Origin: Pedobacter indicus
GTDB taxonomy: Bacteria; Bacteroidota; Bacteroidia; Sphingobacteriales; Sphingobacteriaceae
Length of the DNA: 64,000 nt
NCBI RefSeq assembly: GCF_003449035.1
Contig: NZ_QRGB01000001.1
Location: 2,728,001 to 2,792,000 of the forward strand
Direction of reading: 5' to 3'
Part shown: positions 1-64,000 of the stretch, piece after piece
Layout of the letters: the number at the start of each line of letters is the position of its first letter
Position numbering within the stretch: position 1 is the first letter of the stretch
Program-made: the position numbers and the translations under genes
The notes under the pieces: generated by a model
The model's input: only the letters and a program-made list of their open reading frames with translations
What the model was told of the DNA's origin: nothing
The model's database searches: none

Positions 1-150
1 AGGGTTCCCGTTCAAATCAATTCAATTAACAAAGATATGGTAACCGTGACCGATGGGCTTGGTCCATATCAATATGTGATCGTTTCAGGAAGTGCGTACC
101 TAAAAGACGGATCTTCAATTAAAGAACAGGAAACTGTTGAACAAAATTAA
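1..150 (+). CDS. RND efflux periplasmic adaptor, C-terminal end only (partial)
   Basis: The open frame enters from the left edge and ends at the TAA at 148-150, 11 bases before the RND pump gene. The visible 49 residues contain a short beta-rich stretch (VTVTDGLGPYQYVIVSG) and a polar tail. This fits the C-terminal membrane-proximal domain of a membrane-fusion (HlyD/AcrA-like) protein. The assignment rests mainly on its position immediately upstream of the RND pump, where the adaptor is normally encoded. The rest of the gene lies outside the window. Confidence 0.6.
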   Translation, partial: RVPVQINSINKDMVTVTDGLGPYQYVIVSGSAYLKDGSSIKEQETVEQN

Positions 151-161
151 AAATCGAAACA

Positions 162-3100
162 ATGAGTACCGCAAAATACGCGATAAAAAACAGTCAATTT
201 ACATTGATTATGGTGATTATGGTATTGGCATTGGGTGTCAGTACAATTTTAAGCATGCCTCGTTCCGAAGATCCCGAAATGAAGACAACCGTATTTCCCA
301 TTGCGATTGTCTACCCGGGAACAAGTCCGCAAGACATGGAAGAGCTTGTCGTAAACCCGATCGAAAGCAAATTATATGACCTCAGCGATATTAAACAAAT
401 TAAAACCTCGATTTTTGACGGTGTCGCTGTGCTTTTCGTCGAATACACCTTTAAATCTGACGTAGATGATAAATACCAGGAGCTTGTACGCGAGATTGGC
501 GCTTTGCGACCATCACTACCCGAAAACATCTACTCGATCGATATCGACAAAGTAGACCCGTCCAATGTAAACGTTATCCAGCTGGCATTGATTTCGGAAA
601 ATGCGCCCAGGCCACTACTAAAGAAACAAGCTGATGACCTGAAGGAAAAACTAGAGTCCATCAAAGCGCTGAAAGATGTAAAAATCAGCGGTCTGTCTGA
701 TCAGATTGTCCGGGTAGACGTACAGCCAGACGAGCTGGCCCGGATGAATATCCCTCTATCCCAGATAATGGATATGCTTCAAAGTGGTTCACAAAATATT
801 CCCGGAGGGAGCATCTTAGCTGGCGGAAAGACATTTAGTATAAAAACAACGGGTAACTATCAAAGCATTGACGATATTAAAAACACCATTGTCAGCAGCA
901 GCGAAGGCAAAAACATCCTTCTTAGGGACGTTGCTGATGTTTATCCAAGCTTTGCAGCTGAAACCCATCTTACCAGACTCAATGGATATCGTAGCCTCTT
1001 CATTAATGCAGCAATGAAAAAAGGCGAAAACATTACTGCCGTTCAGGAAGAATACACCTCTGTAATCAGTGAATTTAAGGACGAGTTACCTAAGAATATG
1101 GATCTGGTTACGAGTTTTGATCAGGCAGATAATGTTAACAAGCGGTTAAGTGGTCTGGGTATCGATTTTTTAATCGCAGTAACCCTTGTTATATTCACGC
1201 TCCTCCCCTTGGGAATCCGCGCGTCGGGAATCGTGATGATCGCTATCCCGCTATCGCTTTCAATTGGAGTAGTCTTACTACATCTGTCCGGTTATAGTTT
1301 AAACCAATTGAGTATTGTGGGCTTTGTTGTAGCATTAGGGCTTCTTGTGGACGACAGCATCGTTGTCGTTGAAAACATCGAGCGGTGGATGCGCGAAGGT
1401 TATTCCAAACTAGAAGCGGCAATCAAAGGTACCGAACAGATCACACTGGCAGTAATTGGTTGTACAGCTACCCTCGTTATCGCATTTATGCCACTTATGT
1501 TTATGCCCGAAGCAGCCGGTTCGTTTATCAGAAGCCTGCCCGTTGCTGTTATTTTTTCGGTATTGGCGTCTATGGTAATCGCATTGACAGTCGTTCCATT
1601 TTTAGCGACCAAAATGTTAAAGCCGCACGAACATCCTGAAGGGAATAAAGTTTTGCGAGTATTTCAAAAAGTTATCCATAGCACTTACGCCGTCGTGCTG
1701 GACAAAGCTTTGAAGAAACCGTGGACAGCAATACTTATTGCGGGGCTTATTTTTGTGGGTTCACTTTTTCTCATACCGGTCATCGGTTTCAGTTTATTTC
1801 CAGCATCAGAGAAGCCTCAGTTTTTAATTAATATTACGACGCCGGACCAATCGAATATTTATTATACAGACTCCATCACCCGGCAAATAGAAGCTGATCT
1901 GGCAGAGCTACCACAGGTAAAGTATTATTCATCAAACGTAGGTAAGGGCAATCCGCAGATTTATTACAATGTCGTTCAAGCTAATACTAAAAGTGATTTT
2001 GCCGAAATCTTTGTACAGCTAGAAGATGATATCAAAGCAAAGGATAAAGTCAAGCTGATTAATGAGCTACGAGAACGCTGGTCGCCTTATCCCGGCGCGA
2101 AGATTGAAGTTAAAGATTTTGAACAGGGAGTACCGGTTATCTCGCCTGTTGAGGTCAAGCTTCTCGGTGACAATCTAGACACGCTGCAAAGTTTAGCATC
2201 GAAAACCGAAGAGCTTTTAGCTTCAACAGAAGGCACGATTTATGTCAACAATCCTGTTGAGAATAAAAAGACGGATATACGTGTCAATGTAGATAAAGCT
2301 AAAGCATTGGCACTCGGTGTACCTACAGCCTACATTGATCAAACAATCCGGATGGCTCTGGCGGGTATCGATATTGCCACGTTCACCGACCCAACAGATA
2401 CCAATAATGAATATCGTATTAGGCTAACTGTACCACGAGATCCTTATCCGGATCTAACCGTTTTTGATAATTTGTACGTCAACAACGTACGTGGTGGCGC
2501 GGTTCCATTACGTCAAATAGCTAGTCTGGAGCTAGAATCTTCTTCCCCTCAGATTAACCACCTGGATAAGATCAGAACCGTTTCTGTTAATTCGTTTGTA
2601 GAAAGCGGCTTCTCTAATGATGAAGTTATTCAGAGCGTTATCGATAAAATGGAAGAGATGCCGCTGCCTGATGGCTACCAATATATCATGGGTGGCGAAG
2701 TAGAAAGCCGGGAGCAGTCCTTCGGCGGTTTTGGTACTGTTATTATGGTCACTGTATTCCTTTTTATTGCGGTGTTAGTTCTCGAGTTTAAAACCCTAAA
2801 AAGTACATTCATCGTTCTGTCTGTAATACCATTGGGAATTGTAGGTGCTGTATTAGCCTTGCTCGTGACTGGCAATACGCTTTCTTTTGTCGCTACCATT
2901 GGCATGGTCGCTCTTGCGGGAATCGAGGTCAAAAACACAATCCTATTGGTCGATTTTACCAATCAACTACGAAGAGAAGGAACCGAGCTTAACGAAGCTA
3001 TCGAAAAAGCAGGTGAAATCAGATTCCTGCCGATCATTCTTACAACACTGACGGCAATTGGAGGTTTGTTGCCCATCGCATGGTCGAGCAACCCACTGAT

Positions 3101-3236
3101 TTCACCATTAGCGATCGTTATGATCGGAGGTCTCATTAGCTCGACTCTACTTTCACGTATCGTAACCCCCGTAGTTTACAAACTCATGCCTCCGAAAATT
3201 GAAGAGGAAAAAACTGCTAACGACGAAAACCGATAA
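162..3236 (+). CDS. RND family efflux transporter, inner-membrane pump
   Basis: This 1024-residue protein has the usual length and layout of an AcrB/MexB-family proton-driven efflux pump. It has an N-terminal membrane segment (about residues 12-32), a periplasmic porter domain, a first block of membrane helices around 335-545, a second periplasmic domain and a final helix block from about 860. Helix 4 carries the proton-relay pair Asp397-Asp398 in the motif GLLVDDSIVVVENI. The start at 162 leaves an 11-base gap after the adaptor gene, so the two are probably one operon. No outer-membrane channel gene follows, so it may lie upstream of the window or elsewhere. Substrate cannot be told from the sequence. 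The second Asp and the pump architecture argue for drug or small-molecule export; I see no cluster-level sign of metal export. Confidence 0.9.
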   Translation: MSTAKYAIKNSQFTLIMVIMVLALGVSTILSMPRSEDPEMKTTVFPIAIVYPGTSPQDMEELVVNPIESKLYDLSDIKQIKTSIFDGVAVLFVEYTFKSDVDDKYQELVREIGALRPSLPENIYSIDIDKVDPSNVNVIQLALISENAPRPLLKKQADDLKEKLESIKALKDVKISGLSDQIVRVDVQPDELARMNIPLSQIMDMLQSGSQNIPGGSILAGGKTFSIKTTGNYQSIDDIKNTIVSSSEGKNILLRDVADVYPSFAAETHLTRLNGYRSLFINAAMKKGENITAVQEEYTSVISEFKDELPKNMDLVTSFDQADNVNKRLSGLGIDFLIAVTLVIFTLLPLGIRASGIVMIAIPLSLSIGVVLLHLSGYSLNQLSIVGFVVALGLLVDDSIVVVENIERWMREGYSKLEAAIKGTEQITLAVIGCTATLVIAFMPLMFMPEAAGSFIRSLPVAVIFSVLASMVIALTVVPFLATKMLKPHEHPEGNKVLRVFQKVIHSTYAVVLDKALKKPWTAILIAGLIFVGSLFLIPVIGFSLFPASEKPQFLINITTPDQSNIYYTDSITRQIEADLAELPQVKYYSSNVGKGNPQIYYNVVQANTKSDFAEIFVQLEDDIKAKDKVKLINELRERWSPYPGAKIEVKDFEQGVPVISPVEVKLLGDNLDTLQSLASKTEELLASTEGTIYVNNPVENKKTDIRVNVDKAKALALGVPTAYIDQTIRMALAGIDIATFTDPTDTNNEYRIRLTVPRDPYPDLTVFDNLYVNNVRGGAVPLRQIASLELESSSPQINHLDKIRTVSVNSFVESGFSNDEVIQSVIDKMEEMPLPDGYQYIMGGEVESREQSFGGFGTVIMVTVFLFIAVLVLEFKTLKSTFIVLSVIPLGIVGAVLALLVTGNTLSFVATIGMVALAGIEVKNTILLVDFTNQLRREGTELNEAIEKAGEIRFLPIILTTLTAIGGLLPIAWSSNPLISPLAIVMIGGLISSTLLSRIVTPVVYKLMPPKIEEEKTANDENR

Positions 3237-3292
3237 AGGAAGATATTCGGATGAACAAAGTAAGCTATGCTGACGAACGGGTTGTTCAACGC

Positions 3293-3676
3293 TTATAATA
3301 CAAGTTGCTTATGAAGTCTCAGTAAGGTTTCACCTGGCTTTTTACAGAAGCCTATATGAACTTTAGAACATTGAAGAACGGTGCTTCGGGTAGCCGTTAG
3401 CCATCTGAAGCGATCCGCTATAGGAAGGACCCCTATCGGCCCTCCATCTGGACCACCAATGCAGATCTTCTCAAACGACCGCAGGTGATTTTCAATATCC
3501 TGAATATCGAGTGAAGGTGAAAAGATATTTAAGCGCTTCTCATCCAACGTAAACGCGGCTTCTAAAAAACGCTGCTCCTTACAATATAGAACAACGCCGA
3601 TATTGAGAAACTCTTCTCGTTCCACTAATGGAACGAAGCGAATCACCGCATATTCATATTGATATCTATCTTGCAT
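3293..3676 (-). CDS. DUF3037 domain protein
   Basis: A 127-residue protein starting MQDRYQYEYAVIRFVPLVEREEFLNIG, which is the typical DUF3037 opening (tyrosine-rich strand, then R-x-V-P and E-R-E-E-F-x-N-I-G). I chose the ATG at 3676 rather than an upstream in-frame ATG at 3694 because family members begin at this point and the ATG sits inside the last codons of the kinase gene, giving an 11-base overlap typical of translational coupling. DUF3037 genes are commonly found next to HipA-like kinase genes, as here. Its biochemical role is unknown. It is the last gene of a three-gene operon. Confidence 0.8.
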   Translation of the reverse strand: MQDRYQYEYAVIRFVPLVEREEFLNIGVVLYCKEQRFLEAAFTLDEKRLNIFSPSLDIQDIENHLRSFEKICIGGPDGGPIGVLPIADRFRWLTATRSTVLQCSKVHIGFCKKPGETLLRLHKQLVL

Positions 3677-4451
3677 TGATGGCTTCTTTAACAAAGTTCA
3701 CTGAATGGGCAATTCTCTTGTTTAGATATTGCGCGTAAACACTTCTGTGTTCGTCTACCGACTCGAAGGGACTGTCAAGCAACAACCAACTTTCAGGAAT
3801 CAGGTTAACAATAGAATCAATTAATTGCTCGGTCAACAAGCCTTTAAACTCTTCGTCTACCCTTTTCAAATCTGTAGCTAATGGCAACAATACATGATCC
3901 TGAATCTTTACGAATGGCTTCAACGCCTGTTCTTCCCAGTTTTGCCAAGAATGATGAAAATACAAGGAAGCACCATGGTCAATTAACCATAACTCCTTCT
4001 TCCAAAGAAGCATATTCGTATTTCGCGGCGTCCGATCAACGTTTGTGATGAGGGCATCAAACCAAACAATCTGTGAAGCCAGTAGCGGGTCTACCCTTTC
4101 TGCAAGAGGGTCAAAGGTAATTGCTCCGCTCAAATAGTGTAATGCCAAATTCAGACCTTCACTGGCGCGCAGCAAATCCTGTATTTCTTCATCCGGCTCG
4201 CTTCTTCCAAAACCTTCATCTAAATTGGCGAAGACAAGTTCTGGAACCTTAAATCCCAATGCGCGGGCTAATTCACCACCAATCAATTCAGCAATAAGGG
4301 CTTTTGCCCCCTGGCCTGCTCCACGAAACTTTAACACATAAAGAAAATCATCATCTGCCTCAACCAGAGCCGGCATGGACCCTCCTTCTCGAAGTGGTGT
4401 TATATAACGAGTGACATCTACTGTCCGGATTTCAGGAAAGTTTTGTACCAT
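3666..4451 (-). CDS. HipA-like kinase domain protein
   Basis: A 261-residue protein with a compact kinase fold of the HipA-like type. Visible elements are the nucleotide-binding strand with Lys (FLYVLKFRGAGQGAKALIAELIGGELAR), a catalytic-loop-like stretch (WFDALITNVDRTPRNTNMLLW, with Asp and two Asn), and the metal-binding Asp in LWLIDHGASLYF. It is much shorter than HipA proper (about 440 residues) and lacks the HipA N-terminal domain. No HipB-like HTH partner is adjacent, so this is not an ordinary HipBA toxin-antitoxin pair. It overlaps the downstream DUF3037 gene and follows a DUF4202 gene by 27 bases. The substrate is unknown. Confidence 0.8.
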   Translation of the reverse strand: MVQNFPEIRTVDVTRYITPLREGGSMPALVEADDDFLYVLKFRGAGQGAKALIAELIGGELARALGFKVPELVFANLDEGFGRSEPDEEIQDLLRASEGLNLALHYLSGAITFDPLAERVDPLLASQIVWFDALITNVDRTPRNTNMLLWKKELWLIDHGASLYFHHSWQNWEEQALKPFVKIQDHVLLPLATDLKRVDEEFKGLLTEQLIDSIVNLIPESWLLLDSPFESVDEHRSVYAQYLNKRIAHSVNFVKEAINAR

Positions 4452-4478
4452 AAGTTAAAATTAAAACGCGATCGGTGT

Positions 4479-5066
4479 TTAGGGTAACAAAGCAAGTGCT
4501 TCTTGAATATATTTCAATCCCTGATCCGAATAATGTAATTTAAGTGCCTCTGCCCTTCCTTTTTCATCCATTTTCAACAAAGATTTTCTCAGAATATTTA
4601 CAATCTTTTCAGCACTATATTTTGGGAAGAAATCTTCGTATTGATACTGAAGAAAAACTAAACAGAGCGCATTTTCCAATGTCTGAACCTCTGGGTCTAC
4701 CTTGATTTTTTTCTTTAAAATTAGCTGTTGTACCCGTTCAATAAAACTTGAATCATAACCGCTCTTTTCCAAAATCGCCGATGCTTTATCCGCGTGATAG
4801 TTGGCTAAAGTTCTCCTCCACTCTAAATATCCTGTTCTTCCATCGGGGTATTGGTCCCTCGGGATTTCCCAACGGCCAATATGTTGGCTACGCGAAGCAA
4901 GGAGTAATTCTTCACTTGCCTGCGAATCGAGGTGAACAATAGTTTCATGTAACTTCAATGCCAAAAAATATTCTTGAGGATATATTTTTCCCTCCCAGGT
5001 ATACGTGTTCGGATCCTGTTTATTGTAAGCGTCGAAGCTCTCAAATGCGAGTGATAATCTATTCAT
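4479..5066 (-). CDS. DUF4202 domain protein
   Basis: A 195-residue soluble protein that I recognise as DUF4202. It contains His/Asp-rich blocks reminiscent of a metal-dependent hydrolase: RSQHIGRWEIPRDQYPDGRTGYLEWRRTLANYHA in the middle and CLVFLQYQYEDF later. Family members have sometimes been labelled glutamyl-tRNA synthetase by error. No signal peptide or membrane segment is visible. It heads a probable operon with the HipA-like kinase (27-base gap) and DUF3037 genes. Function is not established. Confidence 0.75.
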   Translation of the reverse strand: MNRLSLAFESFDAYNKQDPNTYTWEGKIYPQEYFLALKLHETIVHLDSQASEELLLASRSQHIGRWEIPRDQYPDGRTGYLEWRRTLANYHADKASAILEKSGYDSSFIERVQQLILKKKIKVDPEVQTLENALCLVFLQYQYEDFFPKYSAEKIVNILRKSLLKMDEKGRAEALKLHYSDQGLKYIQEALALLP

Positions 5067-5109
5067 CGCTGCAAATTAACGGAAAAACTTAAACATTGAG
5101 CCTTCGTAC

Positions 5110-6576
5110 TTAATATAGTTTTTTGGTATTACCCTCAGTGAGCCCTTTCCATGAATCCGTCCGAAAGGGCGAAGCCGGAAAGCCGGCACTATTGAATAAG
5201 TTGATATCGATATTATCGTCATACCATCCGTAGCGTACAGCCTTAGGGTCAGCTACTTCATTGCTAGACACTTCTACATAGTCTCCGACGATCTTTGCAT
5301 TTGCCTTTTTAAATACCTGATCTTCTCCCGCAATTTCAAATCCAACAAGCGCCTCGCCATTTTTTGATTGAAGACCTCCTTCTAGGTGATCAAAATAAAT
5401 TCGAACCCTCCCATCTTTTTCCTTCATTTTCTTGTACATGGGACCACTATAAGGGTTCTTTTTGTTATAGCTTTGATTAAGAGCAATCGCAGCGAGGCGA
5501 TTACCAACATCTAATTTATTCCTCGGATGAATATCCTTGCTGTTTCCAATATCCGTTATAACAGCCATTCCTGTGTTTGGGACTGACAGGGTCATCATTT
5601 GTGATTCGCGCAGCTCGGCCCAAGAACTACCCTTCTCGCTTGTGCCTCCAAATGCGTTATAAGACGTCAATTGCACAAAATAAAAAGGGAAATCGCCCTG
5701 CCCCCATCGGTCTCTCCAATCTTCAATTAAAAGAGGAAATGTTTCCCGATATTCATAGGAAATCTGCGAGTGTGCATTGTTTTCCCCCTGATACCATATG
5801 ACGCCCTGAATCGTATAAGGGATCAGGGGCTCGATCATGGCATTCGAAAGCAAACTGGGCGCTGAATTAGGTTTTTTCTGTTTTAAAAGCGTGTCTGGCA
5901 ATGACTTTGGCACTTCTGCTATTCTATCCCCGAATGTATCGGAACTCTCAAAAGCTGCTCTGCTAATCCAGGTTTCTGCCATCGTACCGCCCCACGAAGA
6001 GTTGATCAGACCAATCGGCACACCCAATTCCTCGTTCAGTTTTTTAGCGTAGTAATAGCCCACCGCTGTGAACGACGGCGCATTTTCTGAAGTAGAGACT
6101 TTCCATTCCGCTGCCGTCATTAGATCATCCTGTGGCATATCAGACACGTCACGCTGTATTTTTATGTGACGAATCTGATTGTTGTTAGCGTTTTTTATGG
6201 CGGTTTCAGCATTATCTGTGTTTTTCAATGCCCATTCCATATTCGACTGACCCGAACAAACCCACACCTCCCCGATCAGTACATCTTTAAAAGTCACCTC
6301 ATTATCTCCTCTGATCTGAAGCTCGTATGGGCCACCCGCTTTTTCTTTTTTTAACTCCAACTCCCACTCACCGGCACTATTCGCAACAGTCTTAATATGT
6401 TGCTGGTTTAAACTTACGGCGACTTCTTCTCCGGGGTTCGCCCATCCCCATACTTTTATTGGTTTATTGCGTTGTAATACCATGTGGTCACCGAATAGTT
6501 TCGGGAGCCTTACATCGGCCAGGGTAATAACCGCACCGAATAAGAAAAGAACGATTAGAATAAAATGTTTTTTCAT
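5110..6576 (-). CDS. Sialate O-acetylesterase (SGNH/SASA family), secreted
   Basis: A 488-residue protein with an N-terminal signal peptide (MKKHFILIVLFLFGAVITLADV). It has an N-terminal beta domain (LPKLFGDHMVLQRNKPIKVWGWANPGEEV) followed by the SASA catalytic domain. The catalytic serine block reads VCSGQSNMEW, the glycine/asparagine blocks are INSSWGG and GVIWYQGENNA, and the Asp-His block is ITDIGNSKDIHPRNK. These are the hallmarks of 9-O-acetylsialate esterases, and the length is normal. It probably removes O-acetyl groups from sialic acids or other acetylated sugars in the periplasm or outside the cell. It stands alone, divergent from the symporter gene, with no sialidase nearby. Confidence 0.9.
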   Translation of the reverse strand: MKKHFILIVLFLFGAVITLADVRLPKLFGDHMVLQRNKPIKVWGWANPGEEVAVSLNQQHIKTVANSAGEWELELKKEKAGGPYELQIRGDNEVTFKDVLIGEVWVCSGQSNMEWALKNTDNAETAIKNANNNQIRHIKIQRDVSDMPQDDLMTAAEWKVSTSENAPSFTAVGYYYAKKLNEELGVPIGLINSSWGGTMAETWISRAAFESSDTFGDRIAEVPKSLPDTLLKQKKPNSAPSLLSNAMIEPLIPYTIQGVIWYQGENNAHSQISYEYRETFPLLIEDWRDRWGQGDFPFYFVQLTSYNAFGGTSEKGSSWAELRESQMMTLSVPNTGMAVITDIGNSKDIHPRNKLDVGNRLAAIALNQSYNKKNPYSGPMYKKMKEKDGRVRIYFDHLEGGLQSKNGEALVGFEIAGEDQVFKKANAKIVGDYVEVSSNEVADPKAVRYGWYDDNIDINLFNSAGFPASPFRTDSWKGLTEGNTKKLY

Positions 6577-6727
6577 AATTAAGCTTAAGTGGATTTCGGA
6601 ATTAAATTTACAATTAATATGACTTTATCCAAGATTTAGGTTCAGATATTCTAATTGATTTATGTTCAAAAAACATTTTTTTCTGATACCTTAGCACATC
6701 AAAAAAATAATTCGTAGCATTTTTTCT

Positions 6728-7927
6728 ATGAGAGGTATTAAAATTGGACTGCTTGGTAAAGTAGTAATCGCCATTATTCTCGGTATTGGCGTTGGATTGG
6801 TTTCTCCTGACTGGATTTCCAGAATATTTATAACGTTTAATGCCTTGTTCAGTAATTTTCTGAACTTTATTGTCCCACTGATTATTCTGGGTCTGATCGC
6901 TCCGGGCATAGCAGATTTGGGTAAAAACGCTGGTCGACTACTTTTAATTACATCGCTATTAGCATATGCCTTTACAATTTTCACTGGATTCTTTGCTTAT
7001 TTTTCTGGAAAGGTCTTTTTGCCCGGCCTGTTATCGAGTGATGGGACGCCTCACTTCGAGGCGGCTGTAAAAACACTTGAGCCCTATTTTACACTTGAAA
7101 TGTCACCGGTGTTTGATGTTATGACAGCGCTAATCTTATCTTTCACACTAGGACTTGGCATCGCTTTTATAAAAGGTGAAACGTTGAAGAACTGTTTGGA
7201 TGAATTTGAAGATATTATTATGAAGGTTATTAATCATATCATCATCCCCATTCTGCCCCTCTATATTTTCGGGATTTTTCTAAACATGACGGTTGCTGGT
7301 CAGGTAGCGAGCATTCTCACCGTTTTTATAAAAATTATTGTTCTCATCTTTATTCTGACTATTATCCTTTTAATTGTTCAATTTGTAATTGCAGGTGGAA
7401 TTGCAAAGGTCAACCCCTTCAAGGCTTTAAAAAACATGCTAACTGCCTATCTCACTGCTTTAGGTACACAATCGTCAGCAGCTACCATACCGGTTACCTA
7501 TCAACAGACACTGAAAAATAAAGTCGACCCTGACATTGCCGGCTTTGTGATCCCGCTCTGTGCGACAGTTCACCTATCAGGGAGCATGCTAAAGATTACA
7601 CTTTGTGCGATAGCTGTCATGTTAATGAATGGCGAGGTGATCAGCACAGAAATTTTCGTCGGGTTTATCTTTCTTTTGGGCATTACAATGATTGCGGCTC
7701 CGGGTGTGCCGGGCGGAGCGATTATGGCTGCCATGGGCGTATTGTCCTCTGTTTTAGGATTTAGCGAAGATTCCTTGGGATTAATGATTGCGCTTTACAT
7801 AGGCATGGATAGCTTCGGTACCGCATGTAATGTAACGGGCGACGGTGCCATTGCCTTAATCATAAACAAGATCTACAAAAAGGACATTAATACAACAATA
7901 AGGTTACAGGAAGATTCAAACATGTAG
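6728..7927 (+). CDS. Dicarboxylate/amino acid:cation symporter (DAACS family)
   Basis: A 399-residue multi-pass membrane protein with the glutamate/aspartate symporter fold. The hairpin serine-rich motif reads GTQSSAATIPVTYQ. The C-terminal substrate- and cation-binding helix reads GMDSFGTACNVTGDGAIALI, matching the family D-x-x-x-T-x-x-N-V-x-G-D pattern. The GVPGGAI segment corresponds to hairpin 2. It probably couples uptake of a dicarboxylate or amino acid to Na+ or H+. The conserved binding-site Arg seen in acidic amino acid carriers is not obvious, so a neutral amino acid (SstT-like) substrate is possible. The gene is divergent from the esterase and is followed by a short gap before a lipoprotein gene. 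Confidence 0.88.
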   Translation: MRGIKIGLLGKVVIAIILGIGVGLVSPDWISRIFITFNALFSNFLNFIVPLIILGLIAPGIADLGKNAGRLLLITSLLAYAFTIFTGFFAYFSGKVFLPGLLSSDGTPHFEAAVKTLEPYFTLEMSPVFDVMTALILSFTLGLGIAFIKGETLKNCLDEFEDIIMKVINHIIIPILPLYIFGIFLNMTVAGQVASILTVFIKIIVLIFILTIILLIVQFVIAGGIAKVNPFKALKNMLTAYLTALGTQSSAATIPVTYQQTLKNKVDPDIAGFVIPLCATVHLSGSMLKITLCAIAVMLMNGEVISTEIFVGFIFLLGITMIAAPGVPGGAIMAAMGVLSSVLGFSEDSLGLMIALYIGMDSFGTACNVTGDGAIALIINKIYKKDINTTIRLQEDSNM

Positions 7928-7977
7928 CGGTAGATACCCGTTTGTCGTACTATTATAGTAAAACAACAAATAGTATT

Positions 7978-8391
7978 ATGAAAAAGTATCTTGTAATTTT
8001 AACGTGTGTATTGACGGCAGCTTTCGCTTCATGTGAGAAAGATGATGTTGAAAACGTACGAGAACGTGATGAAAAACGCTTGGAAGAGTTGTACAACGAG
8101 ATCAAAGAAATCTCAGAAAGTGTAACATGTGAAGACGCTGGAGAATGGGAATTTACAGCCATCGGCTCAAAGGCTTGCGGCGGACCAACTGGATATATCG
8201 CCTACTCAAATACCATTGACACCGAGGCTTTCCTAGAAAAAGTAAAATTATACACAGAACTTCAGCAGCAATTTAATATCGATTGGGAAATTACCTCCGA
8301 CTGTAGTGTAGTCGCAAAACCCTCTGGTGTTATATGTAATGATGAAGGGAAACCCGAATTTGTTTACAACAACATGGTACCGAATGAATAA
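7978..8391 (+). CDS. Small lipoprotein with conserved Cys pattern, unknown function
   Basis: A 137-residue protein. I prefer the ATG at 7978 over one at 7942 because it opens a clear lipoprotein signal (MKKYLVILTCVLTAAFASCEKDD, lipobox ASC). The mature part starts with a charged, probably helical stretch and then a domain with the pattern TCEDAGEWEFTAIGSKACGGPTGYIAYS. Cysteine pairs recur at SDCSVV and GVICND, suggesting two disulfides. I have the impression that similar small lipoproteins occur in many Bacteroidota, but I know of no assigned function. It ends 38 bases before a strong bidirectional terminator. Confidence 0.75.
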   Translation: MKKYLVILTCVLTAAFASCEKDDVENVRERDEKRLEELYNEIKEISESVTCEDAGEWEFTAIGSKACGGPTGYIAYSNTIDTEAFLEKVKLYTELQQQFNIDWEITSDCSVVAKPSGVICNDEGKPEFVYNNMVPNE

Positions 8392-8428
8392 CTCCAATCG
8401 GTAAAAGATACTTTAAAAAACAAACGAT

Positions 8429-8469
8429 AGGAGCGCCATTAAGAACTTAATGGCGCTCCTTCTTTTTTA
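8429..8469. terminator. Bidirectional rho-independent terminator
   Basis: The arms AGGAGCGCCATTAAG (8429-8443) and its exact complement (8446-8460) form a 15-bp stem, followed on the + strand by a T-rich tract. It lies between two converging genes and can serve both; on the opposite strand a weaker T-rich tract follows. Confidence 0.85.
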
Positions 8470-8850
8470 TTCCCCGGTATAAAAGTCCCTTAACGAACCA
8501 AAATAGTCTTCATTCCAGCCAGCAACGATATCGTCGTAATCCTCGTCAGGAATATTGGTATGGGTCAATTCTACAGAGGTGCCTATTTTATGTGGATGCA
8601 ATTTGATGGTCACGATAGAATCTTCTTCCTGATCACCAAAGTACCATTTCTGAACAATTTTTTTGTCCTTTTCAAATTGTAGGTTTACCCCGACAATACT
8701 ACCATCCCATAAGGAAAACTCTGAACCCTCAAGCTCTTGCATTTCAGCCTTGTCTCCGGTCCACAGTTCAATGGTTGCTTCAGTCGTTAATGCTAGGTAT
8801 ATTTCCCAGGGTTTCGCTGTAATCGTAAAATATTTCTTATAATCTTTCAT
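8467..8850 (-). CDS. SRPBCC (START/AHSA1-like) domain protein
   Basis: A 127-residue cytoplasmic protein. It opens with MKDYKKYFTITAKPWEIYLALTTEATIELWTG, the usual start of AHSA1-type START domains (a strand, then the P-x-x-I/V-Y-x-A-L helix). It continues with alternating strands (LWDGSIVGVNLQFEKDKKIVQKWYFG) and ends with a long C-terminal helix containing W and the DYF element. Such proteins bind hydrophobic ligands or act as chaperone cofactors; the ligand here is unknown. The gene is 29 bases downstream of truC on the same strand and probably cotranscribed. It ends at the shared terminator. Confidence 0.8.
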   Translation of the reverse strand: MKDYKKYFTITAKPWEIYLALTTEATIELWTGDKAEMQELEGSEFSLWDGSIVGVNLQFEKDKKIVQKWYFGDQEEDSIVTIKLHPHKIGTSVELTHTNIPDEDYDDIVAGWNEDYFGSLRDFYTGE

Positions 8851-8879
8851 ATGAGTACCTAATATGCATTCTTCCCAAT

Positions 8880-9569
8880 TTACTTATCTTCCCAGCCCAT
8901 TAATTTCATAACACCTAAAAACTCGCTAGAGACTCCTGCCCGAATAAGAACAGATTCTTTGGTATGGGGGTGCTCAAACTTAAGCTCCGATGCATGAAGT
9001 AACATAGTCGTCATATCCCACTGCTCCTTAAAAAAACGGTTCTGTTTGTTGCAACCATGTTTTCTATCCCCAATTATCGGGTAAAAAATATGCGCAAAAT
9101 GCCTACGCAATTGGTGCATCCTACCCGTCAGCGGCGTCGCCTCCACCAGCGAGTATCTGGAAGTTGCATGTTTACCCAAAGCGAACGGTATTTCAGCATA
9201 TTGAAGGGTCTTAAAATAGGTAAAAGCCTCCTGCATCATGCCATTTTCCTTCATCAGTGGATAATCTATTTCCATTTCTCGAGGTGCATAACCTCTTAAT
9301 ACAGCCAAATATTTTTTCCCTACCTGATTACTCATGAATTGTTTGTGCATGGCAATCTCGGTGTCCTTATCGAGTGCAAAAAGCAGAACACCACTGGTCT
9401 TACGATCTAGACGATGAACCGGGCTTACATGCTGGCCTATCTGCTGCTTTAACGTTTGAAGAGCAAACTCGGTTGCATCTCTTGCAATAGACGATCGATG
9501 CACCAACAAGCCATGAGGTTTGTTAATAGCAATTAAGTTTTTGTCACGATATACTACTTCAAGCATCAA
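8880..9569 (-). CDS. truC: RluA-family pseudouridine synthase, TruC type
   Basis: A 229-residue protein with the RluA-family catalytic motif VHRLDRKTSG (catalytic Asp55, or Asp54 if the second Met at 9566 is used). Several blocks match TruC, the tRNA pseudouridine-65 synthase: GLLVHRSSIARDATEFALQ, IGQHVSPVHRLD, TGRMHQLRRHFAHIFYPIIGDRKHGCNKQNRFF. It has no N-terminal S4 domain, as expected for TruC. The protein would isomerise uridine in the acceptor/D-arm region of certain tRNAs. It is followed by the SRPBCC gene. Another RluA subfamily is possible but less likely given these matches. Confidence 0.85.
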   Translation of the reverse strand: MMLEVVYRDKNLIAINKPHGLLVHRSSIARDATEFALQTLKQQIGQHVSPVHRLDRKTSGVLLFALDKDTEIAMHKQFMSNQVGKKYLAVLRGYAPREMEIDYPLMKENGMMQEAFTYFKTLQYAEIPFALGKHATSRYSLVEATPLTGRMHQLRRHFAHIFYPIIGDRKHGCNKQNRFFKEQWDMTTMLLHASELKFEHPHTKESVLIRAGVSSEFLGVMKLMGWEDK

Positions 9570-9701
9570 ATAGTTTTATGCGAATGTAAACATATCAAAA
9601 CATTTTATAAACAATTCATTGTTCAAGCTGTTCTACAATTAGAGAACTAACTCAATATCAAGGTCTTTTAAAAAAATATTATCAACTATAAATTACATGT
9701 C

Positions 9702-10016
9702 ATGAAAAAGTTATTATTCAGCTTCATTGCTGCCATGTTTCTTACATTGACCATCCAGCAGGTCTATGCGCAAGAAGAAAAACCAACGGTTCCGGACACA
9801 ACGAAAAAGGAAAAACTTCCTGTAGTCCCAGAACCTGAAGTACCGATGCCAACGCCGGAAACACCAGAGACACCGAGTACACCAGAGACACCGAAAGTTC
9901 CGGAAACGCCGAAAGTTCCGCAAACCCCGGAAACACCAAAAGCACCGGAAGTACCTAAGGTACCAGAAACTCCATTACCGCCACCACCGCCACCAACTCC
10001 TCCTACGATTTCATAG
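9702..10016 (+). CDS. Secreted proline-rich PETP-repeat protein
   Basis: A 104-residue protein with a clean signal peptide (MKKLLFSFIAAMFLTLTIQQVYAQ). From about residue 45 it is a low-complexity run of P-E-T-P and P-K-V-P units encoded by a degenerate 12-base repeat, ending in a polyproline stretch (PLPPPPPPTPPTIS). Such chains are extended and may span the periplasm or bind a partner, but no domain is recognised. The repeat leaves several antisense frames open by chance; these are not genes. The gene is monocistronic, with a terminator 24 bases downstream. Confidence 0.75.
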   Translation: MKKLLFSFIAAMFLTLTIQQVYAQEEKPTVPDTTKKEKLPVVPEPEVPMPTPETPETPSTPETPKVPETPKVPQTPETPKAPEVPKVPETPLPPPPPPTPPTIS

Positions 10017-10040
10017 CAAACGGATACAGGAATTTTCAAC

Positions 10041-10070
10041 AAAAAGAGGCTCTTGTGAAAGCCTCTTTTT
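10041..10070. terminator. Rho-independent terminator, bidirectional
   Basis: The arms AAAAAGAGGCT (10041-10051) and AGCCTCTTTTT (10060-10070) form an 11-bp stem with an 8-base loop. A/T tracts flank both sides, so it can end both the proline-rich gene (+) and the ClC gene (-). Confidence 0.85.
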
Positions 10071-10073
10071 GTT

Positions 10074-11933
10074 TTATCGATAGAACTTTTTGCTTTTGAC
10101 CAGCATCCTATAGCTACTCCTTTTTAGATTAATCGAACGCTGCAACTGTTGGTCGGCATACCTCGCTTTCCTGTAAGCAGCAAATACCAAGGTTGGTGTC
10201 AATAAACCGATAGACTGAGATTTTTGGTCACGACGAACGACCGGGATCAGATCTGTATGGTAACGATCCATCATCTCAACAGCAAAGCTTAGTCGGCTTT
10301 CCGGATAAATATAAATTTTCTTTGTGTCGACGATGCTCTCAACCGTCTCTGAATCATCCAGATCAGTATTGTGCAGATCTTTTAATTTTAATGTCCCTGC
10401 TAAATCACCATCTTCTTTTTTCACAATCAACATATGTCGGCCTGGTTGATTCAGTCTTACCCAGTCCTTTACTTCTCCGATACTTTGACTGATCGTAATC
10501 TGTGGCTTTATATACTCCATTACATTACCTACATTCATTTGCTGGAGCACATCAGGTGCATAAGCATCGGGCGTATAAATGCCTCTCCGTTTAATTTTCT
10601 CCGTCATAATCGTACCCTTCATTAAAAAGAAGGAAACAAAATAAGCTGAGGTGCAGGCTCCCAACAGCGGCAATAAGCCGTGAGGCTGCATCGTCGTCTC
10701 CATCGCGAATACTATTGACGTAAGAAGCGCTCTTGCTGAGCCGGCAAACATGCTGGCCATACCGATCAACGCGCAGGTCGGCAAGTTAATATCACTTCCA
10801 GGAAATATCCACAATATCAACATTCCCATACCCAGCCCAAGAGCCCCTCCAATCGTAAACAAAGGAGCCAGGGTACCGCCTGATGTTCCGCTTCCTAAAG
10901 AAACCGACCAGGAAATAAATTTTAAAACCGATAAGCCGAAGATCAACTGCAAGGGAAGATTACCAGTAAGCAAATCAGAAATATTTGAATACCCAACGCC
11001 CATGGTATAAGGTGCAAAGTAACCCACGACACCGACTGCAACCGCACCGATAGCCGGCCACCACATCCAGTGGATCGGAAGCTTCTCAAACAAGTCTTCA
11101 ATCAAATAAATGCTCTTTGAAATATAAGCTGCTAGAACGCCTATAATAGCTCCCATAATAACATAACTTATCAATGCTTTATAAGTGGGCAATGGAATAT
11201 CTGGCATCCCGAACATCGGCTCCGAACCAAAAAAGAGTAGATGCATGGCTGCTCCGGAGGCACAGGCTAGAGCTACAGGGATGATAGAACGTGGAGAAAA
11301 CTCAAATAGTAGCAACTCAATGGCCAATAACACGGCAGCCACAGGCGTTCCAAAAATAGCTGCCATACCGGCCGTGGCGCCAGCGGTCAGCATGATCTTC
11401 CGCTCGTTTGGCGTTATCCTCATTATTTGTCCGGCGAAAGACCCTAAAGCTCCCCCAGTTGATATAATCGGCCCTTCCGATCCAAAGGGTCCACCACTAC
11501 CAATGGAGATAGCCGCAGACAAAGGCTTTAGGATCGTGATTATGGGCTTAATCTTACTTTCATTCGTCAGTACCTGTTCCATCGCTTCAGGAATACCATG
11601 TCCTCTGATGGCCGCTGAACCCAGTCTTGCCATCAAACCGACAATCAGTGAGCCTATAATAGGTATAAAAATAACCAACCAGCCTAACTGATGGCCTTCG
11701 GGTGTATTTTCAACAAAAGAAAAATCGCCGTAAAAGAAAAGATTGGTTATCAAATGGATCAACTCAACTAACACTTTGGCTATTACACCAATGATCAGCG
11801 CATTGATAACTGCCTGAATACTTAAATATAACACCCTCCGCGATACAGACAAGCTCGTTGGCTCAAATTCGCCACTTACATCAAGACTAGGAGCAATCGG
11901 GATAGATTCTCCTTTTTCTTTTTTTTCAAACAT
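10074..11933 (-). CDS. ClC-family chloride channel/transporter with C-terminal CBS pair
   Basis: A 619-residue membrane protein. The ClC selectivity regions are visible: GHGIPEAME, then GSGGPFGSEGPIISTGGALGSFAGQ (the gating glutamate is the E of GSEGP, where many family members have GREGP), and GSGTSGGTLAPLFTIGGALG. After about residue 455 come two CBS-like repeats (VMEYIKPQITISQSIGEVKDWV and VESIVDTKKIYIYPESRLSFAVEMMDRYHTDLIPVV). This is the usual channel-CBS layout of bacterial homologues. It moves Cl- or another anion; whether it is a channel or a 2Cl-/H+ exchanger cannot be settled here. It is transcribed divergently from the Crp/Fnr gene, and a candidate Fnr-type site lies just upstream. 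Confidence 0.92.
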   Translation of the reverse strand: MFEKKEKGESIPIAPSLDVSGEFEPTSLSVSRRVLYLSIQAVINALIIGVIAKVLVELIHLITNLFFYGDFSFVENTPEGHQLGWLVIFIPIIGSLIVGLMARLGSAAIRGHGIPEAMEQVLTNESKIKPIITILKPLSAAISIGSGGPFGSEGPIISTGGALGSFAGQIMRITPNERKIMLTAGATAGMAAIFGTPVAAVLLAIELLLFEFSPRSIIPVALACASGAAMHLLFFGSEPMFGMPDIPLPTYKALISYVIMGAIIGVLAAYISKSIYLIEDLFEKLPIHWMWWPAIGAVAVGVVGYFAPYTMGVGYSNISDLLTGNLPLQLIFGLSVLKFISWSVSLGSGTSGGTLAPLFTIGGALGLGMGMLILWIFPGSDINLPTCALIGMASMFAGSARALLTSIVFAMETTMQPHGLLPLLGACTSAYFVSFFLMKGTIMTEKIKRRGIYTPDAYAPDVLQQMNVGNVMEYIKPQITISQSIGEVKDWVRLNQPGRHMLIVKKEDGDLAGTLKLKDLHNTDLDDSETVESIVDTKKIYIYPESRLSFAVEMMDRYHTDLIPVVRRDQKSQSIGLLTPTLVFAAYRKARYADQQLQRSINLKRSSYRMLVKSKKFYR

Positions 11934-11953
11934 GAATATTTTTTTTGCAAAAG

Positions 11954-11969
11954 TATGATCTTAATCATA
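11954..11969. promoter_or_regulatory. Candidate Crp/Fnr-type operator
   Basis: TATGATCTTAATCATA has 6-base arms and a 4-base spacer, the TGA-N6-TCA geometry of the Crp/Fnr superfamily (Fnr consensus TTGAT-N4-ATCAA). It lies 21 bases upstream of the ClC start and about 100 bases from the Crp/Fnr gene, in their shared promoter region. Inference from pattern only. Confidence 0.45.
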
Positions 11970-12034
11970 AAATTAAGCACATAAATATAAATTATTTACC
12001 ATTTTATATTATATGTACAATACTATTAGAATAT

Positions 12035-12058
12035 TAGCGATTGAAATAATATTCGCTA
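12035..12058. promoter_or_regulatory. Inverted repeat upstream of the Crp/Fnr gene
   Basis: TAGCGA (12035-12040) and TCGCTA (12053-12058) are exact complements separated by 12 bases, ending 9 bases before the start codon. This could be an autoregulatory site or chance in an AT-rich stretch. Confidence 0.25.
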
Positions 12059-12067
12059 TTTTCGCAT

Positions 12068-12733
12068 ATGAAAATACACTCGCATTGTTTTTTATGTCAG
12101 CATTGCCTTCCGGAATGGCGTCTATTGATCGACACGAAAGCGACGATACATCAATATAAAAAAGGGGAATCAATCTTCAGAGCGGGAGAAACGTTGAATG
12201 GATTCTATTTTATCCATGAAGGAAATGTTAAGATTCATAAAAAATGGAAAAACAACCGAGATCTTATTATTAAATTCGCTGGCCCAGGTAGTGTCTTAGG
12301 TCATCGTGGTTTGTCCGATCATGTACATCCGGTTTCCGCTACTGCCCTTAATCGGGTAACCCTCTGCTTTGTTGATGCCGATTTTTTTGCTACAACCTTA
12401 TTGGTCAATCATGAACTGGCGCACCAAATGGTTCTGTTCTTCGCTTCAGAATTGCAAAAAACGGAACAAAGCATGTCAAACATGGTACAAATGGATGTAA
12501 AGAGCAGAATTGCACTGTCACTATTGGATATATCGAACGTATTTGGAACTGACCAAGAAGGCTTTATCAACTCATCTTTAAGCAAACAAGATATAGCCTC
12601 CTATGCAGGAACTACGTATGAATCGCTTTTTAAGACACTCAATGAATGGAAAGACAAAGCTATTATTGATCTATCTGAGAAGAAGATCAAGATAATTGAC
12701 AGCAGGAAATTCAAGGAGTTGACAGCAGGGTAG
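12068..12733 (+). CDS. Crp/Fnr-family transcriptional regulator with Fnr-like cysteines
   Basis: A 221-residue protein with an N-terminal cyclic-nucleotide-binding-like beta barrel (about 25-115: YKKGESIFRAGETLNGFYFIHEGNVKIHK) and a C-terminal winged helix (about 155-210, with INSSLSKQDIASYAGTTYESLFKTLNEW as the HTH). Four cysteines are placed as in oxygen-sensing Fnr: Cys7, Cys10, Cys13 near the N-terminus and Cys100 in the barrel. This suggests a [4Fe-4S] cluster, though related Bacteroidota proteins keep the N-terminal cysteines without a proven cluster. It is probably a redox, O2 or NO responsive regulator. Its neighbour on the right is the 3' end of the variant cbb3 oxidase operon, a plausible target. 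Confidence 0.85.
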   Translation: MKIHSHCFLCQHCLPEWRLLIDTKATIHQYKKGESIFRAGETLNGFYFIHEGNVKIHKKWKNNRDLIIKFAGPGSVLGHRGLSDHVHPVSATALNRVTLCFVDADFFATTLLVNHELAHQMVLFFASELQKTEQSMSNMVQMDVKSRIALSLLDISNVFGTDQEGFINSSLSKQDIASYAGTTYESLFKTLNEWKDKAIIDLSEKKIKIIDSRKFKELTAG

Positions 12734-12734
12734 T

Positions 12735-13262
12735 TTAATGATAAAGTAACTTGCCATCCTTAATTGTGGCAGCAGATGTGTAGGGGTGTTCCTCTACTTT
12801 TTTATCAGATAAAATATGCAGGACTGTCCAACCTTCCAGTTTCAAGACATCCGCAATCATGCTTCGGTGACAGCGCCACCATACGGCTTCTGCACACATC
12901 AGGCATACATTTTCCGTAGCAGCTTCTTTTTCAAGATCTTTAAGTCCCTTTTTAAACTCCTTGGTTTCCATATAATCGGCATAACCTCTAAACGAGTCAT
13001 TACGCCAGGCGGTATTGACTGAATCTTTATGAACTTTTCGCCTTCCACCAAGTATCAGCCAATGTTGATAGGAAATTCCTGATTTTAACAAATCACTCTC
13101 AAAATGTTCTTTGTTAAATTGTGGGAATTTATTAGAACCCGGTAAACTTCGTACATCCACCAAAAGATCGATCGAATTGATCTTCAATAATTCTATGAAC
13201 TCGTCCCAAGACCGGGTAGAATGCCCTATCGTCCAAATCCGTTTCTCTTTCGCCTGTGTCAT
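12735..13262 (-). CDS. DUF488 domain protein
   Basis: A 175-residue soluble protein with the DUF488 signature: IWTIGHSTRSWDEFIELL at the start, LLVDVRSLPGS, and CAEAVWWRCHRSMIAD, where the Cys/His residues are conserved in the family. Its biochemical activity is not known. It is the last gene of the respiratory operon, 7 bases after the DUF2249 gene, and its stop is one base from the stop of the convergent Crp/Fnr gene. Confidence 0.88.
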   Translation of the reverse strand: MTQAKEKRIWTIGHSTRSWDEFIELLKINSIDLLVDVRSLPGSNKFPQFNKEHFESDLLKSGISYQHWLILGGRRKVHKDSVNTAWRNDSFRGYADYMETKEFKKGLKDLEKEAATENVCLMCAEAVWWRCHRSMIADVLKLEGWTVLHILSDKKVEEHPYTSAATIKDGKLLYH

Positions 13263-13269
13263 AAAGCAG

Positions 13270-14106
13270 CTATATCCTATGAATCAACAATTTAACATCC
13301 CCTTCTCCGCGATTTAATATATATGTCTGATAATCACTTTCTACTATTTCTTCCAAGAGATACAGTGGCACACGTTTATGATTAACATACAAAAGCTCGT
13401 TATCTGCCAGCTCAGGAAGAATTCCTAAAATGGTTTCCATCGGCCCGGGCATCTGCAAGGCTCGCACATCAATCTCCTTAACGTCTGAAAACTTAGCGTG
13501 TATTTCTTTAAAGTCAGACTCGCTTACCATTTTCACTTTTTCAGTGCTGCCAACAGTAGCTGGGTCTTGACTTAAATCAACCTCAGCAGCAGACTTGTAA
13601 AAATACGTATGATATTCTTCGGAGCCTACACTTTGTGTAAATGTTTGTACACCATCTTTTTCCAACAATCTGATCAAAGGAACGGGAATAAACTTATTGA
13701 CAATACATAAGGCTTCATTTTCAGGAACAGATTTAAATTTCTTCAAAATATCTTTTAAAGGGTCGTCACCTCCTTCCAAGATATGACGAACATCAAATAC
13801 AAGGATCGCGCTTTCAGGTAAACCTTCAAGCCAAGAAGGAGTCTTCTCTTGCACTTCATTTTTTTCTTCTACAAAGCGCATAACAAAACCTAATGGACGC
13901 AATACACGATCAAAATCATCAAGCGTACAGCCACCCATCTTAGCTGCTTCTGTAATTGTAACACGCGAAGCCATTAACTTCCTTAGGATTGGGTTTCTTA
14001 ACTTTTCCAATGGTTTAGAAAGACCAGCAATCGCATCAATGCTCTCCTTGTTCCATTTGATCAGGTCAGCAATCCGAGTATTCCCGCTAACTTCCAGTGT
14101 ATCCAT
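13270..14106 (-). CDS. DUF1858/ScdA-like plus tandem DUF2249 protein
   Basis: A 278-residue protein in three parts. Residues 1-75 look like the ScdA-N/DUF1858 helical domain (TRIADLIKWNKESIDAIAGLSKPLEKLRNPILRKLMASRVTITEAAKMGG). Two DUF2249 domains of the SirA/TusA-like fold follow (LVFDVRHILEGGDDPLKDILKKFKSV and EIDVRALQMPGPMETILGILPEL). The combination is typical of genes near NO-detoxifying or micro-oxic respiratory systems and is thought to be linked to metal or redox cofactor handling, without a proven reaction. It is encoded 12 bases downstream of the small Ig-like membrane protein, within the oxidase operon. Confidence 0.82.
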   Translation of the reverse strand: MDTLEVSGNTRIADLIKWNKESIDAIAGLSKPLEKLRNPILRKLMASRVTITEAAKMGGCTLDDFDRVLRPLGFVMRFVEEKNEVQEKTPSWLEGLPESAILVFDVRHILEGGDDPLKDILKKFKSVPENEALCIVNKFIPVPLIRLLEKDGVQTFTQSVGSEEYHTYFYKSAAEVDLSQDPATVGSTEKVKMVSESDFKEIHAKFSDVKEIDVRALQMPGPMETILGILPELADNELLYVNHKRVPLYLLEEIVESDYQTYILNRGEGDVKLLIHRI

Positions 14107-14118
14107 CGTTGCTCTAAT

Positions 14119-14529
14119 TTAATTGGGTACAATATCATAATAGGTGATTAGATAATAGAGTGCCCATCCAAAAAAACCAATTAAAATAATCCAAACCCAA
14201 GCGGGTATACTTTGTGGGGTTTCACTTCCCTCAATATAAAATTCACTTGAATTACCTTTGCCGTATGCATTGATCATCAATGGTAACACTCCGTCAACAA
14301 CTGCATTTTCCCTTAAACCTTCAATTGAGATTGCGGGACCGTTTCTAACTTCAAATGGCACAATCCGCACTCCTTCTTTCCCATTCGGGTCCTTGCTGAC
14401 AATTTTCAACGTATGTTTACCGTCGACCAACCTTGTTGTATCCAATTCAAACTTTACGGGCGTCATAAACGATGCAATTGGTGTCGTTTCTTCATCGATA
14501 AACAGCAATATGCTACTCTTGTTTTTCAT
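14119..14529 (-). CDS. Small C-terminally anchored Ig-like protein of the oxidase operon
   Basis: A 136-residue protein starting at the ATG at 14529 (MKNKSSILLFIDEETTPIASFMTPVKFELDT); longer forms from 14592 would overlap the upstream gene. The body is beta-rich with an Ig/cadherin-like tone (TRLVDGKHTLKIVSKDPNGKEGVRIVPFEVRNGP). One membrane helix near the C-terminus (IPAWVWIILIGFFGWALYYLI) anchors it. There is no signal peptide, so a tail-anchored topology or an unrecognised export route is implied. No haem motif is present. It lies 13 bases after the previous operon gene. A role in oxidase assembly or stability is inferred from position only. Confidence 0.65.
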   Translation of the reverse strand: MKNKSSILLFIDEETTPIASFMTPVKFELDTTRLVDGKHTLKIVSKDPNGKEGVRIVPFEVRNGPAISIEGLRENAVVDGVLPLMINAYGKGNSSEFYIEGSETPQSIPAWVWIILIGFFGWALYYLITYYDIVPN

Positions 14530-14542
14530 TATATTCGATGAT

Positions 14543-14803
14543 TTAATCGTTTGTAAGTATAAAACGTTTGATATGTTTTTTAGACTTTTCACCTGGTTTC
14601 ACCAAAAACTTAATCGAAAAGAACAGGGTTACGACAACGATGATCCCAATGAACCAAACAATTAGCATATCCCAGTTACTTTCCGGACCCGCACCATGCG
14701 AAATCCCTCTTAACAATTTTGGCTGTTGTTTTTCACAGGCAGGACAAGCCAAACTAGCAAGTGTTGGCAACATCAACATGAGTGATAATAAATACTTTTT
14801 CAT
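14543..14803 (-). CDS. Small membrane protein of the oxidase operon with a CPAC motif
   Basis: An 86-residue protein. The ATG at 14803 gives a good signal peptide (MKKYLLSLMLMLPTLASLA), better than the upstream ATG at 14827, which lies directly against the cytochrome gene. The mature N-terminus carries CPAC, a possible redox or metal-binding pair, followed by a short polar stretch and a membrane helix (WDMLIVWFIGIIVVVTLFFSIKFLV) with a basic cytoplasmic tail. It may be a small accessory subunit or an assembly factor, filling the place of CcoQ/CcoS, but it resembles neither clearly. Position in the operon is the main evidence for function. Confidence 0.65.
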   Translation of the reverse strand: MKKYLLSLMLMLPTLASLACPACEKQQPKLLRGISHGAGPESNWDMLIVWFIGIIVVVTLFFSIKFLVKPGEKSKKHIKRFILTND

Positions 14804-14827
14804 ACTTGAAACATTTTCTGATAACAC

Positions 14828-15853
14828 TTACTGTGTCACCATATCCATAATTTTTTGAACTTCATCAGCGGTTACCTCTTTTGCGTCATTCCCCCAACTA
14901 GTACGTTCGTGGTTCATAATTGCGGTTATTTCGTCAGCTGTCAGTCCCGCTGTTTGGCCGACAGCCGGCATCGGCCCGTAACCTTCATTTGCACGCGCGT
15001 TGTAACCGTTCATAATAATATCGACGAATATTTCAATATCATCATCCAATACAACCGAACTTCCTTTCAAAGGCGGGAAGGCGCCCGGCAACCCGTTTCC
15101 ATTAGGCTGGTGGCAGGTCTGACAATGTGTTGCGTAAAGAGCTGCCCCGTCAATCGAACTTCCCTCCTCTACTGCATCTCCTGTATTTCCACTCTTTGCC
15201 GAACTGGTAACGTTCCCACCTCGTTTGTACAAGAACTCCGGCATTGGATCTCCCGTTGGCAGTTCAGTCTGCTTAAGTGATTGCAAATAAGCTACCAAAT
15301 TCAGGGCATCTTCAGTCGCCACAACCTTTCCCTTTTTGCCTTTTAAGAACTCTTCCGGTACGGCGACAACAACATCATCCAGACCCACATGTTCTTTCAG
15401 CTCAAACAACCAAGGGTACGCAGGCATTACCGACTCGCTTACTACCGCGCGCGGATTGTATAAGTGAACTAGGTTCCACTCCAAACTCGGTTGACGATTC
15501 CCCACGTTGATTAAATCCGGTCCGGTACGTTCCGTCCCCATGAGCGTTGCTGTGTTCCGCCATAAATCCTGACGTTTTATATCTGCATAATCTGCTGAAA
15601 TACTTGGTCTTGTACCCCACATTTTGTCCATTTCTACATTCCGAACCTGTTGTGTGTGGCAGGCAACACAACCATTAGCTATATACAAAGCCTTTCCCTT
15701 TCTAGCTGCCTCACTTAAAGGCTCTGCATTAGGCAATGGAGCGTTACGCGCCTGATTATCCAGCGCAGGCATAATTGCTACAAACAGCGTAAGAACAAGA
15801 AACAGTACCGCTGTCGCAGTAAAAAGACTCTTATGATTATTAAAAAATTCCAT
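14828..15853 (-). CDS. CcoO-like/cytochrome c fusion, di-haem subunit of the variant cbb3 oxidase
   Basis: A 341-residue membrane-anchored protein with one N-terminal helix (about 10-29). The first half is CcoO(FixO)-like: ANGCVACHTQQVRN (haem c at Cys62, Cys65, His66), the RTGPDLINVGNRQPSLEWNLVHLYNPRAVV block and SVMPAYPWL with its Met ligand. After a Ser/Gly-rich linker at about 210-230 comes a second class I cytochrome c domain (ATHCQTCHQPNGNGLPGAFPPL; Cys244, Cys247, His248) with GYGPMPAVG as the Met ligand. Canonical systems encode CcoO and the di-haem CcoP separately, so this fusion may replace both. It starts 22 bases downstream of the subunit I gene. Confidence 0.85.
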   Translation of the reverse strand: MEFFNNHKSLFTATAVLFLVLTLFVAIMPALDNQARNAPLPNAEPLSEAARKGKALYIANGCVACHTQQVRNVEMDKMWGTRPSISADYADIKRQDLWRNTATLMGTERTGPDLINVGNRQPSLEWNLVHLYNPRAVVSESVMPAYPWLFELKEHVGLDDVVVAVPEEFLKGKKGKVVATEDALNLVAYLQSLKQTELPTGDPMPEFLYKRGGNVTSSAKSGNTGDAVEEGSSIDGAALYATHCQTCHQPNGNGLPGAFPPLKGSSVVLDDDIEIFVDIIMNGYNARANEGYGPMPAVGQTAGLTADEITAIMNHERTSWGNDAKEVTADEVQKIMDMVTQ

Positions 15854-15875
15854 CGTAACTTACATTATATTATAA

Positions 15876-17915
15876 TTATTCAATATTCTTAGCTGCTCCT
15901 CTTTCCAGCTCACGCAAAGCAAGGTCTTTCACATCTACTTCAGAGCGGCTGAGCCACATCCGATAGAGATTATAAGCAAAAACCAAATGCGATATCCACA
16001 TCAGACTCCCTCCAATCGCTCTCCATAACCAGTGAGGAGCCATCATCACGACGCTATCAATAAATGGTTTACCTTCCATCCATGAAAGCCCGCGCATAGT
16101 TCCGCCAATCATTAAGGGCACTGAATAAAACATCAAGCCTATTAAAGCCAACCAGAAATGAGCACCAACCCAGATTTGCGGGGGTTCTTTTCCTGTCAAT
16201 CGAGGCACAATAGCATACATACCCGCCCATAGGAAAAAGGTGATGATTCCGTACATCGTTAAATGGGAGTGAGCAACCGTAAAATCAGTGAAGTGCCAAA
16301 TCAGGTTTGTTTCCCTAAAAGCCTCTGCAGTGCCCTGCATCGATCCTGTAAAATAGAATACGATACCAACGATAAAAAACGGCAGGGTATAACTGTCAGA
16401 TACTTTGTACCAAGCGCCTTTGAATGTCATTAAGAAGTTTGTTGTACCCGCTACGACTGGAATAATCATTCCTGCGCTACCTACAATTGCCACAGTTTGC
16501 AACCACCAGGGAATCGAACTAAAAACAAAATGGTGTGTGCCAATGAGTGTATAAAACAAGATTTGTGTCCAATAGGCCAATATTCCCAGACTATACGAAT
16601 AGATAGCCCTGTTAAGCTGTTGGGGAAGATAGTAATACACAATCCCTAGTGTAAACATCATAAACCACATACCCACCCCTTGGTGCATATAGTACCCCTG
16701 GACAATTGTTTCCCCTAGACCGGTTTGCCAAAAAGGCAAATAAGCTACCAAGGTGATTACAATCGCAAACATCAATCCGGCTACCATATACCAATTGGAA
16801 ATATAAATTTCCTTTGTCTTTCGATTAGCAATTGTTTTAATAAAGTTGATCAGCGTGATTACCAGCGCGACTGCAAAAGGTAACATAACTGGCCAAATAT
16901 ATTCTCTGAACTCGCCACCGCCATTATTCACGCCTGCCATTAAAGAAATTGTTCCGGCAAGAACGGTAATATTGATCAGCACAAGAGTTATCCAACCCAA
17001 TTTAACGCTATAAAGCTTGTTATTTCCTACTCGAGGAACAGCGTAATAACCTAAAGCCAGCATACCGAGCGAAGCCCATCCCCAGAAAACTGAATTGGTA
17101 TGTACTGGTCTCAATCGCCCAAAACTTAACCAACTGCTCTGGTCAATATCGGGCGCTACAAACTTAATTCCCACATACTCACCCACAGTTGTACCAAATA
17201 TCAGCCAAAAAGTAGCTGTCAGTACAAACCACAAGACGAGCTTGCTAAGCTTCGGATCAATCGGCGGTCTCTTGGTCGCCCGCTTTTTCACCGCCACTAC
17301 AGGCAAGGAAGGATCTGGATTCTCCCTGATCAAACCTCTACTGTCCTTAATTTCATAATTCCCAGAAAGTTCCCGATGTGACAGCTCATATTCAAGCGCC
17401 GCCTTCATATCTTTAATATTTTTTTCTACTTCGTCGTCAGGCAATGATTTTAGATAATCCGCTAATTGTTTCGCCTCATAACGCTGCGACTGCATATGCA
17501 CTTTCCGTACAGATCGTCTAATTCGGAACGCTAACAACAATAGAGCTACAATAACCGGAATAGCAATCAGAATAACAGTAATAATGATCCCTCCGCTTGT
17601 GGCCAAATTGCTCGTATCTGTCTGAACCTGACCGACTATCAACAATCCCATAGCTTTCTTTCCAGCACCAGGATTTAATACTCCGCGTTTTCTCAAATCT
17701 AACAAAGTCGAAAGTTGCTTCGAATCAAAGTTTTTTAAATGATGATCAAACCGGTTTTCAATAGGTGCTGTGTCCAGAAAAGACTGCTCCTTTATCTTCC
17801 GTATTTTTGACATGATTGAAAAGGAAAATACAAGTAAAATGACTACGATAAGTGTTAAAAATATCACCAAACCCGTTAACCAGACGTTCAGTGAAAGAAA
17901 TATGACTAAGGACAT
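15876..17915 (-). CDS. Variant cbb3-type cytochrome c oxidase subunit I with N-terminal extension
   Basis: A 679-residue protein from the ATG at 17915; an upstream ATG at 17951 would add 12 residues before the first helix. The CcoN core begins near residue 220. Haem-copper ligands are readable: His272 (RPVHTN, low-spin haem), His411 (YYMHQGVGMWF, CuB), His461-His462 (IGTHHFVF, CuB) and His549/His551 (TVAHSHLTMYG). Tyr455, six residues before the HH pair, corresponds to the cross-linked tyrosine of cbb3 oxidases, supporting O2 rather than NO reduction. The first 220 residues are unusual: one N-terminal helix, a charged linker, a second helix near 109-129 and a coiled-coil-like cytoplasmic stretch. 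It is the first gene of a six-gene operon. Confidence 0.88.
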   Translation of the reverse strand: MSLVIFLSLNVWLTGLVIFLTLIVVILLVFSFSIMSKIRKIKEQSFLDTAPIENRFDHHLKNFDSKQLSTLLDLRKRGVLNPGAGKKAMGLLIVGQVQTDTSNLATSGGIIITVILIAIPVIVALLLLAFRIRRSVRKVHMQSQRYEAKQLADYLKSLPDDEVEKNIKDMKAALEYELSHRELSGNYEIKDSRGLIRENPDPSLPVVAVKKRATKRPPIDPKLSKLVLWFVLTATFWLIFGTTVGEYVGIKFVAPDIDQSSWLSFGRLRPVHTNSVFWGWASLGMLALGYYAVPRVGNNKLYSVKLGWITLVLINITVLAGTISLMAGVNNGGGEFREYIWPVMLPFAVALVITLINFIKTIANRKTKEIYISNWYMVAGLMFAIVITLVAYLPFWQTGLGETIVQGYYMHQGVGMWFMMFTLGIVYYYLPQQLNRAIYSYSLGILAYWTQILFYTLIGTHHFVFSSIPWWLQTVAIVGSAGMIIPVVAGTTNFLMTFKGAWYKVSDSYTLPFFIVGIVFYFTGSMQGTAEAFRETNLIWHFTDFTVAHSHLTMYGIITFFLWAGMYAIVPRLTGKEPPQIWVGAHFWLALIGLMFYSVPLMIGGTMRGLSWMEGKPFIDSVVMMAPHWLWRAIGGSLMWISHLVFAYNLYRMWLSRSEVDVKDLALRELERGAAKNIE

Positions 17916-17994
17916 GATATATGGTTTTGAGGCAAAGGTATACAATATCAATAAAAGAGTAAAAAGTATTTTAATATTTTATACTATTATTTAA

Positions 17995-18288
17995 CCCGTT
18001 GCGCAGAAAGGGTGAAAAACAAAAATCACTTTCGGGTACCTTGGCAAGACCTTGTAAAGGGTATTTAGCAATTAGTTACCTACTAATTCCCTATTCTATC
18101 CGTATAAATCGACGAAAATAGGTACATATCAGCAAATAACTCGGCAAAAATTCACCTATAAATCCGAACAAGGTTTTAAGGGGACCCCTGTCTCAATACG
18201 CTTTATCAGAGAAATGAACAACTTTTTACGCCCTTTTATTAATCTAAATCATAATGCACAACGGGTATTATTTACTTAATCGGTGCCG
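17995..18288. other. Intergenic region between the oxidase operon and the sigma-54 regulator
   Basis: About 380 bases separate the two divergent transcription units. The left 290 bases show no ORF or RNA gene that I recognise. A TTGGCAAGACCTTGTAA stretch near 18039 resembles a -24/-12 promoter but has a spacer one base too short. The paired operators at 18294-18330 lie at the right end. Confidence 0.4.
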
Positions 18289-18335
18289 TTCTTTGTACGA
18301 AAACGAACGCCTGGTGTTCGTTTTCGTACAAAGAA
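18289..18335. promoter_or_regulatory. Perfect 20-bp inverted repeat holding two 16-bp operators
   Basis: A 20-base arm at 18289-18308 is exactly complementary to 18316-18335, with a 7-base loop. It contains two copies of TGTWC-N6-GWACR: TGTACGAAAACGAACG (18294-18309) and TGTTCGTTTTCGTACA (18315-18330), starting 21 bases apart. The same paired motif with the same phasing occurs at 28047-28083. It lies about 80 bases upstream of the regulator gene. No T tract follows, so it is not a terminator. Confidence 0.65.
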
Positions 18336-18412
18336 AACCATTTCAGAATACCCATCGTCGTGAGTCTTAACTAATTATGAGGAATGGTATATTTGTGGAT
18401 AAAATAGATTTC

Positions 18413-19753
18413 ATGATCCAGACACGTATACTTATTATCGACGACGATCCAGATGTTTTAACCGCGGTACACCTGTTATTAAAAAAAACAGTATCGGAAA
18501 TCATCATCGAGAAAAATCCCGAAAAGATTCCTTCCATTCTACACAATCAGCGCATCGATCTCATTATGCTTGACATGAACTTTAAAAGTGCAATCAACAG
18601 TGGCAACGAGGGACTATATTGGTTGAGTCGCATTAAAGAAATCAAGAATGATATTCCTGTTATTATGATCACAGCATACGGGGCAATTGATTTGGCGGTT
18701 CAAAGTCTCAAACAAGGTGCATCAGACTTCGTCGTAAAACCTTGGCATAACGAGCATTTACTAGAGGTTGTTAAAGATCTGATTTCAAATAAGAAAAAGG
18801 GCACTCACAGCAATAATCAACTTATCCTCAACGACATCATCGGTGAATCCGAGATCATGAGGTCTCTGTTTCATAAGTTAACAAAAATTGCTCCGACAGA
18901 TGCCAATATTCTAATACTAGGAGAAAATGGGACGGGGAAAGACCTGATTGCATCAGCTATTCACAAACAATCGAACCGATCTAAAGCTCCTTTTGTGAAG
19001 GTGGACGTAGGGGCGTTAACTGACAGTCTTTTCGAAAGTGAACTATTCGGACATAAGAAAGGTGCCTTTACAGATGCGCGTGAAGATCGGGTCGGACGTT
19101 TTGAAATGGCCGACAAAGGCACACTTTTTCTCGATGAAATTGGAAATATTTCCCTGCTACAGCAGTCTAAATTACTAACCGCTTTGCAAAACAGGCAAAT
19201 TATCCGTCTAGGCAGCAACCAGTCGGTTGAAGTCGATATCCGTCTTGTCTGTGCTACCAATGTACCTTTAAAAGGTTTAGCCGACGAAAACCGTTTCCGT
19301 AAAGATTTAATTTACCGGATCAACACCGTTGAGCTTCAAGTACCTCCCCTTAGGGAACGAGGCGACGATATCCTTTTACTGGCCAAACATTTCATCAAAC
19401 GGTATGCAGAAAAATACAATAAAAGCATTCCCGACCTTGATCCAGCCGCTCAGAAGAAATTATTGGGATATCATTATCCTGGAAATGTCAGAGAGCTACA
19501 ATACAGCATTGAACGAGCCGTTATTATGGCTGAGACCCCGATGCTTACAAGTGATGATATTATTTTTTCTCCACTCGAAAATCCGCAGACACAGACTTCA
19601 ACGAAAACCGAACAACACAATTTATTGGAACTTGAAAAAAACACTATTCTTAAAGTAATTGAAAAACACAATGGAAACATTTCCAAAGCAGCCAAAGAGC
19701 TAGGCATTACGCGGACTGCACTATACAGACGGTTAAGTAAATATAACATCTGA
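18413..19753 (+). CDS. Sigma-54-dependent response regulator (NtrC family)
   Basis: A 446-residue protein from the ATG at 18413 (MIQTRILIIDDDPDV); an upstream ATG at 18377 adds 12 residues outside the receiver fold. The order is receiver domain (phospho-acceptor Asp54 in LIMLDMNF), AAA+ domain with Walker A GENGTGKDLIA, the sigma-54 contact loop GAFTDA (residues 217-222; the usual form is GAFTGA) and Walker B GTLFLDEIGN, then a Fis-type HTH at the C-terminus (NGNISKAAKELGITRTALYRRLSKY). It should activate a sigma-54 promoter when phosphorylated. It is followed 4 bases later by its kinase gene. The paired palindromes upstream of its own gene and of the TolC/ABC operon are the likely binding sites. 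Confidence 0.93.
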   Translation: MIQTRILIIDDDPDVLTAVHLLLKKTVSEIIIEKNPEKIPSILHNQRIDLIMLDMNFKSAINSGNEGLYWLSRIKEIKNDIPVIMITAYGAIDLAVQSLKQGASDFVVKPWHNEHLLEVVKDLISNKKKGTHSNNQLILNDIIGESEIMRSLFHKLTKIAPTDANILILGENGTGKDLIASAIHKQSNRSKAPFVKVDVGALTDSLFESELFGHKKGAFTDAREDRVGRFEMADKGTLFLDEIGNISLLQQSKLLTALQNRQIIRLGSNQSVEVDIRLVCATNVPLKGLADENRFRKDLIYRINTVELQVPPLRERGDDILLLAKHFIKRYAEKYNKSIPDLDPAAQKKLLGYHYPGNVRELQYSIERAVIMAETPMLTSDDIIFSPLENPQTQTSTKTEQHNLLELEKNTILKVIEKHNGNISKAAKELGITRTALYRRLSKYNI

Positions 19754-19757
19754 TCTA

Positions 19758-21077
19758 ATGAAAAAGTTCCGCAGATTAATCCTACTGAGAGCCTTCCTTT
19801 TGTTTGTGGCACTCACCTTTTTTGCCTGGCTTCTGTTTAAAGATGAGTATCTGTATTCCATCCTGTTTTTTCCACTGTGCGTTTGGTTAATGTGGTTTAC
19901 AATTCGATCTCAAATTCGCACTTATCGGGAACTTCAGGATTTTGCGGAAGCCGCCAGATACCGTGATTTTACGAGGCATTTTTCACTTTCACATGCCAGC
20001 ATCGAAGTGAAGCCTCTCCGCTCGGCATTTAACGATATCAACGATGTTTTTAAAAGCATCAGCAGTGACCGGGAAACCCAACATCAATATCTCCAAAAAA
20101 TCATGGAGCTGGTCGATACCGCTATTATTTCCTATGAGGAGAAAAGTGGGAAAGTAATGTGGATAAATGATTACTTTAAAAAACTATTCAACATTCCCTA
20201 TATATCAACTATATATGCTTTAAAAAGACGGAATGCAGTCCTATTCGAAAAAATATCGGAAACAGCAGCGGGACAGAATGGACTTTTCTCCTTTGATACC
20301 GCCCATGGCAGGATTAAACTGCAGCTCTATGTAAGCAGCTTCCAGACGGGACAAGGAAGTTTCCGTTTAATCAGTTTACAAAATATCAACGAAGCCTTAG
20401 ATGAAACTGAAGCAAAAGCCTGGCAAAAACTACTTAGCGTCCTTACCCATGAAATCATGAATTCCATTGCTCCCATTTCTTCTCTCGCTGATACCTTAAA
20501 AGATCGGTTAGCTTCACTACCCTATACAGAAGAGCTTGAAGATATTCGAACGGGTGCCGAAACCATTAAAAATCGTAGCGAAGGCTTGTTAAAATTTGCT
20601 CGGACTTATCGTACATTGAATAAAATCACCCAGCCCGACCTGGCCACCATTCGAGCGGCAGATTTGTTTGAGAACCTGTACATCTTATTAGAACCTTCAC
20701 TGATCCAAAAAAATATTGATCTGAATATCATTCTTAAAAGACCTTCACTTGAACTAAATATTGACATTAACTTGATCGAACAAGCGCTTATTAACTTGCT
20801 ACTAAATGCTGTCGAAGCCGTAAAAGACTCCGACAACCCGACCATCAACCTTCAGGCCTTAGAGGATAATGGCAAAATACAAATTAAAGTAGAGGACAAT
20901 GGTCTGGGCATGAGCCAGGAAATTCTCGACAATATTTTCACACCTTTCTTTACGACCAAAAAGAGTGGAAGCGGGATCGGCTTGTCCTTAAGCAAACAAA
21001 TTATGCTGATGCACAAAGGAAACCTATTTGTCAGTTCGAAACCTGGCAAAGGAAGCACATTTACCCTGCAATTCTAA
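19758..21077 (+). CDS. Membrane sensor histidine kinase partner of the NtrC-type regulator
   Basis: A 439-residue protein with two N-terminal membrane helices (about 8-25 and 30-48) separated by almost no periplasmic loop, suggesting an intramembrane or cytoplasmic signal. A linker helix and a PAS-like domain (about 105-210) follow. The H box LSVLTHEIMNSIAPISSLADTL carries the phosphorylated His231, and the ATPase domain has the N box (LLNAVEAV), G1 (EDNGLGM) and G2 (GSGIGLSLSKQI). The gene follows the response regulator by 4 bases and ends 7 bases from the convergent ABC gene. The signal is unknown; cell-envelope stress is a reasonable guess from the FtsX-type target operon. Confidence 0.92.
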   Translation: MKKFRRLILLRAFLLFVALTFFAWLLFKDEYLYSILFFPLCVWLMWFTIRSQIRTYRELQDFAEAARYRDFTRHFSLSHASIEVKPLRSAFNDINDVFKSISSDRETQHQYLQKIMELVDTAIISYEEKSGKVMWINDYFKKLFNIPYISTIYALKRRNAVLFEKISETAAGQNGLFSFDTAHGRIKLQLYVSSFQTGQGSFRLISLQNINEALDETEAKAWQKLLSVLTHEIMNSIAPISSLADTLKDRLASLPYTEELEDIRTGAETIKNRSEGLLKFARTYRTLNKITQPDLATIRAADLFENLYILLEPSLIQKNIDLNIILKRPSLELNIDINLIEQALINLLLNAVEAVKDSDNPTINLQALEDNGKIQIKVEDNGLGMSQEILDNIFTPFFTTKKSGSGIGLSLSKQIMLMHKGNLFVSSKPGKGSTFTLQF

Positions 21078-21084
21078 AGCACAT

Positions 21085-21753
21085 TTACGAAGCTTGAACC
21101 TGGCCGTCCAGCAGCTCAATGATCCTGCTTCCATATTCGGCATTCTTCTCTGAGTGCGTTACTTGAATAATCGTGACGCCATCTTCTTCGTTCAATTTCT
21201 TGAAAAGCTCCATGATCTCCTCCCCTTGTTTCGAATTCAAGTTACCTGTTGGTTCATCAGCTAACAAAACTTTTGGTTTAGCAGCCAGCGCACGGGCAAT
21301 TCCCACAATTTGTTGTTGTCCGCCCGACAGCTGGTTAGGGAATAAATCTTTCTTTCCGACAATACAAAATCTGTCGAGCATATCCGCCACAACGGCTTTA
21401 CGTTCAGATGATTTTAACCCTTTATAAATCAAAGGAGTATCGATATTATCTGCAACAGTTAGTTCATCAATCAAATGATATGCTTGAAACACAAATCCCA
21501 TGTGTTGTTTATAGATTTCGGCTCTCCGCTTTTCTTTCAATTTAAGAACATTCTCCCCTTGAAAGAGATATGCACCTTCATTAGGTTCGTCCAGTAAACC
21601 GATGATGTGTAACAGGGTAGACTTCCCCGAACCTGAAGGCCCCATAATGGAAAGGAACTCCCCCTCCTGAATCTGCAAATTAACGTCTTTCAAAACAAAA
21701 GCCCGGTTTCCACCAACGTTATACCATTTAAAAATATTGCTTAATTCTATCAT
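21085..21753 (-). CDS. ABC transporter ATPase (LolD/MacB-type)
   Basis: A 222-residue ATPase with Walker A GPSGSGKST, Q loop (VFQAYHLIDELT), signature LSGGQQQ, Walker B VLLADEPTGNL and H loop VTHSEKNAEYG. The LDEPNEGAYLFQGENV and DEPTGNLNSKQGEEIM stretches are typical of the MacB/LolD/FtsE group that powers FtsX-type permeases. It is the last gene of the operon after two FtsX-like permeases and a TolC-family channel. It probably energises a tripartite-like exporter or a mechanotransmission complex. Confidence 0.93.
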   Translation of the reverse strand: MIELSNIFKWYNVGGNRAFVLKDVNLQIQEGEFLSIMGPSGSGKSTLLHIIGLLDEPNEGAYLFQGENVLKLKEKRRAEIYKQHMGFVFQAYHLIDELTVADNIDTPLIYKGLKSSERKAVVADMLDRFCIVGKKDLFPNQLSGGQQQIVGIARALAAKPKVLLADEPTGNLNSKQGEEIMELFKKLNEEDGVTIIQVTHSEKNAEYGSRIIELLDGQVQAS

Positions 21754-21780
21754 GCTTATAATTTATATATCAGTATTTTA

Positions 21781-24159
21781 TCATTCTTCATGCAGCGCAA
21801 GTACCGGATTTGTTGTAACCGCCTTTCTGGCGTGATAACTTACGACCAAAAAGGCAAGTAAAAGTAAAAAGAATGCACTCAATAGAAAATACCACCAATG
21901 GATTTCGACCCTATAGGCAAAACCTTGGAGCCAAAGGGATGAAATATACCACGCAAGCGGCGTAGAAATTAGCAGAGCGACTAAAATCAATTTAAAGAAC
22001 GGCTTATTTAGCAAGATTAAGATTTCGCCGCCCGATGCGCCCAAAACCTTCCTTATCCCTACCTCCTTCTGACGCGTACTCACATTGTAAGCTGCCATTG
22101 CAAACAAACCCATTAGGGCGACCCAAATGATCAATACAGTAAACGTTGTAAATGCTTGATGAAGCTGATCCTGTTTCGCATGGAGCGCTGCGAACTTCAT
22201 GTCGACAAATTCATAAATAAAATAATCACCACTTAATTTATTGATCGAGCTCCATTCTTCAGCAAGAGCTCTCAAAGCTGCCTGCGTGTGAGCCGTCTCT
22301 ATTTTTGCCAAGATCTCTACTTTAGCACTTACTAATGGTAGCCCCACATGTTTTATACTGTAAACTGCAGGCGATACCATCTTTTCAAACCCTAGGACTT
22401 TACTATCTTTTACGACCCCAACAACTCGGAATTCAGTATCCATACCCTGAATCATCTTGCCAACCGGGTTTTCTATTCCGAGCCTTGCTACAGCTGTTTC
22501 ATTTAGAACTACTGAGTTGACAGAATCTGCCGGGAAAGCCGTCGAAAAACCTCTACCGTCAATGATATCCATACCTAATGCCTCAAAATACTCATAGTCG
22601 ACACTCGTATAGTTTAATTTCAATTTTTTATCGATATATTCAAAATCAAATGCATTTGGCGGATTTCCACCCGGAACCGAGTTTGCCACTGTTACATATT
22701 CTATACCCGGTATGGCTTTCATACGGTCACGGATAGATACAAATTTCTCCGGTTCATTGAAAAGGGCGAGGTTTTTTATGTAAACCACTTGGTCCCCATG
22801 AAACCCTTTGTCTGATTTTTTCATAAAGTCCATCTGCTGATGAATAACCACCATAACGCTGATGAACCCAAAGGCCACGACAAATTGTACAGTCAAAAGT
22901 ATTTGACGAAAAGGTTGATTTTTATAGCTCGATTGATAATTTCCTTTAATCATCTGAATTGCACGATTCCCGGTCAACACAATCGCCGGATACAAACCCG
23001 AAACCAATGAAATGATAACGACAGCGGCAAAAAGCTGATAAATTAAGGTAGCATCGACCTTGAAATAATTGAGATCGTAACCAAAGTTCGTTACCAACAC
23101 ATTTATACCGATATTCACAAGAACCACGGCAAATAGCGCGGCAACAGCAGTTTGAACAAACACCTCAGCAAGAAATTGGTAGATTAGGCGAAACCTGCCT
23201 ACTCCAAATATTTTCTTCATACCAATCTCCTTCGCCCGTTTTTGAGCCTGAACTACCATAAGATTAGCAAAGTTGATTCCTGCAAGCAAAAGAATGGCAA
23301 TTGACAAAACACTTAAAGCGAGCATAATTTTGTAACCAACAGAAGATCCATGTTGTGGCTGCAAGTGTAAGTTTTTCAATGGATCTAAATAAACGGTACT
23401 CTTTGCAAACGAAGAGTTCACATGATCGTATGTTTTGGCAATTGTGCCATGAAAAAGTGTGTTGACTTTTGCTGTTAACCTATTAATATCCGTACCTGGT
23501 TCTACCTGAATAAAAGTCTCCACATCGTTCCCAGAAGGAGTACCCTGACCCAATTCGGGTACAAAGCCAATGCATTCAAAATTCATGTTCGAAGGAATGG
23601 ACGAAAGATCAGCTTTACCGCTTATTTGCAAAGGCATGCCCGCTCCTTCACTTTTATTACCCATCATGACCATCGCACCATGAATGTTCGCACTATCTGG
23701 GAATAACTTCTCAGCAATATCATTTCGCAAAAAAACAGTTTGACTATGTATGCTATCCAGATTCGCTCCGCTGGTCTTAATCTTAAAGATTTTTGCTAAA
23801 GAAGCATCAGCCCCCAGCCACTCCCTAATAAAGAACACGTCCTCATCTGAGTGAAATGGCACTTCATAAGGAAAACGATTCACCCTTCCCATTTCAACAA
23901 TTTCAGGAAATTCCTCCTGGATCGCCTTTCCTAAACCGATGGGAGTCAGATCTGACGACCCTTCTGCACTTTCTAATCCTACAAGATATATATTTTCGTA
24001 ATCCGGATTCCAGGCATCGTAACTTTTCTCATGATTAATGTACATGTATGCCAATACGAAGCCGGCAAAACCGAGGGATAATCCTAATACGTTAATTACG
24101 GTAAACAGCTTGGTTTTAAAGAAAACCCGCCATGCTATTTTTAAATTATTGTAATTCAT
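21781..24159 (-). CDS. FtsX/MacB-type ABC permease (second of two)
   Basis: A 792-residue protein in the eight-helix, two-module arrangement common in Bacteroidota: helix at 17-40, MacB-like periplasmic domain, three helices at about 275-400, a repeat of helix plus periplasmic domain, and three helices at the end. FtsX hallmarks are present near the helix blocks: RAKEIGMKKIFGVGRFRLIYQFLAEVF and RQKEVGIRKVLGASGGEILILLNKPF. It is a paralogue of the next gene upstream and lies 35 bases after it. The pair probably forms a heterodimeric permease with the ATPase gene 27 bases downstream. Confidence 0.9.
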   Translation of the reverse strand: MNYNNLKIAWRVFFKTKLFTVINVLGLSLGFAGFVLAYMYINHEKSYDAWNPDYENIYLVGLESAEGSSDLTPIGLGKAIQEEFPEIVEMGRVNRFPYEVPFHSDEDVFFIREWLGADASLAKIFKIKTSGANLDSIHSQTVFLRNDIAEKLFPDSANIHGAMVMMGNKSEGAGMPLQISGKADLSSIPSNMNFECIGFVPELGQGTPSGNDVETFIQVEPGTDINRLTAKVNTLFHGTIAKTYDHVNSSFAKSTVYLDPLKNLHLQPQHGSSVGYKIMLALSVLSIAILLLAGINFANLMVVQAQKRAKEIGMKKIFGVGRFRLIYQFLAEVFVQTAVAALFAVVLVNIGINVLVTNFGYDLNYFKVDATLIYQLFAAVVIISLVSGLYPAIVLTGNRAIQMIKGNYQSSYKNQPFRQILLTVQFVVAFGFISVMVVIHQQMDFMKKSDKGFHGDQVVYIKNLALFNEPEKFVSIRDRMKAIPGIEYVTVANSVPGGNPPNAFDFEYIDKKLKLNYTSVDYEYFEALGMDIIDGRGFSTAFPADSVNSVVLNETAVARLGIENPVGKMIQGMDTEFRVVGVVKDSKVLGFEKMVSPAVYSIKHVGLPLVSAKVEILAKIETAHTQAALRALAEEWSSINKLSGDYFIYEFVDMKFAALHAKQDQLHQAFTTFTVLIIWVALMGLFAMAAYNVSTRQKEVGIRKVLGASGGEILILLNKPFFKLILVALLISTPLAWYISSLWLQGFAYRVEIHWWYFLLSAFFLLLLAFLVVSYHARKAVTTNPVLALHEE

Positions 24160-24194
24160 CTTAACAGGCTTTTAAAGTTCATATTCGATGTTGG

Positions 24195-26615
24195 TTATTC
24201 TGTTCTCAGGGATTTCACCGGATTAGCCATAGCTGCTCGTAGTGATTGTAACACGACAATTAGCATGGCAACCAAGAGCACGATAATTCCTCCTGCTAAC
24301 ACCAGCCATACCGATACGTCAATCCGATAAGCAAAATTATCCAGCCATCGGTTCATTATCAACCAAGCTATCGGAGCTGCCACAATAAAAGCAATAGCAA
24401 TCAACCTGACAAAGTCGCCCGACAGCAATAGCACAATCGCTAAAACTTTTGCACCCAATACTTTTCTTACACCGATTTCTTTGACCCGCTGGTTCATCAT
24501 CAACAGTGCAAGTGCAAATAAACCCAAGCAAGAGATAAAAATCGCAAAACCGGCACCGCTCACAATAATCTTCGAAAGCCGTTTTTCCTTTTCATACATG
24601 CGCTGCGTATTTTCATCTAAAAAAGAAGGCGTACTTTCGTATGTTGGATTCACAGATTTCCAAATCTTTTCGATCGACGCCATGGATTGTTGCAGAGCAT
24701 CCGAGTTGACCCTCACGAAAATATAAGAAACAGGCCAATCCGAAGGTTGCAGACACATGGTTAGCGGCCCAACTTTCGAATGGAGCGTTTTGAAATTAAA
24801 ATCTTTGACTACACCGATAACCGTTAAATCTTCGCCACTAATATTTAGATTTTTCCCAACAGGGTTCTCTTCTCCCAATAGAGCTGCCATCTGTTCGTTG
24901 ATCAGTAATGATGTCGTATCGGTGGAATATGCTCTTGAGAAATCCCTGCCTTCCAACAAATCAATTTCCATGGTTTTCAGATAATCATAATCAACACGCA
25001 GCCAATTTGTCTTGATATTTCGTTCTTTATAATCGAAACCCATCTTAGACGTCATCGAAGCACCGTCTCTTCCCATGCCCATATTAATATCCGTACCCGT
25101 CACGCTCATCACTTCGGGTAATGCTGCTAACTCCACACGCATGCGCTGTAAAGCCACTTCCGAATCTATGTTATTTCCAATCGGAATGCTGACTACTCCT
25201 GATTTATTATATCCGAGCGACCTGCTATTCATAAAGTTGATCTGCTGCATAATCACCAGCGTAGATATTACCAAGATAATAGCAATAGCAAATTGTCCTA
25301 CTGACAGTGCTTTGCGTAAGTTTTTCCCCGAATCCAGTCGAATACCCGTACCACGCAACACGTCCATCAGGTTAAACCGAGTCATTACAAACCCGGGATA
25401 TGCACCTGCAGCCAGCGTTACAGCAAAGAATAAGAGCAAGAGAAGCAAGCTGTTCCGGAGGGTAATTAACTCACCAAACTGAAGGTTATAAGCCATCAAA
25501 GCATTAAATTGCGGCAAGATTGCCCAAGCCAGTACCGCACCAACTAGGGAAGAAAATAAACAGATTAAGGAGGCTTCCATCCAAAACTGAACAACCAATT
25601 GGAGAGGCCTTGCCCCTAAAGTCTTCCGCATGCCAATTTCCTTGGTTCGTGTGAAAGAACTGGCGAGTGATAAGTTGATAAAATTGGTACACGCAATAAA
25701 AAGAATGAAGGCACTTATGATCAACAACATCCACGGGAAAAAACTAGCGACATTGCTACCACCCGGACTCATCGAGTTAAAATGCATTTCATGGATAGGC
25801 AAAAGCTTTAACGACTTGTAAGTTCCATCATCATTCACTAGCGCGCCGTCACGCTTCAGGTTATCAATTTCACTCTTAAAATACTTTCCCACAAATGCCT
25901 TACTATCTTGCTGAAACTGAGCCACCGAAACCTTGTCTCCCAACTCTACATAAACCGTGTGGTTTCGCCAGTCCCATTTATCCATGCCCTCTAGGTAGCC
26001 CGGATAATTTTCAAATCGTACGAAAGCGTCAAACTGGAACGTTGAGTTTGCGGGAAAATCTGCCAACAAAGCTGAAACCACAAAAGGCTCCCATACACCT
26101 TGAATGTTTAACTCGACCTGCATACCGATAATGTCTTGGTTACCGAAAAGCTTTTCTGCCGCATATTCCGTTAATGTGATATTTTTCAAGTCGCTCAAAA
26201 CCGACGATTTATCGCCCTGCTTTAGCGGAAAGGAGAACATATCCAGAAAAGACGGATCAACAAAGCGAGTTGTAATACTGATCTCCTTCTCACCATGCCG
26301 TGCTAGAACTCCACCTCCATCACCATAGCGAGTTATATTTGCCAGACCTTTCAACTCCTCTTTTGCGGTTGGCGCAAAAGGGACAGGCATGGGAGCATCT
26401 TCTTTCCTACCGGTGACAGGGTTTGTCTCAAAATACACCTGATACAGCTGGTCTTTCTTAGTATGGAAGTTATCAAAAGAAAGATCGAACATCGCTGCAA
26501 GGAACAAGACAACGGCTATTGCGAAAGCAATTGTCAACCCAATTATGTGCACACCTGTAAAAAGCTTATGTTTCAACAAGTTTCTCAATGCGATGGTAAA
26601 ATAATTTTTTATCAT
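24195..26615 (-). CDS. FtsX/MacB-type ABC permease (first of two)
   Basis: An 806-residue paralogue of the downstream permease with the same duplicated layout. Signature stretches are RTKEIGMRKTLGARPLQLVVQFWMEASL and RVKEIGVRKVLGAKVLAIVLLLSGDFVRL. The periplasmic MacB-like domain after the first helix (FDLSFDNFHTKKDQLYQVYFETNPVTGR) and its second copy are intact. It starts three bases after the TolC-family stop codon, so translation is likely coupled. The two permeases are related but clearly diverged, which fits a heterodimer. Confidence 0.9.
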   Translation of the reverse strand: MIKNYFTIALRNLLKHKLFTGVHIIGLTIAFAIAVVLFLAAMFDLSFDNFHTKKDQLYQVYFETNPVTGRKEDAPMPVPFAPTAKEELKGLANITRYGDGGGVLARHGEKEISITTRFVDPSFLDMFSFPLKQGDKSSVLSDLKNITLTEYAAEKLFGNQDIIGMQVELNIQGVWEPFVVSALLADFPANSTFQFDAFVRFENYPGYLEGMDKWDWRNHTVYVELGDKVSVAQFQQDSKAFVGKYFKSEIDNLKRDGALVNDDGTYKSLKLLPIHEMHFNSMSPGGSNVASFFPWMLLIISAFILFIACTNFINLSLASSFTRTKEIGMRKTLGARPLQLVVQFWMEASLICLFSSLVGAVLAWAILPQFNALMAYNLQFGELITLRNSLLLLLLFFAVTLAAGAYPGFVMTRFNLMDVLRGTGIRLDSGKNLRKALSVGQFAIAIILVISTLVIMQQINFMNSRSLGYNKSGVVSIPIGNNIDSEVALQRMRVELAALPEVMSVTGTDINMGMGRDGASMTSKMGFDYKERNIKTNWLRVDYDYLKTMEIDLLEGRDFSRAYSTDTTSLLINEQMAALLGEENPVGKNLNISGEDLTVIGVVKDFNFKTLHSKVGPLTMCLQPSDWPVSYIFVRVNSDALQQSMASIEKIWKSVNPTYESTPSFLDENTQRMYEKEKRLSKIIVSGAGFAIFISCLGLFALALLMMNQRVKEIGVRKVLGAKVLAIVLLLSGDFVRLIAIAFIVAAPIAWLIMNRWLDNFAYRIDVSVWLVLAGGIIVLLVAMLIVVLQSLRAAMANPVKSLRTE

Positions 26616-26618
26616 GTC

Positions 26619-27953
26619 CTATAACTCGTTGCCCAAATAGTAATCAATTACTTTCGACCTATATAGCAGATTATACTTGCTGTTTATAAAGTCGAATTCC
26701 GCTTTATTCATATTGGTCTGTGCTGTGTTCAATTCAATCGAAGTTGCCAATCCCACCTGGTAGCGCTCCTGAAACACCTTAAAGGTCTCACGCGTAGAGA
26801 TAAACACCTCTTCTGATGATTCATACTGTTGTTTCGCCGCGTTTATGTCCAAAACGGCCTGATTAACTATTTTATTCAAGTTATTTTTTGTCTGTTTCTC
26901 AGCTACCTTCGTGTTTTCATAAATAATCTTCGCCTTCCGAACGCTGATTCTTGAACTTAGATTATTAAAAATAGGGATACTTAATGAAAGACCAATGTAG
27001 CGACTGTAATTATCTCGCAGTTGCTGCCTGAATGGAAAAACATGACCATTCTGATCCAGATAAGAGCTCGTATAACCTGTACTCAGCCCGCTCGACAGCG
27101 ACAGAGTCGGAAAGTAATTCCCTTTAGCTATATCCACATCTTTTTCGGCCGCCAGTGTCCTAAATTCAGCCATGCGCACTTCCGGAAAAAAATCGATCGC
27201 TTTTTCAAAAACATGGGTTGCCGTATAATTTGTCATCACATTTTCAACCTCATCTACTTCCGGACTCTCCAGAATAATTTCCTTTTCGGAATCCATTTCC
27301 ATCAACTGCTTTAAGGTCAGCAAAGACAACTCATAATCATTACGTGAAGTTGTTATATTTAACTGGTCAGTCGCAACCTGACTTTTTGCTTGGGACACAT
27401 CCGCTGAAGTTCGATTTCCCACTTCCAGCTGAACTTCTTCTGCTCTTAACTGCTCTTTTGAGAGATTTAACTGTTGCTCACTGGCCGACCAGAGTGCTTT
27501 ATGAGTTAAGGCTTCGATATAAGTTGTAAAAACCTGTAGCACCAACTCATATTCTACCTGCTCCGCATAGCTCCGGTCTGATTGCAATAACAGTTTATTT
27601 GCTTTGATCTGATTGACCCGCTGAAACCCCTGAAAAAGTGTTACAGAAAGGTTCAGGCTACCGTCGACCGACTTATTCGTAGTATTTCCTACTTTACCGG
27701 TTTTCTCATCAAAGTAATTACCACCGCTAATTCGACCACCGGCTGATGCCCCCAAGCTAGGTAATAAGTTCATTTTCGATTGCAGGACATCCTGATCGCT
27801 CAAAGCAGCCTGATACCTCGCCTCTCTGATTTGGAGATTATTTTTCAACGTGCTGTCAATTGCAGATCGTAAGGTTATCACATCTTGGCTACTTGCCGTC
27901 TGGGCAAAAAGGAAATTGAAAAGAAATAAAAAAGTCGAAAATCGAATGGTCAT
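26619..27953 (-). CDS. TolC-family outer-membrane efflux protein
   Basis: About 444 residues from the ATG at 27953, chosen over 27968 because it opens directly into the signal peptide (MTIRFSTFLFLFNFLFAQTASSQ). The mature protein has the two OEP repeats of long coiled-coil helices (LRSAIDSTLKNNLQIREARYQAALSDQDVLQSKMNLLPSL, and NLNKIVNQAVLDINAAKQQYESSEEVFISTRETFKVFQERYQVGLAT). It is the outer-membrane channel for the FtsX exporter encoded downstream and the first gene of that operon. No HlyD/MacA adaptor gene is present in the operon, which is unusual for a TolC-dependent exporter. Confidence 0.9.
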   Translation of the reverse strand: MTIRFSTFLFLFNFLFAQTASSQDVITLRSAIDSTLKNNLQIREARYQAALSDQDVLQSKMNLLPSLGASAGGRISGGNYFDEKTGKVGNTTNKSVDGSLNLSVTLFQGFQRVNQIKANKLLLQSDRSYAEQVEYELVLQVFTTYIEALTHKALWSASEQQLNLSKEQLRAEEVQLEVGNRTSADVSQAKSQVATDQLNITTSRNDYELSLLTLKQLMEMDSEKEIILESPEVDEVENVMTNYTATHVFEKAIDFFPEVRMAEFRTLAAEKDVDIAKGNYFPTLSLSSGLSTGYTSSYLDQNGHVFPFRQQLRDNYSRYIGLSLSIPIFNNLSSRISVRKAKIIYENTKVAEKQTKNNLNKIVNQAVLDINAAKQQYESSEEVFISTRETFKVFQERYQVGLATSIELNTAQTNMNKAEFDFINSKYNLLYRSKVIDYYLGNEL

Positions 27954-27975
27954 CATATACATAATCAAGAATTTC

Positions 27976-27993
27976 TTTACAGCCTATGTGCCA
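27976..27993 (-). promoter_or_regulatory. Candidate sigma-54 promoter of the TolC/ABC operon
   Basis: On the minus strand the sequence TGGCACATAGGCTGTAAA has an exact -24 element (TGGCAC) and, at the correct spacing, a weaker -12 element (CTGTA where TTGCA is ideal). Transcription would start near 27968, leaving a short leader before the ATG at 27953. The nearby NtrC-type regulator and the paired operators about 55-105 bases upstream support it. Confidence 0.55.
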
Positions 27994-28046
27994 CAACACT
28001 AAACAACTAACAACCAACATATTACAAATGGACAAAAAGAATAAAC

Positions 28047-28083
28047 TGTTCATTTCCGAACAAAAGCTGTTCATTAACGTACA
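28047..28083. promoter_or_regulatory. Paired operators upstream of the TolC/ABC operon
   Basis: TGTTCATTTCCGAACA (28047-28062) and TGTTCATTAACGTACA (28068-28083) both fit TGTWC-N6-GWACA and begin 21 bases apart, two helical turns. The same pair and phasing occurs upstream of the sigma-54 regulator gene (18294-18330). The distance to the -24 box suits an enhancer-type upstream activating sequence. The sites also lie upstream of the divergent oxidoreductase gene. Confidence 0.65.
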
Positions 28084-28132
28084 ATCAAAGGCATTTCCTT
28101 AGATTTGTATATACATCAACGAAAAACGAAAC

Positions 28133-29164
28133 ATGGAATTAGGATTGTGCACCTTTGCCGATATGCGACCCGATAAAGCGGGAAGTGGAGTCAATGCTCA
28201 TCAGCGTATCAACGATTTATTAGAAGAAATTAAGTTAGCCGACGAACTTGGGCTTGACGTATTCGGTATTGGTGAGCATCACCGTCCGGATTATTCTGTC
28301 TCTGCTCCTGCTATCATTTTGGCCGCTGCCGCAACGATTACAAAAAACATCAAACTCAGCAGTGCCGTAACCGTTTTAAGTTCAGATGATCCAGTACGTG
28401 TGTATCAACATTTTTCTACTGTCGACCATCTCTCCAACGGTCGTGCAGAGATCATGGTTGGTCGAGGCTCTTTTATTGAATCCTTCCCCCTTTTTGGTTA
28501 CGACCTGAATGATTATAATGAGCTATTCACGGAAAAGCTTGCACTTTTACTTCAAATCAATGAAGACAATCAACATGTAAGTTGGAAAGGCCATTTACAC
28601 CCATCGATTGAAAATCGCGGAGTCTACCCCCATTCCTATCAAGAAAAATTGCCCATCTGGATTGCCGCCGGTGGCACCCCGGCTTCTGCCGTTCGCGCTG
28701 CAACCTTAGGATTGCCGCTGACATTGGCTATCATCGGTGGTCTACCGTCACAGTTCGTACCCTTTGCTAATTTATATCGGGAAACCGCTAAGAAAAACGG
28801 ACAAGACCCGACTACCTTACAATTTGCAGTCAATTCACATGCCTACGTAACCGAAAACTCTCAGGGCGCTAATAAAGAATTTTACCCCTATTACGCGGCT
28901 ATGATGAATGCTGTTGGAAAAGATCGGGGCTGGTCAGCTTTCACCGAAGAACAATTCAACTTCGCGCGCTCACCAGAAGGGGCATTAGTGGTGGGCAGCC
29001 CTGAAGAAGTCATTGACAAAATTCTTTACGAACACGAGCTGTTTGGGAACACCCGCTTTATTGCACAAAGCAGCTTAGGGACGCTACCTCATAAGCAAGT
29101 AATGAAATCGATCGAACTTTTTGGCACAAAAGTAGCTCCCGTAGTCCGAAAAGCCCTCCTATAA
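28133..29164 (+). CDS. LLM-class flavin-dependent oxidoreductase (luciferase-like)
   Basis: A 343-residue TIM-barrel protein of the bacterial luciferase-like monooxygenase family. Typical segments are MELGLCTFADMRPD, LADELGLDVFGIGEHHRPDY, LSSAVTVLSSDDPVRVYQHFSTVDHLSNGRAEIMVGRGSF, and the C-terminal VVGSPEEVIDKILYEHELFGNTRFIAQ. It probably uses FMNH2 or F420-like reduced flavin; the substrate is unknown. It is transcribed divergently from the TolC operon. A TAGATTTG stretch near 28100, matching the Bacteroidota -7 element TANNTTTG, lies 27 bases before the ATG. Its stop overlaps the stop of the convergent GLPGLI gene by 6 bases. Confidence 0.88.
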   Translation: MELGLCTFADMRPDKAGSGVNAHQRINDLLEEIKLADELGLDVFGIGEHHRPDYSVSAPAIILAAAATITKNIKLSSAVTVLSSDDPVRVYQHFSTVDHLSNGRAEIMVGRGSFIESFPLFGYDLNDYNELFTEKLALLLQINEDNQHVSWKGHLHPSIENRGVYPHSYQEKLPIWIAAGGTPASAVRAATLGLPLTLAIIGGLPSQFVPFANLYRETAKKNGQDPTTLQFAVNSHAYVTENSQGANKEFYPYYAAMMNAVGKDRGWSAFTEEQFNFARSPEGALVVGSPEEVIDKILYEHELFGNTRFIAQSSLGTLPHKQVMKSIELFGTKVAPVVRKALL

Positions 29165-29953
29165 CATGGATGCTTTCACTGCTTCCGAGCCATATCGTCC
29201 CCAGTTGCCTAAATTCTTTTCAAGAAATGCCTTCAGACCTTCACGATCTACATGATCCGCTCGTCTGGGTTCTTCGGGATTGTTAATTGGACCTGGTTTG
29301 TCGATTTCCACCTTGGTTGCAAACCAAGTCACATTCTCGTGCGGCAGAGCTACACCTAAGATCATTCCCGGTAAGCCGGAAAAAGACTCCGGTCCGCCAG
29401 ATGCCAGGATCTCATCTGTATAGAAAGCTACCACATAGATCGAATCCATCATCAATCCATTCGCACGTTTACATTCAAACCCTGCAATCTCTCTAACTTC
29501 ATTGGTGTACTTCCATAAAATCTCGCGTTGCTTATCTTTCAATACAAAGTCCTCACCAAATATTTTCTTCACAGCCACTACGTCTTCTGATTCAAAGTTA
29601 GTCAGAATTGTATTCTTGACCATTATCCAAGGCTCATTACTAAACCAATTGCTAGCCGTTTTGGGCTCTTCGGTAATCTGATAAAGACTCTGGTTTTTAT
29701 TAAAAGACAGTGATGTTTTCATGGTTACAAATTGAGGCTGGTTTTTACGATAGTCTTCATAAAGTTTTTTCATAAAAACATCGTCTTCTGTTATGCGACC
29801 CTTTATCTTCGCAAACATGTTCACCCGCTTTTCATATTCAATTTTTCCACTTTCAGCGAAATACGCATACTGTCCATAACTTAATTGGGTTCCTAGTAGT
29901 ATAAAAACTACTGCAAAAAGTGCATTCACTATGTTTTTCATTGTCTTATTCAT
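29159..29953 (-). CDS. GLPGLI family secreted protein
   Basis: 264 residues from the ATG at 29953, chosen because it lies 8 bases after the upstream receptor gene and opens a signal peptide (MNKTMKNIVNALFAVVFILLGTQLSYGQ). Longer in-frame starts lie inside the receptor gene. The family motif is readable as FSGLPGMILGVALPHENVTWFATKVE. GLPGLI proteins are secreted or periplasmic proteins of Bacteroidota, often encoded just after a TonB-receptor-like barrel gene, as here. A role with the barrel in peptide or metal handling is possible but unproven. Confidence 0.88.
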   Translation of the reverse strand: MNKTMKNIVNALFAVVFILLGTQLSYGQYAYFAESGKIEYEKRVNMFAKIKGRITEDDVFMKKLYEDYRKNQPQFVTMKTSLSFNKNQSLYQITEEPKTASNWFSNEPWIMVKNTILTNFESEDVVAVKKIFGEDFVLKDKQREILWKYTNEVREIAGFECKRANGLMMDSIYVVAFYTDEILASGGPESFSGLPGMILGVALPHENVTWFATKVEIDKPGPINNPEEPRRADHVDREGLKAFLEKNLGNWGRYGSEAVKASML

Positions 29954-29960
29954 CGTATTT

Positions 29961-32738
29961 TTATTTTGCTTTATTACCCATTTTGTTAAAGTCCCATATA
30001 ATCGAGAACATGAAATATCGACTGATGGTTGTATAATCTGTTTGTGTAAAGCCTGTAGCGTGCGCATTCCTGTTAAAACCCTTATTCTGATCCAACAGAT
30101 CATTTGCCTGAATTTTCAAAATCAATTCATCCGTTTTCAAGAATTTCTTCTGCACACTCGCGTTCCAGATCAAACGTTCAAAATCTTCCGCAAAAACCTG
30201 TGTCGCCTCGGAATAGGTGTAACGAGCGTCAGAAGCTACCTCAATTTTGGCAGGCAGAAACACTCGGAAATAAGCGCTTGAATTAAAACCCCACCCCTTA
30301 CTAGAGGATTCCTGTAGTGAAGCCACATTTGATGTATACGATGGGCCAGCATACAATCGGAATGAATATTTATCTTTTTCATTTTTACTCAGATTCAACG
30401 CAAACGAGATGTTATTGCTTTTCGTCTCGTTCAACTCTGAATTAATAATGTTATAATAGGTATTTACCCCATAGTCAGCATTTCCACCCCAATCCAAATC
30501 GAGGCTCTTAATTTTACTTCCGAAATACACATAACCAGAGAAGTTCATGGGCTTCTTATCTTTTAGATTTTCATAACTGTAAACACTCTTCCCTGCTTCA
30601 TCGGTAAGTGTATTGTTGATAATCGCATTATTGGTTACTGAGCCATTGAAGTATAGACCGATATACTGTCCACTTAACACTTTATAAGAATTATATCCTC
30701 CATTGAAGCTATGTCTGAATGATGGATCTAGATCCGGATTACCTACTGATATATTCATGGGATCCGTATTGCTCTGTACCGGCTGGATCTGATGAACCGA
30801 TGGTTGAGAAGTATTTCCGTAATAACTTAACCGAAAAGATTTCTGATTCGAGAACGCATAAGTCCAGTTCACTCTTGGATTTAGATTGATAAAATCCCGA
30901 TTTAAGATATCGTCGCTAAACTGATCAATCTGCTTAAAATTCACGTTCGCGGCTGACATCGTCATGTTCAATGTGTTCTTATCTTTTTTGAAATTCAGTG
31001 TAGCACCCAGTTCATTTAATAATTGATCGAGTTTGAAGTCATTACTAAAGGTGCTGTCCAATTCGTTATAACCCCCTCCATTCTGGTTGTAAGATAAAAG
31101 GCTCGACTGACTATTATTCAAATTAAAGCGATAGTTGACAGATAGTTTCCAGAACTCAGATAGAGGTTCGGTATAAGCAATATTTGAGTTAAAAACCACA
31201 CTCTCTGTGCGATTGTTCTTTTGCTGGTCGATGATCTGTATACTATCTATAGCACCGTCTTCTCCATAAAATTCATTCTCTGACATTAGGAATCCCAATG
31301 CATTATCCTGACCGACGCGTTGATCCAAGCCAATGGAAATAGTTCTTCCTTCCTTTGCTAATTTCTTATTCCACAATGCACTTGCATTGAACGATTTACT
31401 GTCGCCTTCATTGGTTGTTCGGCGAATACTCCGGTTCAATGGGTCATAAGCTTCATCAAATGTAGCTGATTCATTGTCACTTCGTGAGCGGCTATCTTTC
31501 AGCATTCCATCGACGCTAATTTTTAAAGTCGAGGTACTATCGAAATTAATCTCATATCGTGCATCAGCTTTGTGTCTGAAAATGTAGTTGTTAAACACCT
31601 CGTTAGAATTTCGGTTAATCTTTCCAGTAGGCAATGCGTTCTGGCTGATCGTTGATCGGTCACCATCTACTTCCAGATCTCCTATTTTATAGTTGGCATT
31701 GATATTTTCTTTTTTGTCGTTCCATTTATTATCATAATGTACACCTCCCGATCGGGCGAGTGGTATACCCTGACCGTTATACTGACCGCCCCAGGACTCC
31801 AGCTCGTCGTTGCCCGAACCACCGTCAATATAAATCATTCCGTCGGAAACATTTAAATTCGTACTTCCGTACTTCTCACTATCCTGCCAATTCAGCCCAA
31901 TTTTACCCGTATTGGCAATCGTACCGTAAGCAGCTATCTTTTCACTACCCTTAAACTTATTAAACATCACCTGCCCTTCGTACAGCTCTTCAGTACCAAC
32001 GCCCGCATCCACTTTACCGAACATACCATGCTTGCTATCTTCTTTCAGCTGAATATTTATGGTTTTAGTCTTTTCGCCATCGTCAATACCGGTGAAAGTT
32101 GCCTGATCACTCTTTTTATCATAGAGTTGAACTTTATCTACCATATCACCACGTATGTTCTTGGTTACTAACGTTGGATCATCACCAAAAAACTCTTCTC
32201 CATCAACTAAAACCTTGCTGACCGTCTCCCCTTGTGCCGTGATGTTACCATCTTTGTCCACTTGGATACCAGGCAATTGTGCCAACAAATCTTCCACCTT
32301 ATCATTTGGTTGTATAGTGTATTTACTTGCATCAAACTCAATGGTATCACCTTTAATTGTAATTGCATTCCTGCCTGTAATTACGACTTCGCTCAACAAT
32401 TCAGACATAAGCAACATATTCACTTCGCCCAGATCCAGTTCGGTGTTTGTTAAATCCAAGGTAAAACGCTCGACAAAATCCGTATACTTCGGATAGGAAG
32501 CCATTAAGATATATTGCCCCGTATCCAGATCATCGATAACAAAGCTTCCGTCTTCGGTAGCTCGGGTATAATCAACAAAAATTGAATCTTGTGCACGAAG
32601 GACGGTGATAACCGCGTTTTTCAATGTCAATGCAGAAGTTGTGTCGACAATAGAACCCTGCACCTTGTAAGGTTTTTGAGCGTACGTGGCTAATACGACG
32701 GAGAATAGCAGCACCAGCAATAAAATCGGTTTACGCAT
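29961..32738 (-). CDS. Outer-membrane beta-barrel protein, TonB-receptor-like with N-terminal regulatory-like domain
   Basis: A 925-residue outer-membrane protein. After the signal peptide (MRKPILLLVLLFSVVLATYAQ) comes a carboxypeptidase-regulatory-like beta sandwich (KVQGSIVDTTSALTLKNAVITVLRAQ). A plug domain follows (LLAQLPGIQVDKDGNITAQGETVSKVLVDGEEFFGDDPTLVTKNI), then a long barrel rich in Tyr/Asn strands of the OMP_b-brl_3 type, ending near an aromatic residue (FMFSIIWDFNKMGNKAK). It differs from SusC proteins in lacking a SusD partner; its partner is the GLPGLI gene 7 bases downstream. Confidence 0.88.
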   Translation of the reverse strand: MRKPILLLVLLFSVVLATYAQKPYKVQGSIVDTTSALTLKNAVITVLRAQDSIFVDYTRATEDGSFVIDDLDTGQYILMASYPKYTDFVERFTLDLTNTELDLGEVNMLLMSELLSEVVITGRNAITIKGDTIEFDASKYTIQPNDKVEDLLAQLPGIQVDKDGNITAQGETVSKVLVDGEEFFGDDPTLVTKNIRGDMVDKVQLYDKKSDQATFTGIDDGEKTKTINIQLKEDSKHGMFGKVDAGVGTEELYEGQVMFNKFKGSEKIAAYGTIANTGKIGLNWQDSEKYGSTNLNVSDGMIYIDGGSGNDELESWGGQYNGQGIPLARSGGVHYDNKWNDKKENINANYKIGDLEVDGDRSTISQNALPTGKINRNSNEVFNNYIFRHKADARYEINFDSTSTLKISVDGMLKDSRSRSDNESATFDEAYDPLNRSIRRTTNEGDSKSFNASALWNKKLAKEGRTISIGLDQRVGQDNALGFLMSENEFYGEDGAIDSIQIIDQQKNNRTESVVFNSNIAYTEPLSEFWKLSVNYRFNLNNSQSSLLSYNQNGGGYNELDSTFSNDFKLDQLLNELGATLNFKKDKNTLNMTMSAANVNFKQIDQFSDDILNRDFINLNPRVNWTYAFSNQKSFRLSYYGNTSQPSVHQIQPVQSNTDPMNISVGNPDLDPSFRHSFNGGYNSYKVLSGQYIGLYFNGSVTNNAIINNTLTDEAGKSVYSYENLKDKKPMNFSGYVYFGSKIKSLDLDWGGNADYGVNTYYNIINSELNETKSNNISFALNLSKNEKDKYSFRLYAGPSYTSNVASLQESSSKGWGFNSSAYFRVFLPAKIEVASDARYTYSEATQVFAEDFERLIWNASVQKKFLKTDELILKIQANDLLDQNKGFNRNAHATGFTQTDYTTISRYFMFSIIWDFNKMGNKAK

Positions 32739-32804
32739 AATAAGGTTTGAATTAGTAGTGGTTATATCTTAAATTCATTTCTGATTAAAATCTGTCTACA
32801 AGTA

Positions 32805-32838
32805 TACGATAAAAACAAACAAATACGAATATATCGTA
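32805..32838. promoter_or_regulatory. Palindromic TACGA sites upstream of the barrel/GLPGLI operon
   Basis: TACGAATATATCGTA (32824-32838) has 5-base arms TACGA/TCGTA, and a further TACGAT lies at 32805-32810. They sit 67-100 bases upstream of the receptor start in an AT-rich region. A regulator site is possible; no cognate regulator is adjacent. Confidence 0.3.
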
Positions 32839-32990
32839 ATATATTTTTCTTATAAATGATTAATTATACCTATTAGACACACAGAACACTTTTTGTTACA
32901 AAACAAAACAAATTTTAATTCAATGAAAATAAAGCTTTTGATACTTGATTTTCATTTTTTTAACTATTTTTAACAAAACCTTAATTATAC

Positions 32991-33884
32991 ATGACGAAGC
33001 TAAGTACAAATTTATCCAGAAGAAATGCAATCAAATTTGCAGGTGTTACTTCTGCTACCCTACTGGGTAGCGGTGTATTTAATCACATTTCAGCAGCCGA
33101 AAACATTTTACCCACCGAGCTCAAAGGAAGAGTAAACCATTCCGTATGCCGCTGGTGTTATAATTCCATACCGTTAGAAGATCTCTGCATTGCAGCAAAG
33201 GAAATTGGATTAACATCCATTGAATTAATCGATCCTCCTGAATGGCCAATCCTTAAAAAACACGGATTAACCTGCGCGCTTACACAAGGAGCAGGATTGG
33301 GCATCGAACGCGGATTCAACAATCCTGACCTTCACGATGAATTGGTAAAAAGCTTCGAAGAGGTCATCCCTCAAGTTGCTGCCGCTGGATATGATCAAAT
33401 CATCTGCTTTTCCGGAAATCGAAACGGAATGGACGACGAAACAGGACTCAAAAATTGTGCAGCTGGATTGAAACGACTAATACCAATTGCTGAAAAATAT
33501 AAGGTTACCATGGTTATGGAGCTTCTAAACAGCAAGGTGAATCACCCCGACTATCAATGTGACCATACGGCATGGGGCGTTGAACTTTGTGAGCAGGTCG
33601 GGTCAGAGCAATTTAAACTGCTTTATGATATTTATCATATGCAAATCATGGAGGGCGATGTAATAGCCACTATCAAGAAATACCATCCTTATATCTCACA
33701 TTATCATACGGGTGGTGTACCTGGACGAAATGAAATAGATGAAACCCAAGAGCTCTACTACCCTGCCATCATTAAATCCATTCTTGATACCGGATACAAA
33801 GGTTTTGTTTCACAGGAATTCATCCCTTCCCGACCCGATCAGCTTGCTTCATTAAAACAGGGAGTGGAGATATGTGACGTATAA
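32991..33884 (+). CDS. Hydroxypyruvate isomerase-like sugar isomerase, Tat-exported
   Basis: A 297-residue protein with a twin-arginine signal (LSRRNAIKFAGVTSATLLGSGVF). It then has an AP-endonuclease-2/xylose-isomerase-like TIM barrel: VNHSVCRWCYNSIPLEDLCIAAKEIGLTSIELIDP, MVMELLNSKVNHPDYQCDHTAWGVELCEQV, KLLYDIYHMQIMEGD and ISHYHTGGVPGRNEID, with Glu, Asp, His and Glu metal ligands in family positions. It is most like hydroxypyruvate isomerase (Hyi). Export to the periplasm is common for Bacteroidota relatives with sugar-derived substrates. The true substrate is unknown. It stands next to the TPR gene and not far from the oxidative utilisation locus. Confidence 0.85.
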   Translation: MTKLSTNLSRRNAIKFAGVTSATLLGSGVFNHISAAENILPTELKGRVNHSVCRWCYNSIPLEDLCIAAKEIGLTSIELIDPPEWPILKKHGLTCALTQGAGLGIERGFNNPDLHDELVKSFEEVIPQVAAAGYDQIICFSGNRNGMDDETGLKNCAAGLKRLIPIAEKYKVTMVMELLNSKVNHPDYQCDHTAWGVELCEQVGSEQFKLLYDIYHMQIMEGDVIATIKKYHPYISHYHTGGVPGRNEIDETQELYYPAIIKSILDTGYKGFVSQEFIPSRPDQLASLKQGVEICDV

Positions 33885-33904
33885 GTTTTCTAAAAAGCAA
33901 AAAC

Positions 33905-33949
33905 AACTAAATATTTAGTTTGAATATTAAAACTAAATATTTAGTTTTA
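33905..33949. promoter_or_regulatory. Two long perfect palindromes upstream of the TPR gene
   Basis: AACTAAATATTTAGTT (33905-33920) and a 22-base palindrome containing the same core (33928-33949) have centres 26 bases apart and end 25 bases before the TPR start codon. The core ACTA-N6-TAGT matches the shape of BlaI/MecI-type operators. They could repress the TPR gene, or form a hairpin at the end of the isomerase transcript. Confidence 0.5.
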
Positions 33950-33974
33950 CAATACATATCAAATCCATACCGCT

Positions 33975-35171
33975 ATGTATTGTAGAGTCGCCGTGATTTT
34001 TCTCGTTTTATTTTCAGCTAACTACTCTGTTCACGCTCAAGATTCGCTTAACAATGATCATCTACTGAAGTTATATCAGGCGGGCGACTATGTTCGGGCT
34101 GCCGAATATATAAAAAGCGCTTCCGTTGACACTGCGGATCATAATATCCTTAACAATCTTGGTTACGCGTACCGGATGGCGGGCAACCTCGCTGAAGCTG
34201 AAAAAACTTATCAAGCACTTTACCAACAAGACAGCCTGGCTTATACCACGATTATGAATTTGGCCAGTGTCTATTTCAACCGCGGAAATATCAAAAAAGC
34301 TTCATCATTATACCAACAAGCATTACTCATCGATACCACAAATATCAAAGTATATCAACGTCTCTCAGAAGTAGCCATCAAACGTAACGAAACCGAATCG
34401 GCATACGAATATCTGCGTAAAGCCAATATTCTTGATCCGATAAATCCGTCAGTTGCTTACAATTTAAGCATGGTCGCAATTTCTCTGCAAGATTATTTGT
34501 TCGCTGACTCCGTTATTCAAGTAGCACTAGAAGATGACTCTGTAAACATCAATCTTCTTTATGCAAAAGCGGTGACAAAAGATTATTTAAAAGAATATCC
34601 AGTAGGTATCGAAACTTGCGAAAAACTAATGGAGCTGGGCTGTGATTCTCTCATGGTCATGCCCATGATAGGCGCTATGTACTATTACAATAAAGACTAC
34701 GAGAAATGTATTGAAACACTCACCTGGCTAGAGAATGAGATTGTCGATCTCAAGGAAGGGGACAAATATTATTTAGCAATGAGTTACCTAAGAACCAAGA
34801 GCTATGACGAAGGCTTCACTTATTTGGATGCCGCGATCGAACAATCTATTTCTCCAAATACTGCTCGTTACTACCGAGATAAAGGAGAATTTCAACACTA
34901 TAACGGTCATCACAAATCGGCAGTAATCTCCTATTTGCGTAGTCTGGATTTCGGTCCTAGCCCATCGGCCTATTATCAGCTTGCCCTGATAAATGACTAC
35001 CAGCTAAAAAAGGAAGAGGAAGCTCTCATCTATTACAAACGTTTTATCGAACTGCAAGAGTTTCAGCCGGCTCAATCCGATATACTTGAATTTGTTGAAA
35101 GCCGCATTCAAGAAATTGAAACGCGGACAAAAAGCGTAAAACTTACTGATTCGTCAGCTCGTTCACAGTAA
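33975..35171 (+). CDS. Secreted or periplasmic tetratricopeptide-repeat protein
   Basis: A 398-residue protein with a signal peptide (MYCRVAVIFLVLFSANYSVHAQ) followed by about eight TPR-like helix pairs. Clear repeats are NILNNLGYAYRMAGNLAEAEKTYQALYQQD, YTTIMNLASVYFNRGNIKKASSLYQQALLID, KVYQRLSEVAIKRNETESAYEYLRKANILDP and PMIGAMYYYNKDYEKCIETLTWLE. It is a protein-interaction scaffold, probably in the periplasm. The last 29 bases overlap the end of the convergent cytochrome gene. The two palindromes just upstream suggest repressor control. Confidence 0.82.
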   Translation: MYCRVAVIFLVLFSANYSVHAQDSLNNDHLLKLYQAGDYVRAAEYIKSASVDTADHNILNNLGYAYRMAGNLAEAEKTYQALYQQDSLAYTTIMNLASVYFNRGNIKKASSLYQQALLIDTTNIKVYQRLSEVAIKRNETESAYEYLRKANILDPINPSVAYNLSMVAISLQDYLFADSVIQVALEDDSVNINLLYAKAVTKDYLKEYPVGIETCEKLMELGCDSLMVMPMIGAMYYYNKDYEKCIETLTWLENEIVDLKEGDKYYLAMSYLRTKSYDEGFTYLDAAIEQSISPNTARYYRDKGEFQHYNGHHKSAVISYLRSLDFGPSPSAYYQLALINDYQLKKEEEALIYYKRFIELQEFQPAQSDILEFVESRIQEIETRTKSVKLTDSSARSQ

Positions 35172-37440
35172 ACGATTTCTGTCGATCACCATATTTATTG
35201 CGTATTTTAATAATATCCGGACGGCTCACCTTGGAAGCCTCATTATTCCAACTTTGTCTGATAAACGACAATAGCTGCGCTATCTCTTCATCCACGATAT
35301 CCCGGTTTGACCCAATCCCCGGCATTTCACCGACAATATCGTCATATGACTTTCCATTTACTTCAATCTTTCCACTTAAACCGTACAATACCAAAGCAAT
35401 TAAACGATCTTTATCACCAGTCACCCATTCCGAGTTGTTTAACGGCGGAGCCAACTGCTCAATTCCATCACCGTTTTCCCCGTGACAAGTTTGGCAAGTA
35501 TTTTTGAACAACGCCGCACCACGCGGATAGCGACTAACCAACGGATTAACTGCAGGTCGGTTTTTATTCTCTTCGATGTCAATTAAAATCTTTCCGAATC
35601 GTTTCTGTAGCAAACTCGCTGTATCCAGTTTTATATCAGCCAGCCTTCCCTTAAAGTCAGCTTCCCGGTTATGAAGATTACTGATAATCGCATCTGACAC
35701 ATAAGGGTTATCAGGAAAAGTTTTCGACAAAGACAGCAACAACTCTTCTGCTGCCGGCTCATCAAACTTGCGGATCAAATGACTTTGGAAAGCAAGATAA
35801 GGCGCCGCTAATGAATCAGCATTTGCCACCATCTCTTGTTGAATAGAAAGAAACTCCCCGTAATTATCCTTATTCACTACTGCTCTCATAGCCACCAGCG
35901 CTTGTTCTCTTAAATTCCAGTCGTCCGACTCCAATAATGTTAGAACCTCAGACGCCTCCAACGAACCTAAACCTTCCAATGCCCACAATGAATGAATTCT
36001 CAAGAGTGGGTTGTTCGCTTTTTGTACATTTTTCTTTAAATCAGGAACAAGGTTACGTAATTGCCTATCAACAATAAGCTGCTGTGCACGATCACGCACC
36101 CAGCCATTTTTATGACCCAATAACTTAAGAAGATCCTTCGGCTTATTCGAAATCTTCACAGGTTTCGGATTACTTCCTTCTGGCACTACCTTATAAATAC
36201 GACCGTAGGTCAATGGATTTTCCAACGAACGGGCAGTAATCTCCTTTCGCAAATACTCTGTAATGTATAATTTATGCTGAAGAATACCGCGATACATATC
36301 GATAACATATAAGGCTCCATCTGGTCCGTTGTAAAGAGTAACCGGTCGAAAACGCTCGTCATAGCTCGCTAGAAACTCGCGTCCTTCATAAACTTGTTCC
36401 CCTTCAATTTTATTTCCGTTTCTTGACAGCACATTCCTTTTAATCAAATTAGCTGATGGTTCACCCACAAAAACATTCTCATCATACGCTTCGCCAAACA
36501 AGTCTCCACGGTACACTACTGGACCACTTGCTGCCGTAAAGTTTACCAATCGCAAATTTGAATCAAGTGTACCCGACTGGTACCCGCGATTAACGCCGGT
36601 CGTCTGCCGAATCGGGTATACGCGATTATTTCTAACAATACGCTCATTGTAACCCGCAACACGGCGTTGATTTTCATTTTCACTACCCAGAGAAGGAGAA
36701 AAATAATCGCCCAAAACATTCTGAGAATTGTTATTATAATAAAGGTGCCCGTAATTATCTTGTGTAATCCCCCACTGTCCGCGCAAATGTGTTTTTTCAA
36801 TTACCCATTCCCCATCTATTCGCCTATAACGCTTGTCCTGATCACTATTGTATATCCAGTTATCCAAACCTCTCAGCAAACCGTTGCTTTGGTGCTCCAC
36901 ATTATCACCCGACGCATAGGTAGAGTCAACCAACTGCTTATTAATAGGCCGATCCTCGTCAATATCATAATACCACAAATACGGTGGCTCGGCAACCAAA
37001 ATCCCGTCACCGACAAAACTCAAAGCACGCGGAAGAATCAATGAATCTAAAAATACTTTTCGGTCATCAAAGTCCCCATCTGAATCTGTATCTTTCAAGA
37101 TCACAATCTTGCTCGTTGGCGCCCTTTCACCTTCCCCTTCGATATCGGGCATAAAACTCGTCATTTCCAATACCCACGCTCTTCCGTCATTATCAAAGGT
37201 CATGGCGATTGGAGAATTAATAAGCGGCTCAGATGCAACAAGCATCACATCAAAACCATCTTCCACCACCATAGCCCGCAATGCGTCGCCGGGACTCAGC
37301 GGTGGTGCATACTGCACCAAACTATCAATAAAAGCACTGTCAAGAGGTGTGGATTGTGAACTTCTTTGCACATCTGTTCCGCACGAACTGAAATAAATTA
37401 AACACAGGAGGAAGGATGCAAACGCAAGATATTTTTTCAT
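35143..37440 (-). CDS. Lipoprotein with PQQ-type propeller, HEAT-like repeats and C-terminal cytochrome c
   Basis: A 765-residue lipoprotein (MKKYLAFASFLLCLIYFSSCGTD). Residues 50-400 form a six-bladed-propeller dehydrogenase-like domain (LEMTSFMPDIEGEGERAPTSKIVILKDTDSDGDFDDRKVF; TLYNGPDGALYVIDMYRGILQHKLYI). Residues 430-600 are HEAT-like helices (RIHSLWALEGLGSLEASEVLTLLESDDWNLREQALVAM). The C-terminus is a class I cytochrome c with haem motif CQTCH in ALFKNTCQTCHGENGDG and a probable Met ligand in EMPGIGS. Such PVC-type/Bacteroidota proteins are thought to oxidise sugars or polyols and pass electrons to periplasmic carriers. It lies downstream of the FAD-oxidoreductase operon, behind a terminator, with a candidate TACATTTG -7 element at 37483-37490. 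Confidence 0.85.
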   Translation of the reverse strand: MKKYLAFASFLLCLIYFSSCGTDVQRSSQSTPLDSAFIDSLVQYAPPLSPGDALRAMVVEDGFDVMLVASEPLINSPIAMTFDNDGRAWVLEMTSFMPDIEGEGERAPTSKIVILKDTDSDGDFDDRKVFLDSLILPRALSFVGDGILVAEPPYLWYYDIDEDRPINKQLVDSTYASGDNVEHQSNGLLRGLDNWIYNSDQDKRYRRIDGEWVIEKTHLRGQWGITQDNYGHLYYNNNSQNVLGDYFSPSLGSENENQRRVAGYNERIVRNNRVYPIRQTTGVNRGYQSGTLDSNLRLVNFTAASGPVVYRGDLFGEAYDENVFVGEPSANLIKRNVLSRNGNKIEGEQVYEGREFLASYDERFRPVTLYNGPDGALYVIDMYRGILQHKLYITEYLRKEITARSLENPLTYGRIYKVVPEGSNPKPVKISNKPKDLLKLLGHKNGWVRDRAQQLIVDRQLRNLVPDLKKNVQKANNPLLRIHSLWALEGLGSLEASEVLTLLESDDWNLREQALVAMRAVVNKDNYGEFLSIQQEMVANADSLAAPYLAFQSHLIRKFDEPAAEELLLSLSKTFPDNPYVSDAIISNLHNREADFKGRLADIKLDTASLLQKRFGKILIDIEENKNRPAVNPLVSRYPRGAALFKNTCQTCHGENGDGIEQLAPPLNNSEWVTGDKDRLIALVLYGLSGKIEVNGKSYDDIVGEMPGIGSNRDIVDEEIAQLLSFIRQSWNNEASKVSRPDIIKIRNKYGDRQKSFTVNELTNQ

Positions 37441-37482
37441 TTTCTAGGTCCTAATACGTTTAGGGTCTTAAATATAGAATAA

Positions 37483-37490
37483 CAAATGTA
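37483..37490 (-). promoter_or_regulatory. Candidate Bacteroidota -7 promoter element
   Basis: The minus-strand sequence TACATTTG fits TANNTTTG, with a weak TTTCTG -33-like element about 17 bases farther up. It lies 43 bases before the cytochrome lipoprotein start and beyond the upstream terminator, so it is a reasonable own promoter. Confidence 0.4.
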
Positions 37491-37520
37491 TTCTTTTTAG
37501 ACTATAACAGAAATATTATT

Positions 37521-37558
37521 AAAAAAACACCCCCAGACCTCGTACATGATCTAGGGGT
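37521..37558 (-). terminator. Rho-independent terminator of the SusC/SusD-FAD oxidoreductase operon
   Basis: The arms ACCCCCAGA (37529-37537) and TCTAGGGGT (37550-37558) pair with one mismatch. On the minus strand they are followed by a run of seven T, ending transcription after the 531-residue FAD oxidoreductase gene. Confidence 0.8.
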
Positions 37559-37585
37559 ATTTGACGAATCGCGATTAACAATTCA

Positions 37586-39181
37586 TTACAATCGAAGTAT
37601 CTGTTTTTCTTCCAACAATTTTGACTCCAATACTTTATAATCAATATCCTGTACCGCGTTATCCTCGTCAATAGCTTGCGCCGCAGCAATCGCAGCACTT
37701 TGACCCAAAACCATAAATACAGGCTCCATCCGGATCGATCCAAAAGCGATATGTGAGGCGGACAATGCTATCGGCACCAACAGATTTGTACATTCTTCAC
37801 GTTTTGGGGTAATGGCACGATAAGAAATCGAGTACGGAGCTTTTACGCGGATCTCAACATTCCCTTCATTTTTAACCATCCCGTTCACTACCAAACGGTT
37901 CACATTATGACTATCCATCCCATAGGCTCCCATGCCTATCGGATCGTCAACTACTGCTTTTCCCGTACAGTTATGCTCCGTCATCACATATTCACCAACC
38001 ATTCTTCTGCCCTCACGAATATAAAGCTGCGGTGTAAAATGATTATTATCCACATACTCATCTTTCGGGTAACCCCATTGTGAAACAAAATTCTGCAAAG
38101 AGTCAGGAACACGCTCGTCACTGACAAAGAAATACAGTAAGCCCTTTGTATAAGAAAGGTGCTCTTCAAAAATCTTCTTACGCTCCTTAAAGCTTGCTTC
38201 CGGCCAATTATGGTTCTCCCCGATCATATCAGTAGAAAAACCACCACGATTATTTACATCTGTTTTTCTGTTCGGCATTCTGGTCCAGATAAAGTATTGA
38301 CCAATTTTACGCATATCCGGCTGCGCCTCAAACAAGCGAACAAGTAATTCATATTTTTTCGGATCATAATCTTTCGGCCGTGTAATCGGGATCCTATTTT
38401 CCGCACTGTCTGTCAAGCAAATACGAAAGTTGTATGCCTGAACACCTTTATCACCAACACCATTTTCAACTGGCTTCATATCACTTATCCCCCATAGCAA
38501 ACCACTTGAAGGATCATCCGGATCGACATAGGGACTAACCCCATCGGGAAACTGATGATATCCTGACACCTTATGGTACTCAGGCAGGTGGAAACCGCTA
38601 TAGGTCTCACCATATTGACTATTGTCTTCCCTGCCTACTGTATAGGAAACCCCAGCCAATGCCAATAGATCGCCTTCATAAGTACAATCCAAAAACACAT
38701 CGGCACTGATTTCTTTTTTCTTTCCGCGCGAACCGTACGTATTTACCAAAACGACAGATGTTATCTGTTCGTTTTCTTTCGAAACGCGATCAATCCGCTT
38801 ATTGTAAATCACAGGCACGTCAGCTTCCGAAAGATAATCGCTAAATACCTTGGAAGCAGCACTAGGTTCAAACTGCCAGGTTTCTTCTTCGCCATAGATA
38901 TCCCCCAATCGCTTATAGAAATCACGTGATATACCGCCGATAGCCTGCTTATTACCAATATCCGTTTGTCCCAGTCCGCCCGAAGACAAACCTCCTACAT
39001 GTTCATCTGTAGCAATCAGAATCACTGATTTACCCATTTTCTTCGCTGTATATGCGGCCACCACCCCCGAAGAGGTAGCACCATAGATCAAAATGTCATA
39101 ATGTTCGGTATTCTTAGAAGCTCTTACCGTCGATGTTAACAAAAAACAACTTAAAAAAGTCGTCAAAAGGAAAGTTCTCAT
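37586..39181 (-). CDS. FAD-dependent oxidoreductase (FAD_oxidored family), secreted, single-domain paralogue
   Basis: A 531-residue protein with a signal peptide (MRTFLLTTFLSCFLLTSTVRAS). The Rossmann FAD motif reads YDILIYGATSSGVVAAYTAKKMGKSVILIATDEHVGGLSSGGLG. Family blocks include DCTYEGDLLALAGVSYTVGRE, LYIREGRRMVGEYVMTEHNC, GMGAYGMDSHNVNRLVVNG and VPIALSASHIAFGSIRMEPVFMVLGQSAAIAAA. It is a clear paralogue of the next gene upstream but lacks the C-terminal extra domain. The family's substrate is not known; the context suggests oxidation of an imported carbohydrate or related compound. It is 22 bases downstream of its paralogue and last in the operon. Confidence 0.88.
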   Translation of the reverse strand: MRTFLLTTFLSCFLLTSTVRASKNTEHYDILIYGATSSGVVAAYTAKKMGKSVILIATDEHVGGLSSGGLGQTDIGNKQAIGGISRDFYKRLGDIYGEEETWQFEPSAASKVFSDYLSEADVPVIYNKRIDRVSKENEQITSVVLVNTYGSRGKKKEISADVFLDCTYEGDLLALAGVSYTVGREDNSQYGETYSGFHLPEYHKVSGYHQFPDGVSPYVDPDDPSSGLLWGISDMKPVENGVGDKGVQAYNFRICLTDSAENRIPITRPKDYDPKKYELLVRLFEAQPDMRKIGQYFIWTRMPNRKTDVNNRGGFSTDMIGENHNWPEASFKERKKIFEEHLSYTKGLLYFFVSDERVPDSLQNFVSQWGYPKDEYVDNNHFTPQLYIREGRRMVGEYVMTEHNCTGKAVVDDPIGMGAYGMDSHNVNRLVVNGMVKNEGNVEIRVKAPYSISYRAITPKREECTNLLVPIALSASHIAFGSIRMEPVFMVLGQSAAIAAAQAIDEDNAVQDIDYKVLESKLLEEKQILRL

Positions 39182-39203
39182 AATTTAAAAGTTTAAGTAG
39201 ATA

Positions 39204-41258
39204 TTATTTGTTCGTAACTAAAGGTTTCCAGATGATCGCGTCTGCTGTAACGATCCCATCTGCATTTCTATTTGATACTTCAACGTAGGAGGTTTGTCCC
39301 TCCGGAAGCTTGTAGGTTCCTAGACTTACCCATTCACTGGCCGATAAACCCAACTCTTTGATCGATTTCGTTTCAAAAACCAGATCATTTTTATTAGCTC
39401 CGTCAAAGACAGTATATTCGGTTCCGCTTGTTCTCCGCGCATTCTTTGTCATAAACACAAAGATTTCATACTCTCCAGCCTCGGGTATTTCTGGCGTAAA
39501 TTGTGCGCTGACAATTTTATCAGAAGGCTTGGCCAGCAATTGATTCGGACCATAACCTCCTCTGAGTTTTTCCCAGTTGCCCTTGAGAGTAATCCCTTCC
39601 GCGTCATCGTTATCCAGCAGGATATCAGGTCGTGTTCCATCGACCAACGGGTTATCCCGAAGTTCCACTTGCAATGCAGACACGTCCACATCCTGTACGG
39701 CCGTATTTCCGTCGATCGCGAAAACAGCAGCCGTTGCGGCTGATTGCCCCAGTACCATAAACACAGGCTCCATTCTGATAGAGCCAAAAGCAATATGCGA
39801 AGCCGAGACGCAGACTGGGACAAGCAGGTTCTTACATTCTTCAGCTTTCGGTGTAATTGCACGATAAGAAATAGGATACGGTCCAGCGACAGGTTTTTGA
39901 ACATCGCCTTCATTCTTCACCATACCATTGACCACAATGCGCTGACAATTATGAGAATCCATCCCATAAGCGGCCATTCCCACATAATCTTCTACTACTT
40001 CTTCCCGCTCACAATGTTTTTGTGTCATCACCAATTCGCCTATCATCCTTCTCGCCTCCCGGATATATAACTGACTCGAAAAACCGTTATGATTCTTAAA
40101 CTCGTTCTTCGAATATCCCCAGGTACGCATTTCGTTTCGAATATGTTCCGGCACACGCTCGTCATGACTCAAGAAATATAACAGCCCTTTGGTATAGTCT
40201 TCATGAGCTTTCCATATCTCCTCTCGCTTTTTGTAATCGCCTTCCGGATACTCGTAATTCGCACCGATCATATCAGTTGAAAATGCACCAAAATTGTTAA
40301 AGTCCGTGATCCCATTCGGCATATCCTTGATCAAGAAACCGCCCGAATGCCGATAATTTATCTCTCCATTTTCGAGCGTATCCCTGTGCAGATTGCTGTG
40401 AATTGTCGTCCACTTTTCATCTTTTATAACCCGCGCCAATAATTCATAATGATCCGGGTTATAGTTATCCGGGCGACTAAAAGGGATTAACTTATCTTTA
40501 TCCTGCGTAAGCGCCAATCGGAAATTATACGCTTGTATTTTCTTATCCCCTGATCCATGTGGCGCAAGCGTATCCGAACTAATACCCCAAAGCAAGCCGC
40601 TGTTCGGATCGCCTGGAACGACATAGGGATCAATTCCGTCATTAAATTGATGAATTTCCAACAATTGAACCCCATTAAAAGTCTCTCCGTACTGATCATT
40701 GGCTTCCCTACCAACCGCATAAGAAACTCCGGCTTTAGCCATTAGATCCCCCTCATACGTACAGTCTATAAACATTTTCGCCTTTACACGCTGCACGACT
40801 GATCCATTTGGGTTTCCTGCATCCTCCAATGTGATCTCTCTAATCCATTCACCTTCCTTATTCACATTCAAAAGGCGTCTGTTTGTGCGGATATCCAAGT
40901 CTGCTTTGGCAATCAAATCATCGTAAACCTGACTGGCTACATGAGGCTCAAAAGTCCATTGTTCAAACTTATCATAGTACTGCCCCACCCTTCGATAGAA
41001 GTCTTTCGCCAATCCCGTAATCGCGTACTTATTCCCAATATCCGTAGCACCCAGTCCCCCTGTAGTCAAGCCCCCCAGGTGAGTTCCCGGTTCAATGATA
41101 ATGACAGACTTACCCTGCATCTTTGCTGTATAAGCAGCAATGATACCGGCAGAACTTCCTCCATAAACACAAATATCCACTTCGATGACCTTCTCCTCTT
41201 TCTCGCCATTACAGGAAAACATGAATAGTACACAGATAATAAAAATTATTTTTTTCAT
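39204..41258 (-). CDS. FAD-dependent oxidoreductase lipoprotein with C-terminal golvesin-like beta domain
   Basis: A 684-residue lipoprotein (MKKIIFIICVLFMFSCNGEKEE). The N-terminal 540 residues are homologous to the downstream oxidoreductase, with FAD motif VYGGSSAGIIAAYTAKMQGKSVIIIEPGTHLGGLTTGGLG and DCTYEGDLMAKAGVSYAVGRE. The last 140 residues form a beta-sandwich of the kind seen at the C-terminus of golvesin and of proteins often labelled xanthan lyase (DNDDAEGITLKGNWEKLRGGYGPNQLL; EAGEYEIFVFMTKNARRTSGTEYTVFDG; YVEVSNRNADGIVTADAIIWKPL). That domain is probably carbohydrate-binding. It follows SusD by 24 bases in a SusC/SusD operon. Confidence 0.88.
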   Translation of the reverse strand: MKKIIFIICVLFMFSCNGEKEEKVIEVDICVYGGSSAGIIAAYTAKMQGKSVIIIEPGTHLGGLTTGGLGATDIGNKYAITGLAKDFYRRVGQYYDKFEQWTFEPHVASQVYDDLIAKADLDIRTNRRLLNVNKEGEWIREITLEDAGNPNGSVVQRVKAKMFIDCTYEGDLMAKAGVSYAVGREANDQYGETFNGVQLLEIHQFNDGIDPYVVPGDPNSGLLWGISSDTLAPHGSGDKKIQAYNFRLALTQDKDKLIPFSRPDNYNPDHYELLARVIKDEKWTTIHSNLHRDTLENGEINYRHSGGFLIKDMPNGITDFNNFGAFSTDMIGANYEYPEGDYKKREEIWKAHEDYTKGLLYFLSHDERVPEHIRNEMRTWGYSKNEFKNHNGFSSQLYIREARRMIGELVMTQKHCEREEVVEDYVGMAAYGMDSHNCQRIVVNGMVKNEGDVQKPVAGPYPISYRAITPKAEECKNLLVPVCVSASHIAFGSIRMEPVFMVLGQSAATAAVFAIDGNTAVQDVDVSALQVELRDNPLVDGTRPDILLDNDDAEGITLKGNWEKLRGGYGPNQLLAKPSDKIVSAQFTPEIPEAGEYEIFVFMTKNARRTSGTEYTVFDGANKNDLVFETKSIKELGLSASEWVSLGTYKLPEGQTSYVEVSNRNADGIVTADAIIWKPLVTNK

Positions 41259-41282
41259 AATCAGTATCGATCCTTTCTTTAT

Positions 41283-42959
41283 TTAGTAACCCGGATTTTG
41301 AACCAAAGTCGTATTAACCTCTGTTTCCAACCTAGGAATCGGCCATAAATAATCTCGGTCCTTATTAAAGATTCGTGTTTCGATTACACGCATCTGCCCA
41401 CTATTTGAAACATTCTCATAATGAGGTGTTCCATTTTCATCGATCCGCGGCGCACTCGTTAAAAACGCGTCCCGTACCCTTCCCAACAATTTACCAGGCA
41501 TTACCTCATGCGCGATGTTCCACCGACGGATATCGAAAAAACGAAGACCTTCAGCAGCAAATTCATACTTTCGTTCTTTTCTTATAATATACCTCAGATC
41601 CTGTTGACTCTTTCCAGGTGCAATAGGTGGCATTTCGACAGACGGGCGCTGGCGAACGGCATTTATAGCATCGTATACCGTTTGATCGATCTGGTTGAGC
41701 TCCACTTTTGCCTCCGCATAATTTAGCAGAACCTCGGCGTAGCGAAACAGCGTGACATTGATTTCCGAGTTACTCGGGTCATCTTTGTCGGCCAAATCCG
41801 CATATTTTCGCCATAAATAACCCGAGAACGTTGCGTAAGCGTTTGTAACATCCGTATTTGACACCCTAGTCGGTGGTGTCGTGTTATAATTCCAAGTCAT
41901 CAGACTATCCGGGTGCGTTTCGAACATATAATTGATATACCTGGTTTGTGGTAAAACAATCGTATAATTCAACCGTGGATCCCTATTTGCAAACGGTTTT
42001 TTCGGGTCGTATAATGGCGATTTATCAATTGCTAGCCCGTCCGTACATTCATACGAGTCTACCAAAGTCTGAACAGGAATTTTGTTAGAGAAACCTTTTG
42101 CTATGCGCGAATAAAACTGAGCCGGGATTGGATGAACCTGTAGGCCTTTCATATACTGCACAGCAAAGATAATCTCATTAGAATTCTGTCCATCATACAA
42201 GAAAAGCTCGTCGAATTTTGGATGCAGCTGATAGGTGCCACTATTCATAATCGCTTGTGCTGCATCTGCAGCCTCTTGCCATCGCTCGTTATATAATGCC
42301 GCTCGTGACTTGAGCGCCAAAGCAGCACCCTGATTTGCTCTGCCCTTGTTTATACTTTTTGTCTCAGCAAGTAAATTTGGGATGATTGCGTCCAATTCAG
42401 AAATAACAAAATCTGTAACTTCCTCTTTTGTATTCCGCGGGGTTTGCGATTCAGCCAATGAAACCGTTTTTGTTATTAGAGGTACGCCTCCATACAATTC
42501 ATTCAAGTAAAAATAATAATAAGCGCGCAGGAATCTTGTCTCTGCGATCAAACGATTGTAGGTATCCTCCGGCACGACTTCTTTTAAAGGCTCAGCTTTG
42601 TCGAGTATATTATTGCAACGTGCGATACCTCGATAAAAAGCTGTCCAAAAGCCACCGGTAAACCCATTGTCAGAATCTACCACCCCCAAACCCAATGCTT
42701 GAAGATCTGTCGTGTTCCGTTCCCAGCCAATGTCAGATGCATAGTCAAAAGTTATTGCAAACGGTATTGAAATCCCACTCGGGTGATACCAAAGTCCATT
42801 ATATGCTCCTGTTACCGCCATGTCAAGCTCCGCTTCATTCGTCAAAAACGTCTCATCTGACGGGCTATCTAAGGGGAACCGCTCAAGATATTCCTTATTA
42901 CATGCTGCCATAATCAGACAACAGCTTATGATAATATATGTATATAACCTAGTTTTCAT
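41283..42959 (-). CDS. SusD/RagB-family nutrient-binding lipoprotein
   Basis: A 558-residue lipoprotein (MKTRLYTYIIISCCLIMAACNKEYLERFPLD). Features of the family are LDSPSDETFLTNEAELDMAVTGAYNGLW near the start, TPR-type helices (RLIAETRFLRAYYYFYLNELYGGVPLITKT), and the C-terminal signature RYAEVLLNYAEAKVELNQ ... IIRKERKYEFAAEGLRFFDIRRWNI, ending LWPIPRLETEVNTTLVQNPGY. It caps the SusC channel encoded 16 bases upstream. The cognate ligand is unknown; the oxidoreductase neighbours suggest a compound handled oxidatively. Confidence 0.93.
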   Translation of the reverse strand: MKTRLYTYIIISCCLIMAACNKEYLERFPLDSPSDETFLTNEAELDMAVTGAYNGLWYHPSGISIPFAITFDYASDIGWERNTTDLQALGLGVVDSDNGFTGGFWTAFYRGIARCNNILDKAEPLKEVVPEDTYNRLIAETRFLRAYYYFYLNELYGGVPLITKTVSLAESQTPRNTKEEVTDFVISELDAIIPNLLAETKSINKGRANQGAALALKSRAALYNERWQEAADAAQAIMNSGTYQLHPKFDELFLYDGQNSNEIIFAVQYMKGLQVHPIPAQFYSRIAKGFSNKIPVQTLVDSYECTDGLAIDKSPLYDPKKPFANRDPRLNYTIVLPQTRYINYMFETHPDSLMTWNYNTTPPTRVSNTDVTNAYATFSGYLWRKYADLADKDDPSNSEINVTLFRYAEVLLNYAEAKVELNQIDQTVYDAINAVRQRPSVEMPPIAPGKSQQDLRYIIRKERKYEFAAEGLRFFDIRRWNIAHEVMPGKLLGRVRDAFLTSAPRIDENGTPHYENVSNSGQMRVIETRIFNKDRDYLWPIPRLETEVNTTLVQNPGY

Positions 42960-42975
42960 TAGAATTTCCTTTCGA

Positions 42976-45900
42976 TTAGAATTTTACATTTAGACCGATC
43001 GTGTACACCTTCATCTGCGGGTACCAGCTCCCATTACCTACTGGCCCTTCCGGATCATAGCCTTCCCAAAACTTATCAAACGTGAACAAGTTCTGTCCGC
43101 TCGCATACACCCGAAGATTTTTGATATGAGCTTTCACATTTGCTGGTAACGGGACAGTGTAACCAAGCTGTACATTCTTAACGCGCAGATAAGCAGCATT
43201 TTTCATCCAAAATGTTGAATTCTGAATGTTATTTGTCTCGTTAAATGCCAAGCGTGGGAAAGCAGCATCAGTATTATCGGGCGTCCATCGGTCTTTATGT
43301 TGTTCCTGAACAGTTCCACCTTCATAAAACGGCATAATACCTTGCCCGTAAAGATAGCCGACACCCTTACCAACGCCTTGCAGGAACAACGAGAAATCAA
43401 GTCCTTTATAAGCCAAATCGATGTTTCCGCTATACGAATAGCGTGGCAAATGACTACCCATGATAATTTCATCCTCGCTGTTTATTACCCCATCCCCGTT
43501 CTGATCTTTGTACTTGATGTCGCCCGGCGCCAAATTACCAAACTGAGTTGCGTGGCTACTCACATCTTCCTCTGATTCAAAAAGCCCAATTGCCTCGTAA
43601 CCGTATAACGAATTAATCGGATAGCCTTCATGGTTCACTTGTAAGCCTGTACGAGCTACACCCCTCATATCTAATACTTTGTTTTTCACATCCGATACAT
43701 TCACAGTCAGGTTATACCTAAAATCACCGATCTGGTTGTTATAGCCAAGTGAAACATCCCACCCTCTGTTTTCTACCACACCTGCATTTTGAAAAGGTGC
43801 ACCGAGCCCAATCGATTTTGGAATATCTAATTCCAATAAAATATCGGTCGTCTTGCGGTAATAGTAATCAGCAGTGATACTTAATCGTGACCAAAGAACC
43901 ATGTCGATACCGATATCCGAAACCGTTGTTGTTTCCCAACGAATATCTGGATTAGCCATTTTATTAAGCGCAGCACCTGTATAAATCCGGTCATCGAAAA
44001 CATAATTATTCCCTCCAATTGTCACGAATGCCGCAAAAGGATAAAGACCGATATCCTGATTTCCTAAACGACCCCACGAAGCTCTGATCTTAAGATCACT
44101 AATTACGTTCGATCCTTGTAGAAAAGATTCTTGAGACATCCTCCACCCAGCAGAAAATGAAGGAAAGAATGCATATTTATTATTAGTACCAAAGCGTGAA
44201 GATCCATCGTACCTCGCATTCGCCTCAAAGAGGTATTTTTCCTGATAATTATAATTGATTCTACCAAAGAAAGATCTCAAAGCCCAATGCGACGCATTTC
44301 CACCAGTTCTTTCATTTTCTTTATTCCCGGCATCGATTTCTTGATATTGTGGTAAGAGAAAAACCTCCCTATATGCTGATAGTGAATTATTCTTTTGATC
44401 TTCTTGTTGAAAGCCTCCTAATACAGTCAAATGATGATCTTCAGTCAAAGCCTTATCAAATGTAAGGAGCGCACGAATATTATTATACCAATATTTACTA
44501 TAGCTTTCCGACAATGAATTTTTAGTTGGCTTAGCATAGCTCTCCGTACCGTCCCAGTTGTAGGTTTGGATAATCTCTGCGAATGACTTATTATGACTTA
44601 TTTCGTATTTCGGCGAATAAACCAGGTTAGCTGTTAACCATTCTACTGGTTTATATTTGATATCCAAATTAATAATCGAACTAAGCGGCGAAACAAGGTT
44701 TAGTCCACCATCTCGCGATTTTGCAATTGGGTTATCACCGTTCCAGCCCTCACCATATTGTCCGGTCGACAGTAAACCAGCCTGATTAGCAGGGATTCTC
44801 CGCATCCAGTGGAAAACACTTGCCGTCCCCGATGAAGGTTCCACCAAATCGGTTCTCAATAAGTAAAGGTCCATCGCCGTGCTAAGTTTCTCCGTTAACT
44901 TTAAATCGGTGTTTAAGCGAAAGCTGTAGCGCTTAAAATTAGTATTCGGAATAATACCATCTTGATCGAGGTAGCCTAAAGAACCTAGAACCCGTAGCTT
45001 TTCACTCGCCGAACTAATACCTAAATGATGGCTCTGCATAAAGCCACTATTATTCATTGTCAAATCGCTCCAATCCGTATCCGGATAACGGTCAGGATTG
45101 GTCGCGCGACCTGCTGCATACTCTTCGATCACAGCGTCAGAATACAATGGACTACGACCTGTATTGGTGTAAGCTTCATTGATTAAGTTCATATGATCCA
45201 AGCCATTCACCATATTGGTCATATCGGTCGGTACTTGCCATCCCCCGTAAGTATCATAACCTACCGAAAAGCCTAATTCATTGGCCCGTTTCGTTGTTAC
45301 CAAAATCACACCGCCTGCTGCCCGTGAACCATAAATTGCGGCCGACGCTGCGTCTTTCAAGACAGAAATACTTTCAATTTCATTTGGGTCAACATTATTG
45401 ATATTGGTCTCCACTCCGTCTACCAATACCAAGGGGCCCATTCCATTTCCCATCGTCCCTACACCCCGAATCAATAAATGCCCATTGTCACGACCCGGTT
45501 GGCCAGATTGTTGTCTGACCGTCAATCCCGGAACCGCTCCCTGCAACGCTGCTGATGTCTGCCCTACCGGTTTCCTCGCCAATTCTTCGCCTTTCACTAC
45601 AGAAACAGCACCCGTCAGATTCACTTTCTTCTGCACACCATAACCCACAACAACCACCTCTTCTAACCCGCTGACTGTCGACTTCAAACTAACCTTTTTC
45701 GGAACACCACTTGTAAAAGCCTCCTCAACTGTTCCATAACCCAGAAGAGAAAACTGCAATGTCACTTGCTGTGAAGATACCGTTAATTCAAATTCTCCTG
45801 ACTCATTAGTTGACGTACCCAATGAACTCCCAGTCTCCGTCACAGACACCCCCGGAAGAGGCACACCCTCCTGATCCACCACGACACCCGTCACCCGCAA

Positions 45901-46260
45901 CTGTTGAATTTCTTTTCTTTCAGCAACAGGCGTATAAGTCTTCACATTACTCAGGTCTTTTTTCTTTGATCGAATAAGGATTGTTTTATCTTCAATTGTA
46001 TAGACAAATGAGCGTTCATCTAAAACTGCATGAAGATACTCCTTGACATCCGCATTCGTTACGTTCAATTTTATCGGCTTTAAGCTGGCAACCTCCTTAT
46101 AGTCATATAGAACTACATAATCGCTCTCTTTTTCCAAAAATTTAAATGCTTTTTCTAAGCTTATCGACTTTGTTTTCAGTGTTAGGGTTTGCGAGAATGT
46201 CTCCGCACGGAGCTGAAAGCACGATATCAATATCAAAAGATAAGTCGCTTTTAAATACAT
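42976..46260 (-). CDS. SusC/RagA TonB-dependent transporter with STN signalling domain
   Basis: About 1094 residues from the ATG at 46260 (MYLKATYLLILISCFQLRAETFSQ), which opens the signal peptide; a further in-frame ATG at 46341 would add 27 polar residues and is less likely. After the signal come an STN domain (LEKAFKFLEKESDYVVLYDYKEV...ERSFVYTIEDKTILIRSKK), a carboxypeptidase-like beta domain (VTGVVVDQEGVPLPGVSVTETGSSLGTSTNESGEF), the TonB-box-like LEEVVVVGYGVQKK, the plug, and a 22-strand barrel. The STN domain implies signalling to the FecR anti-sigma factor encoded next upstream. It forms the outer-membrane importer with SusD. Confidence 0.94.
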   Translation of the reverse strand: MYLKATYLLILISCFQLRAETFSQTLTLKTKSISLEKAFKFLEKESDYVVLYDYKEVASLKPIKLNVTNADVKEYLHAVLDERSFVYTIEDKTILIRSKKKDLSNVKTYTPVAERKEIQQLRVTGVVVDQEGVPLPGVSVTETGSSLGTSTNESGEFELTVSSQQVTLQFSLLGYGTVEEAFTSGVPKKVSLKSTVSGLEEVVVVGYGVQKKVNLTGAVSVVKGEELARKPVGQTSAALQGAVPGLTVRQQSGQPGRDNGHLLIRGVGTMGNGMGPLVLVDGVETNINNVDPNEIESISVLKDAASAAIYGSRAAGGVILVTTKRANELGFSVGYDTYGGWQVPTDMTNMVNGLDHMNLINEAYTNTGRSPLYSDAVIEEYAAGRATNPDRYPDTDWSDLTMNNSGFMQSHHLGISSASEKLRVLGSLGYLDQDGIIPNTNFKRYSFRLNTDLKLTEKLSTAMDLYLLRTDLVEPSSGTASVFHWMRRIPANQAGLLSTGQYGEGWNGDNPIAKSRDGGLNLVSPLSSIINLDIKYKPVEWLTANLVYSPKYEISHNKSFAEIIQTYNWDGTESYAKPTKNSLSESYSKYWYNNIRALLTFDKALTEDHHLTVLGGFQQEDQKNNSLSAYREVFLLPQYQEIDAGNKENERTGGNASHWALRSFFGRINYNYQEKYLFEANARYDGSSRFGTNNKYAFFPSFSAGWRMSQESFLQGSNVISDLKIRASWGRLGNQDIGLYPFAAFVTIGGNNYVFDDRIYTGAALNKMANPDIRWETTTVSDIGIDMVLWSRLSITADYYYRKTTDILLELDIPKSIGLGAPFQNAGVVENRGWDVSLGYNNQIGDFRYNLTVNVSDVKNKVLDMRGVARTGLQVNHEGYPINSLYGYEAIGLFESEEDVSSHATQFGNLAPGDIKYKDQNGDGVINSEDEIIMGSHLPRYSYSGNIDLAYKGLDFSLFLQGVGKGVGYLYGQGIMPFYEGGTVQEQHKDRWTPDNTDAAFPRLAFNETNNIQNSTFWMKNAAYLRVKNVQLGYTVPLPANVKAHIKNLRVYASGQNLFTFDKFWEGYDPEGPVGNGSWYPQMKVYTIGLNVKF

Positions 46261-46406
46261 AATTAGTCGCCGAATTTGCAGATAATGTATAATTCGAAAT
46301 CGAAAAGTGTTTCCACAGTTCAATTTTTGATTATTTTTCATAAAATTGTAATTGTTAAGGTTTATGATTCTATTAATGATTCAGTGGAATTCAGAACTTA
46401 ACTTTG

Positions 46407-46439
46407 CGGGGGAGTGTCGTTACCACTTCCCCGTTTTTT
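46407..46439. terminator. GC-rich stem-loop with T run on the + strand
   Basis: CGGGGGAGTG (46407-46416) and CACTTCCCCG (46424-46433) form a near-perfect 10-bp stem followed by six T on the + strand. FecR and SusC are both read from the minus strand, so its polarity suits an antisense transcript; on the minus strand it could act only as an attenuating or protective hairpin. Confidence 0.5.
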
Positions 46440-46513
46440 GTTCTATACTCATTTTAAGTCGGGAAGAAATTTTTCATAGGCATATCATTTAGGTTTAACT
46501 GATAGATTTAGTT

Positions 46514-47677
46514 TTATATCGATTTTATTATTAGTTTTCCTTCAGAAGGCATTTCCGCTGATATTTCGAAATTATCCTGCAAAAAATGCAAGAACGTTGA
46601 CAACCTAACACCCCTTCCCATTTTTCCACCCAATGTAATCTCAGGTATAGGCCCATCGTAATAAACATCAATATTGTACCATCTGCTTATTACCTTCATA
46701 CATTCTTCCAAACTTAAACCCTGTAGATTGAACACCCCTTCTTTCCACGAAAGAACATCTTTGGCATCCACATGTAACATCTCAGACGTCTTTGTTTCGG
46801 TATCCACAATCAATTGCTGATTCGGTTTCAGCAGGTGGGTCTGAGAATTTGATTTAATCTCGAGAGCCCCTCGTTCCAATGTTGTTGTAACCTGATTATC
46901 ACCAGGATACGCTTTGACATTAAAAGCTGTACCCAATACTTTAATTCTTTGATCGTCGTTTATCACATAAAAAGGCATGTTTTTATTCTCAACAACATCA
47001 AAGTAAACCTCTCCTTTGACAGATACGGAACGTTCATCCCTACCAAAATTTGATTTATAGGTCAGTTCACTTCCCGCATTCAGCCATACTTTGGTACCAT
47101 CACCCAAAGTAAGTTGATATTGCCCGCCATAGGGGGTAACAATCTTTAAAGTCTTCGATTCCCTCGTGGCCAAGATCGGCGTCCCGTCTCCATAGAATAA
47201 GCTATCTTTTGAAAAGACAACATTTTTCTTTTCCGAACTCAGTTCATATTCTTCTCCATCGACGGAAATGATCGCTTTATCCGTTCCCGGCATCGCGTCA
47301 TAGGCAAAGCTCTCTGCAGCAAGTGGCATATCGCGCTGTTCATGTACAAACCAATAGCAAAACATAAAAAATGCGGCTAGCGTAGCAGCTATGTAAAACC
47401 AGGACTTCTTATAAAATGGGGATTTACTTTGCTCTTCGGGATTTTCGGTCTGAATGATTGATTGAATTTTCTGTTGCAGGTGGAGAACCCGCTCTTCGAC
47501 ATAAAAATCATCAATTCCGTTTGACTCACTATTATCCAATGTATCCTTAATCAATACATTGAGCTCATCGTGTTCCAAGCCATCCGTTAATGAAAGTAAT
47601 TCTTTCAATTCTTTTAACGTCAACTTGTTATTAACGAAGCGTTCTAATAGCTCTTTTATCTTTGTTTGTTCACTCAC
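46514..47677 (-). CDS. FecR-family anti-sigma factor
   Basis: A 387-residue protein with a cytoplasmic N-terminal sigma-binding region, one membrane helix (WFYIAATLAAFFMFCYWFV, about 90-108) and a periplasmic FecR domain. Characteristic stretches are VTPYGGQYQLTLGDGTKVWLNAGSELTYKSNF, RSVSVKGEVYFDV, IKVLGTAFNVKAYPGDNQVTTTLERGALEI and the C-terminal STN-like part (LSLEECMKVISRWYNIDVYYDGPIPEITLGGKMGRG). It passes the signal from the SusC STN domain to the ECF sigma factor encoded 80 bases upstream. Confidence 0.93.
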   Translation of the reverse strand: MSEQTKIKELLERFVNNKLTLKELKELLSLTDGLEHDELNVLIKDTLDNSESNGIDDFYVEERVLHLQQKIQSIIQTENPEEQSKSPFYKKSWFYIAATLAAFFMFCYWFVHEQRDMPLAAESFAYDAMPGTDKAIISVDGEEYELSSEKKNVVFSKDSLFYGDGTPILATRESKTLKIVTPYGGQYQLTLGDGTKVWLNAGSELTYKSNFGRDERSVSVKGEVYFDVVENKNMPFYVINDDQRIKVLGTAFNVKAYPGDNQVTTTLERGALEIKSNSQTHLLKPNQQLIVDTETKTSEMLHVDAKDVLSWKEGVFNLQGLSLEECMKVISRWYNIDVYYDGPIPEITLGGKMGRGVRLSTFLHFLQDNFEISAEMPSEGKLIIKSI

Positions 47678-47757
47678 AATTGGTTAGCATCTAGGTAAAA
47701 TGATCTCGACATTTACCTATATATACGAACCAGAAACAAAAACACACTATTCGTTTT

Positions 47758-48360
47758 TCAAAATTTAATAAAAAAAGTGACCAAGAGTCCGGTGACAAAT
47801 TCACTTTTGTAATTCATTTCGATGTATCCCTTGATATCCTTCATGGCCTTAACAAGCTGATTGCTAACCGTTGACACGGAAACGCCTAATATTTCGGCTG
47901 TTTCTTTATAACTTTTTTCTTCCAGCTTGCAGAGAATTAAAATTTGCTTTCGTTTTGGTGAAAGCGTTTCTATCGCCTCTTTTAAGATCGTAATTTCTTC
48001 ATCTTTCAAGACATTCTCTTCTAAATGAAAATAAAAACTAATAGAAGCAGCCCACAATTCCATTTGGAGCTTTTTATCCCGACCGATCTTTCGGAACAAG
48101 TCGATCGCTAGGTTATCCGACATGCGGAAGATAAATGTTCGAAATCCCCTGTCCGGAATAATCTCATCTCTCTTATCCCAAACCTTCAAAAAAACATCTT
48201 GCAAAACCTCTTCGACAACCTCGGGATCTTTCAGCAACCTCAGCAATCTCTTGTACAATTGCGGAGCATAGGTAGTATAGATTCTATTAAAAGCTGTAAG
48301 ACTACCATCACTTAATTGACTGAGCAACAATATTTCTTCTGGGTCAGCTTCAACTTTCAT
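47758..48360 (-). CDS. ECF-type RNA polymerase sigma factor
   Basis: A 200-residue sigma factor with region 2 (FNRIYTTYAPQLYKRLLRLLKDPEVVEEVLQDVFLKVWDKR; TFIFRMSDNLAIDLFRK) and region 4 (AIETLSPKRKQILILCKLEEKSYKETAEILGVSVSTVSNQLVKAMKDIKGYIEMN). The short hydrophobic tail (VTGLLVTFFIKF) is common among Bacteroidota ECF factors of this group. It should drive the SusC promoter at 46342-46510 when released by FecR. It is divergent from the PEP-mutase-like gene. Confidence 0.93.
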   Translation of the reverse strand: MKVEADPEEILLLSQLSDGSLTAFNRIYTTYAPQLYKRLLRLLKDPEVVEEVLQDVFLKVWDKRDEIIPDRGFRTFIFRMSDNLAIDLFRKIGRDKKLQMELWAASISFYFHLEENVLKDEEITILKEAIETLSPKRKQILILCKLEEKSYKETAEILGVSVSTVSNQLVKAMKDIKGYIEMNYKSEFVTGLLVTFFIKF

Positions 48361-48507
48361 AATAGGCTATTTGCTTAATTAGTTTCCTTCCCCACCTTAT
48401 CAATCAATCTTCAAAGTAACAATTTTTTATCGAAATGCACTTTTCTCCGAAAAATACTTGTTCAATTTTCGGTTGCTGACGTATTAAGATATCGGGATCT
48501 TTGTTTC

Positions 48508-49278
48508 ATGAATTTCAAAGAATTACATAAGCATCCCGAGCCGTTACTGATTGGAAACGTCTGGGACGTAACTAGCACTAAAAAGTTCGAAGAGCTAAAT
48601 TATCAGGCGGTAGGCACATCGAGTGCAGCAGTAGCGAGCATGCTCGGCTATGAAGACAACGGTTCAATGCCATTCAGGGAACTGCTCTGGATCGTCAAAC
48701 GCATTGCACAGGCAACTAGTTTATACCTCTCGGTTGACATAGAAAATGGATACGCGAATACACCTCAGAAACTTGTCGATAATATCCAGAATCTAATCGA
48801 CTTAGGGGTGAATGGAATCAATATCGAAGATTCCATTGTAAAAGAAAAACGGGAACTAATAGCCCCAGAACAATTCGTCGAAAAACTTCAAAATATCTCT
48901 CGATATCTTTCAAGAACTAAACAATCGTTGTTTGTTAATGCTCGTACAGATGCCTTTCTCCTCGGTCGGGAAAACGCACTTAATGAAACTAAACAGAGAA
49001 TTTCACTTTACGAAAAGAACGGCGCTGACGGTATTTTTATTCCAGGCATAACTGCAGAAAAAGACATAGCAGCCATCGTTCAGCACACACATTTACCTGT
49101 TAATGTAATGTGCATGCCCGAGCTACCACCTTTTCAGACTTTAAAAAAACTCGGTGTTAAACGAATTAGTATGGGTAATTTTCTCCATCAAAATATCTAC
49201 GATAAACTTGGAGAAAATATCCAAGCTATTTTAACAGTCAAATCATTTAACCCTATCTTTGATTATGCGAGTAAATAA
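48508..49278 (+). CDS. Isocitrate lyase/PEP mutase-family protein
   Basis: A 256-residue TIM-barrel protein of the PEP mutase/ICL superfamily. Recognisable stretches are PLLIGNVWDVTSTKKFEELNYQAVGTSSAAVASMLGYED, LSVDIENGYAN, VNGINIEDSIV and FVNARTDAFLLGRENALNETKQR. The acidic metal ligands (D/E in the SVDIENG and NIED motifs) are present. The lyase loop signature KKCGH of isocitrate lyase is absent, so it is a small PEP-mutase-like enzyme, perhaps a carboxyphosphonoenolpyruvate mutase relative or an oxaloacetate-type lyase. The 3' end overlaps the start of ada by 14 bases, so the two are coupled. Confidence 0.87.
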   Translation: MNFKELHKHPEPLLIGNVWDVTSTKKFEELNYQAVGTSSAAVASMLGYEDNGSMPFRELLWIVKRIAQATSLYLSVDIENGYANTPQKLVDNIQNLIDLGVNGINIEDSIVKEKRELIAPEQFVEKLQNISRYLSRTKQSLFVNARTDAFLLGRENALNETKQRISLYEKNGADGIFIPGITAEKDIAAIVQHTHLPVNVMCMPELPPFQTLKKLGVKRISMGNFLHQNIYDKLGENIQAILTVKSFNPIFDYASK

Positions 49279-50326
49279 CCCAAAAGAAATCAACCGGTTA
49301 TACCAAGCACTTCTAAGAAAAGATGAGCAGTTTATCGGTACATTTTTCGTTGGTGTAAAGACCACCGGTGTCTTTTGTATTTCAACCTGCAGGGCTCGAA
49401 AACCTAAAAAAGAAAATGTCGAATTCTTTACGGAAATGAAAGATGCATTAAGAAATGGATTCCGACCTTGCAAGATTTGCAAACCCACCGAACAAGCCAA
49501 TCAGCCGCCTGAAGATATTCTCCGTGCATTGCAATTGATTAAAGAAAATCCGGAGATAAAACTAGCCGATTGGCAACTGAAAAAAGAAGGTTTGCAGCCT
49601 GAGAAGATCAGACGCTGGTTCAACAAAAACTATGGAATTACTTTTCAGACTTATCAACGCATGATTCGGATAAATTCTGCGTTTCAGGAGTTAAAGAAAA
49701 ACAAAAAGGTCACAGACTCAGCTTTCGAATCTGGTTACGAATCACTGAGTGGCTTCGGTTATACTTTTAAAAAACTTTTAGGAGCTTCTCCAAACGATAT
49801 CGAGAATAAAAACATCATCCTTATCAGTCGGATCAATACACCTCTCGGACCAATGTTTATTTGTGCCACAGAGAAAGGGATTTGTTTATTGGAATTTACT
49901 GATAGAAGAATGTTAGAGAGCGAATTTGCAGATTTGCAGAAACGGCTACAAGCAACGATACTTGCGGGAGAAAACAAACACATCATTCAGTTAAAAACGG
50001 AACTCGAGGAATATTTTAAAGGCGAACGAAAAAATTTTAGTGTCACACTCGACACTCCAGGCACCAAATTTCAACAATCCGTCTGGAAGATACTTCGAGA
50101 AATCCCTTATGGCAAAACCCGTTCTTATCAGGAACAAGCAGAACAATTGCAAAATCCGAAAGCTATCAGAGCAGTAGCTACCGCCAATGGAATGAATCGT
50201 ATCTCAATTGTTATACCCTGTCATCGGGTAATCGGAAAAGATGGAAGTTTGACCGGCTATGGTGGCGGACTCGATCGTAAACGCTGGTTACTTGAGCACG
50301 AACGTAAACACCGGCCAGTCCTTTAG
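49265..50326 (+). CDS. ada: Bifunctional Ada: DNA methylphosphotriester repair regulator and O6-methylguanine methyltransferase
   Basis: 353 residues from the ATG at 49265; with this start the zinc cysteines fall at Cys38, Cys42, Cys69 and Cys72, the same numbers as in E. coli Ada. The layout is the Ada zinc domain (EQFIGTFFVGVKTTGVFCISTCRARKP; FRPCKICKP), an AraC HTH (LADWQLKKEGLQPEKIRRWFNKNYGITFQTYQRM; VTDSAFESGYESLSGFGYTFKKLLGASP), and the methyltransferase domain with acceptor Cys319 in IVIPCHRVIG and the preceding GKTRSYQEQAEQL. The protein repairs alkylated DNA and, once methylated at Cys38, activates its regulon. It is coupled to the PEP-mutase-like gene and overlaps the convergent lipoprotein gene by 39 bases. 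Confidence 0.95.
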   Translation: MRVNNPKEINRLYQALLRKDEQFIGTFFVGVKTTGVFCISTCRARKPKKENVEFFTEMKDALRNGFRPCKICKPTEQANQPPEDILRALQLIKENPEIKLADWQLKKEGLQPEKIRRWFNKNYGITFQTYQRMIRINSAFQELKKNKKVTDSAFESGYESLSGFGYTFKKLLGASPNDIENKNIILISRINTPLGPMFICATEKGICLLEFTDRRMLESEFADLQKRLQATILAGENKHIIQLKTELEEYFKGERKNFSVTLDTPGTKFQQSVWKILREIPYGKTRSYQEQAEQLQNPKAIRAVATANGMNRISIVIPCHRVIGKDGSLTGYGGGLDRKRWLLEHERKHRPVL

Positions 50327-50788
50327 CACGTCTTCTTCTACTCTGGCAGCCTCCTTATCGTTGATCAACAATTGATTAGCAGTTTGCTTTTCATCAAAGG
50401 AAATTTTCAATTCGTAAGGGTCATTATCTCCGAAGCGAATAAACATCTTATTATTAAACTCATTTTTCAATCCATAGACATGCGGTAAGACTACGGTATA
50501 GTATTCAAATTTAATGTCTTCATAAGTAAAAGGAGGGCGAATTGAAAAAACCATGTCAACCTGTTTCCCGTTTTTATCGACCCCAAAAACTGTGATCTCT
50601 TCTTTCGAATAAAACTCATCCCTGTCTTCATTCAATAGATCATCACCCGCTTCGTTTTGAACTACCAAGCTGATGCCCGGCGGCTCAACTGGTGAACAAG
50701 CACATATACCTGGCTCTACGATTTCACTTTTCATACAGCCCATCATGGCCATAAACATGATCATACTTACAATAGCAATCTTTTTCAT
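50288..50788 (-). CDS. Small lipoprotein, unknown function
   Basis: A 166-residue lipoprotein (MKKIAIVSMIMFMAMMGCMKSEIVEPGICACSPVEPPG). The mature part is a probable beta sandwich (ISLVVQNEAGDDLLNEDRDEFYSKEEITVFGVDKNGKQVDMVFSIR...FIRFGDNDPYELKISFDEKQ). It looks like other hypothetical Bacteroidota lipoproteins with a D-L-L-N motif. Its 3' end overlaps ada by 39 bases on the opposite strand. No function can be assigned. Confidence 0.72.
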   Translation of the reverse strand: MKKIAIVSMIMFMAMMGCMKSEIVEPGICACSPVEPPGISLVVQNEAGDDLLNEDRDEFYSKEEITVFGVDKNGKQVDMVFSIRPPFTYEDIKFEYYTVVLPHVYGLKNEFNNKMFIRFGDNDPYELKISFDEKQTANQLLINDKEAARVEEDVLKDWPVFTFVLK

Positions 50789-50883
50789 TTTAGTTTATAA
50801 AGGGTACAACGAATATACTTATAAAAACGAAAACGATTTGAATTTGCTACAGAAGCACGATCGTTAGTCCAAAAGCTACAAAC

Positions 50884-50931
50884 ATGTTTGAAACAAACAT
50901 AAAAATGTTTGAAATAAACATTTTTATGTTT
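50884..50931. promoter_or_regulatory. Tandem 17-bp palindromes and 16-bp inverted repeat upstream of the AraC gene
   Basis: ATGTTTGAAACAAACAT (50884-50900) and ATGTTTGAAATAAACAT (50905-50921) differ at one base and start 21 bases apart. In addition, 50895-50910 and 50916-50931 are perfectly complementary 16-base arms. The arrangement suggests a dimeric repressor/activator site with two helically phased copies, serving the lipoprotein (-) or AraC (+) gene. Confidence 0.55.
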
Positions 50932-50949
50932 CATCGCGTCCAACCACCT

Positions 50950-50979
50950 ATTTCATCCTATAAAATACCCATTTCATAT
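50950..50979. promoter_or_regulatory. Direct repeats ATTTCATCC/ATTTCATAT with 21-bp phasing
   Basis: ATTTCATCC (50950-50958) and ATTTCATAT (50971-50979) lie in the AraC promoter region; another ATTTCATAT is at 51022-51030. Nine-base direct repeats 21 bases apart fit AraC or LytTR-type binding. The same motif recurs three times near 63400. Confidence 0.5.
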
Positions 50980-51084
50980 AAAATATTTGGACATTTATAG
51001 ACGCGGGCCATACTTTTGCTCATTTCATATATTAGTACACTAACCAACGTCCTACCTAGGTTGATAAATTTTAATTTCTAGATT

Positions 51085-52038
51085 ATGGCAGAGCATTATA
51101 AACTATTATTTCACCAAGAACCTTTCAGCATAACAGATGCTACGGATAATTCTCCGCCCTGGAGCGGGTATCCAATGAAAACCGCACAATCATCTTCATT
51201 GTACAAATTTGACAATACGGAAATGTTAAGACAAAAGCTCTACATGGATCGATTTCATATCGAACTGTTCGAGCTCCAAACGAAAAAAGCATTTGAATTT
51301 CGCTACCGAACAACCCGAAACAGGTTATTTCTCTTCTTTATGCTCGATGGTGAAATCAGGTTCTTCACTAATAGATCTGAATCTGTCACCAAAGTAAAGA
51401 AAGACAACTTTTACCTTGCCTACAATCAACCTGCAACATATGGGGTACGCTTCCCCAAAAAAGGAACGACAGCCGTACTGGTCATATCTATAAACCTTGA
51501 ATGGGCACAGGCAGCCATCCAGAGCCATCCAAACTTACGAAGGGTATTCCAAGACTTCAGACCGTCAGGCAAACATCTCAATATAATGCCCCATTGCCGC
51601 ATGGAAACAAGGGTGAAGGTGTGGCTTCGTTATCTACAAGATGCTGCCAACACAAACATGAAAGCGTTGAAATCAATACTTGAAGGTCACATCAGTTTGG
51701 CTCTCACTTACTATGAAGAGTTCTTGAGCACCCACAACAAGCGAGACATCTACCGCTTGAAGGAATATCTAGATCTAAATTATCATGATCCAGAGCTATC
51801 GGTAGAAAAATTAACAACCTTGTTCCCGTTCACAGAACGATCTCTTTACAACGCTTTTATACACCAGTTCCAGACAACTGCAGTTGGCTACTACACCCGT
51901 CTCCGCATGGAGAAAGCAAGGCAGCTCATTGAGGAAGCTGGGCTTCCTCAATCCGAAGTATGGCAGCTGGTAGGATATAACGATCAAGGGACATTCAGAC
52001 AGGCATACCGAAACTTCAAAAAGCGCAATTTTTCCTAG
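51085..52038 (+). CDS. AraC-family transcriptional regulator
   Basis: A 317-residue regulator. The N-terminal part (about 1-200) is a ligand- or dimerisation domain with a cupin-like tone (RLFLFFMLDGEIRFFTNRSESVTKVKKDNFYLAYNQPATYGVRFPKKG). The C-terminal 95 residues are the double HTH (YRLKEYLDLNYHDPELSVEKLTTLFPFTERSLYNAFIHQF; RMEKARQLIEEAGLPQSEVWQLVGYNDQGTFRQAYRNFKKR). It lies upstream of the structured RNA stretch and the DUF6520-like gene, reading in the same direction. Repeats in its own promoter suggest autoregulation; the SusC/SusD-TlpA operon is a possible target. Confidence 0.9.
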   Translation: MAEHYKLLFHQEPFSITDATDNSPPWSGYPMKTAQSSSLYKFDNTEMLRQKLYMDRFHIELFELQTKKAFEFRYRTTRNRLFLFFMLDGEIRFFTNRSESVTKVKKDNFYLAYNQPATYGVRFPKKGTTAVLVISINLEWAQAAIQSHPNLRRVFQDFRPSGKHLNIMPHCRMETRVKVWLRYLQDAANTNMKALKSILEGHISLALTYYEEFLSTHNKRDIYRLKEYLDLNYHDPELSVEKLTTLFPFTERSLYNAFIHQFQTTAVGYYTRLRMEKARQLIEEAGLPQSEVWQLVGYNDQGTFRQAYRNFKKRNFS

Positions 52039-52187
52039 TACCCTCTCTTAATCGGTGGTTTTCGGAACGATTTTGCCAAAAATCGATAGATATTTTCCGA
52101 AAATCATAAAGATTGCTTCAATTTTACCCTGACCTTTGTTTATAAGGTTAAACCATAAATAAAACCAAACGAATAAAAATATAGACA

Positions 52188-52311
52188 GCGTACCGGGTCG
52201 CCGTGCCATTGTTCCCAATGGCTTACGTCCCAGACAAGATAGCCATTAGGCAGTGAGACCAGCTATCCATATCCGTCGGTACGCATCAAAGGCCAGAACG
52301 GATGTCTGGGA
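52188..52311 (+). ncRNA. Candidate structured RNA: three-way junction with pseudoknot
   Basis: Five helices can be read directly and are mutually compatible. Stem C pairs 52228-52236 with 52303-52311 (9 bp). It encloses hairpin D (GATAGC 52238-52243 with GCTATC 52262-52267) and hairpin E (ATCCGT 52271-52276 with ACGGAT 52298-52303; the last base is shared with stem C). The loop of E holds CGGTACGC (52277-52284), complementary to GCGTACCG (52188-52195) upstream of C, giving an 8-bp pseudoknot. Hairpin B (52205-52211/52216-52222, loop TTCC) lies between. No family known to me matches. The strand is inferred from the downstream gene. Confidence 0.5.
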
Positions 52312-52350
52312 TACAGGGACGCGGGTACAGCGTTAAAGTGCAAACAAACC

Positions 52351-52701
52351 CAATGGGCAGGGGGTGCCAAGGCGCACCGCTGAACAGTAGGTAAATGGGC
52401 ATGGTTAAAAATGGATGCAATGAACAAGAAAAACTCAGCAAAACGATCAACAGAATTCCTTCAGAACATAGAGGAACTGTTCCAATCTGTATGGATATGG
52501 CTGCATGTTCGGTTCATGCGAATATCCATGATGTCAGAATCAGCCGATATTATCATACCAAAGCTGGTTGATGTTATCAGGTCGGTAATGGCATCACCTG
52601 GTCGAATTACCTTAGTCCAGAAGAGAGTGATTAACAGATTCAGGTACCCTTTAAAGTTTACCCTATTCAGGCTCAGCCTGGCCCTTCGGATTCCAGGAGC
52701 C
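52351..52701 (+). ncRNA. Continuation of the structured stretch: series of strong hairpins
   Basis: Further stems follow. GGTGC...GCACC lies at 52363-52378. A nested hairpin has outer arms 52491-52498/52522-52529 and inner arms 52503-52507/52515-52519. A long imperfect hairpin joins 52546-52560 to 52565-52578. A bulged 9-bp stem at 52670-52701 is GGCT-CAG-CCTGG closed by CCAGG-AGCC. The density of stems is higher than in neighbouring non-coding DNA. It could be one RNA of about 520 bases with the junction upstream, or the long leader of the DUF6520-like gene. A 102-codon frame crosses this stretch but looks fortuitous. Confidence 0.4.
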
Positions 52702-52799
52702 CGACTGGCCACTACTTAGGATCCCTCAAATGCATATCTGCGAGGCAAAACCGATATACATCAGAAAAAGATAGAACTATAAACTTAAAAATAAGAAGT

Positions 52800-53165
52800 A
52801 TGAAAGCTTTAACAAACAACTGGCTACGTGCCGGTATAACATTGATGATTTTAGTATTTGGGGTATTCTTTATTGTGAAAGCGATGGAGAAGAAGGAGAA
52901 GCCCGTACCGCAGACGGAAGTCTTAAATACTGGATGGTTTGAATTTATGGGCGGATCTGGTGATGATCCAACTGACGAGAGTCAATATCGACTTCTTGAT
53001 CCAAATGAGCCCCTACCAAACTGTCCGGGAGGCGGCGAGGTATGTGCTATAAACGCACCTTTGGACTCTAGCGGTCAACCTATTATAGATCAGGATCTAG
53101 AGGAGGAGATCGAATTAGCAACACAGAAGAAAGAAAAAACTACAAATGTTCATGTTAGACAATAA
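52800..53165 (+). CDS. DUF6520-like small exported protein
   Basis: A 121-residue protein with an N-terminal membrane segment or signal anchor (NNWLRAGITLMILVFGVFFIVKAMEKKEKP). The acidic mature part contains GSGDDPTDESQYRLLDP, then a Cys pair in NCPGGGEVCAINAPLD, and a Lys/Glu-rich tail. The shape (signal, Y-R-L motif, C-x5-C) resembles DUF6520-type small proteins that accompany SusC/SusD loci in Sphingobacteriales and Flavobacteriia. Function is unknown. It follows the structured RNA stretch and precedes a bidirectional terminator. It faces the SusD gene convergently. Confidence 0.68.
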   Translation: MKALTNNWLRAGITLMILVFGVFFIVKAMEKKEKPVPQTEVLNTGWFEFMGGSGDDPTDESQYRLLDPNEPLPNCPGGGEVCAINAPLDSSGQPIIDQDLEEEIELATQKKEKTTNVHVRQ

Positions 53166-53186
53166 ACGTTTAAGTTTTTTCTAATA

Positions 53187-53247
53187 TAAAAGAGCGGTTT
53201 ATCAACATGTAAGGATGTTTCTTGCATACTGACAAACCGTTCTTTTC
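53187..53247. terminator. Bidirectional terminator
   Basis: AGAGCGGTTT (53191-53200) pairs with AAACCGTTCT (53234-53243) through nine standard pairs and one G-T, with A/T tracts on both sides. It separates the DUF6520-like gene (+) from the SusD gene (-). Confidence 0.75.
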
Positions 53248-53257
53248 GATCTGATTA

Positions 53258-54622
53258 CTAATTCTGTTCCAAATTGCTATATTCGATCACATCTTCGGGG
53301 ATTTTGAATACGTAATTGACGATGTCGTCAGCTGTCAATATATACTCCTCCCCGTCGACATTTCGAGTCATGCTCCGATCAAATTCACCCAAGATTATAT
53401 ATCTTCTCATATCCGTCCACCTCACGCCTCTAAAAATCAATTCCCTTCTTCTTTCTCGTTTGATGAATTCCAGTGCCTGTTTCTGATCACCAAACTTTAT
53501 AGTAATAAAATCTTCGTCCCTGAATCGTTTTGATCGTAAATGATTAAGATCTTCAGCCGCTTTGTCCAATAACCCTTTACGTGCGTTGGCTTCTGCACGT
53601 ATAAGATACATTTCAGCGGTCGTAGTGCCCATAAAGAGACTTACGGAATTTCTTCCATTATAAGACCCTTTAAATTGCACGTCACCTTGATCATCAAACG
53701 AAAAAAATGCCTCTTTTCTCAAATCCTCGTCTTCATAATTATTATATTCAAATGGGCTAACCCGAAAGGCTCTTGAACTAAGATGGGAGCCACCTCTTAA
53801 AGCTGCGTCCAATAAAACTTCTTTGGTCCATTTATCAAATGGAACCGTAGCCTCAAGATCAATATCTACCTCGTAATCCAAAAGCTCTGAATGAATGGAT
53901 AATGCAGAATCAGCATATAATCCAGCTTTCTCATGATCACCCATAACGAGATATACCCTCGCCATCTCCGCATAGGCTGATACCTTGCTGGGGCGTGTTG
54001 GAATCTCTTCGCGGTCAGACAATAAGGGGATGGCTTGTTTGAGATCATTGATGATAAAAGCATAGCACTCTTCTACAGTACTTCTTTTCAGCTCCTCGTC
54101 CAGCGTTGCCTTCACTCGCAAAGGGATTCCCAGTTGATTGTTTGTAATATTCGGATCATAAGGCTTGGCAAATACCTGTAAAAGATTAAATAGCTTGTTC
54201 GACCGGTAGAATAGCGCTGCACCCTTTAGCCTGTTTGCTTTAGTTTGCTCATTAGCAGAAACATCGATTTCAGGAAGGTATGTTAATACAGTATTTGCGT
54301 ACATGATTGCACGATAAGGGCTAGACCATTCTCCACCAACCGGACTTGCCGGTAACCACAGATAGTGTTGTCTGTCTCTCTCATCCGACATTGCCGCCCA
54401 AGATTGCTCCCTCAGGAAATAACTGTCACTAGCAATCTCCCCCATACCGCTATTTGAAAAAGTCATTGCGACATCACTATTGTCCAACAACCCCTGCAAG
54501 TCTTCTAAGGTGCTTGGCACCATAAAGCTATCATCCGGTTTTAGACCGAGGTAATCTGCACAACTACTTAGCACGATCGATAATCCTAATAAAACTCCTA
54601 TATATGTATTTTTCATCATCAT
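53258..54622 (-). CDS. SusD/RagB-family lipoprotein (second locus)
   Basis: About 454 residues from the ATG cluster at 54622-54616 (MMMKNTYIGVLLGLSIVLSSCADYLGLKPDD); a longer frame would run into the SusC gene. Family traits are the lipobox, SFMVPSTLEDLQGLLDN near the start, KANRLKGAALFYRSNKLFNLLQVFAKPYD in the TPR region, and EMYLIRAEANARKGLLDKAAEDLNHLRSKRF plus RRRELIFRGVRWTDMRRY at the C-terminus. It is the last gene of a TlpA-SusC-SusD operon and starts 5 bases after the SusC stop. It belongs to the shorter SusD group often tied to peptide or protein-derived ligands. Confidence 0.9.
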   Translation of the reverse strand: MMMKNTYIGVLLGLSIVLSSCADYLGLKPDDSFMVPSTLEDLQGLLDNSDVAMTFSNSGMGEIASDSYFLREQSWAAMSDERDRQHYLWLPASPVGGEWSSPYRAIMYANTVLTYLPEIDVSANEQTKANRLKGAALFYRSNKLFNLLQVFAKPYDPNITNNQLGIPLRVKATLDEELKRSTVEECYAFIINDLKQAIPLLSDREEIPTRPSKVSAYAEMARVYLVMGDHEKAGLYADSALSIHSELLDYEVDIDLEATVPFDKWTKEVLLDAALRGGSHLSSRAFRVSPFEYNNYEDEDLRKEAFFSFDDQGDVQFKGSYNGRNSVSLFMGTTTAEMYLIRAEANARKGLLDKAAEDLNHLRSKRFRDEDFITIKFGDQKQALEFIKRERRRELIFRGVRWTDMRRYIILGEFDRSMTRNVDGEEYILTADDIVNYVFKIPEDVIEYSNLEQN

Positions 54623-54626
54623 TAAT

Positions 54627-57600
54627 TTAAAAACCAATTTTAAACCCACCAGTTATCGTAAGCGGCGGTGGGATTGAGGCACCGTAAACAGGGTCAATAC
54701 CTTCGGGGTTCAGCGTCCATATCAAACCTAGATTTGTACCTAATACAAAAACCTCAATATTCTTTAACCCGATGTCGGGTGCACTCGTGCGATAGGACAG
54801 TCGGATATCTCTTAATCGGAGATGATCACCACGCCTAACAAGTGCCTCGCTTAAACTGTAGAAGCCTTCGCGGTTTCCATCCAAGGGATAATACAGTGCC
54901 GGGATATCAGTATGTGTTTCATCACCGGGCACTTGCCAACGATCGTAAAAATCAGCATGTCCCCGCCAATCTTCGAAGAAATCCGAATAGTTAATACTAC
55001 CTTTACGAAAATAATAGGAAAACTGACCACCAATGGAGAATCCTAATTCAAAATTCTTATAACCAATTCGGTTTCTGAACAGAATACTTGATCGTGGTCT
55101 ACCTGGTCCATGGAAGATCAAATCTTCCTCGGGCGTCTCCCGCACTAGGTTTCTATAGTTTGTAGATAGTTCACCGTTATCAAAACCCTGCGGAGCTCCA
55201 TCTTCCGAACTGAGTCCGCCCCATTTCAAACTAGCCAACACGTTGTGTTCACGCCCAATAAAGTTAGCAGAATGAATAATCGTACTCGTAACGGTCGACA
55301 AAGTTTCACGGTACTTTTCCAAGATAGTTTTGTTATAACCTGCCCTTAACAAACCGGACCAGAGCCAATATCCACTTCTCAGATTAGTTCCGATACTTAT
55401 GTCCACTCCTTTACCCTTCAATTCAGAAGCGTTGGCTGTAACTGCACTCGCTCCGAGTGTCGGGTCTATTAACATAGAACCCAATAAGTCCTTTGACCAT
55501 TTATTGTAATAATCAATCGAAATGTTCAGCTTATTTTGGATTATCCTCATATCCAGAGCAAGATTAAATATCTCCATTTTCTCCCAACGCAAAGTAGGGT
55601 TCTGTAAGGATACAATGCTATTGTAGGACAGGTATGAATAAAAATCAGGATAATTCGAGTGTTCGATAACCAGTTCTGCCGGTACGCTATTGTCGACATT
55701 TCCACTATATCCAAATGACGACCTAAGTTTCAGATAATTCAAAATATCCGAACCGAAAAACGGCTCTTTTGAAATCTCCCAACCTCCACCAACCGACCAC
55801 AACGGAGACCATTTGTCTTTAGTCTCAACCCCAAAGATATTGGAGGCATCGTTCCTGGCGCTCGCCGATAAAAAATACCGATCTTTGAAAGCATAATTAA
55901 TGTTCGAGAAAAACGACACGAACCGGTTGGCTGTTCTACTGAAATAAATGCCATCAGGCAAATACCCGCTACCTCCAATTCCAGCCATCCTCCGTATCGG
56001 CGACACATGATCAACTTGCGTATAATAGGTTCTCCCTTCATAAACGCCGTAAACCCTTCGAGACGCAGAGCTATTGTTGATCTCCCTCGCTTCCGCACCT
56101 ATTAGCCCTTGTATCATGTGGTCATTTGAAATTTCTTCCCGAATGTCCAATTGCGCCCGAAGCGCATAACCCCAAAGCTTAGCATTATTGTCATCTCGTA
56201 TACCACCGGCCGGGACGCCATGAGAAAACTCGTCACCTTCAATCGTCGTAAAACTATTGAAGAGGTCTCTCGTATAATAACTATCCTCCGAAAACAATGA
56301 GGATGATTCCGACATTGTACGGAACAGTTGCGAGTGTCCGGACAACCTCACCCCATCAACAATTTCGTAATCCAGATTAAGACCCATCACCACTTGTTGG
56401 CTTTCTGACAGGTTTCCATCTCTCCCAAGTTCGTCAAGGGGAATGAAGTCCCAGCTTTTAGTAATAAATTCTTGGTTCTCTTGAATAAAAGACTCATCGT
56501 AATCGATACGGAGGACCGTGTTGTCACCCGTTTCGTCTTTTAATTGAGCATAGGGATAAAGTTTTTTATTAAGTATACGAATCTGATTATATGCTATTCT
56601 GTTCCCCGTGTTATAAATAGATTTATTCAAGCGCGTGAACGACAGATCAGTTGACAACGTAAGCTTTTTAATAGGCATATACGATTGATTAAAACGCACT
56701 GTCAACCTCTCCTGACCATTCGTCGGCATTGTATAATCGTTTTTACTATAACCTAGGGATACTGAATAAGCCGTCTTGTCACCACCACCACGCAAAGATA
56801 TAGACGTATTATTTTCAACATGGTTTCGGTATACATATTTCAGAAAATCATCCCGCACGTCATAAGTACCCAACAGATCAAGCTGCCTTCTAAGTTCTTG
56901 GTCCGAGATGCTACCTTCGTCATGGTCCATTAATAAATGTACCACCGGGGACAGCGGAGGGTTTCGCCAGTTGTTGATTTCACCGTCGTAAAAGCCCTGC
57001 TCATAAAGATAACTCTCCATATCAATAAAATCTGCAGACGAAACGATCCGATCTGCAAAAAGATCAGGCTTACTAGCGACCATTAAGTCAGATGACACGT
57101 CAACAGTCAATGGTTGGTCAAGACGACCTTTCTTTGTCGTAATCACCAACACCCCATTCCCCGCTCGTACCCCCCAGATAGAGGATGCTGCCGCATCTTT
57201 TAGGACAGTGATACTTTCGATGTCATTCGGATTGATATTCTCAATATCACCTTCGTACGGAAAATTATCTACTACTACCAGCGGAAATGAACTACTTCGA
57301 ATACTTGACTCACCCCGAATAGTTAACTCCGGTTGCTGGGCTCCTAAGTTGAAATCATATTCCGTCCGATCTAGATAAGCACCCGACACAAGACCGTCTA
57401 TTCGATTGATCAGATTGCTGGCTGTGCTATAACCAAGCTCTTCGCCGTCGATCACTTCCACGGAGCCTGTCGATGATCTCTTGTTCAGTTTCTGATAACC
57501 CGTATTAATTTCAATCTCCTCTAAGACGTTCACACTGGGTTCAAGTTCGAAATTATGATTAGCCGCATTGGCGAGACTTACGGATAGGCGTACGGTTGTA

Positions 57601-57836
57601 TACCCCAAGGCCCTTACCTGAAGGGTGTCCTGAAGATTGCGCGGTCGTAGATTCAACGAATACTCCCCTTCGCTACTGGTTGAAATGGACATACCAGTAG
57701 CCTCCAACGTCACTGTAGCACCGGCGATCGGCACCCCTCTCTCCTTGTCGGTCACCCTGCCTGAAATTGTTATTTCAGTCTGTGCCAAAACTGTCCAATA
57801 AAACAACACAAAAATAATGGTCAATAAACTTTTCAT
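54627..57836 (-). CDS. SusC/RagA TonB-dependent transporter (second locus)
   Basis: A 1069-residue outer-membrane transporter with a signal peptide (MKSLLTIIFVLFYWTVLAQ). It has a carboxypeptidase-like domain (ISGRVTDKERGVPIAGATVTLEATGMSISTSSEGEY), an INTGYQKLNKRSSTGSVEVID TonB-box region, the plug (IENINPNDIESITVLKDAAASSIWGVRAGNGVLVITTKKG) and the barrel. There is no STN domain, so it is not wired to a FecR/sigma pair, in contrast to the other locus. Its ATG overlaps the TlpA-like stop (ATGA), indicating translational coupling. Confidence 0.93.
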   Translation of the reverse strand: MKSLLTIIFVLFYWTVLAQTEITISGRVTDKERGVPIAGATVTLEATGMSISTSSEGEYSLNLRPRNLQDTLQVRALGYTTVRLSVSLANAANHNFELEPSVNVLEEIEINTGYQKLNKRSSTGSVEVIDGEELGYSTASNLINRIDGLVSGAYLDRTEYDFNLGAQQPELTIRGESSIRSSSFPLVVVDNFPYEGDIENINPNDIESITVLKDAAASSIWGVRAGNGVLVITTKKGRLDQPLTVDVSSDLMVASKPDLFADRIVSSADFIDMESYLYEQGFYDGEINNWRNPPLSPVVHLLMDHDEGSISDQELRRQLDLLGTYDVRDDFLKYVYRNHVENNTSISLRGGGDKTAYSVSLGYSKNDYTMPTNGQERLTVRFNQSYMPIKKLTLSTDLSFTRLNKSIYNTGNRIAYNQIRILNKKLYPYAQLKDETGDNTVLRIDYDESFIQENQEFITKSWDFIPLDELGRDGNLSESQQVVMGLNLDYEIVDGVRLSGHSQLFRTMSESSSLFSEDSYYTRDLFNSFTTIEGDEFSHGVPAGGIRDDNNAKLWGYALRAQLDIREEISNDHMIQGLIGAEAREINNSSASRRVYGVYEGRTYYTQVDHVSPIRRMAGIGGSGYLPDGIYFSRTANRFVSFFSNINYAFKDRYFLSASARNDASNIFGVETKDKWSPLWSVGGGWEISKEPFFGSDILNYLKLRSSFGYSGNVDNSVPAELVIEHSNYPDFYSYLSYNSIVSLQNPTLRWEKMEIFNLALDMRIIQNKLNISIDYYNKWSKDLLGSMLIDPTLGASAVTANASELKGKGVDISIGTNLRSGYWLWSGLLRAGYNKTILEKYRETLSTVTSTIIHSANFIGREHNVLASLKWGGLSSEDGAPQGFDNGELSTNYRNLVRETPEEDLIFHGPGRPRSSILFRNRIGYKNFELGFSIGGQFSYYFRKGSINYSDFFEDWRGHADFYDRWQVPGDETHTDIPALYYPLDGNREGFYSLSEALVRRGDHLRLRDIRLSYRTSAPDIGLKNIEVFVLGTNLGLIWTLNPEGIDPVYGASIPPPLTITGGFKIGF

Positions 57837-58561
57837 CTGTCACCTCCTTCCTCTTTCCGGTGCGGACTTTCGCCTATTACCTCTCGCTGTTTTGACACAA
57901 GACCTTCAAAATCCCCTTGTGCAGCCCGCTCGAGATTTTCTTGGTTCAGGCTGGGGTTAAAAGTAATCCCCATCACCTTGCCGTCCTGTATCCAAACGAT
58001 GTGGGGGACCGAAAAAACATCGAACACCGAAGAGAAAACAGAATCATCTACAATTGAGAACGGTCGATAGTCACCGAACCAGTGCTGTAAGGACTTAGCC
58101 TTTTGGAGATCCTCTTCGGTTTGCGAAGTGATCGGGATAATGGACACCGAACTAGGCAAGTCCATCTTCCTGATCTCCCTGATGGAGTTCAAACAACTGC
58201 CACACCATGTGGCCCAGAAATCTAGGATGATCAGTTTTTCCCCTCTATAGTCGCTAAGCTTTATAGTTTCCTTTCCTTCAGGGTGGTTTACGACCTTTAA
58301 AGGGATATCCCAAAGCTCTTCGGGTATTTTGTCGCCAACGGAAAGAACCATCAGTTCTTGGTTGATGGAAGCTGGCGCAGATGCTTGAGCAAACACCTGC
58401 TGCCAGGCAACCACACACATAAAACAAAAGATTAATGAGGTAAATTTGTTGAGTCTTGCTGGGCATGACCAGTTAAAAGATGTGTAAATCTCATTATGTA
58501 TAGGGAACTGTTTGTCAAAAAAATTCCATAGCATTCCCTTGACGCTGTAAAATAGCTTCAT
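57833..58561 (-). CDS. TlpA-like thioredoxin-fold protein of the SusC/SusD operon
   Basis: A 242-residue protein. An N-terminal region of about 40 residues precedes a hydrophobic signal-like segment ending in VFAQA (about 42-60), and then comes a TlpA/ResA thioredoxin domain with active site FWATWCGSC (Cys120, Cys123) and the cis-Pro in SVPHIVW. It is a periplasmic thiol-disulfide reductase or related redox protein. The start is uncertain because the leader is longer than usual; later in-frame Met codons are few. It is first in the operon with SusC and SusD. Such TlpA-SusCD sets are common in Sphingobacteriaceae, and the reductase may keep cysteine-containing imported peptides reduced. Confidence 0.85.
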   Translation of the reverse strand: MKLFYSVKGMLWNFFDKQFPIHNEIYTSFNWSCPARLNKFTSLIFCFMCVVAWQQVFAQASAPASINQELMVLSVGDKIPEELWDIPLKVVNHPEGKETIKLSDYRGEKLIILDFWATWCGSCLNSIREIRKMDLPSSVSIIPITSQTEEDLQKAKSLQHWFGDYRPFSIVDDSVFSSVFDVFSVPHIVWIQDGKVMGITFNPSLNQENLERAAQGDFEGLVSKQREVIGESPHRKEEGGDR

Positions 58562-58633
58562 AAATAAATAGGTTTATAGTGTTTATAATGATTTAAAAAA
58601 ACAGTCTATATCAGCAGTACCGACGACGTTGGA

Positions 58634-58654
58634 TTATGAGTGAATCACTCATAA
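58634..58654. promoter_or_regulatory. 21-bp palindrome upstream of the TlpA-SusC-SusD operon
   Basis: TTATGAGTGA-A-TCACTCATAA has perfect 10-base arms and lies 73-93 bases upstream of the TlpA-like start. Related half-sites TCACTCAT (58776-58783), TTACTCAT (58812-58819) and TTACTCAC (58936-58943) follow in the same intergenic region. A regulator operator is likely. Confidence 0.5.
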
Positions 58655-58862
58655 ATTTTATAGCTTATTCAGGTGCTGAGATTAGGTTTTTGAGGAATTG
58701 TTTTTCTAGGTTCATAATAGTTCGTCTTTTCACAACGAACTCTTTGTAGGAGAAGTCAAAAAAGGGGTTGACTGCTCACTCATCTTTGTAGCATAGGTTC
58801 TGGCGGAACCTTTACTCATCGTCTAGGGGCGACTTTCAGTACCGACGATTATAAATCGCGGA

Positions 58863-58954
58863 GCGATACGTAGATTAAGTAAGCGTCAACCCTACCCTAG
58901 AAAAAAATATTTTCAAAGATAGGATAATTGACGCATTACTCACACTCGTATCGC
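58863..58954. other. Large nested stem-loop in the TlpA/XRE intergenic region
   Basis: GCGATACG (58863-58870) pairs with CGTATCGC (58947-58954). Inside it AGTAAGCGTCAA (58878-58889) pairs with 58928-58940 apart from one bulged base, and CCTA (58896-58899) with TAGG (58920-58923). The 588-base region from 58562 to 59149 otherwise holds the palindrome at 58634, a hairpin GGTTC-TGGCG-GAACC near 58796, and a 12-base direct repeat CAGTACCGACGA (58615-58626 and 58837-58848). No gene was seen. Confidence 0.45.
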
Positions 58955-59149
58955 TAAAACCGCCAGATCTTGCTACGAGAGCTCGTTATTGATTCAATTA
59001 TATTCTTCTTATTTTATACTCAATTTTTATTAATCTTAAGCAAAACGTAAATATTCATCTCAAACATAGCAATTAATTTAAATAACTCCAAATATTACGT
59101 ATTAATATACGGAGTGGTGTCTTTGTTTTCTTTTATCCTTCTTTAGGAA

Positions 59150-59422
59150 ATGAAAACTCAAAAAGATTTTATTCAGTTAGATTTAGAAGTAGAAAAGAAG
59201 AAAATAGGTATGCGTTTTAAACAATTACGTAAAGAAATGGGTTATACAAGTCATGAAACCTTTGCTTACGAAAACAACTTGGATCGGGCTCAATATGGAA
59301 AAATAGAAGCCGGTTCCGCAAATCTTACTCTTAAAGTTTTCGTGAAACACCTCAATGTCTTGAAAGTTTCATTTCCCGTTTTCTTTAACGAAGATTACGA
59401 TAAAATCGAAGCAGGAAGTTAA
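59150..59422 (+). CDS. Small XRE-type HTH regulator
   Basis: A 90-residue protein that is essentially one helix-turn-helix domain: KKIGMRFKQLRKEMGYTSHETFAYENNLDRAQYGKIEAGSANLTLKVFVKHLNVLKVSFPVFFNE. The Q-Y-G-K-I-E-A-G-S segment is the usual end of the recognition region. Short XRE regulators of this type are frequent in Bacteroidota mobile and SusC/SusD-adjacent loci. It stands alone between two long non-coding stretches. A second KIEAGS near the C-terminus is a small curiosity. Targets are unknown; the upstream palindromes are candidates. Confidence 0.82.
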   Translation: MKTQKDFIQLDLEVEKKKIGMRFKQLRKEMGYTSHETFAYENNLDRAQYGKIEAGSANLTLKVFVKHLNVLKVSFPVFFNEDYDKIEAGS

Positions 59423-60412
59423 TGAGAATTAATTGTAGTATAGTAATAATAGACATAAGCAATCCAGAAAAATACTATTTTTTTAGCATACAACCTAAAG
59501 ATTGCTTGTCTTTAGCACATGACCAATAATAGGATACCAAAGCCCCATCGACAGAACGATGAGCTGCTGAAGGGCGCATTCGTCTTGAATTGGGGAGAAC
59601 CCATGCTTCTCGGGGGCATACTGGTTCACAAGAACCAGCGGTTATATTCATCGACATGGTTTTTGAACGTATATTGTTTATTGTTTCTTCGAACTCCCTA
59701 CCAGACAAAAGGACTTCTATCCCAGAATCGTTTTGCCGCCCCTCTCTGTGGACCATTCCTAAGTTGTCGGAAGTTGACGTCGTATTGTATAATCCCGCCC
59801 TCGAAACCATCGATGGAACTCCTGTCATAATTCTTGACCAAGAAACACAAGTTATCCTCGACATTATATTTAAAACCGATAAACTACAATATTATTCCAA
59901 ACGAATTTCCTGAAATCCTTATCTGTGTCTAGATGGTTACTTAATCAATATATTTCTAAAAACAATCTAACGTCTTAGCGCATAGATTCGAGGGATTGAC
60001 ATATATAATTTGATAATGCCAATCTTTTAAGAAGTTACTCTGGTGGGTAAATGAGGTTCTGTAGAATTTTTTTTAGTACAATCCAAATGAGAACGGAAAT
60101 GGCTGATAAAAACTTGTGGCTTAGATTTCATTAAGCCTAATTAAGGGTTCTATAGAGAGGCTCATTGGAATACTTCATAACTGGGCATAAAAAGACCTCG
60201 CAAGGTGTGCATTGTTAAGAGGCTTGCAAGGGTCTAACACCACAAATACAGGAAAAATTAAATGATATGACAAGAAAATACTTTCCTACCTCTTGCAGTC
60301 GCCTCTCAAATGTTCTGACAGTTTCTTTAAGTATGTTAGTGCTATATTAAGCCAATTTGAAGAGACGTTCAATTTACTAAAATAGGTAGTGAAAACATGA
60401 GTTTATGACATC
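59423..60412. other. Gene-poor stretch with ORF debris
   Basis: Nearly 1 kb without a convincing gene. From 59563 to 59913 on the + strand a frame of 116 codons is open from a stop codon without an ATG near its beginning (see separate entry). From 59914 on I see only AT-rich sequence and one imperfect hairpin (AGACC/GGTCT outside, GCAAG/CTTGC inside, 60193-60235). Confidence 0.5.
59563..59913 (+). pseudogene. Unidentified ORF remnant
   Basis: The frame reads protein-like (PAVIFIDMVFERILFIVSSNSL; SEVDVVLYNPALETIDGTPVIILDQETQ) but lacks a proper start, follows a stop at 560-562 of the same kilobase, and ends abruptly. The last third is weakly reminiscent of N-terminal domains of AraC-type regulators. 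Its base composition looks GC-richer than the flanks. It may be a decayed gene or part of an interspersed repeat. No family could be assigned, and the opposite strand is also open, so coding status is doubtful. Confidence 0.25.
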
Positions 60413-62536
60413 CTAACATCTCTGAATTTGGAACGAAAAACCAGCAGTATAATCACTAAAATGGCCGCATTTATTCTTAATTCTTGCACGTAAAGTAATC
60501 ATAAATGGTGTTGAAAAGTTACTAAAAGTCACTGAAATTCCTGGGTTTACTACCTGGTTTGATTGACAGGCGTAATAACCAGAATTGTTCGTGATTTGAG
60601 CAGTAGCAGTTCCAAAATTATAAAACTCCCATTGAACCGCGGTAATGCCATGATCATAGAGATTGCACCCATGTGAACCAAGATGTACTAACCCAAAAGA
60701 AATGGATTGTAATGGGGAACTCAAACACGACGGTCCATTTTTTTGAATTTGAAGATCAGATATCGAAGGTTCCCGTCCGTGACTTTCGATAGACTTTGAA
60801 ATAACTTTACTGGCTCCGCAAATATTAGAAATTGTAGCTGTCAATACTACGCTACCATTATGAATTGGGTCTAAAGTCGCAGTTTGATTATTTGTAGTTA
60901 GTTGTACGATGTTTGTTGGCGATATGCTCCAAACAACGCTTGTATTAGGCGAGATATTTTCTACATAGTAATTTTCAATAGAACATAGTGTGTCTGCGCC
61001 ACTAATCTTCGAGGCAAAAATAAGAGATAGTGCGTTGCAAGCGTTTAACCTTCCAAAGCCAAGTTCTTCGGACCAACCACTACTATTATAGTTATATCCT
61101 CCTACTTTGTCCGCTGAATTAGTTAGGATTGACAATACTTCATTCCATGTTAAAGAATTGTCTATTGCAAGGATTAGCGCAGCTGCACCCGCTACGAATG
61201 GAGCAGCAGCAGAAGTACCGCTAAATTCGCTAAAATAATCTCCGTTCGGACTCGGCGTTTTGTTATATCCATTTGTGCCTTGTCTATCTGTAGTATAAAT
61301 ATCAACCCCAGGAGCAGCAATATCCAACCCTGTGCCATAATTTGAAAAACTTGCCCGATTATCATTTGCATTGGATGCCCCAACTGCAATAACATTGGGC
61401 AAATTAGATGGATAAGAAATTGAATTTTGACTTTCATTCCCAGACGCAAAAACTACAACGCAACCCAATCCACTTCTCCCTGTGGTTGTAGCGAGATCGA
61501 TAGAGTCATCGATAACCTGGTAGGGAACAGCAGATCCCCAAGAATTCGTTATTATTGAGGCTCCGTTTAATCTGGCAAAATTAATGGCGTCTGCTCTTTT
61601 CATTCGCGAGTTTGGAGTCGAGTTTAATGAGTTACTGATTGACATTAGAGTCGTTAATGGCGCAACACCAGCCACTCCAAGATTATTATTAGCGGTCGCT
61701 CCAACTATACCCGCAACTGCGGTGCCGTGATCGCCAAGAACCTGGCTGGGAGATGTTCCTGATTCACTGTCAAAGCTAATTGAAGATATATTGTTGAAGT
61801 CTGGGTGGTTTAATTCAACTCCTTGGTCAACAATTGCTACAATAACATCTGCAGAACCACTCGTGATTTCCCAAGCACTGCACATTTTTATGTCTGACCC
61901 AGATGTTCCACCAGTTTGACCTTGGTTCCGTAGTGCCCATTGTTGAGGAAAATAAGTATCATTAACACATTTAATGAGCAAATCCTCCATTAAATCTGGT
62001 TCTGCCGCACTAAACAGACCCGTTTCAAAAAAATAATTGGCCATTTCAAGTGCATTTCCCTTCGAGTTTTTGTCACATGAAAGGACAATCCAGAGTGGCA
62101 TATATTTGTTACGACCCTCAATCCTTATATTGTTTTCATGAGCCAATTTCTTGATTTTATCTATGTCTTCTTCTTTTTTTAATTTTACATAGAATAAATG
62201 TGACAGTGTCAAATCTTTATTCGACTTAGAAAAGAAGCTAGGGCCAATATATATGATATTTGATATGCCACTATATAATTCTTGATCGGAAGTATCAATA
62301 ATAGTCCAGTAGCGTTCATCCGGTAATGGAGCGAGATCTGACGTGAGACTTTCTATTATCTCAATACTCCCGAGCTCTATTTCTTTAATCTCCGAAACTT
62401 CCTTGTCGTTTTTTATAGAATCTTCAGATAATTTTGTTGCTCCGACCTTAGAATCAAAAAGTAAAAATTTCTTTTTTGGATTAGGTACAAGTGATACTTT
62501 CTCGCCTTTATACCAATAATAATGCTGTTCTGTCAT
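60413..62536 (-). CDS. S8 (subtilisin-like) serine protease without signal peptide
   Basis: A 707-residue protein. An N-terminal region of about 190 residues may be a propeptide-like or targeting domain (HLFYVKLKKEEDIDKIKKLAHENNIRIEGRNKYMPLWIVLS resembles an I9-type fold). The peptidase domain carries the full triad: Asp237 (AIVDQGVELNHPD), His270 (GDHGTAVAGIVGA) and Ser442 (FSGTSAAAPFVAG), with oxyanion Asn367. After about residue 520 come beta domains rich in Cys, Ser and Asn, possibly Ig/PKD-like. The start MTEQHYYWYKGEKVSLVPNPKKKF shows no signal peptide or lipobox, odd for such a protease. It follows a lipoprotein gene by 11 bases. Confidence 0.9.
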   Translation of the reverse strand: MTEQHYYWYKGEKVSLVPNPKKKFLLFDSKVGATKLSEDSIKNDKEVSEIKEIELGSIEIIESLTSDLAPLPDERYWTIIDTSDQELYSGISNIIYIGPSFFSKSNKDLTLSHLFYVKLKKEEDIDKIKKLAHENNIRIEGRNKYMPLWIVLSCDKNSKGNALEMANYFFETGLFSAAEPDLMEDLLIKCVNDTYFPQQWALRNQGQTGGTSGSDIKMCSAWEITSGSADVIVAIVDQGVELNHPDFNNISSISFDSESGTSPSQVLGDHGTAVAGIVGATANNNLGVAGVAPLTTLMSISNSLNSTPNSRMKRADAINFARLNGASIITNSWGSAVPYQVIDDSIDLATTTGRSGLGCVVVFASGNESQNSISYPSNLPNVIAVGASNANDNRASFSNYGTGLDIAAPGVDIYTTDRQGTNGYNKTPSPNGDYFSEFSGTSAAAPFVAGAAALILAIDNSLTWNEVLSILTNSADKVGGYNYNSSGWSEELGFGRLNACNALSLIFASKISGADTLCSIENYYVENISPNTSVVWSISPTNIVQLTTNNQTATLDPIHNGSVVLTATISNICGASKVISKSIESHGREPSISDLQIQKNGPSCLSSPLQSISFGLVHLGSHGCNLYDHGITAVQWEFYNFGTATAQITNNSGYYACQSNQVVNPGISVTFSNFSTPFMITLRARIKNKCGHFSDYTAGFSFQIQRC

Positions 62537-62547
62537 AATTTATTGCT

Positions 62548-62979
62548 TTAGTATGTTATCCGAAAGTCTATTTCATGGTTTATATAAGATAAGGGCACCG
62601 AAATCATGAAGTATACTGTGTCCAGTTTTTGACAGTCCTGAATATCAACATCGATTTGATACTGTAGCTTTCGGCCTTTTACAGTTAGGCTTTGATTCGT
62701 AAGGTGAGCACATGTATTAAAAGCTCTCCATCCTCCCAGTAAAAAATGTGTATCAAAATTGGCAATCGGTGACCTGTCTTTGCATCCGGTTGCCAATTCG
62801 TATTCACTTTGAGATGTTATTACGAACGTTTTCTCTTCCATTCCTTGATTCGGTGTTATGGTTGTACAGAATGCATCATTCACGACCTCAAAATTAACTG
62901 GAGTACCGATGTCATTCTTTGAACATGATATGAAAACGATTAACAAGATAGTCTTTAAGAATATATATATTTGCCTCAT
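62548..62979 (-). CDS. Small lipoprotein, partner of the S8 protease
   Basis: A 143-residue lipoprotein (MRQIYIFLKTILLIVFISCSKNDIG). The mature part is probably all-beta with four cysteines (DAFCTTITPNQG; TGCKDRSPIANFDTHFLLGGWRAFNTCAHLTNQSLTVKGRKLQYQIDVDIQDC). No family was recognised. It is 11 bases upstream of the S8 protease gene on the same strand, so the two should be cotranscribed. It might be an inhibitor, an anchor or a substrate for the protease; this is inference from position. Confidence 0.7.
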   Translation of the reverse strand: MRQIYIFLKTILLIVFISCSKNDIGTPVNFEVVNDAFCTTITPNQGMEEKTFVITSQSEYELATGCKDRSPIANFDTHFLLGGWRAFNTCAHLTNQSLTVKGRKLQYQIDVDIQDCQKLDTVYFMISVPLSYINHEIDFRITY

Positions 62980-63505
62980 AATTCGATAGGTTTAAATTAT
63001 AGTTTAATGTCCTGACATTTCTTAATTCAGGATTGGCATTTTTGGGTAAAAAACTGGCTCAAAGCATTAAATAGTTGTATTCCGTTGCTATAAATATATA
63101 GATTTTAATTTGCGATAGCAAGAAACACTGTATTTAGAGGAGATAGAGGTATGTGAAATGGGTTTAATTGTTCAATTTTTAGACAATGTAGAGTTTGGTG
63201 ATAAAAAACTGAACGCTGAAAAATAAGGACGTCAAACCTAGAGCTTGTAAAAACTTTGGAGTAACGCTCCCGACTTGAACCGAAAAATTCCACTATGATA
63301 TGCATCGCAATATGTCCGGTAATAACTTTATCGGGCTAATTATTCATCTCAAAAGAAATAGGTATGCCTAAGCTTAACATGATTCAGTGCATTTTTTGCA
63401 TTTCATCCTGTCAGATCACTGTTTCATCTCGATAAAAACGCATTTCATCCAAAAAACTGAATTTCGGCACGGTGAATTTTTACCTCTACATAAACAATTA
63501 TTTTG
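62980..63505. other. Intergenic stretch upstream of the lipoprotein/protease operon
   Basis: About 525 bases without a credible gene; a 66-codon frame on the minus strand at 63105-63305 has no signal, motif or partner. The only clear pattern is the triple direct repeat at 63400-63450. Confidence 0.45.
63400..63450. promoter_or_regulatory. Three direct repeats (A/G)TTTCATC(C/T) at exact 21-bp intervals
   Basis: ATTTCATCC (63400-63408), GTTTCATCT (63421-63429) and ATTTCATCC (63442-63450) are in direct orientation with 12-base spacers. The geometry fits LytTR or AraC binding. The same nine-base word with the same phasing occurs in the AraC promoter (50950 and 50971). Confidence 0.5.
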
Positions 63506-63592
63506 TTAATACGCTTGTATCAGAACATCCGCCGGGATGTTCAACTTTTTAGTTAGTTTACGAATCATGGAAAGACTCAGTTTTCTTTTGTT
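63506..63592 (-). pseudogene. C-terminal remnant of a HigA-like antitoxin
   Basis: The minus strand reads NKRKLSLSMIRKLTKKLNIPADVLIQAY followed by TAA, which I recognise as the end of HigA-type HTH antitoxins (pattern LSLxMIRKLHxxLxIPAxVLIQ). Upstream the frame loses any resemblance within two or three codons, and the adjoining lipoprotein frame runs into it with a frame offset. It is therefore a truncated fragment left by a deletion or recombination. No toxin gene is present next to it. Confidence 0.65.
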
Positions 63593-63840
63593 GGTACAAC
63601 TAAAAGCTCCTTCCCGCTGGCGGTAATATCAAGCCATGAATCTTCCCATATGGGAGATAGTTGCCGTTCTTTAGGTTTTTTCTTGTCGATATTCCGAAAA
63701 TGCCAGAGCTTAGCCGACTCTATTGTAGCGGTAAGTTGCCCTTCTGGTTTCTTGGCGAGATAATCAACTTCGGTTCGGCAGCCAGATGTCAGTAGTGTGC
63801 TAAATAAGATCGACAATATGAGAAAATTAGTGTTTTTCAT
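63577..63840 (-). CDS. Truncated lipoprotein N-terminus
   Basis: 87 residues from the ATG at 63840, with a lipoprotein signal (MKNTNFLILSILFSTLLTSGCRTEVDY). The next part (AKLWHFRNIDKKKPKERQLSPIWEDSWLDITASGKELLVVPTKEN) resembles the beginning of larger Bacteroidota lipoproteins with a P-x-W ... L-x-V-P motif. The frame stops just where the HigA remnant begins, so the original gene was probably much longer and has been cut. It may still be expressed as a short peptide but is best regarded as broken. Confidence 0.5.
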   Translation of the reverse strand: MKNTNFLILSILFSTLLTSGCRTEVDYLAKKPEGQLTATIESAKLWHFRNIDKKKPKERQLSPIWEDSWLDITASGKELLVVPTKEN

Positions 63841-63948
63841 AGGTTTGTTATTAAGTGACAATTGGTTACCGTAAATATAATGAATTAAAAAAACTTACTA
63901 CTTTTATATAAATTTAAATAACAAATACTGACCAATAAAAACCAAACC

Positions 63949-64000
63949 ATGAAATTCTTGAAAATAGTTGCTGGAATAATTTTGGCGGTTGGCATAGCCA
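63949..64000 (+). CDS. Membrane-anchored protein, N-terminus only (partial)
   Basis: The ATG at 63949 opens MKFLKIVAGIILAVGIA, a hydrophobic N-terminal helix, and the frame runs off the right edge. This start resembles SRPBCC-family proteins with an N-terminal membrane helix, but 17 residues are too few to be sure. Confidence 0.45.
   Translation, partial: MKFLKIVAGIILAVGIA

Follow-up and report, generated by a model that had tools for sequence, protein, structure and literature searches.

A conserved structured RNA with two pseudoknots upstream of a small basic-protein gene and a DUF6520-like gene in Pedobacter indicus

A conserved structured RNA is encoded in the genome of Pedobacter indicus, and the compensatory base changes found among its homologues exceed those of shuffled and slid controls. 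The RNA lies in a 64,000-nt stretch of DNA (assembly GCF_003449035.1, contig NZ_QRGB01000001.1, positions 2,728,001-2,792,000 of the forward strand), which is called the window below and whose own numbering is used. A sequence-only reading had proposed that a structured RNA not described before, built around a three-way junction with a pseudoknot, lies upstream of a DUF6520-like gene, and had named conservation, covariation and a lack of Rfam matches as checks. The proposal is supported and all three checks were passed. The extent given at that time, 52188-52701, did not hold: the structured domain covers approximately 52184-52384 and is composed of the following elements.

52184-52384, + strand: structured RNA domain, type A (P1, P2, C, P3, P4, P6, P5, two pseudoknots); covariation, match of covariance model R2, no Rfam match
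52188-52196, + strand: 5' strand of P1 (pseudoknot 1, 9 bp), pairing with 52276-52284 in the P4 loop
52276-52284, + strand: 3' strand of P1, within the P4 loop; same evidence as for the 5' strand
52205-52222, + strand: P2 hairpin with a UUCC-type loop; covariation
52227-52235, + strand: 5' strand of the C helix (closing stem), 9 bp with 52304-52312
52304-52312, + strand: 3' strand of the C helix; covariation
52238-52267, + strand: P3 hairpin, 6 bp (52238-52243/52262-52267), missing from type B relatives
52271-52303, + strand: P4 hairpin, 5 bp (52271-52275/52299-52303), whose loop carries the P1 3' strand
52320-52341, + strand: P6 (52320-52322/52330-52332) and pseudoknot 2 (GUAC 52325-52328 with GUGC 52338-52341); pairing compared with shuffles
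52358-52382, + strand: P5 hairpin (inner pairs 52364-52367/52374-52377, outer pairs 52358-52360/52380-52382); covariation

The C helix encloses hairpins P3 and P4. The closing stem, the two enclosed hairpins and the pseudoknot of the sequence-only reading are all present in the sequence, and the crossing order claimed (A, C, A', C') holds as P1, C, P1', C'. Hairpin E, our P4, indeed abuts the closing stem at 52303, its 3' strand and C meeting at 52303/52304. Against the helix lengths of 8 bp for P1 and 6 bp for P4 given there, our count is 9 and 5 bp, respectively; the only difference lies in the assignment of U52276, which is usable by either helix.

Covariation was counted in two alignments. 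A9 consists of 14 sequences of the window's type, for which the structure was drawn from the window and then counted; 94.6% of the pair cells form, and 17 of 45 pairs and 48 cells are changed on both sides. On none of the five measures did any of 500 shuffles equal the observed values, and pairing in the slid versions was 28.8-42.7%. A13 comprises 13 divergent sequences, one of which, L104, is from genus g17, the home of most A9-type loci. In this alignment 91.0% of the cells are paired, and 25 of 31 pairs and 88 cells are changed on both sides (0 of 500 shuffles); over A9 and A13 together, the slid controls paired at 28-44%. Since the P2, C, P3 and P4 columns of A13 are RNAalifold's choice on the same alignment, with no structure supplied, and P1 was added by hand, the A13 count leans towards the structure. 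Applied to A9, RNAalifold recovered P1, P2, P3, P6 and P5; it did not return C and P4, which cross P1.

The changes are spread over the individual helices. P1 is paired in 99.2% of cells with double changes in three of nine pairs in A9, and in 100% with three of seven in A13. For P2 the values are 94.9% and three of six pairs in A9, with four of five pairs double-changed in A13, and for P4 87.1% and one of five pairs in A9 and 96.2% and three of four in A13. Double changes were found in six of nine (A9) and eight of eight (A13) pairs of the C helix, in one of six and seven of seven pairs of P3, and in two of the four inner and none of the outer pairs of P5 (A9). G-U cells outnumber A-C cells by 45 to 11 in A9 and by 25 to 15 in A13, which identifies the + strand as that of the RNA. 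Moreover, covariance model R2, built solely from the 13 divergent sequences with the window and all A9-type sequences excluded, matched the window at 52183-52344 with 39.6 bits (E 4e-11 in 108 kb), the next-best match in the window reaching only 7.1 bits. Structure, conservation and strand of the RNA are shown by these data.

The number of helices had been put forward as an argument against chance. Folding energy alone does not decide this, as it is only mildly unusual for the single sequence (z = -1.82 with 8 of 200 shuffles at least as stable, the shuffle count being the same in another run); the reality of the RNA therefore rests on covariation, which is decisive, and not on thermodynamics. 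The stretch after about 52390 is likewise a little more stable than its shuffles (z = -2.21, 5 of 200), and the further stems claimed there up to 52701 fall inside a protein-coding open reading frame (ORF) at 52420-52719. Covariation of these stems was not assessed, and the evidence for this stretch favours a conserved protein. A pairing of P1 with the P6 loop, present in the window's minimum-energy fold, failed by eye in L018 and L106 and was not counted.

The second pseudoknot is located downstream of C, where the P6 hairpin (52320-52332) presents GUAC to GUGC at 52338-52341. All four pairs are complete in 24 of 26 sequences against a shuffle mean of 19.7, and 2 of 5000 shuffles were as good; the script required G and C at the two ends of the downstream strand (G..C), in observed and shuffled sequences alike. 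Homologues display, among others, the combinations GCAC/GUGC, GCGC/GCGC and GGAC/GUCC, and pseudoknot 2 is not fully paired in L006 and L097, which have a longer loop. P6, pseudoknot 2 and their flanks contain strongly conserved nucleotides (GGRACGCGGGUACAGCGAUAAAGUGC). Type B relatives lack P3, and by eye their C and P4 are fused into one helix of 10-11 bp.

For the divergent sequences RNAalifold proposed a competing helix, in which the P1 strand pairs with the 3' end of the domain (A13 columns 7-13 with 209-218) instead. On A13 this alternative is 97.4% paired with three of six pairs double-changed and a covariation score reached by 0 of 500 shuffles, but it was proposed on the very alignment that scored it. 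On A9 it is 78.6% paired without a double-changed pair, and 500 of 500 shuffles were as good. Because P1 shows double changes in both A9 and A13, the P1 pseudoknot was retained as the main model. The alternative helix is possibly a second, mutually exclusive state of the divergent group, and may represent a switch.

With the RNA domain as query, blastn (E<=0.01) gave matches in 36 of the 399 genomes searched from the same family, and later reading established that 30 of these 36, including the window's own, hold the RNA element. As to the other six, G412 and G417 are chance matches, and no locus was read for G028, G029, G061 and G342. The 30 loci obtained comprise the window itself, 25 that were accepted on alignment, L008, which is the same element as L002, and three that were rejected. 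A search pattern of the conserved core identified 22 named contigs, all from Sphingobacterium, Pedobacter or Mucilaginibacter; they are partly the same sequences as other loci, as indicated by identical ORFs, and the two sets overlap. R1, a covariance model of the RNA core, gave clear matches in 2 of 395 genomes of the phylum, and R2 in 2 of 295 genomes of the class, one being the window's own in either scan. The other seven R1 matches at E<=0.001 were without partner genes, and the stricter filters used in both scans led to loss of weak matches. In the window's genome the element is a single copy by DNA, R1 and small-protein searches. As far as our searches could show, the RNA is patchily distributed and confined to one bacterial family.

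Several candidates were rejected: L031, L033 and L034 are short stretches without the RNA element, L003 is a chance match inside a protein gene, and the seven weak phylum matches L037-L043 have neither a small ORF nor a DUF6520-like gene at E<=0.01. L118, the third R2 match of the class scan, lies inside a coding sequence and was regarded as chance. One further R2 match, L074, is weak (E 0.022). DNA searches with the window yielded nothing in plasmid or phage collections, those with L020 nothing in plasmids, and nothing was found in DNA searches of viral contigs; the collections searched give no hint of carriage by a phage or plasmid. In two Pedobacter loci, L046 and L063, genes whose products resemble, by reading, mobilisation proteins and a relaxase are located about 1.6-3.1 kb upstream of the core. 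Judged from this reading of the genes, the RNA-gene cassette could conceivably travel with mobilisation-type elements. Opposite-strand ORFs overlie the RNA in several loci and were read as mutually unrelated.

The surroundings of the RNA in the window comprise the following features.

51085-52038, + strand: AraC-type regulator upstream of the RNA (HTH_18, E 9e-12)
52130-52138, + strand: promoter-like -7 element TGACCTTTG, CTTTG about 50 nt upstream of P1
52420-52719, + strand: small ORF for a 99-aa basic protein with a C-terminal RKFA[LV]F-like motif (here LKFTLF); in-frame alternative start at 52411
52724-52759, + strand: candidate 3' pseudoknot before the DUF6520-like start (CCTC 52724-52727/GAGG 52742-52745 and 52732-52736/52755-52759); weak
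52800-53165, + strand: DUF6520-like small exported protein with a two-cysteine region (profile A7)
53258-57836, - strand: convergent SusD (53258-54649, Pfam) and SusC-like (54627-57836, by reading) genes
57833-58561: TlpA-like gene (AhpC-TSA/thioredoxin Pfam hits)

The gene directly behind the RNA is the small ORF, which the sequence-only reading had overlooked, and the DUF6520-like gene is the second. In 48 of 49 loci, an ORF of at least 60 codons starts 72-200 nt past the first base of the P6 loop; L060, the one that does not show it, is cut off by the end of the stretch. The first open start was taken throughout, which biases this count. Over 76 codons, 24 of 25 non-redundant elements keep this frame open, against 0 and 2 for the other two forward frames; in L051/L023 it is frameshifted near a run of T with both halves still recognisable. 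dN/dS values of 34 within-group pairs range from 0.31 to 1.04 (median 0.55, below 1 in 33 of 34), indicating weak to moderate amino-acid constraint. A loose pattern matched the C-terminal motif in 37 of 40 non-redundant ORFs, and among these 37 the six motif positions are occupied by R (30), K (34), F (27), A (32), L/V (34) and F (36). The pattern missed L051 (frameshifted), L096 (variant RKHGLF) and L115 (RKFALF too near the start of the partial frame). The motif codons of the 37 ORFs vary synonymously; the motif is conserved as protein and not as codons. Conserved frame and amino-acid-level constraint show that the small ORF is a protein-coding gene.

Its product measures roughly 80-120 aa across members and is strongly basic, with a pI of 11.6 in the window and pI values of 9.4-12.0 and charges of +3.8 to +19.7 among 18 proteins. 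In 14 of the 18 proteins where the script located the motif, the ORF runs 2-41 residues past it, and some members resemble a membrane helix by reading. No Pfam match above chance was obtained for the window's protein or for 18 members (best E 0.021), and no NCBIfam match for the window's protein. The AlphaFold2 model (pLDDT 68.7, pTM 0.35) was too uncertain for a fold search. A profile of the small protein detected relatives in 37 of 301 genomes of the family at E<=0.01, the weakest of them uncertain, and the R1 core was found at E<=0.0041 in 14 of 16 loci from the small-protein search. In three loci both genes, small ORF and DUF6520-like, are present although the RNA is incomplete or was not found: it is truncated in L102 (R2, E 1.5e-6), reduced to the core in L113 and undetected by R1 and R2 in L108. 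The small protein is therefore not a by-product of the RNA, nor is the RNA essential to it. In L009 and L012, insertions of about 80-90 nt separate the RNA from the small ORF.

The wording 'DUF6520-like' was chosen because the Pfam gathering score for DUF6520 (PF20130) is not reached: two relatives hit PF20130 below the cut-off (E 0.0025 and 0.027), and a third relative and the window's own protein gave no such hit. A hydrophobic leader at the N-terminus and a pair of cysteines are conserved among the proteins. Their profile matched at E<=0.01 in 43 of 49 loci, the window being counted through L092, and failed in L006, L022, L030, L047, L056 and L060; some of the rows counted had built the profile, and named and other loci overlap. 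Among genomes of relatives, 15 of 100 were matched. DUF6520 loci with MauE (PF07291), TlpA and SusC/SusD contain the same kinds of downstream genes as the window. Other DUF6520-like loci differ, as R1 found the RNA in none of 19 (best E 0.63) and R2 clearly in one, L073, which R1 missed. Many DUF6520-like loci are thus without detectable RNA, and the RNA is one of several arrangements. Several of the 19 have a MauE-like gene as their immediate upstream neighbour instead (by reading, with a Pfam match for L077). By reading, a MauE-like gene also lies between the small ORF and the DUF6520-like gene in L101, L110, L114 and L115, and the L101 protein matched PF07291 with E 1.6e-28. The MauE protein of L077 has a C-terminal extension ending in MRFPRKFALFRRRA, which resembles the tail of the small-ORF protein.

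Along the loci, a promoter-like site is followed by the RNA, the small ORF, a MauE gene in some cases and the DUF6520-like gene, with SusD/SusC convergent. Convergent SusD/SusC or TlpA together with an AraC- or LytTR-like regulator recur by reading among the 22 named contigs; in Pfam, LytTR scored above the cut-off for L002 and below it for L051. The recurrent placement of the RNA is shown: it lies on the same strand and upstream of the same genes in independent loci, as expected for a cis-acting leader. Bacteroidota promoters have a consensus of their own, and this was used to search for the -7-like motif. In 15 of 25 elements a regular expression located a TANNTTTG/TGNNTTTG or TNNNCTTTG motif 33-58 nt before the approximate start of P1, with two more elements matching farther off and eight not at all; this count had no shuffle control. 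A sigma-70 scan, which relies on a different consensus, gave no + strand site, and the + strand of 52000-53300 revealed no terminator-like site that would part the RNA from the genes. Between the AraC gene and the RNA, an inverted repeat (TGGTTTTCGGAA/TTCCGAAAATCA, 27 nt apart) occupies 52056-52106; it may be an operator or a terminator, and we could not decide between the two. The candidate pseudoknot at 52724-52759 is paired in 95.1% of cells (16 sequences), with its first helix invariant. Only one pair is double-changed, no more than in shuffles, and the evidence for it is weak.

Of the 13 proteins aligned with the window's DUF6520-like protein, that of L061 comes nearest to it (46%), and the SusC proteins of both loci have 1069 aa and similar ends. 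The window's RNA, unlike this protein, is closest to L006/L007/L002. It is possible that the RNA and the N-terminal leader recombine apart from the variable C-terminal part that accompanies SusC.

We lean, by a modest margin, towards a cis-acting leader that controls the downstream operon, with ligand, ribozyme activity and expression all being matters of inference. This reading is favoured because of the recurrent cis position, the promoter-like site upstream and the operon downstream. The RNA would constitute a structured 5' leader of about 200 nt, and transcription is predicted to start a few tens of bases upstream of it. The P1 strand would dock into the loop of a hairpin inside the three-way junction; P6/PK2, the second pseudoknot, would follow as a compact fold of the H type, both arrangements being supported by covariation. 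Next would come the gene of the small basic protein and that of the DUF6520-like exported protein, with MauE between them in some genera. In response to a signal, the folded leader may control translation or stability of the operon; the putative signal would be a small molecule or a bound protein, possibly the basic small protein itself. Transcription start, regulatory role and nature of the signal are inferences. The elaborate fold may hint at ligand or protein sensing, for which there are no experimental data. Simple occlusion of the small ORF's start is disfavoured by the variable distance between RNA and ORF, and no expression platform was identified in the leader. Among the options listed in the sequence-only reading, the leader of an operon fits best, and nothing was found, in the absence of transcription data, for a free regulatory RNA or an intron-like element; between riboswitch, protein-binding RNA and ribozyme the present evidence does not decide.

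Two more specific forms of control are conceivable. The domain could be a new class of riboswitch, in which the two pseudoknots bind a metabolite or ion and gate the operon, ligand binding being inferred. Size, two pseudoknots, the strongly conserved P6/PK2 nucleotides and the leader position are all riboswitch-like, and the mutually exclusive second P1 partner of the divergent group beats shuffles, as a switch would. However, that helix is without covariation in A9 and was scored on the alignment from which it was derived, P3 is dispensable, neither a ligand nor an expression platform has been identified, and small ORF, MauE, DUF6520-like protein and SusC/D point to no metabolite. It is also conceivable, though slightly less likely, that the leader is autogenous, the basic small protein or another protein binding the RNA and feeding back on its own operon; binding is again inferred. 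The high pI of the protein and its position behind the RNA in 48 of 49 loci speak for this view, whereas its persistence with a truncated RNA in L102 and with none found in L108, the membrane helix-like appearance of some members and the low-confidence AlphaFold2 model speak against it.

The remaining explanations are weaker. That the small ORF encodes an arrest-type leader peptide, whose RKFA[LV]F motif would stall ribosomes and control the downstream exported protein, is unlikely. The motif is indeed conserved by amino acid and not by codon upstream of an exported protein, and a similar tail ends the MauE protein in L077, but most ORFs extend beyond the motif (by 2-41 residues in 14 of 18 proteins) and a MauE gene may intervene before the DUF6520-like gene. 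To our knowledge, no stalling motif resembles RKFA[LV]F. Still less probable is a working ribonucleoprotein or ribozyme formed by RNA and small protein, like OLE RNA, with the link to the mRNA being secondary and the activity inferred. In its favour, a simple attenuator would not require so elaborate an RNA, and the RNA is closely linked to one small-protein family. Against this stand the recurrent cis placement upstream of the operon, the promoter-like motif in 15 of 25 elements, the absence of processing evidence and the persistence of the ORF where the RNA is truncated (L102) or not found (L108). Chance complementarity in a long intergenic region, or an effect of coding overlap, is practically ruled out; it can appeal to the 8 of 200 shuffles as stable as the window sequence and is refuted by covariation in two sequence groups, by pseudoknot 2 and by the R2 match.

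Rfam 15 contained no family above the gathering threshold over 52184-52384 and gave no consistent or significant match, and at permissive E-values the window and six homologous loci, the latter searched with E up to 5, gave scattered unrelated matches alone. Neither the window nor these six loci matched known ribozyme or intron classes in Rfam, which does not exclude a new class. A literature text search returned 0 papers on DUF6520. Searches for structured RNA with gene or taxon terms, judged by titles and starts of abstracts, brought up no description of the RNA, supplements and most subscription papers being outside their scope; those including 'SusC' mostly caught words like 'susceptible' and say little. 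The main texts of two genome-wide surveys (PMC11109978 and PMC8632094, 26 and 50 bacterial genomes) were free of the taxon and gene terms in a term search only.

The RNA shares leader position, strong covariation, conserved unpaired nucleotides and pseudoknots with orphan riboswitch candidates and structured leader RNAs. It differs from the orphan candidates in that it has no Rfam family and is paired with a small-protein family lacking a Pfam match. OLE RNA is likewise an elaborate RNA genetically linked to a small (membrane) protein, but there was no OLE match in the Rfam search, and the window's RNA is a leader upstream of the protein gene. OLE RNA is about 600 nt long, compared with about 200 nt here. 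A bolder reading is possible but less likely than not: a riboswitch or ribozyme of a new class, doubly pseudoknotted and able to do without its third helix, that is restricted to one family and controls or works with a new family of small basic proteins and an export/redox module consisting of MauE, TlpA, the two-cysteine exported protein and SusC/SusD. Large covarying RNAs without known relatives are uncommon, and several of them later proved to be new sensors or catalysts. Experiments can build on a well-defined fold with its two pseudoknots, on natural variants that have or lack P3 or are truncated, and on a genetic partner that recurs. It also brings to light a small-protein family without a Pfam match above chance and gives a way in to the DUF6520/MauE/SusC loci, whose function is unknown.

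Elsewhere in the window, positions 60195-60231 of the - strand matched the Rfam abiF RNA with 38.6 bits against a gathering score of 37. By reading, no obvious AbiF-type ORF lies beside it, and the match is possibly the remnant of a defence locus.
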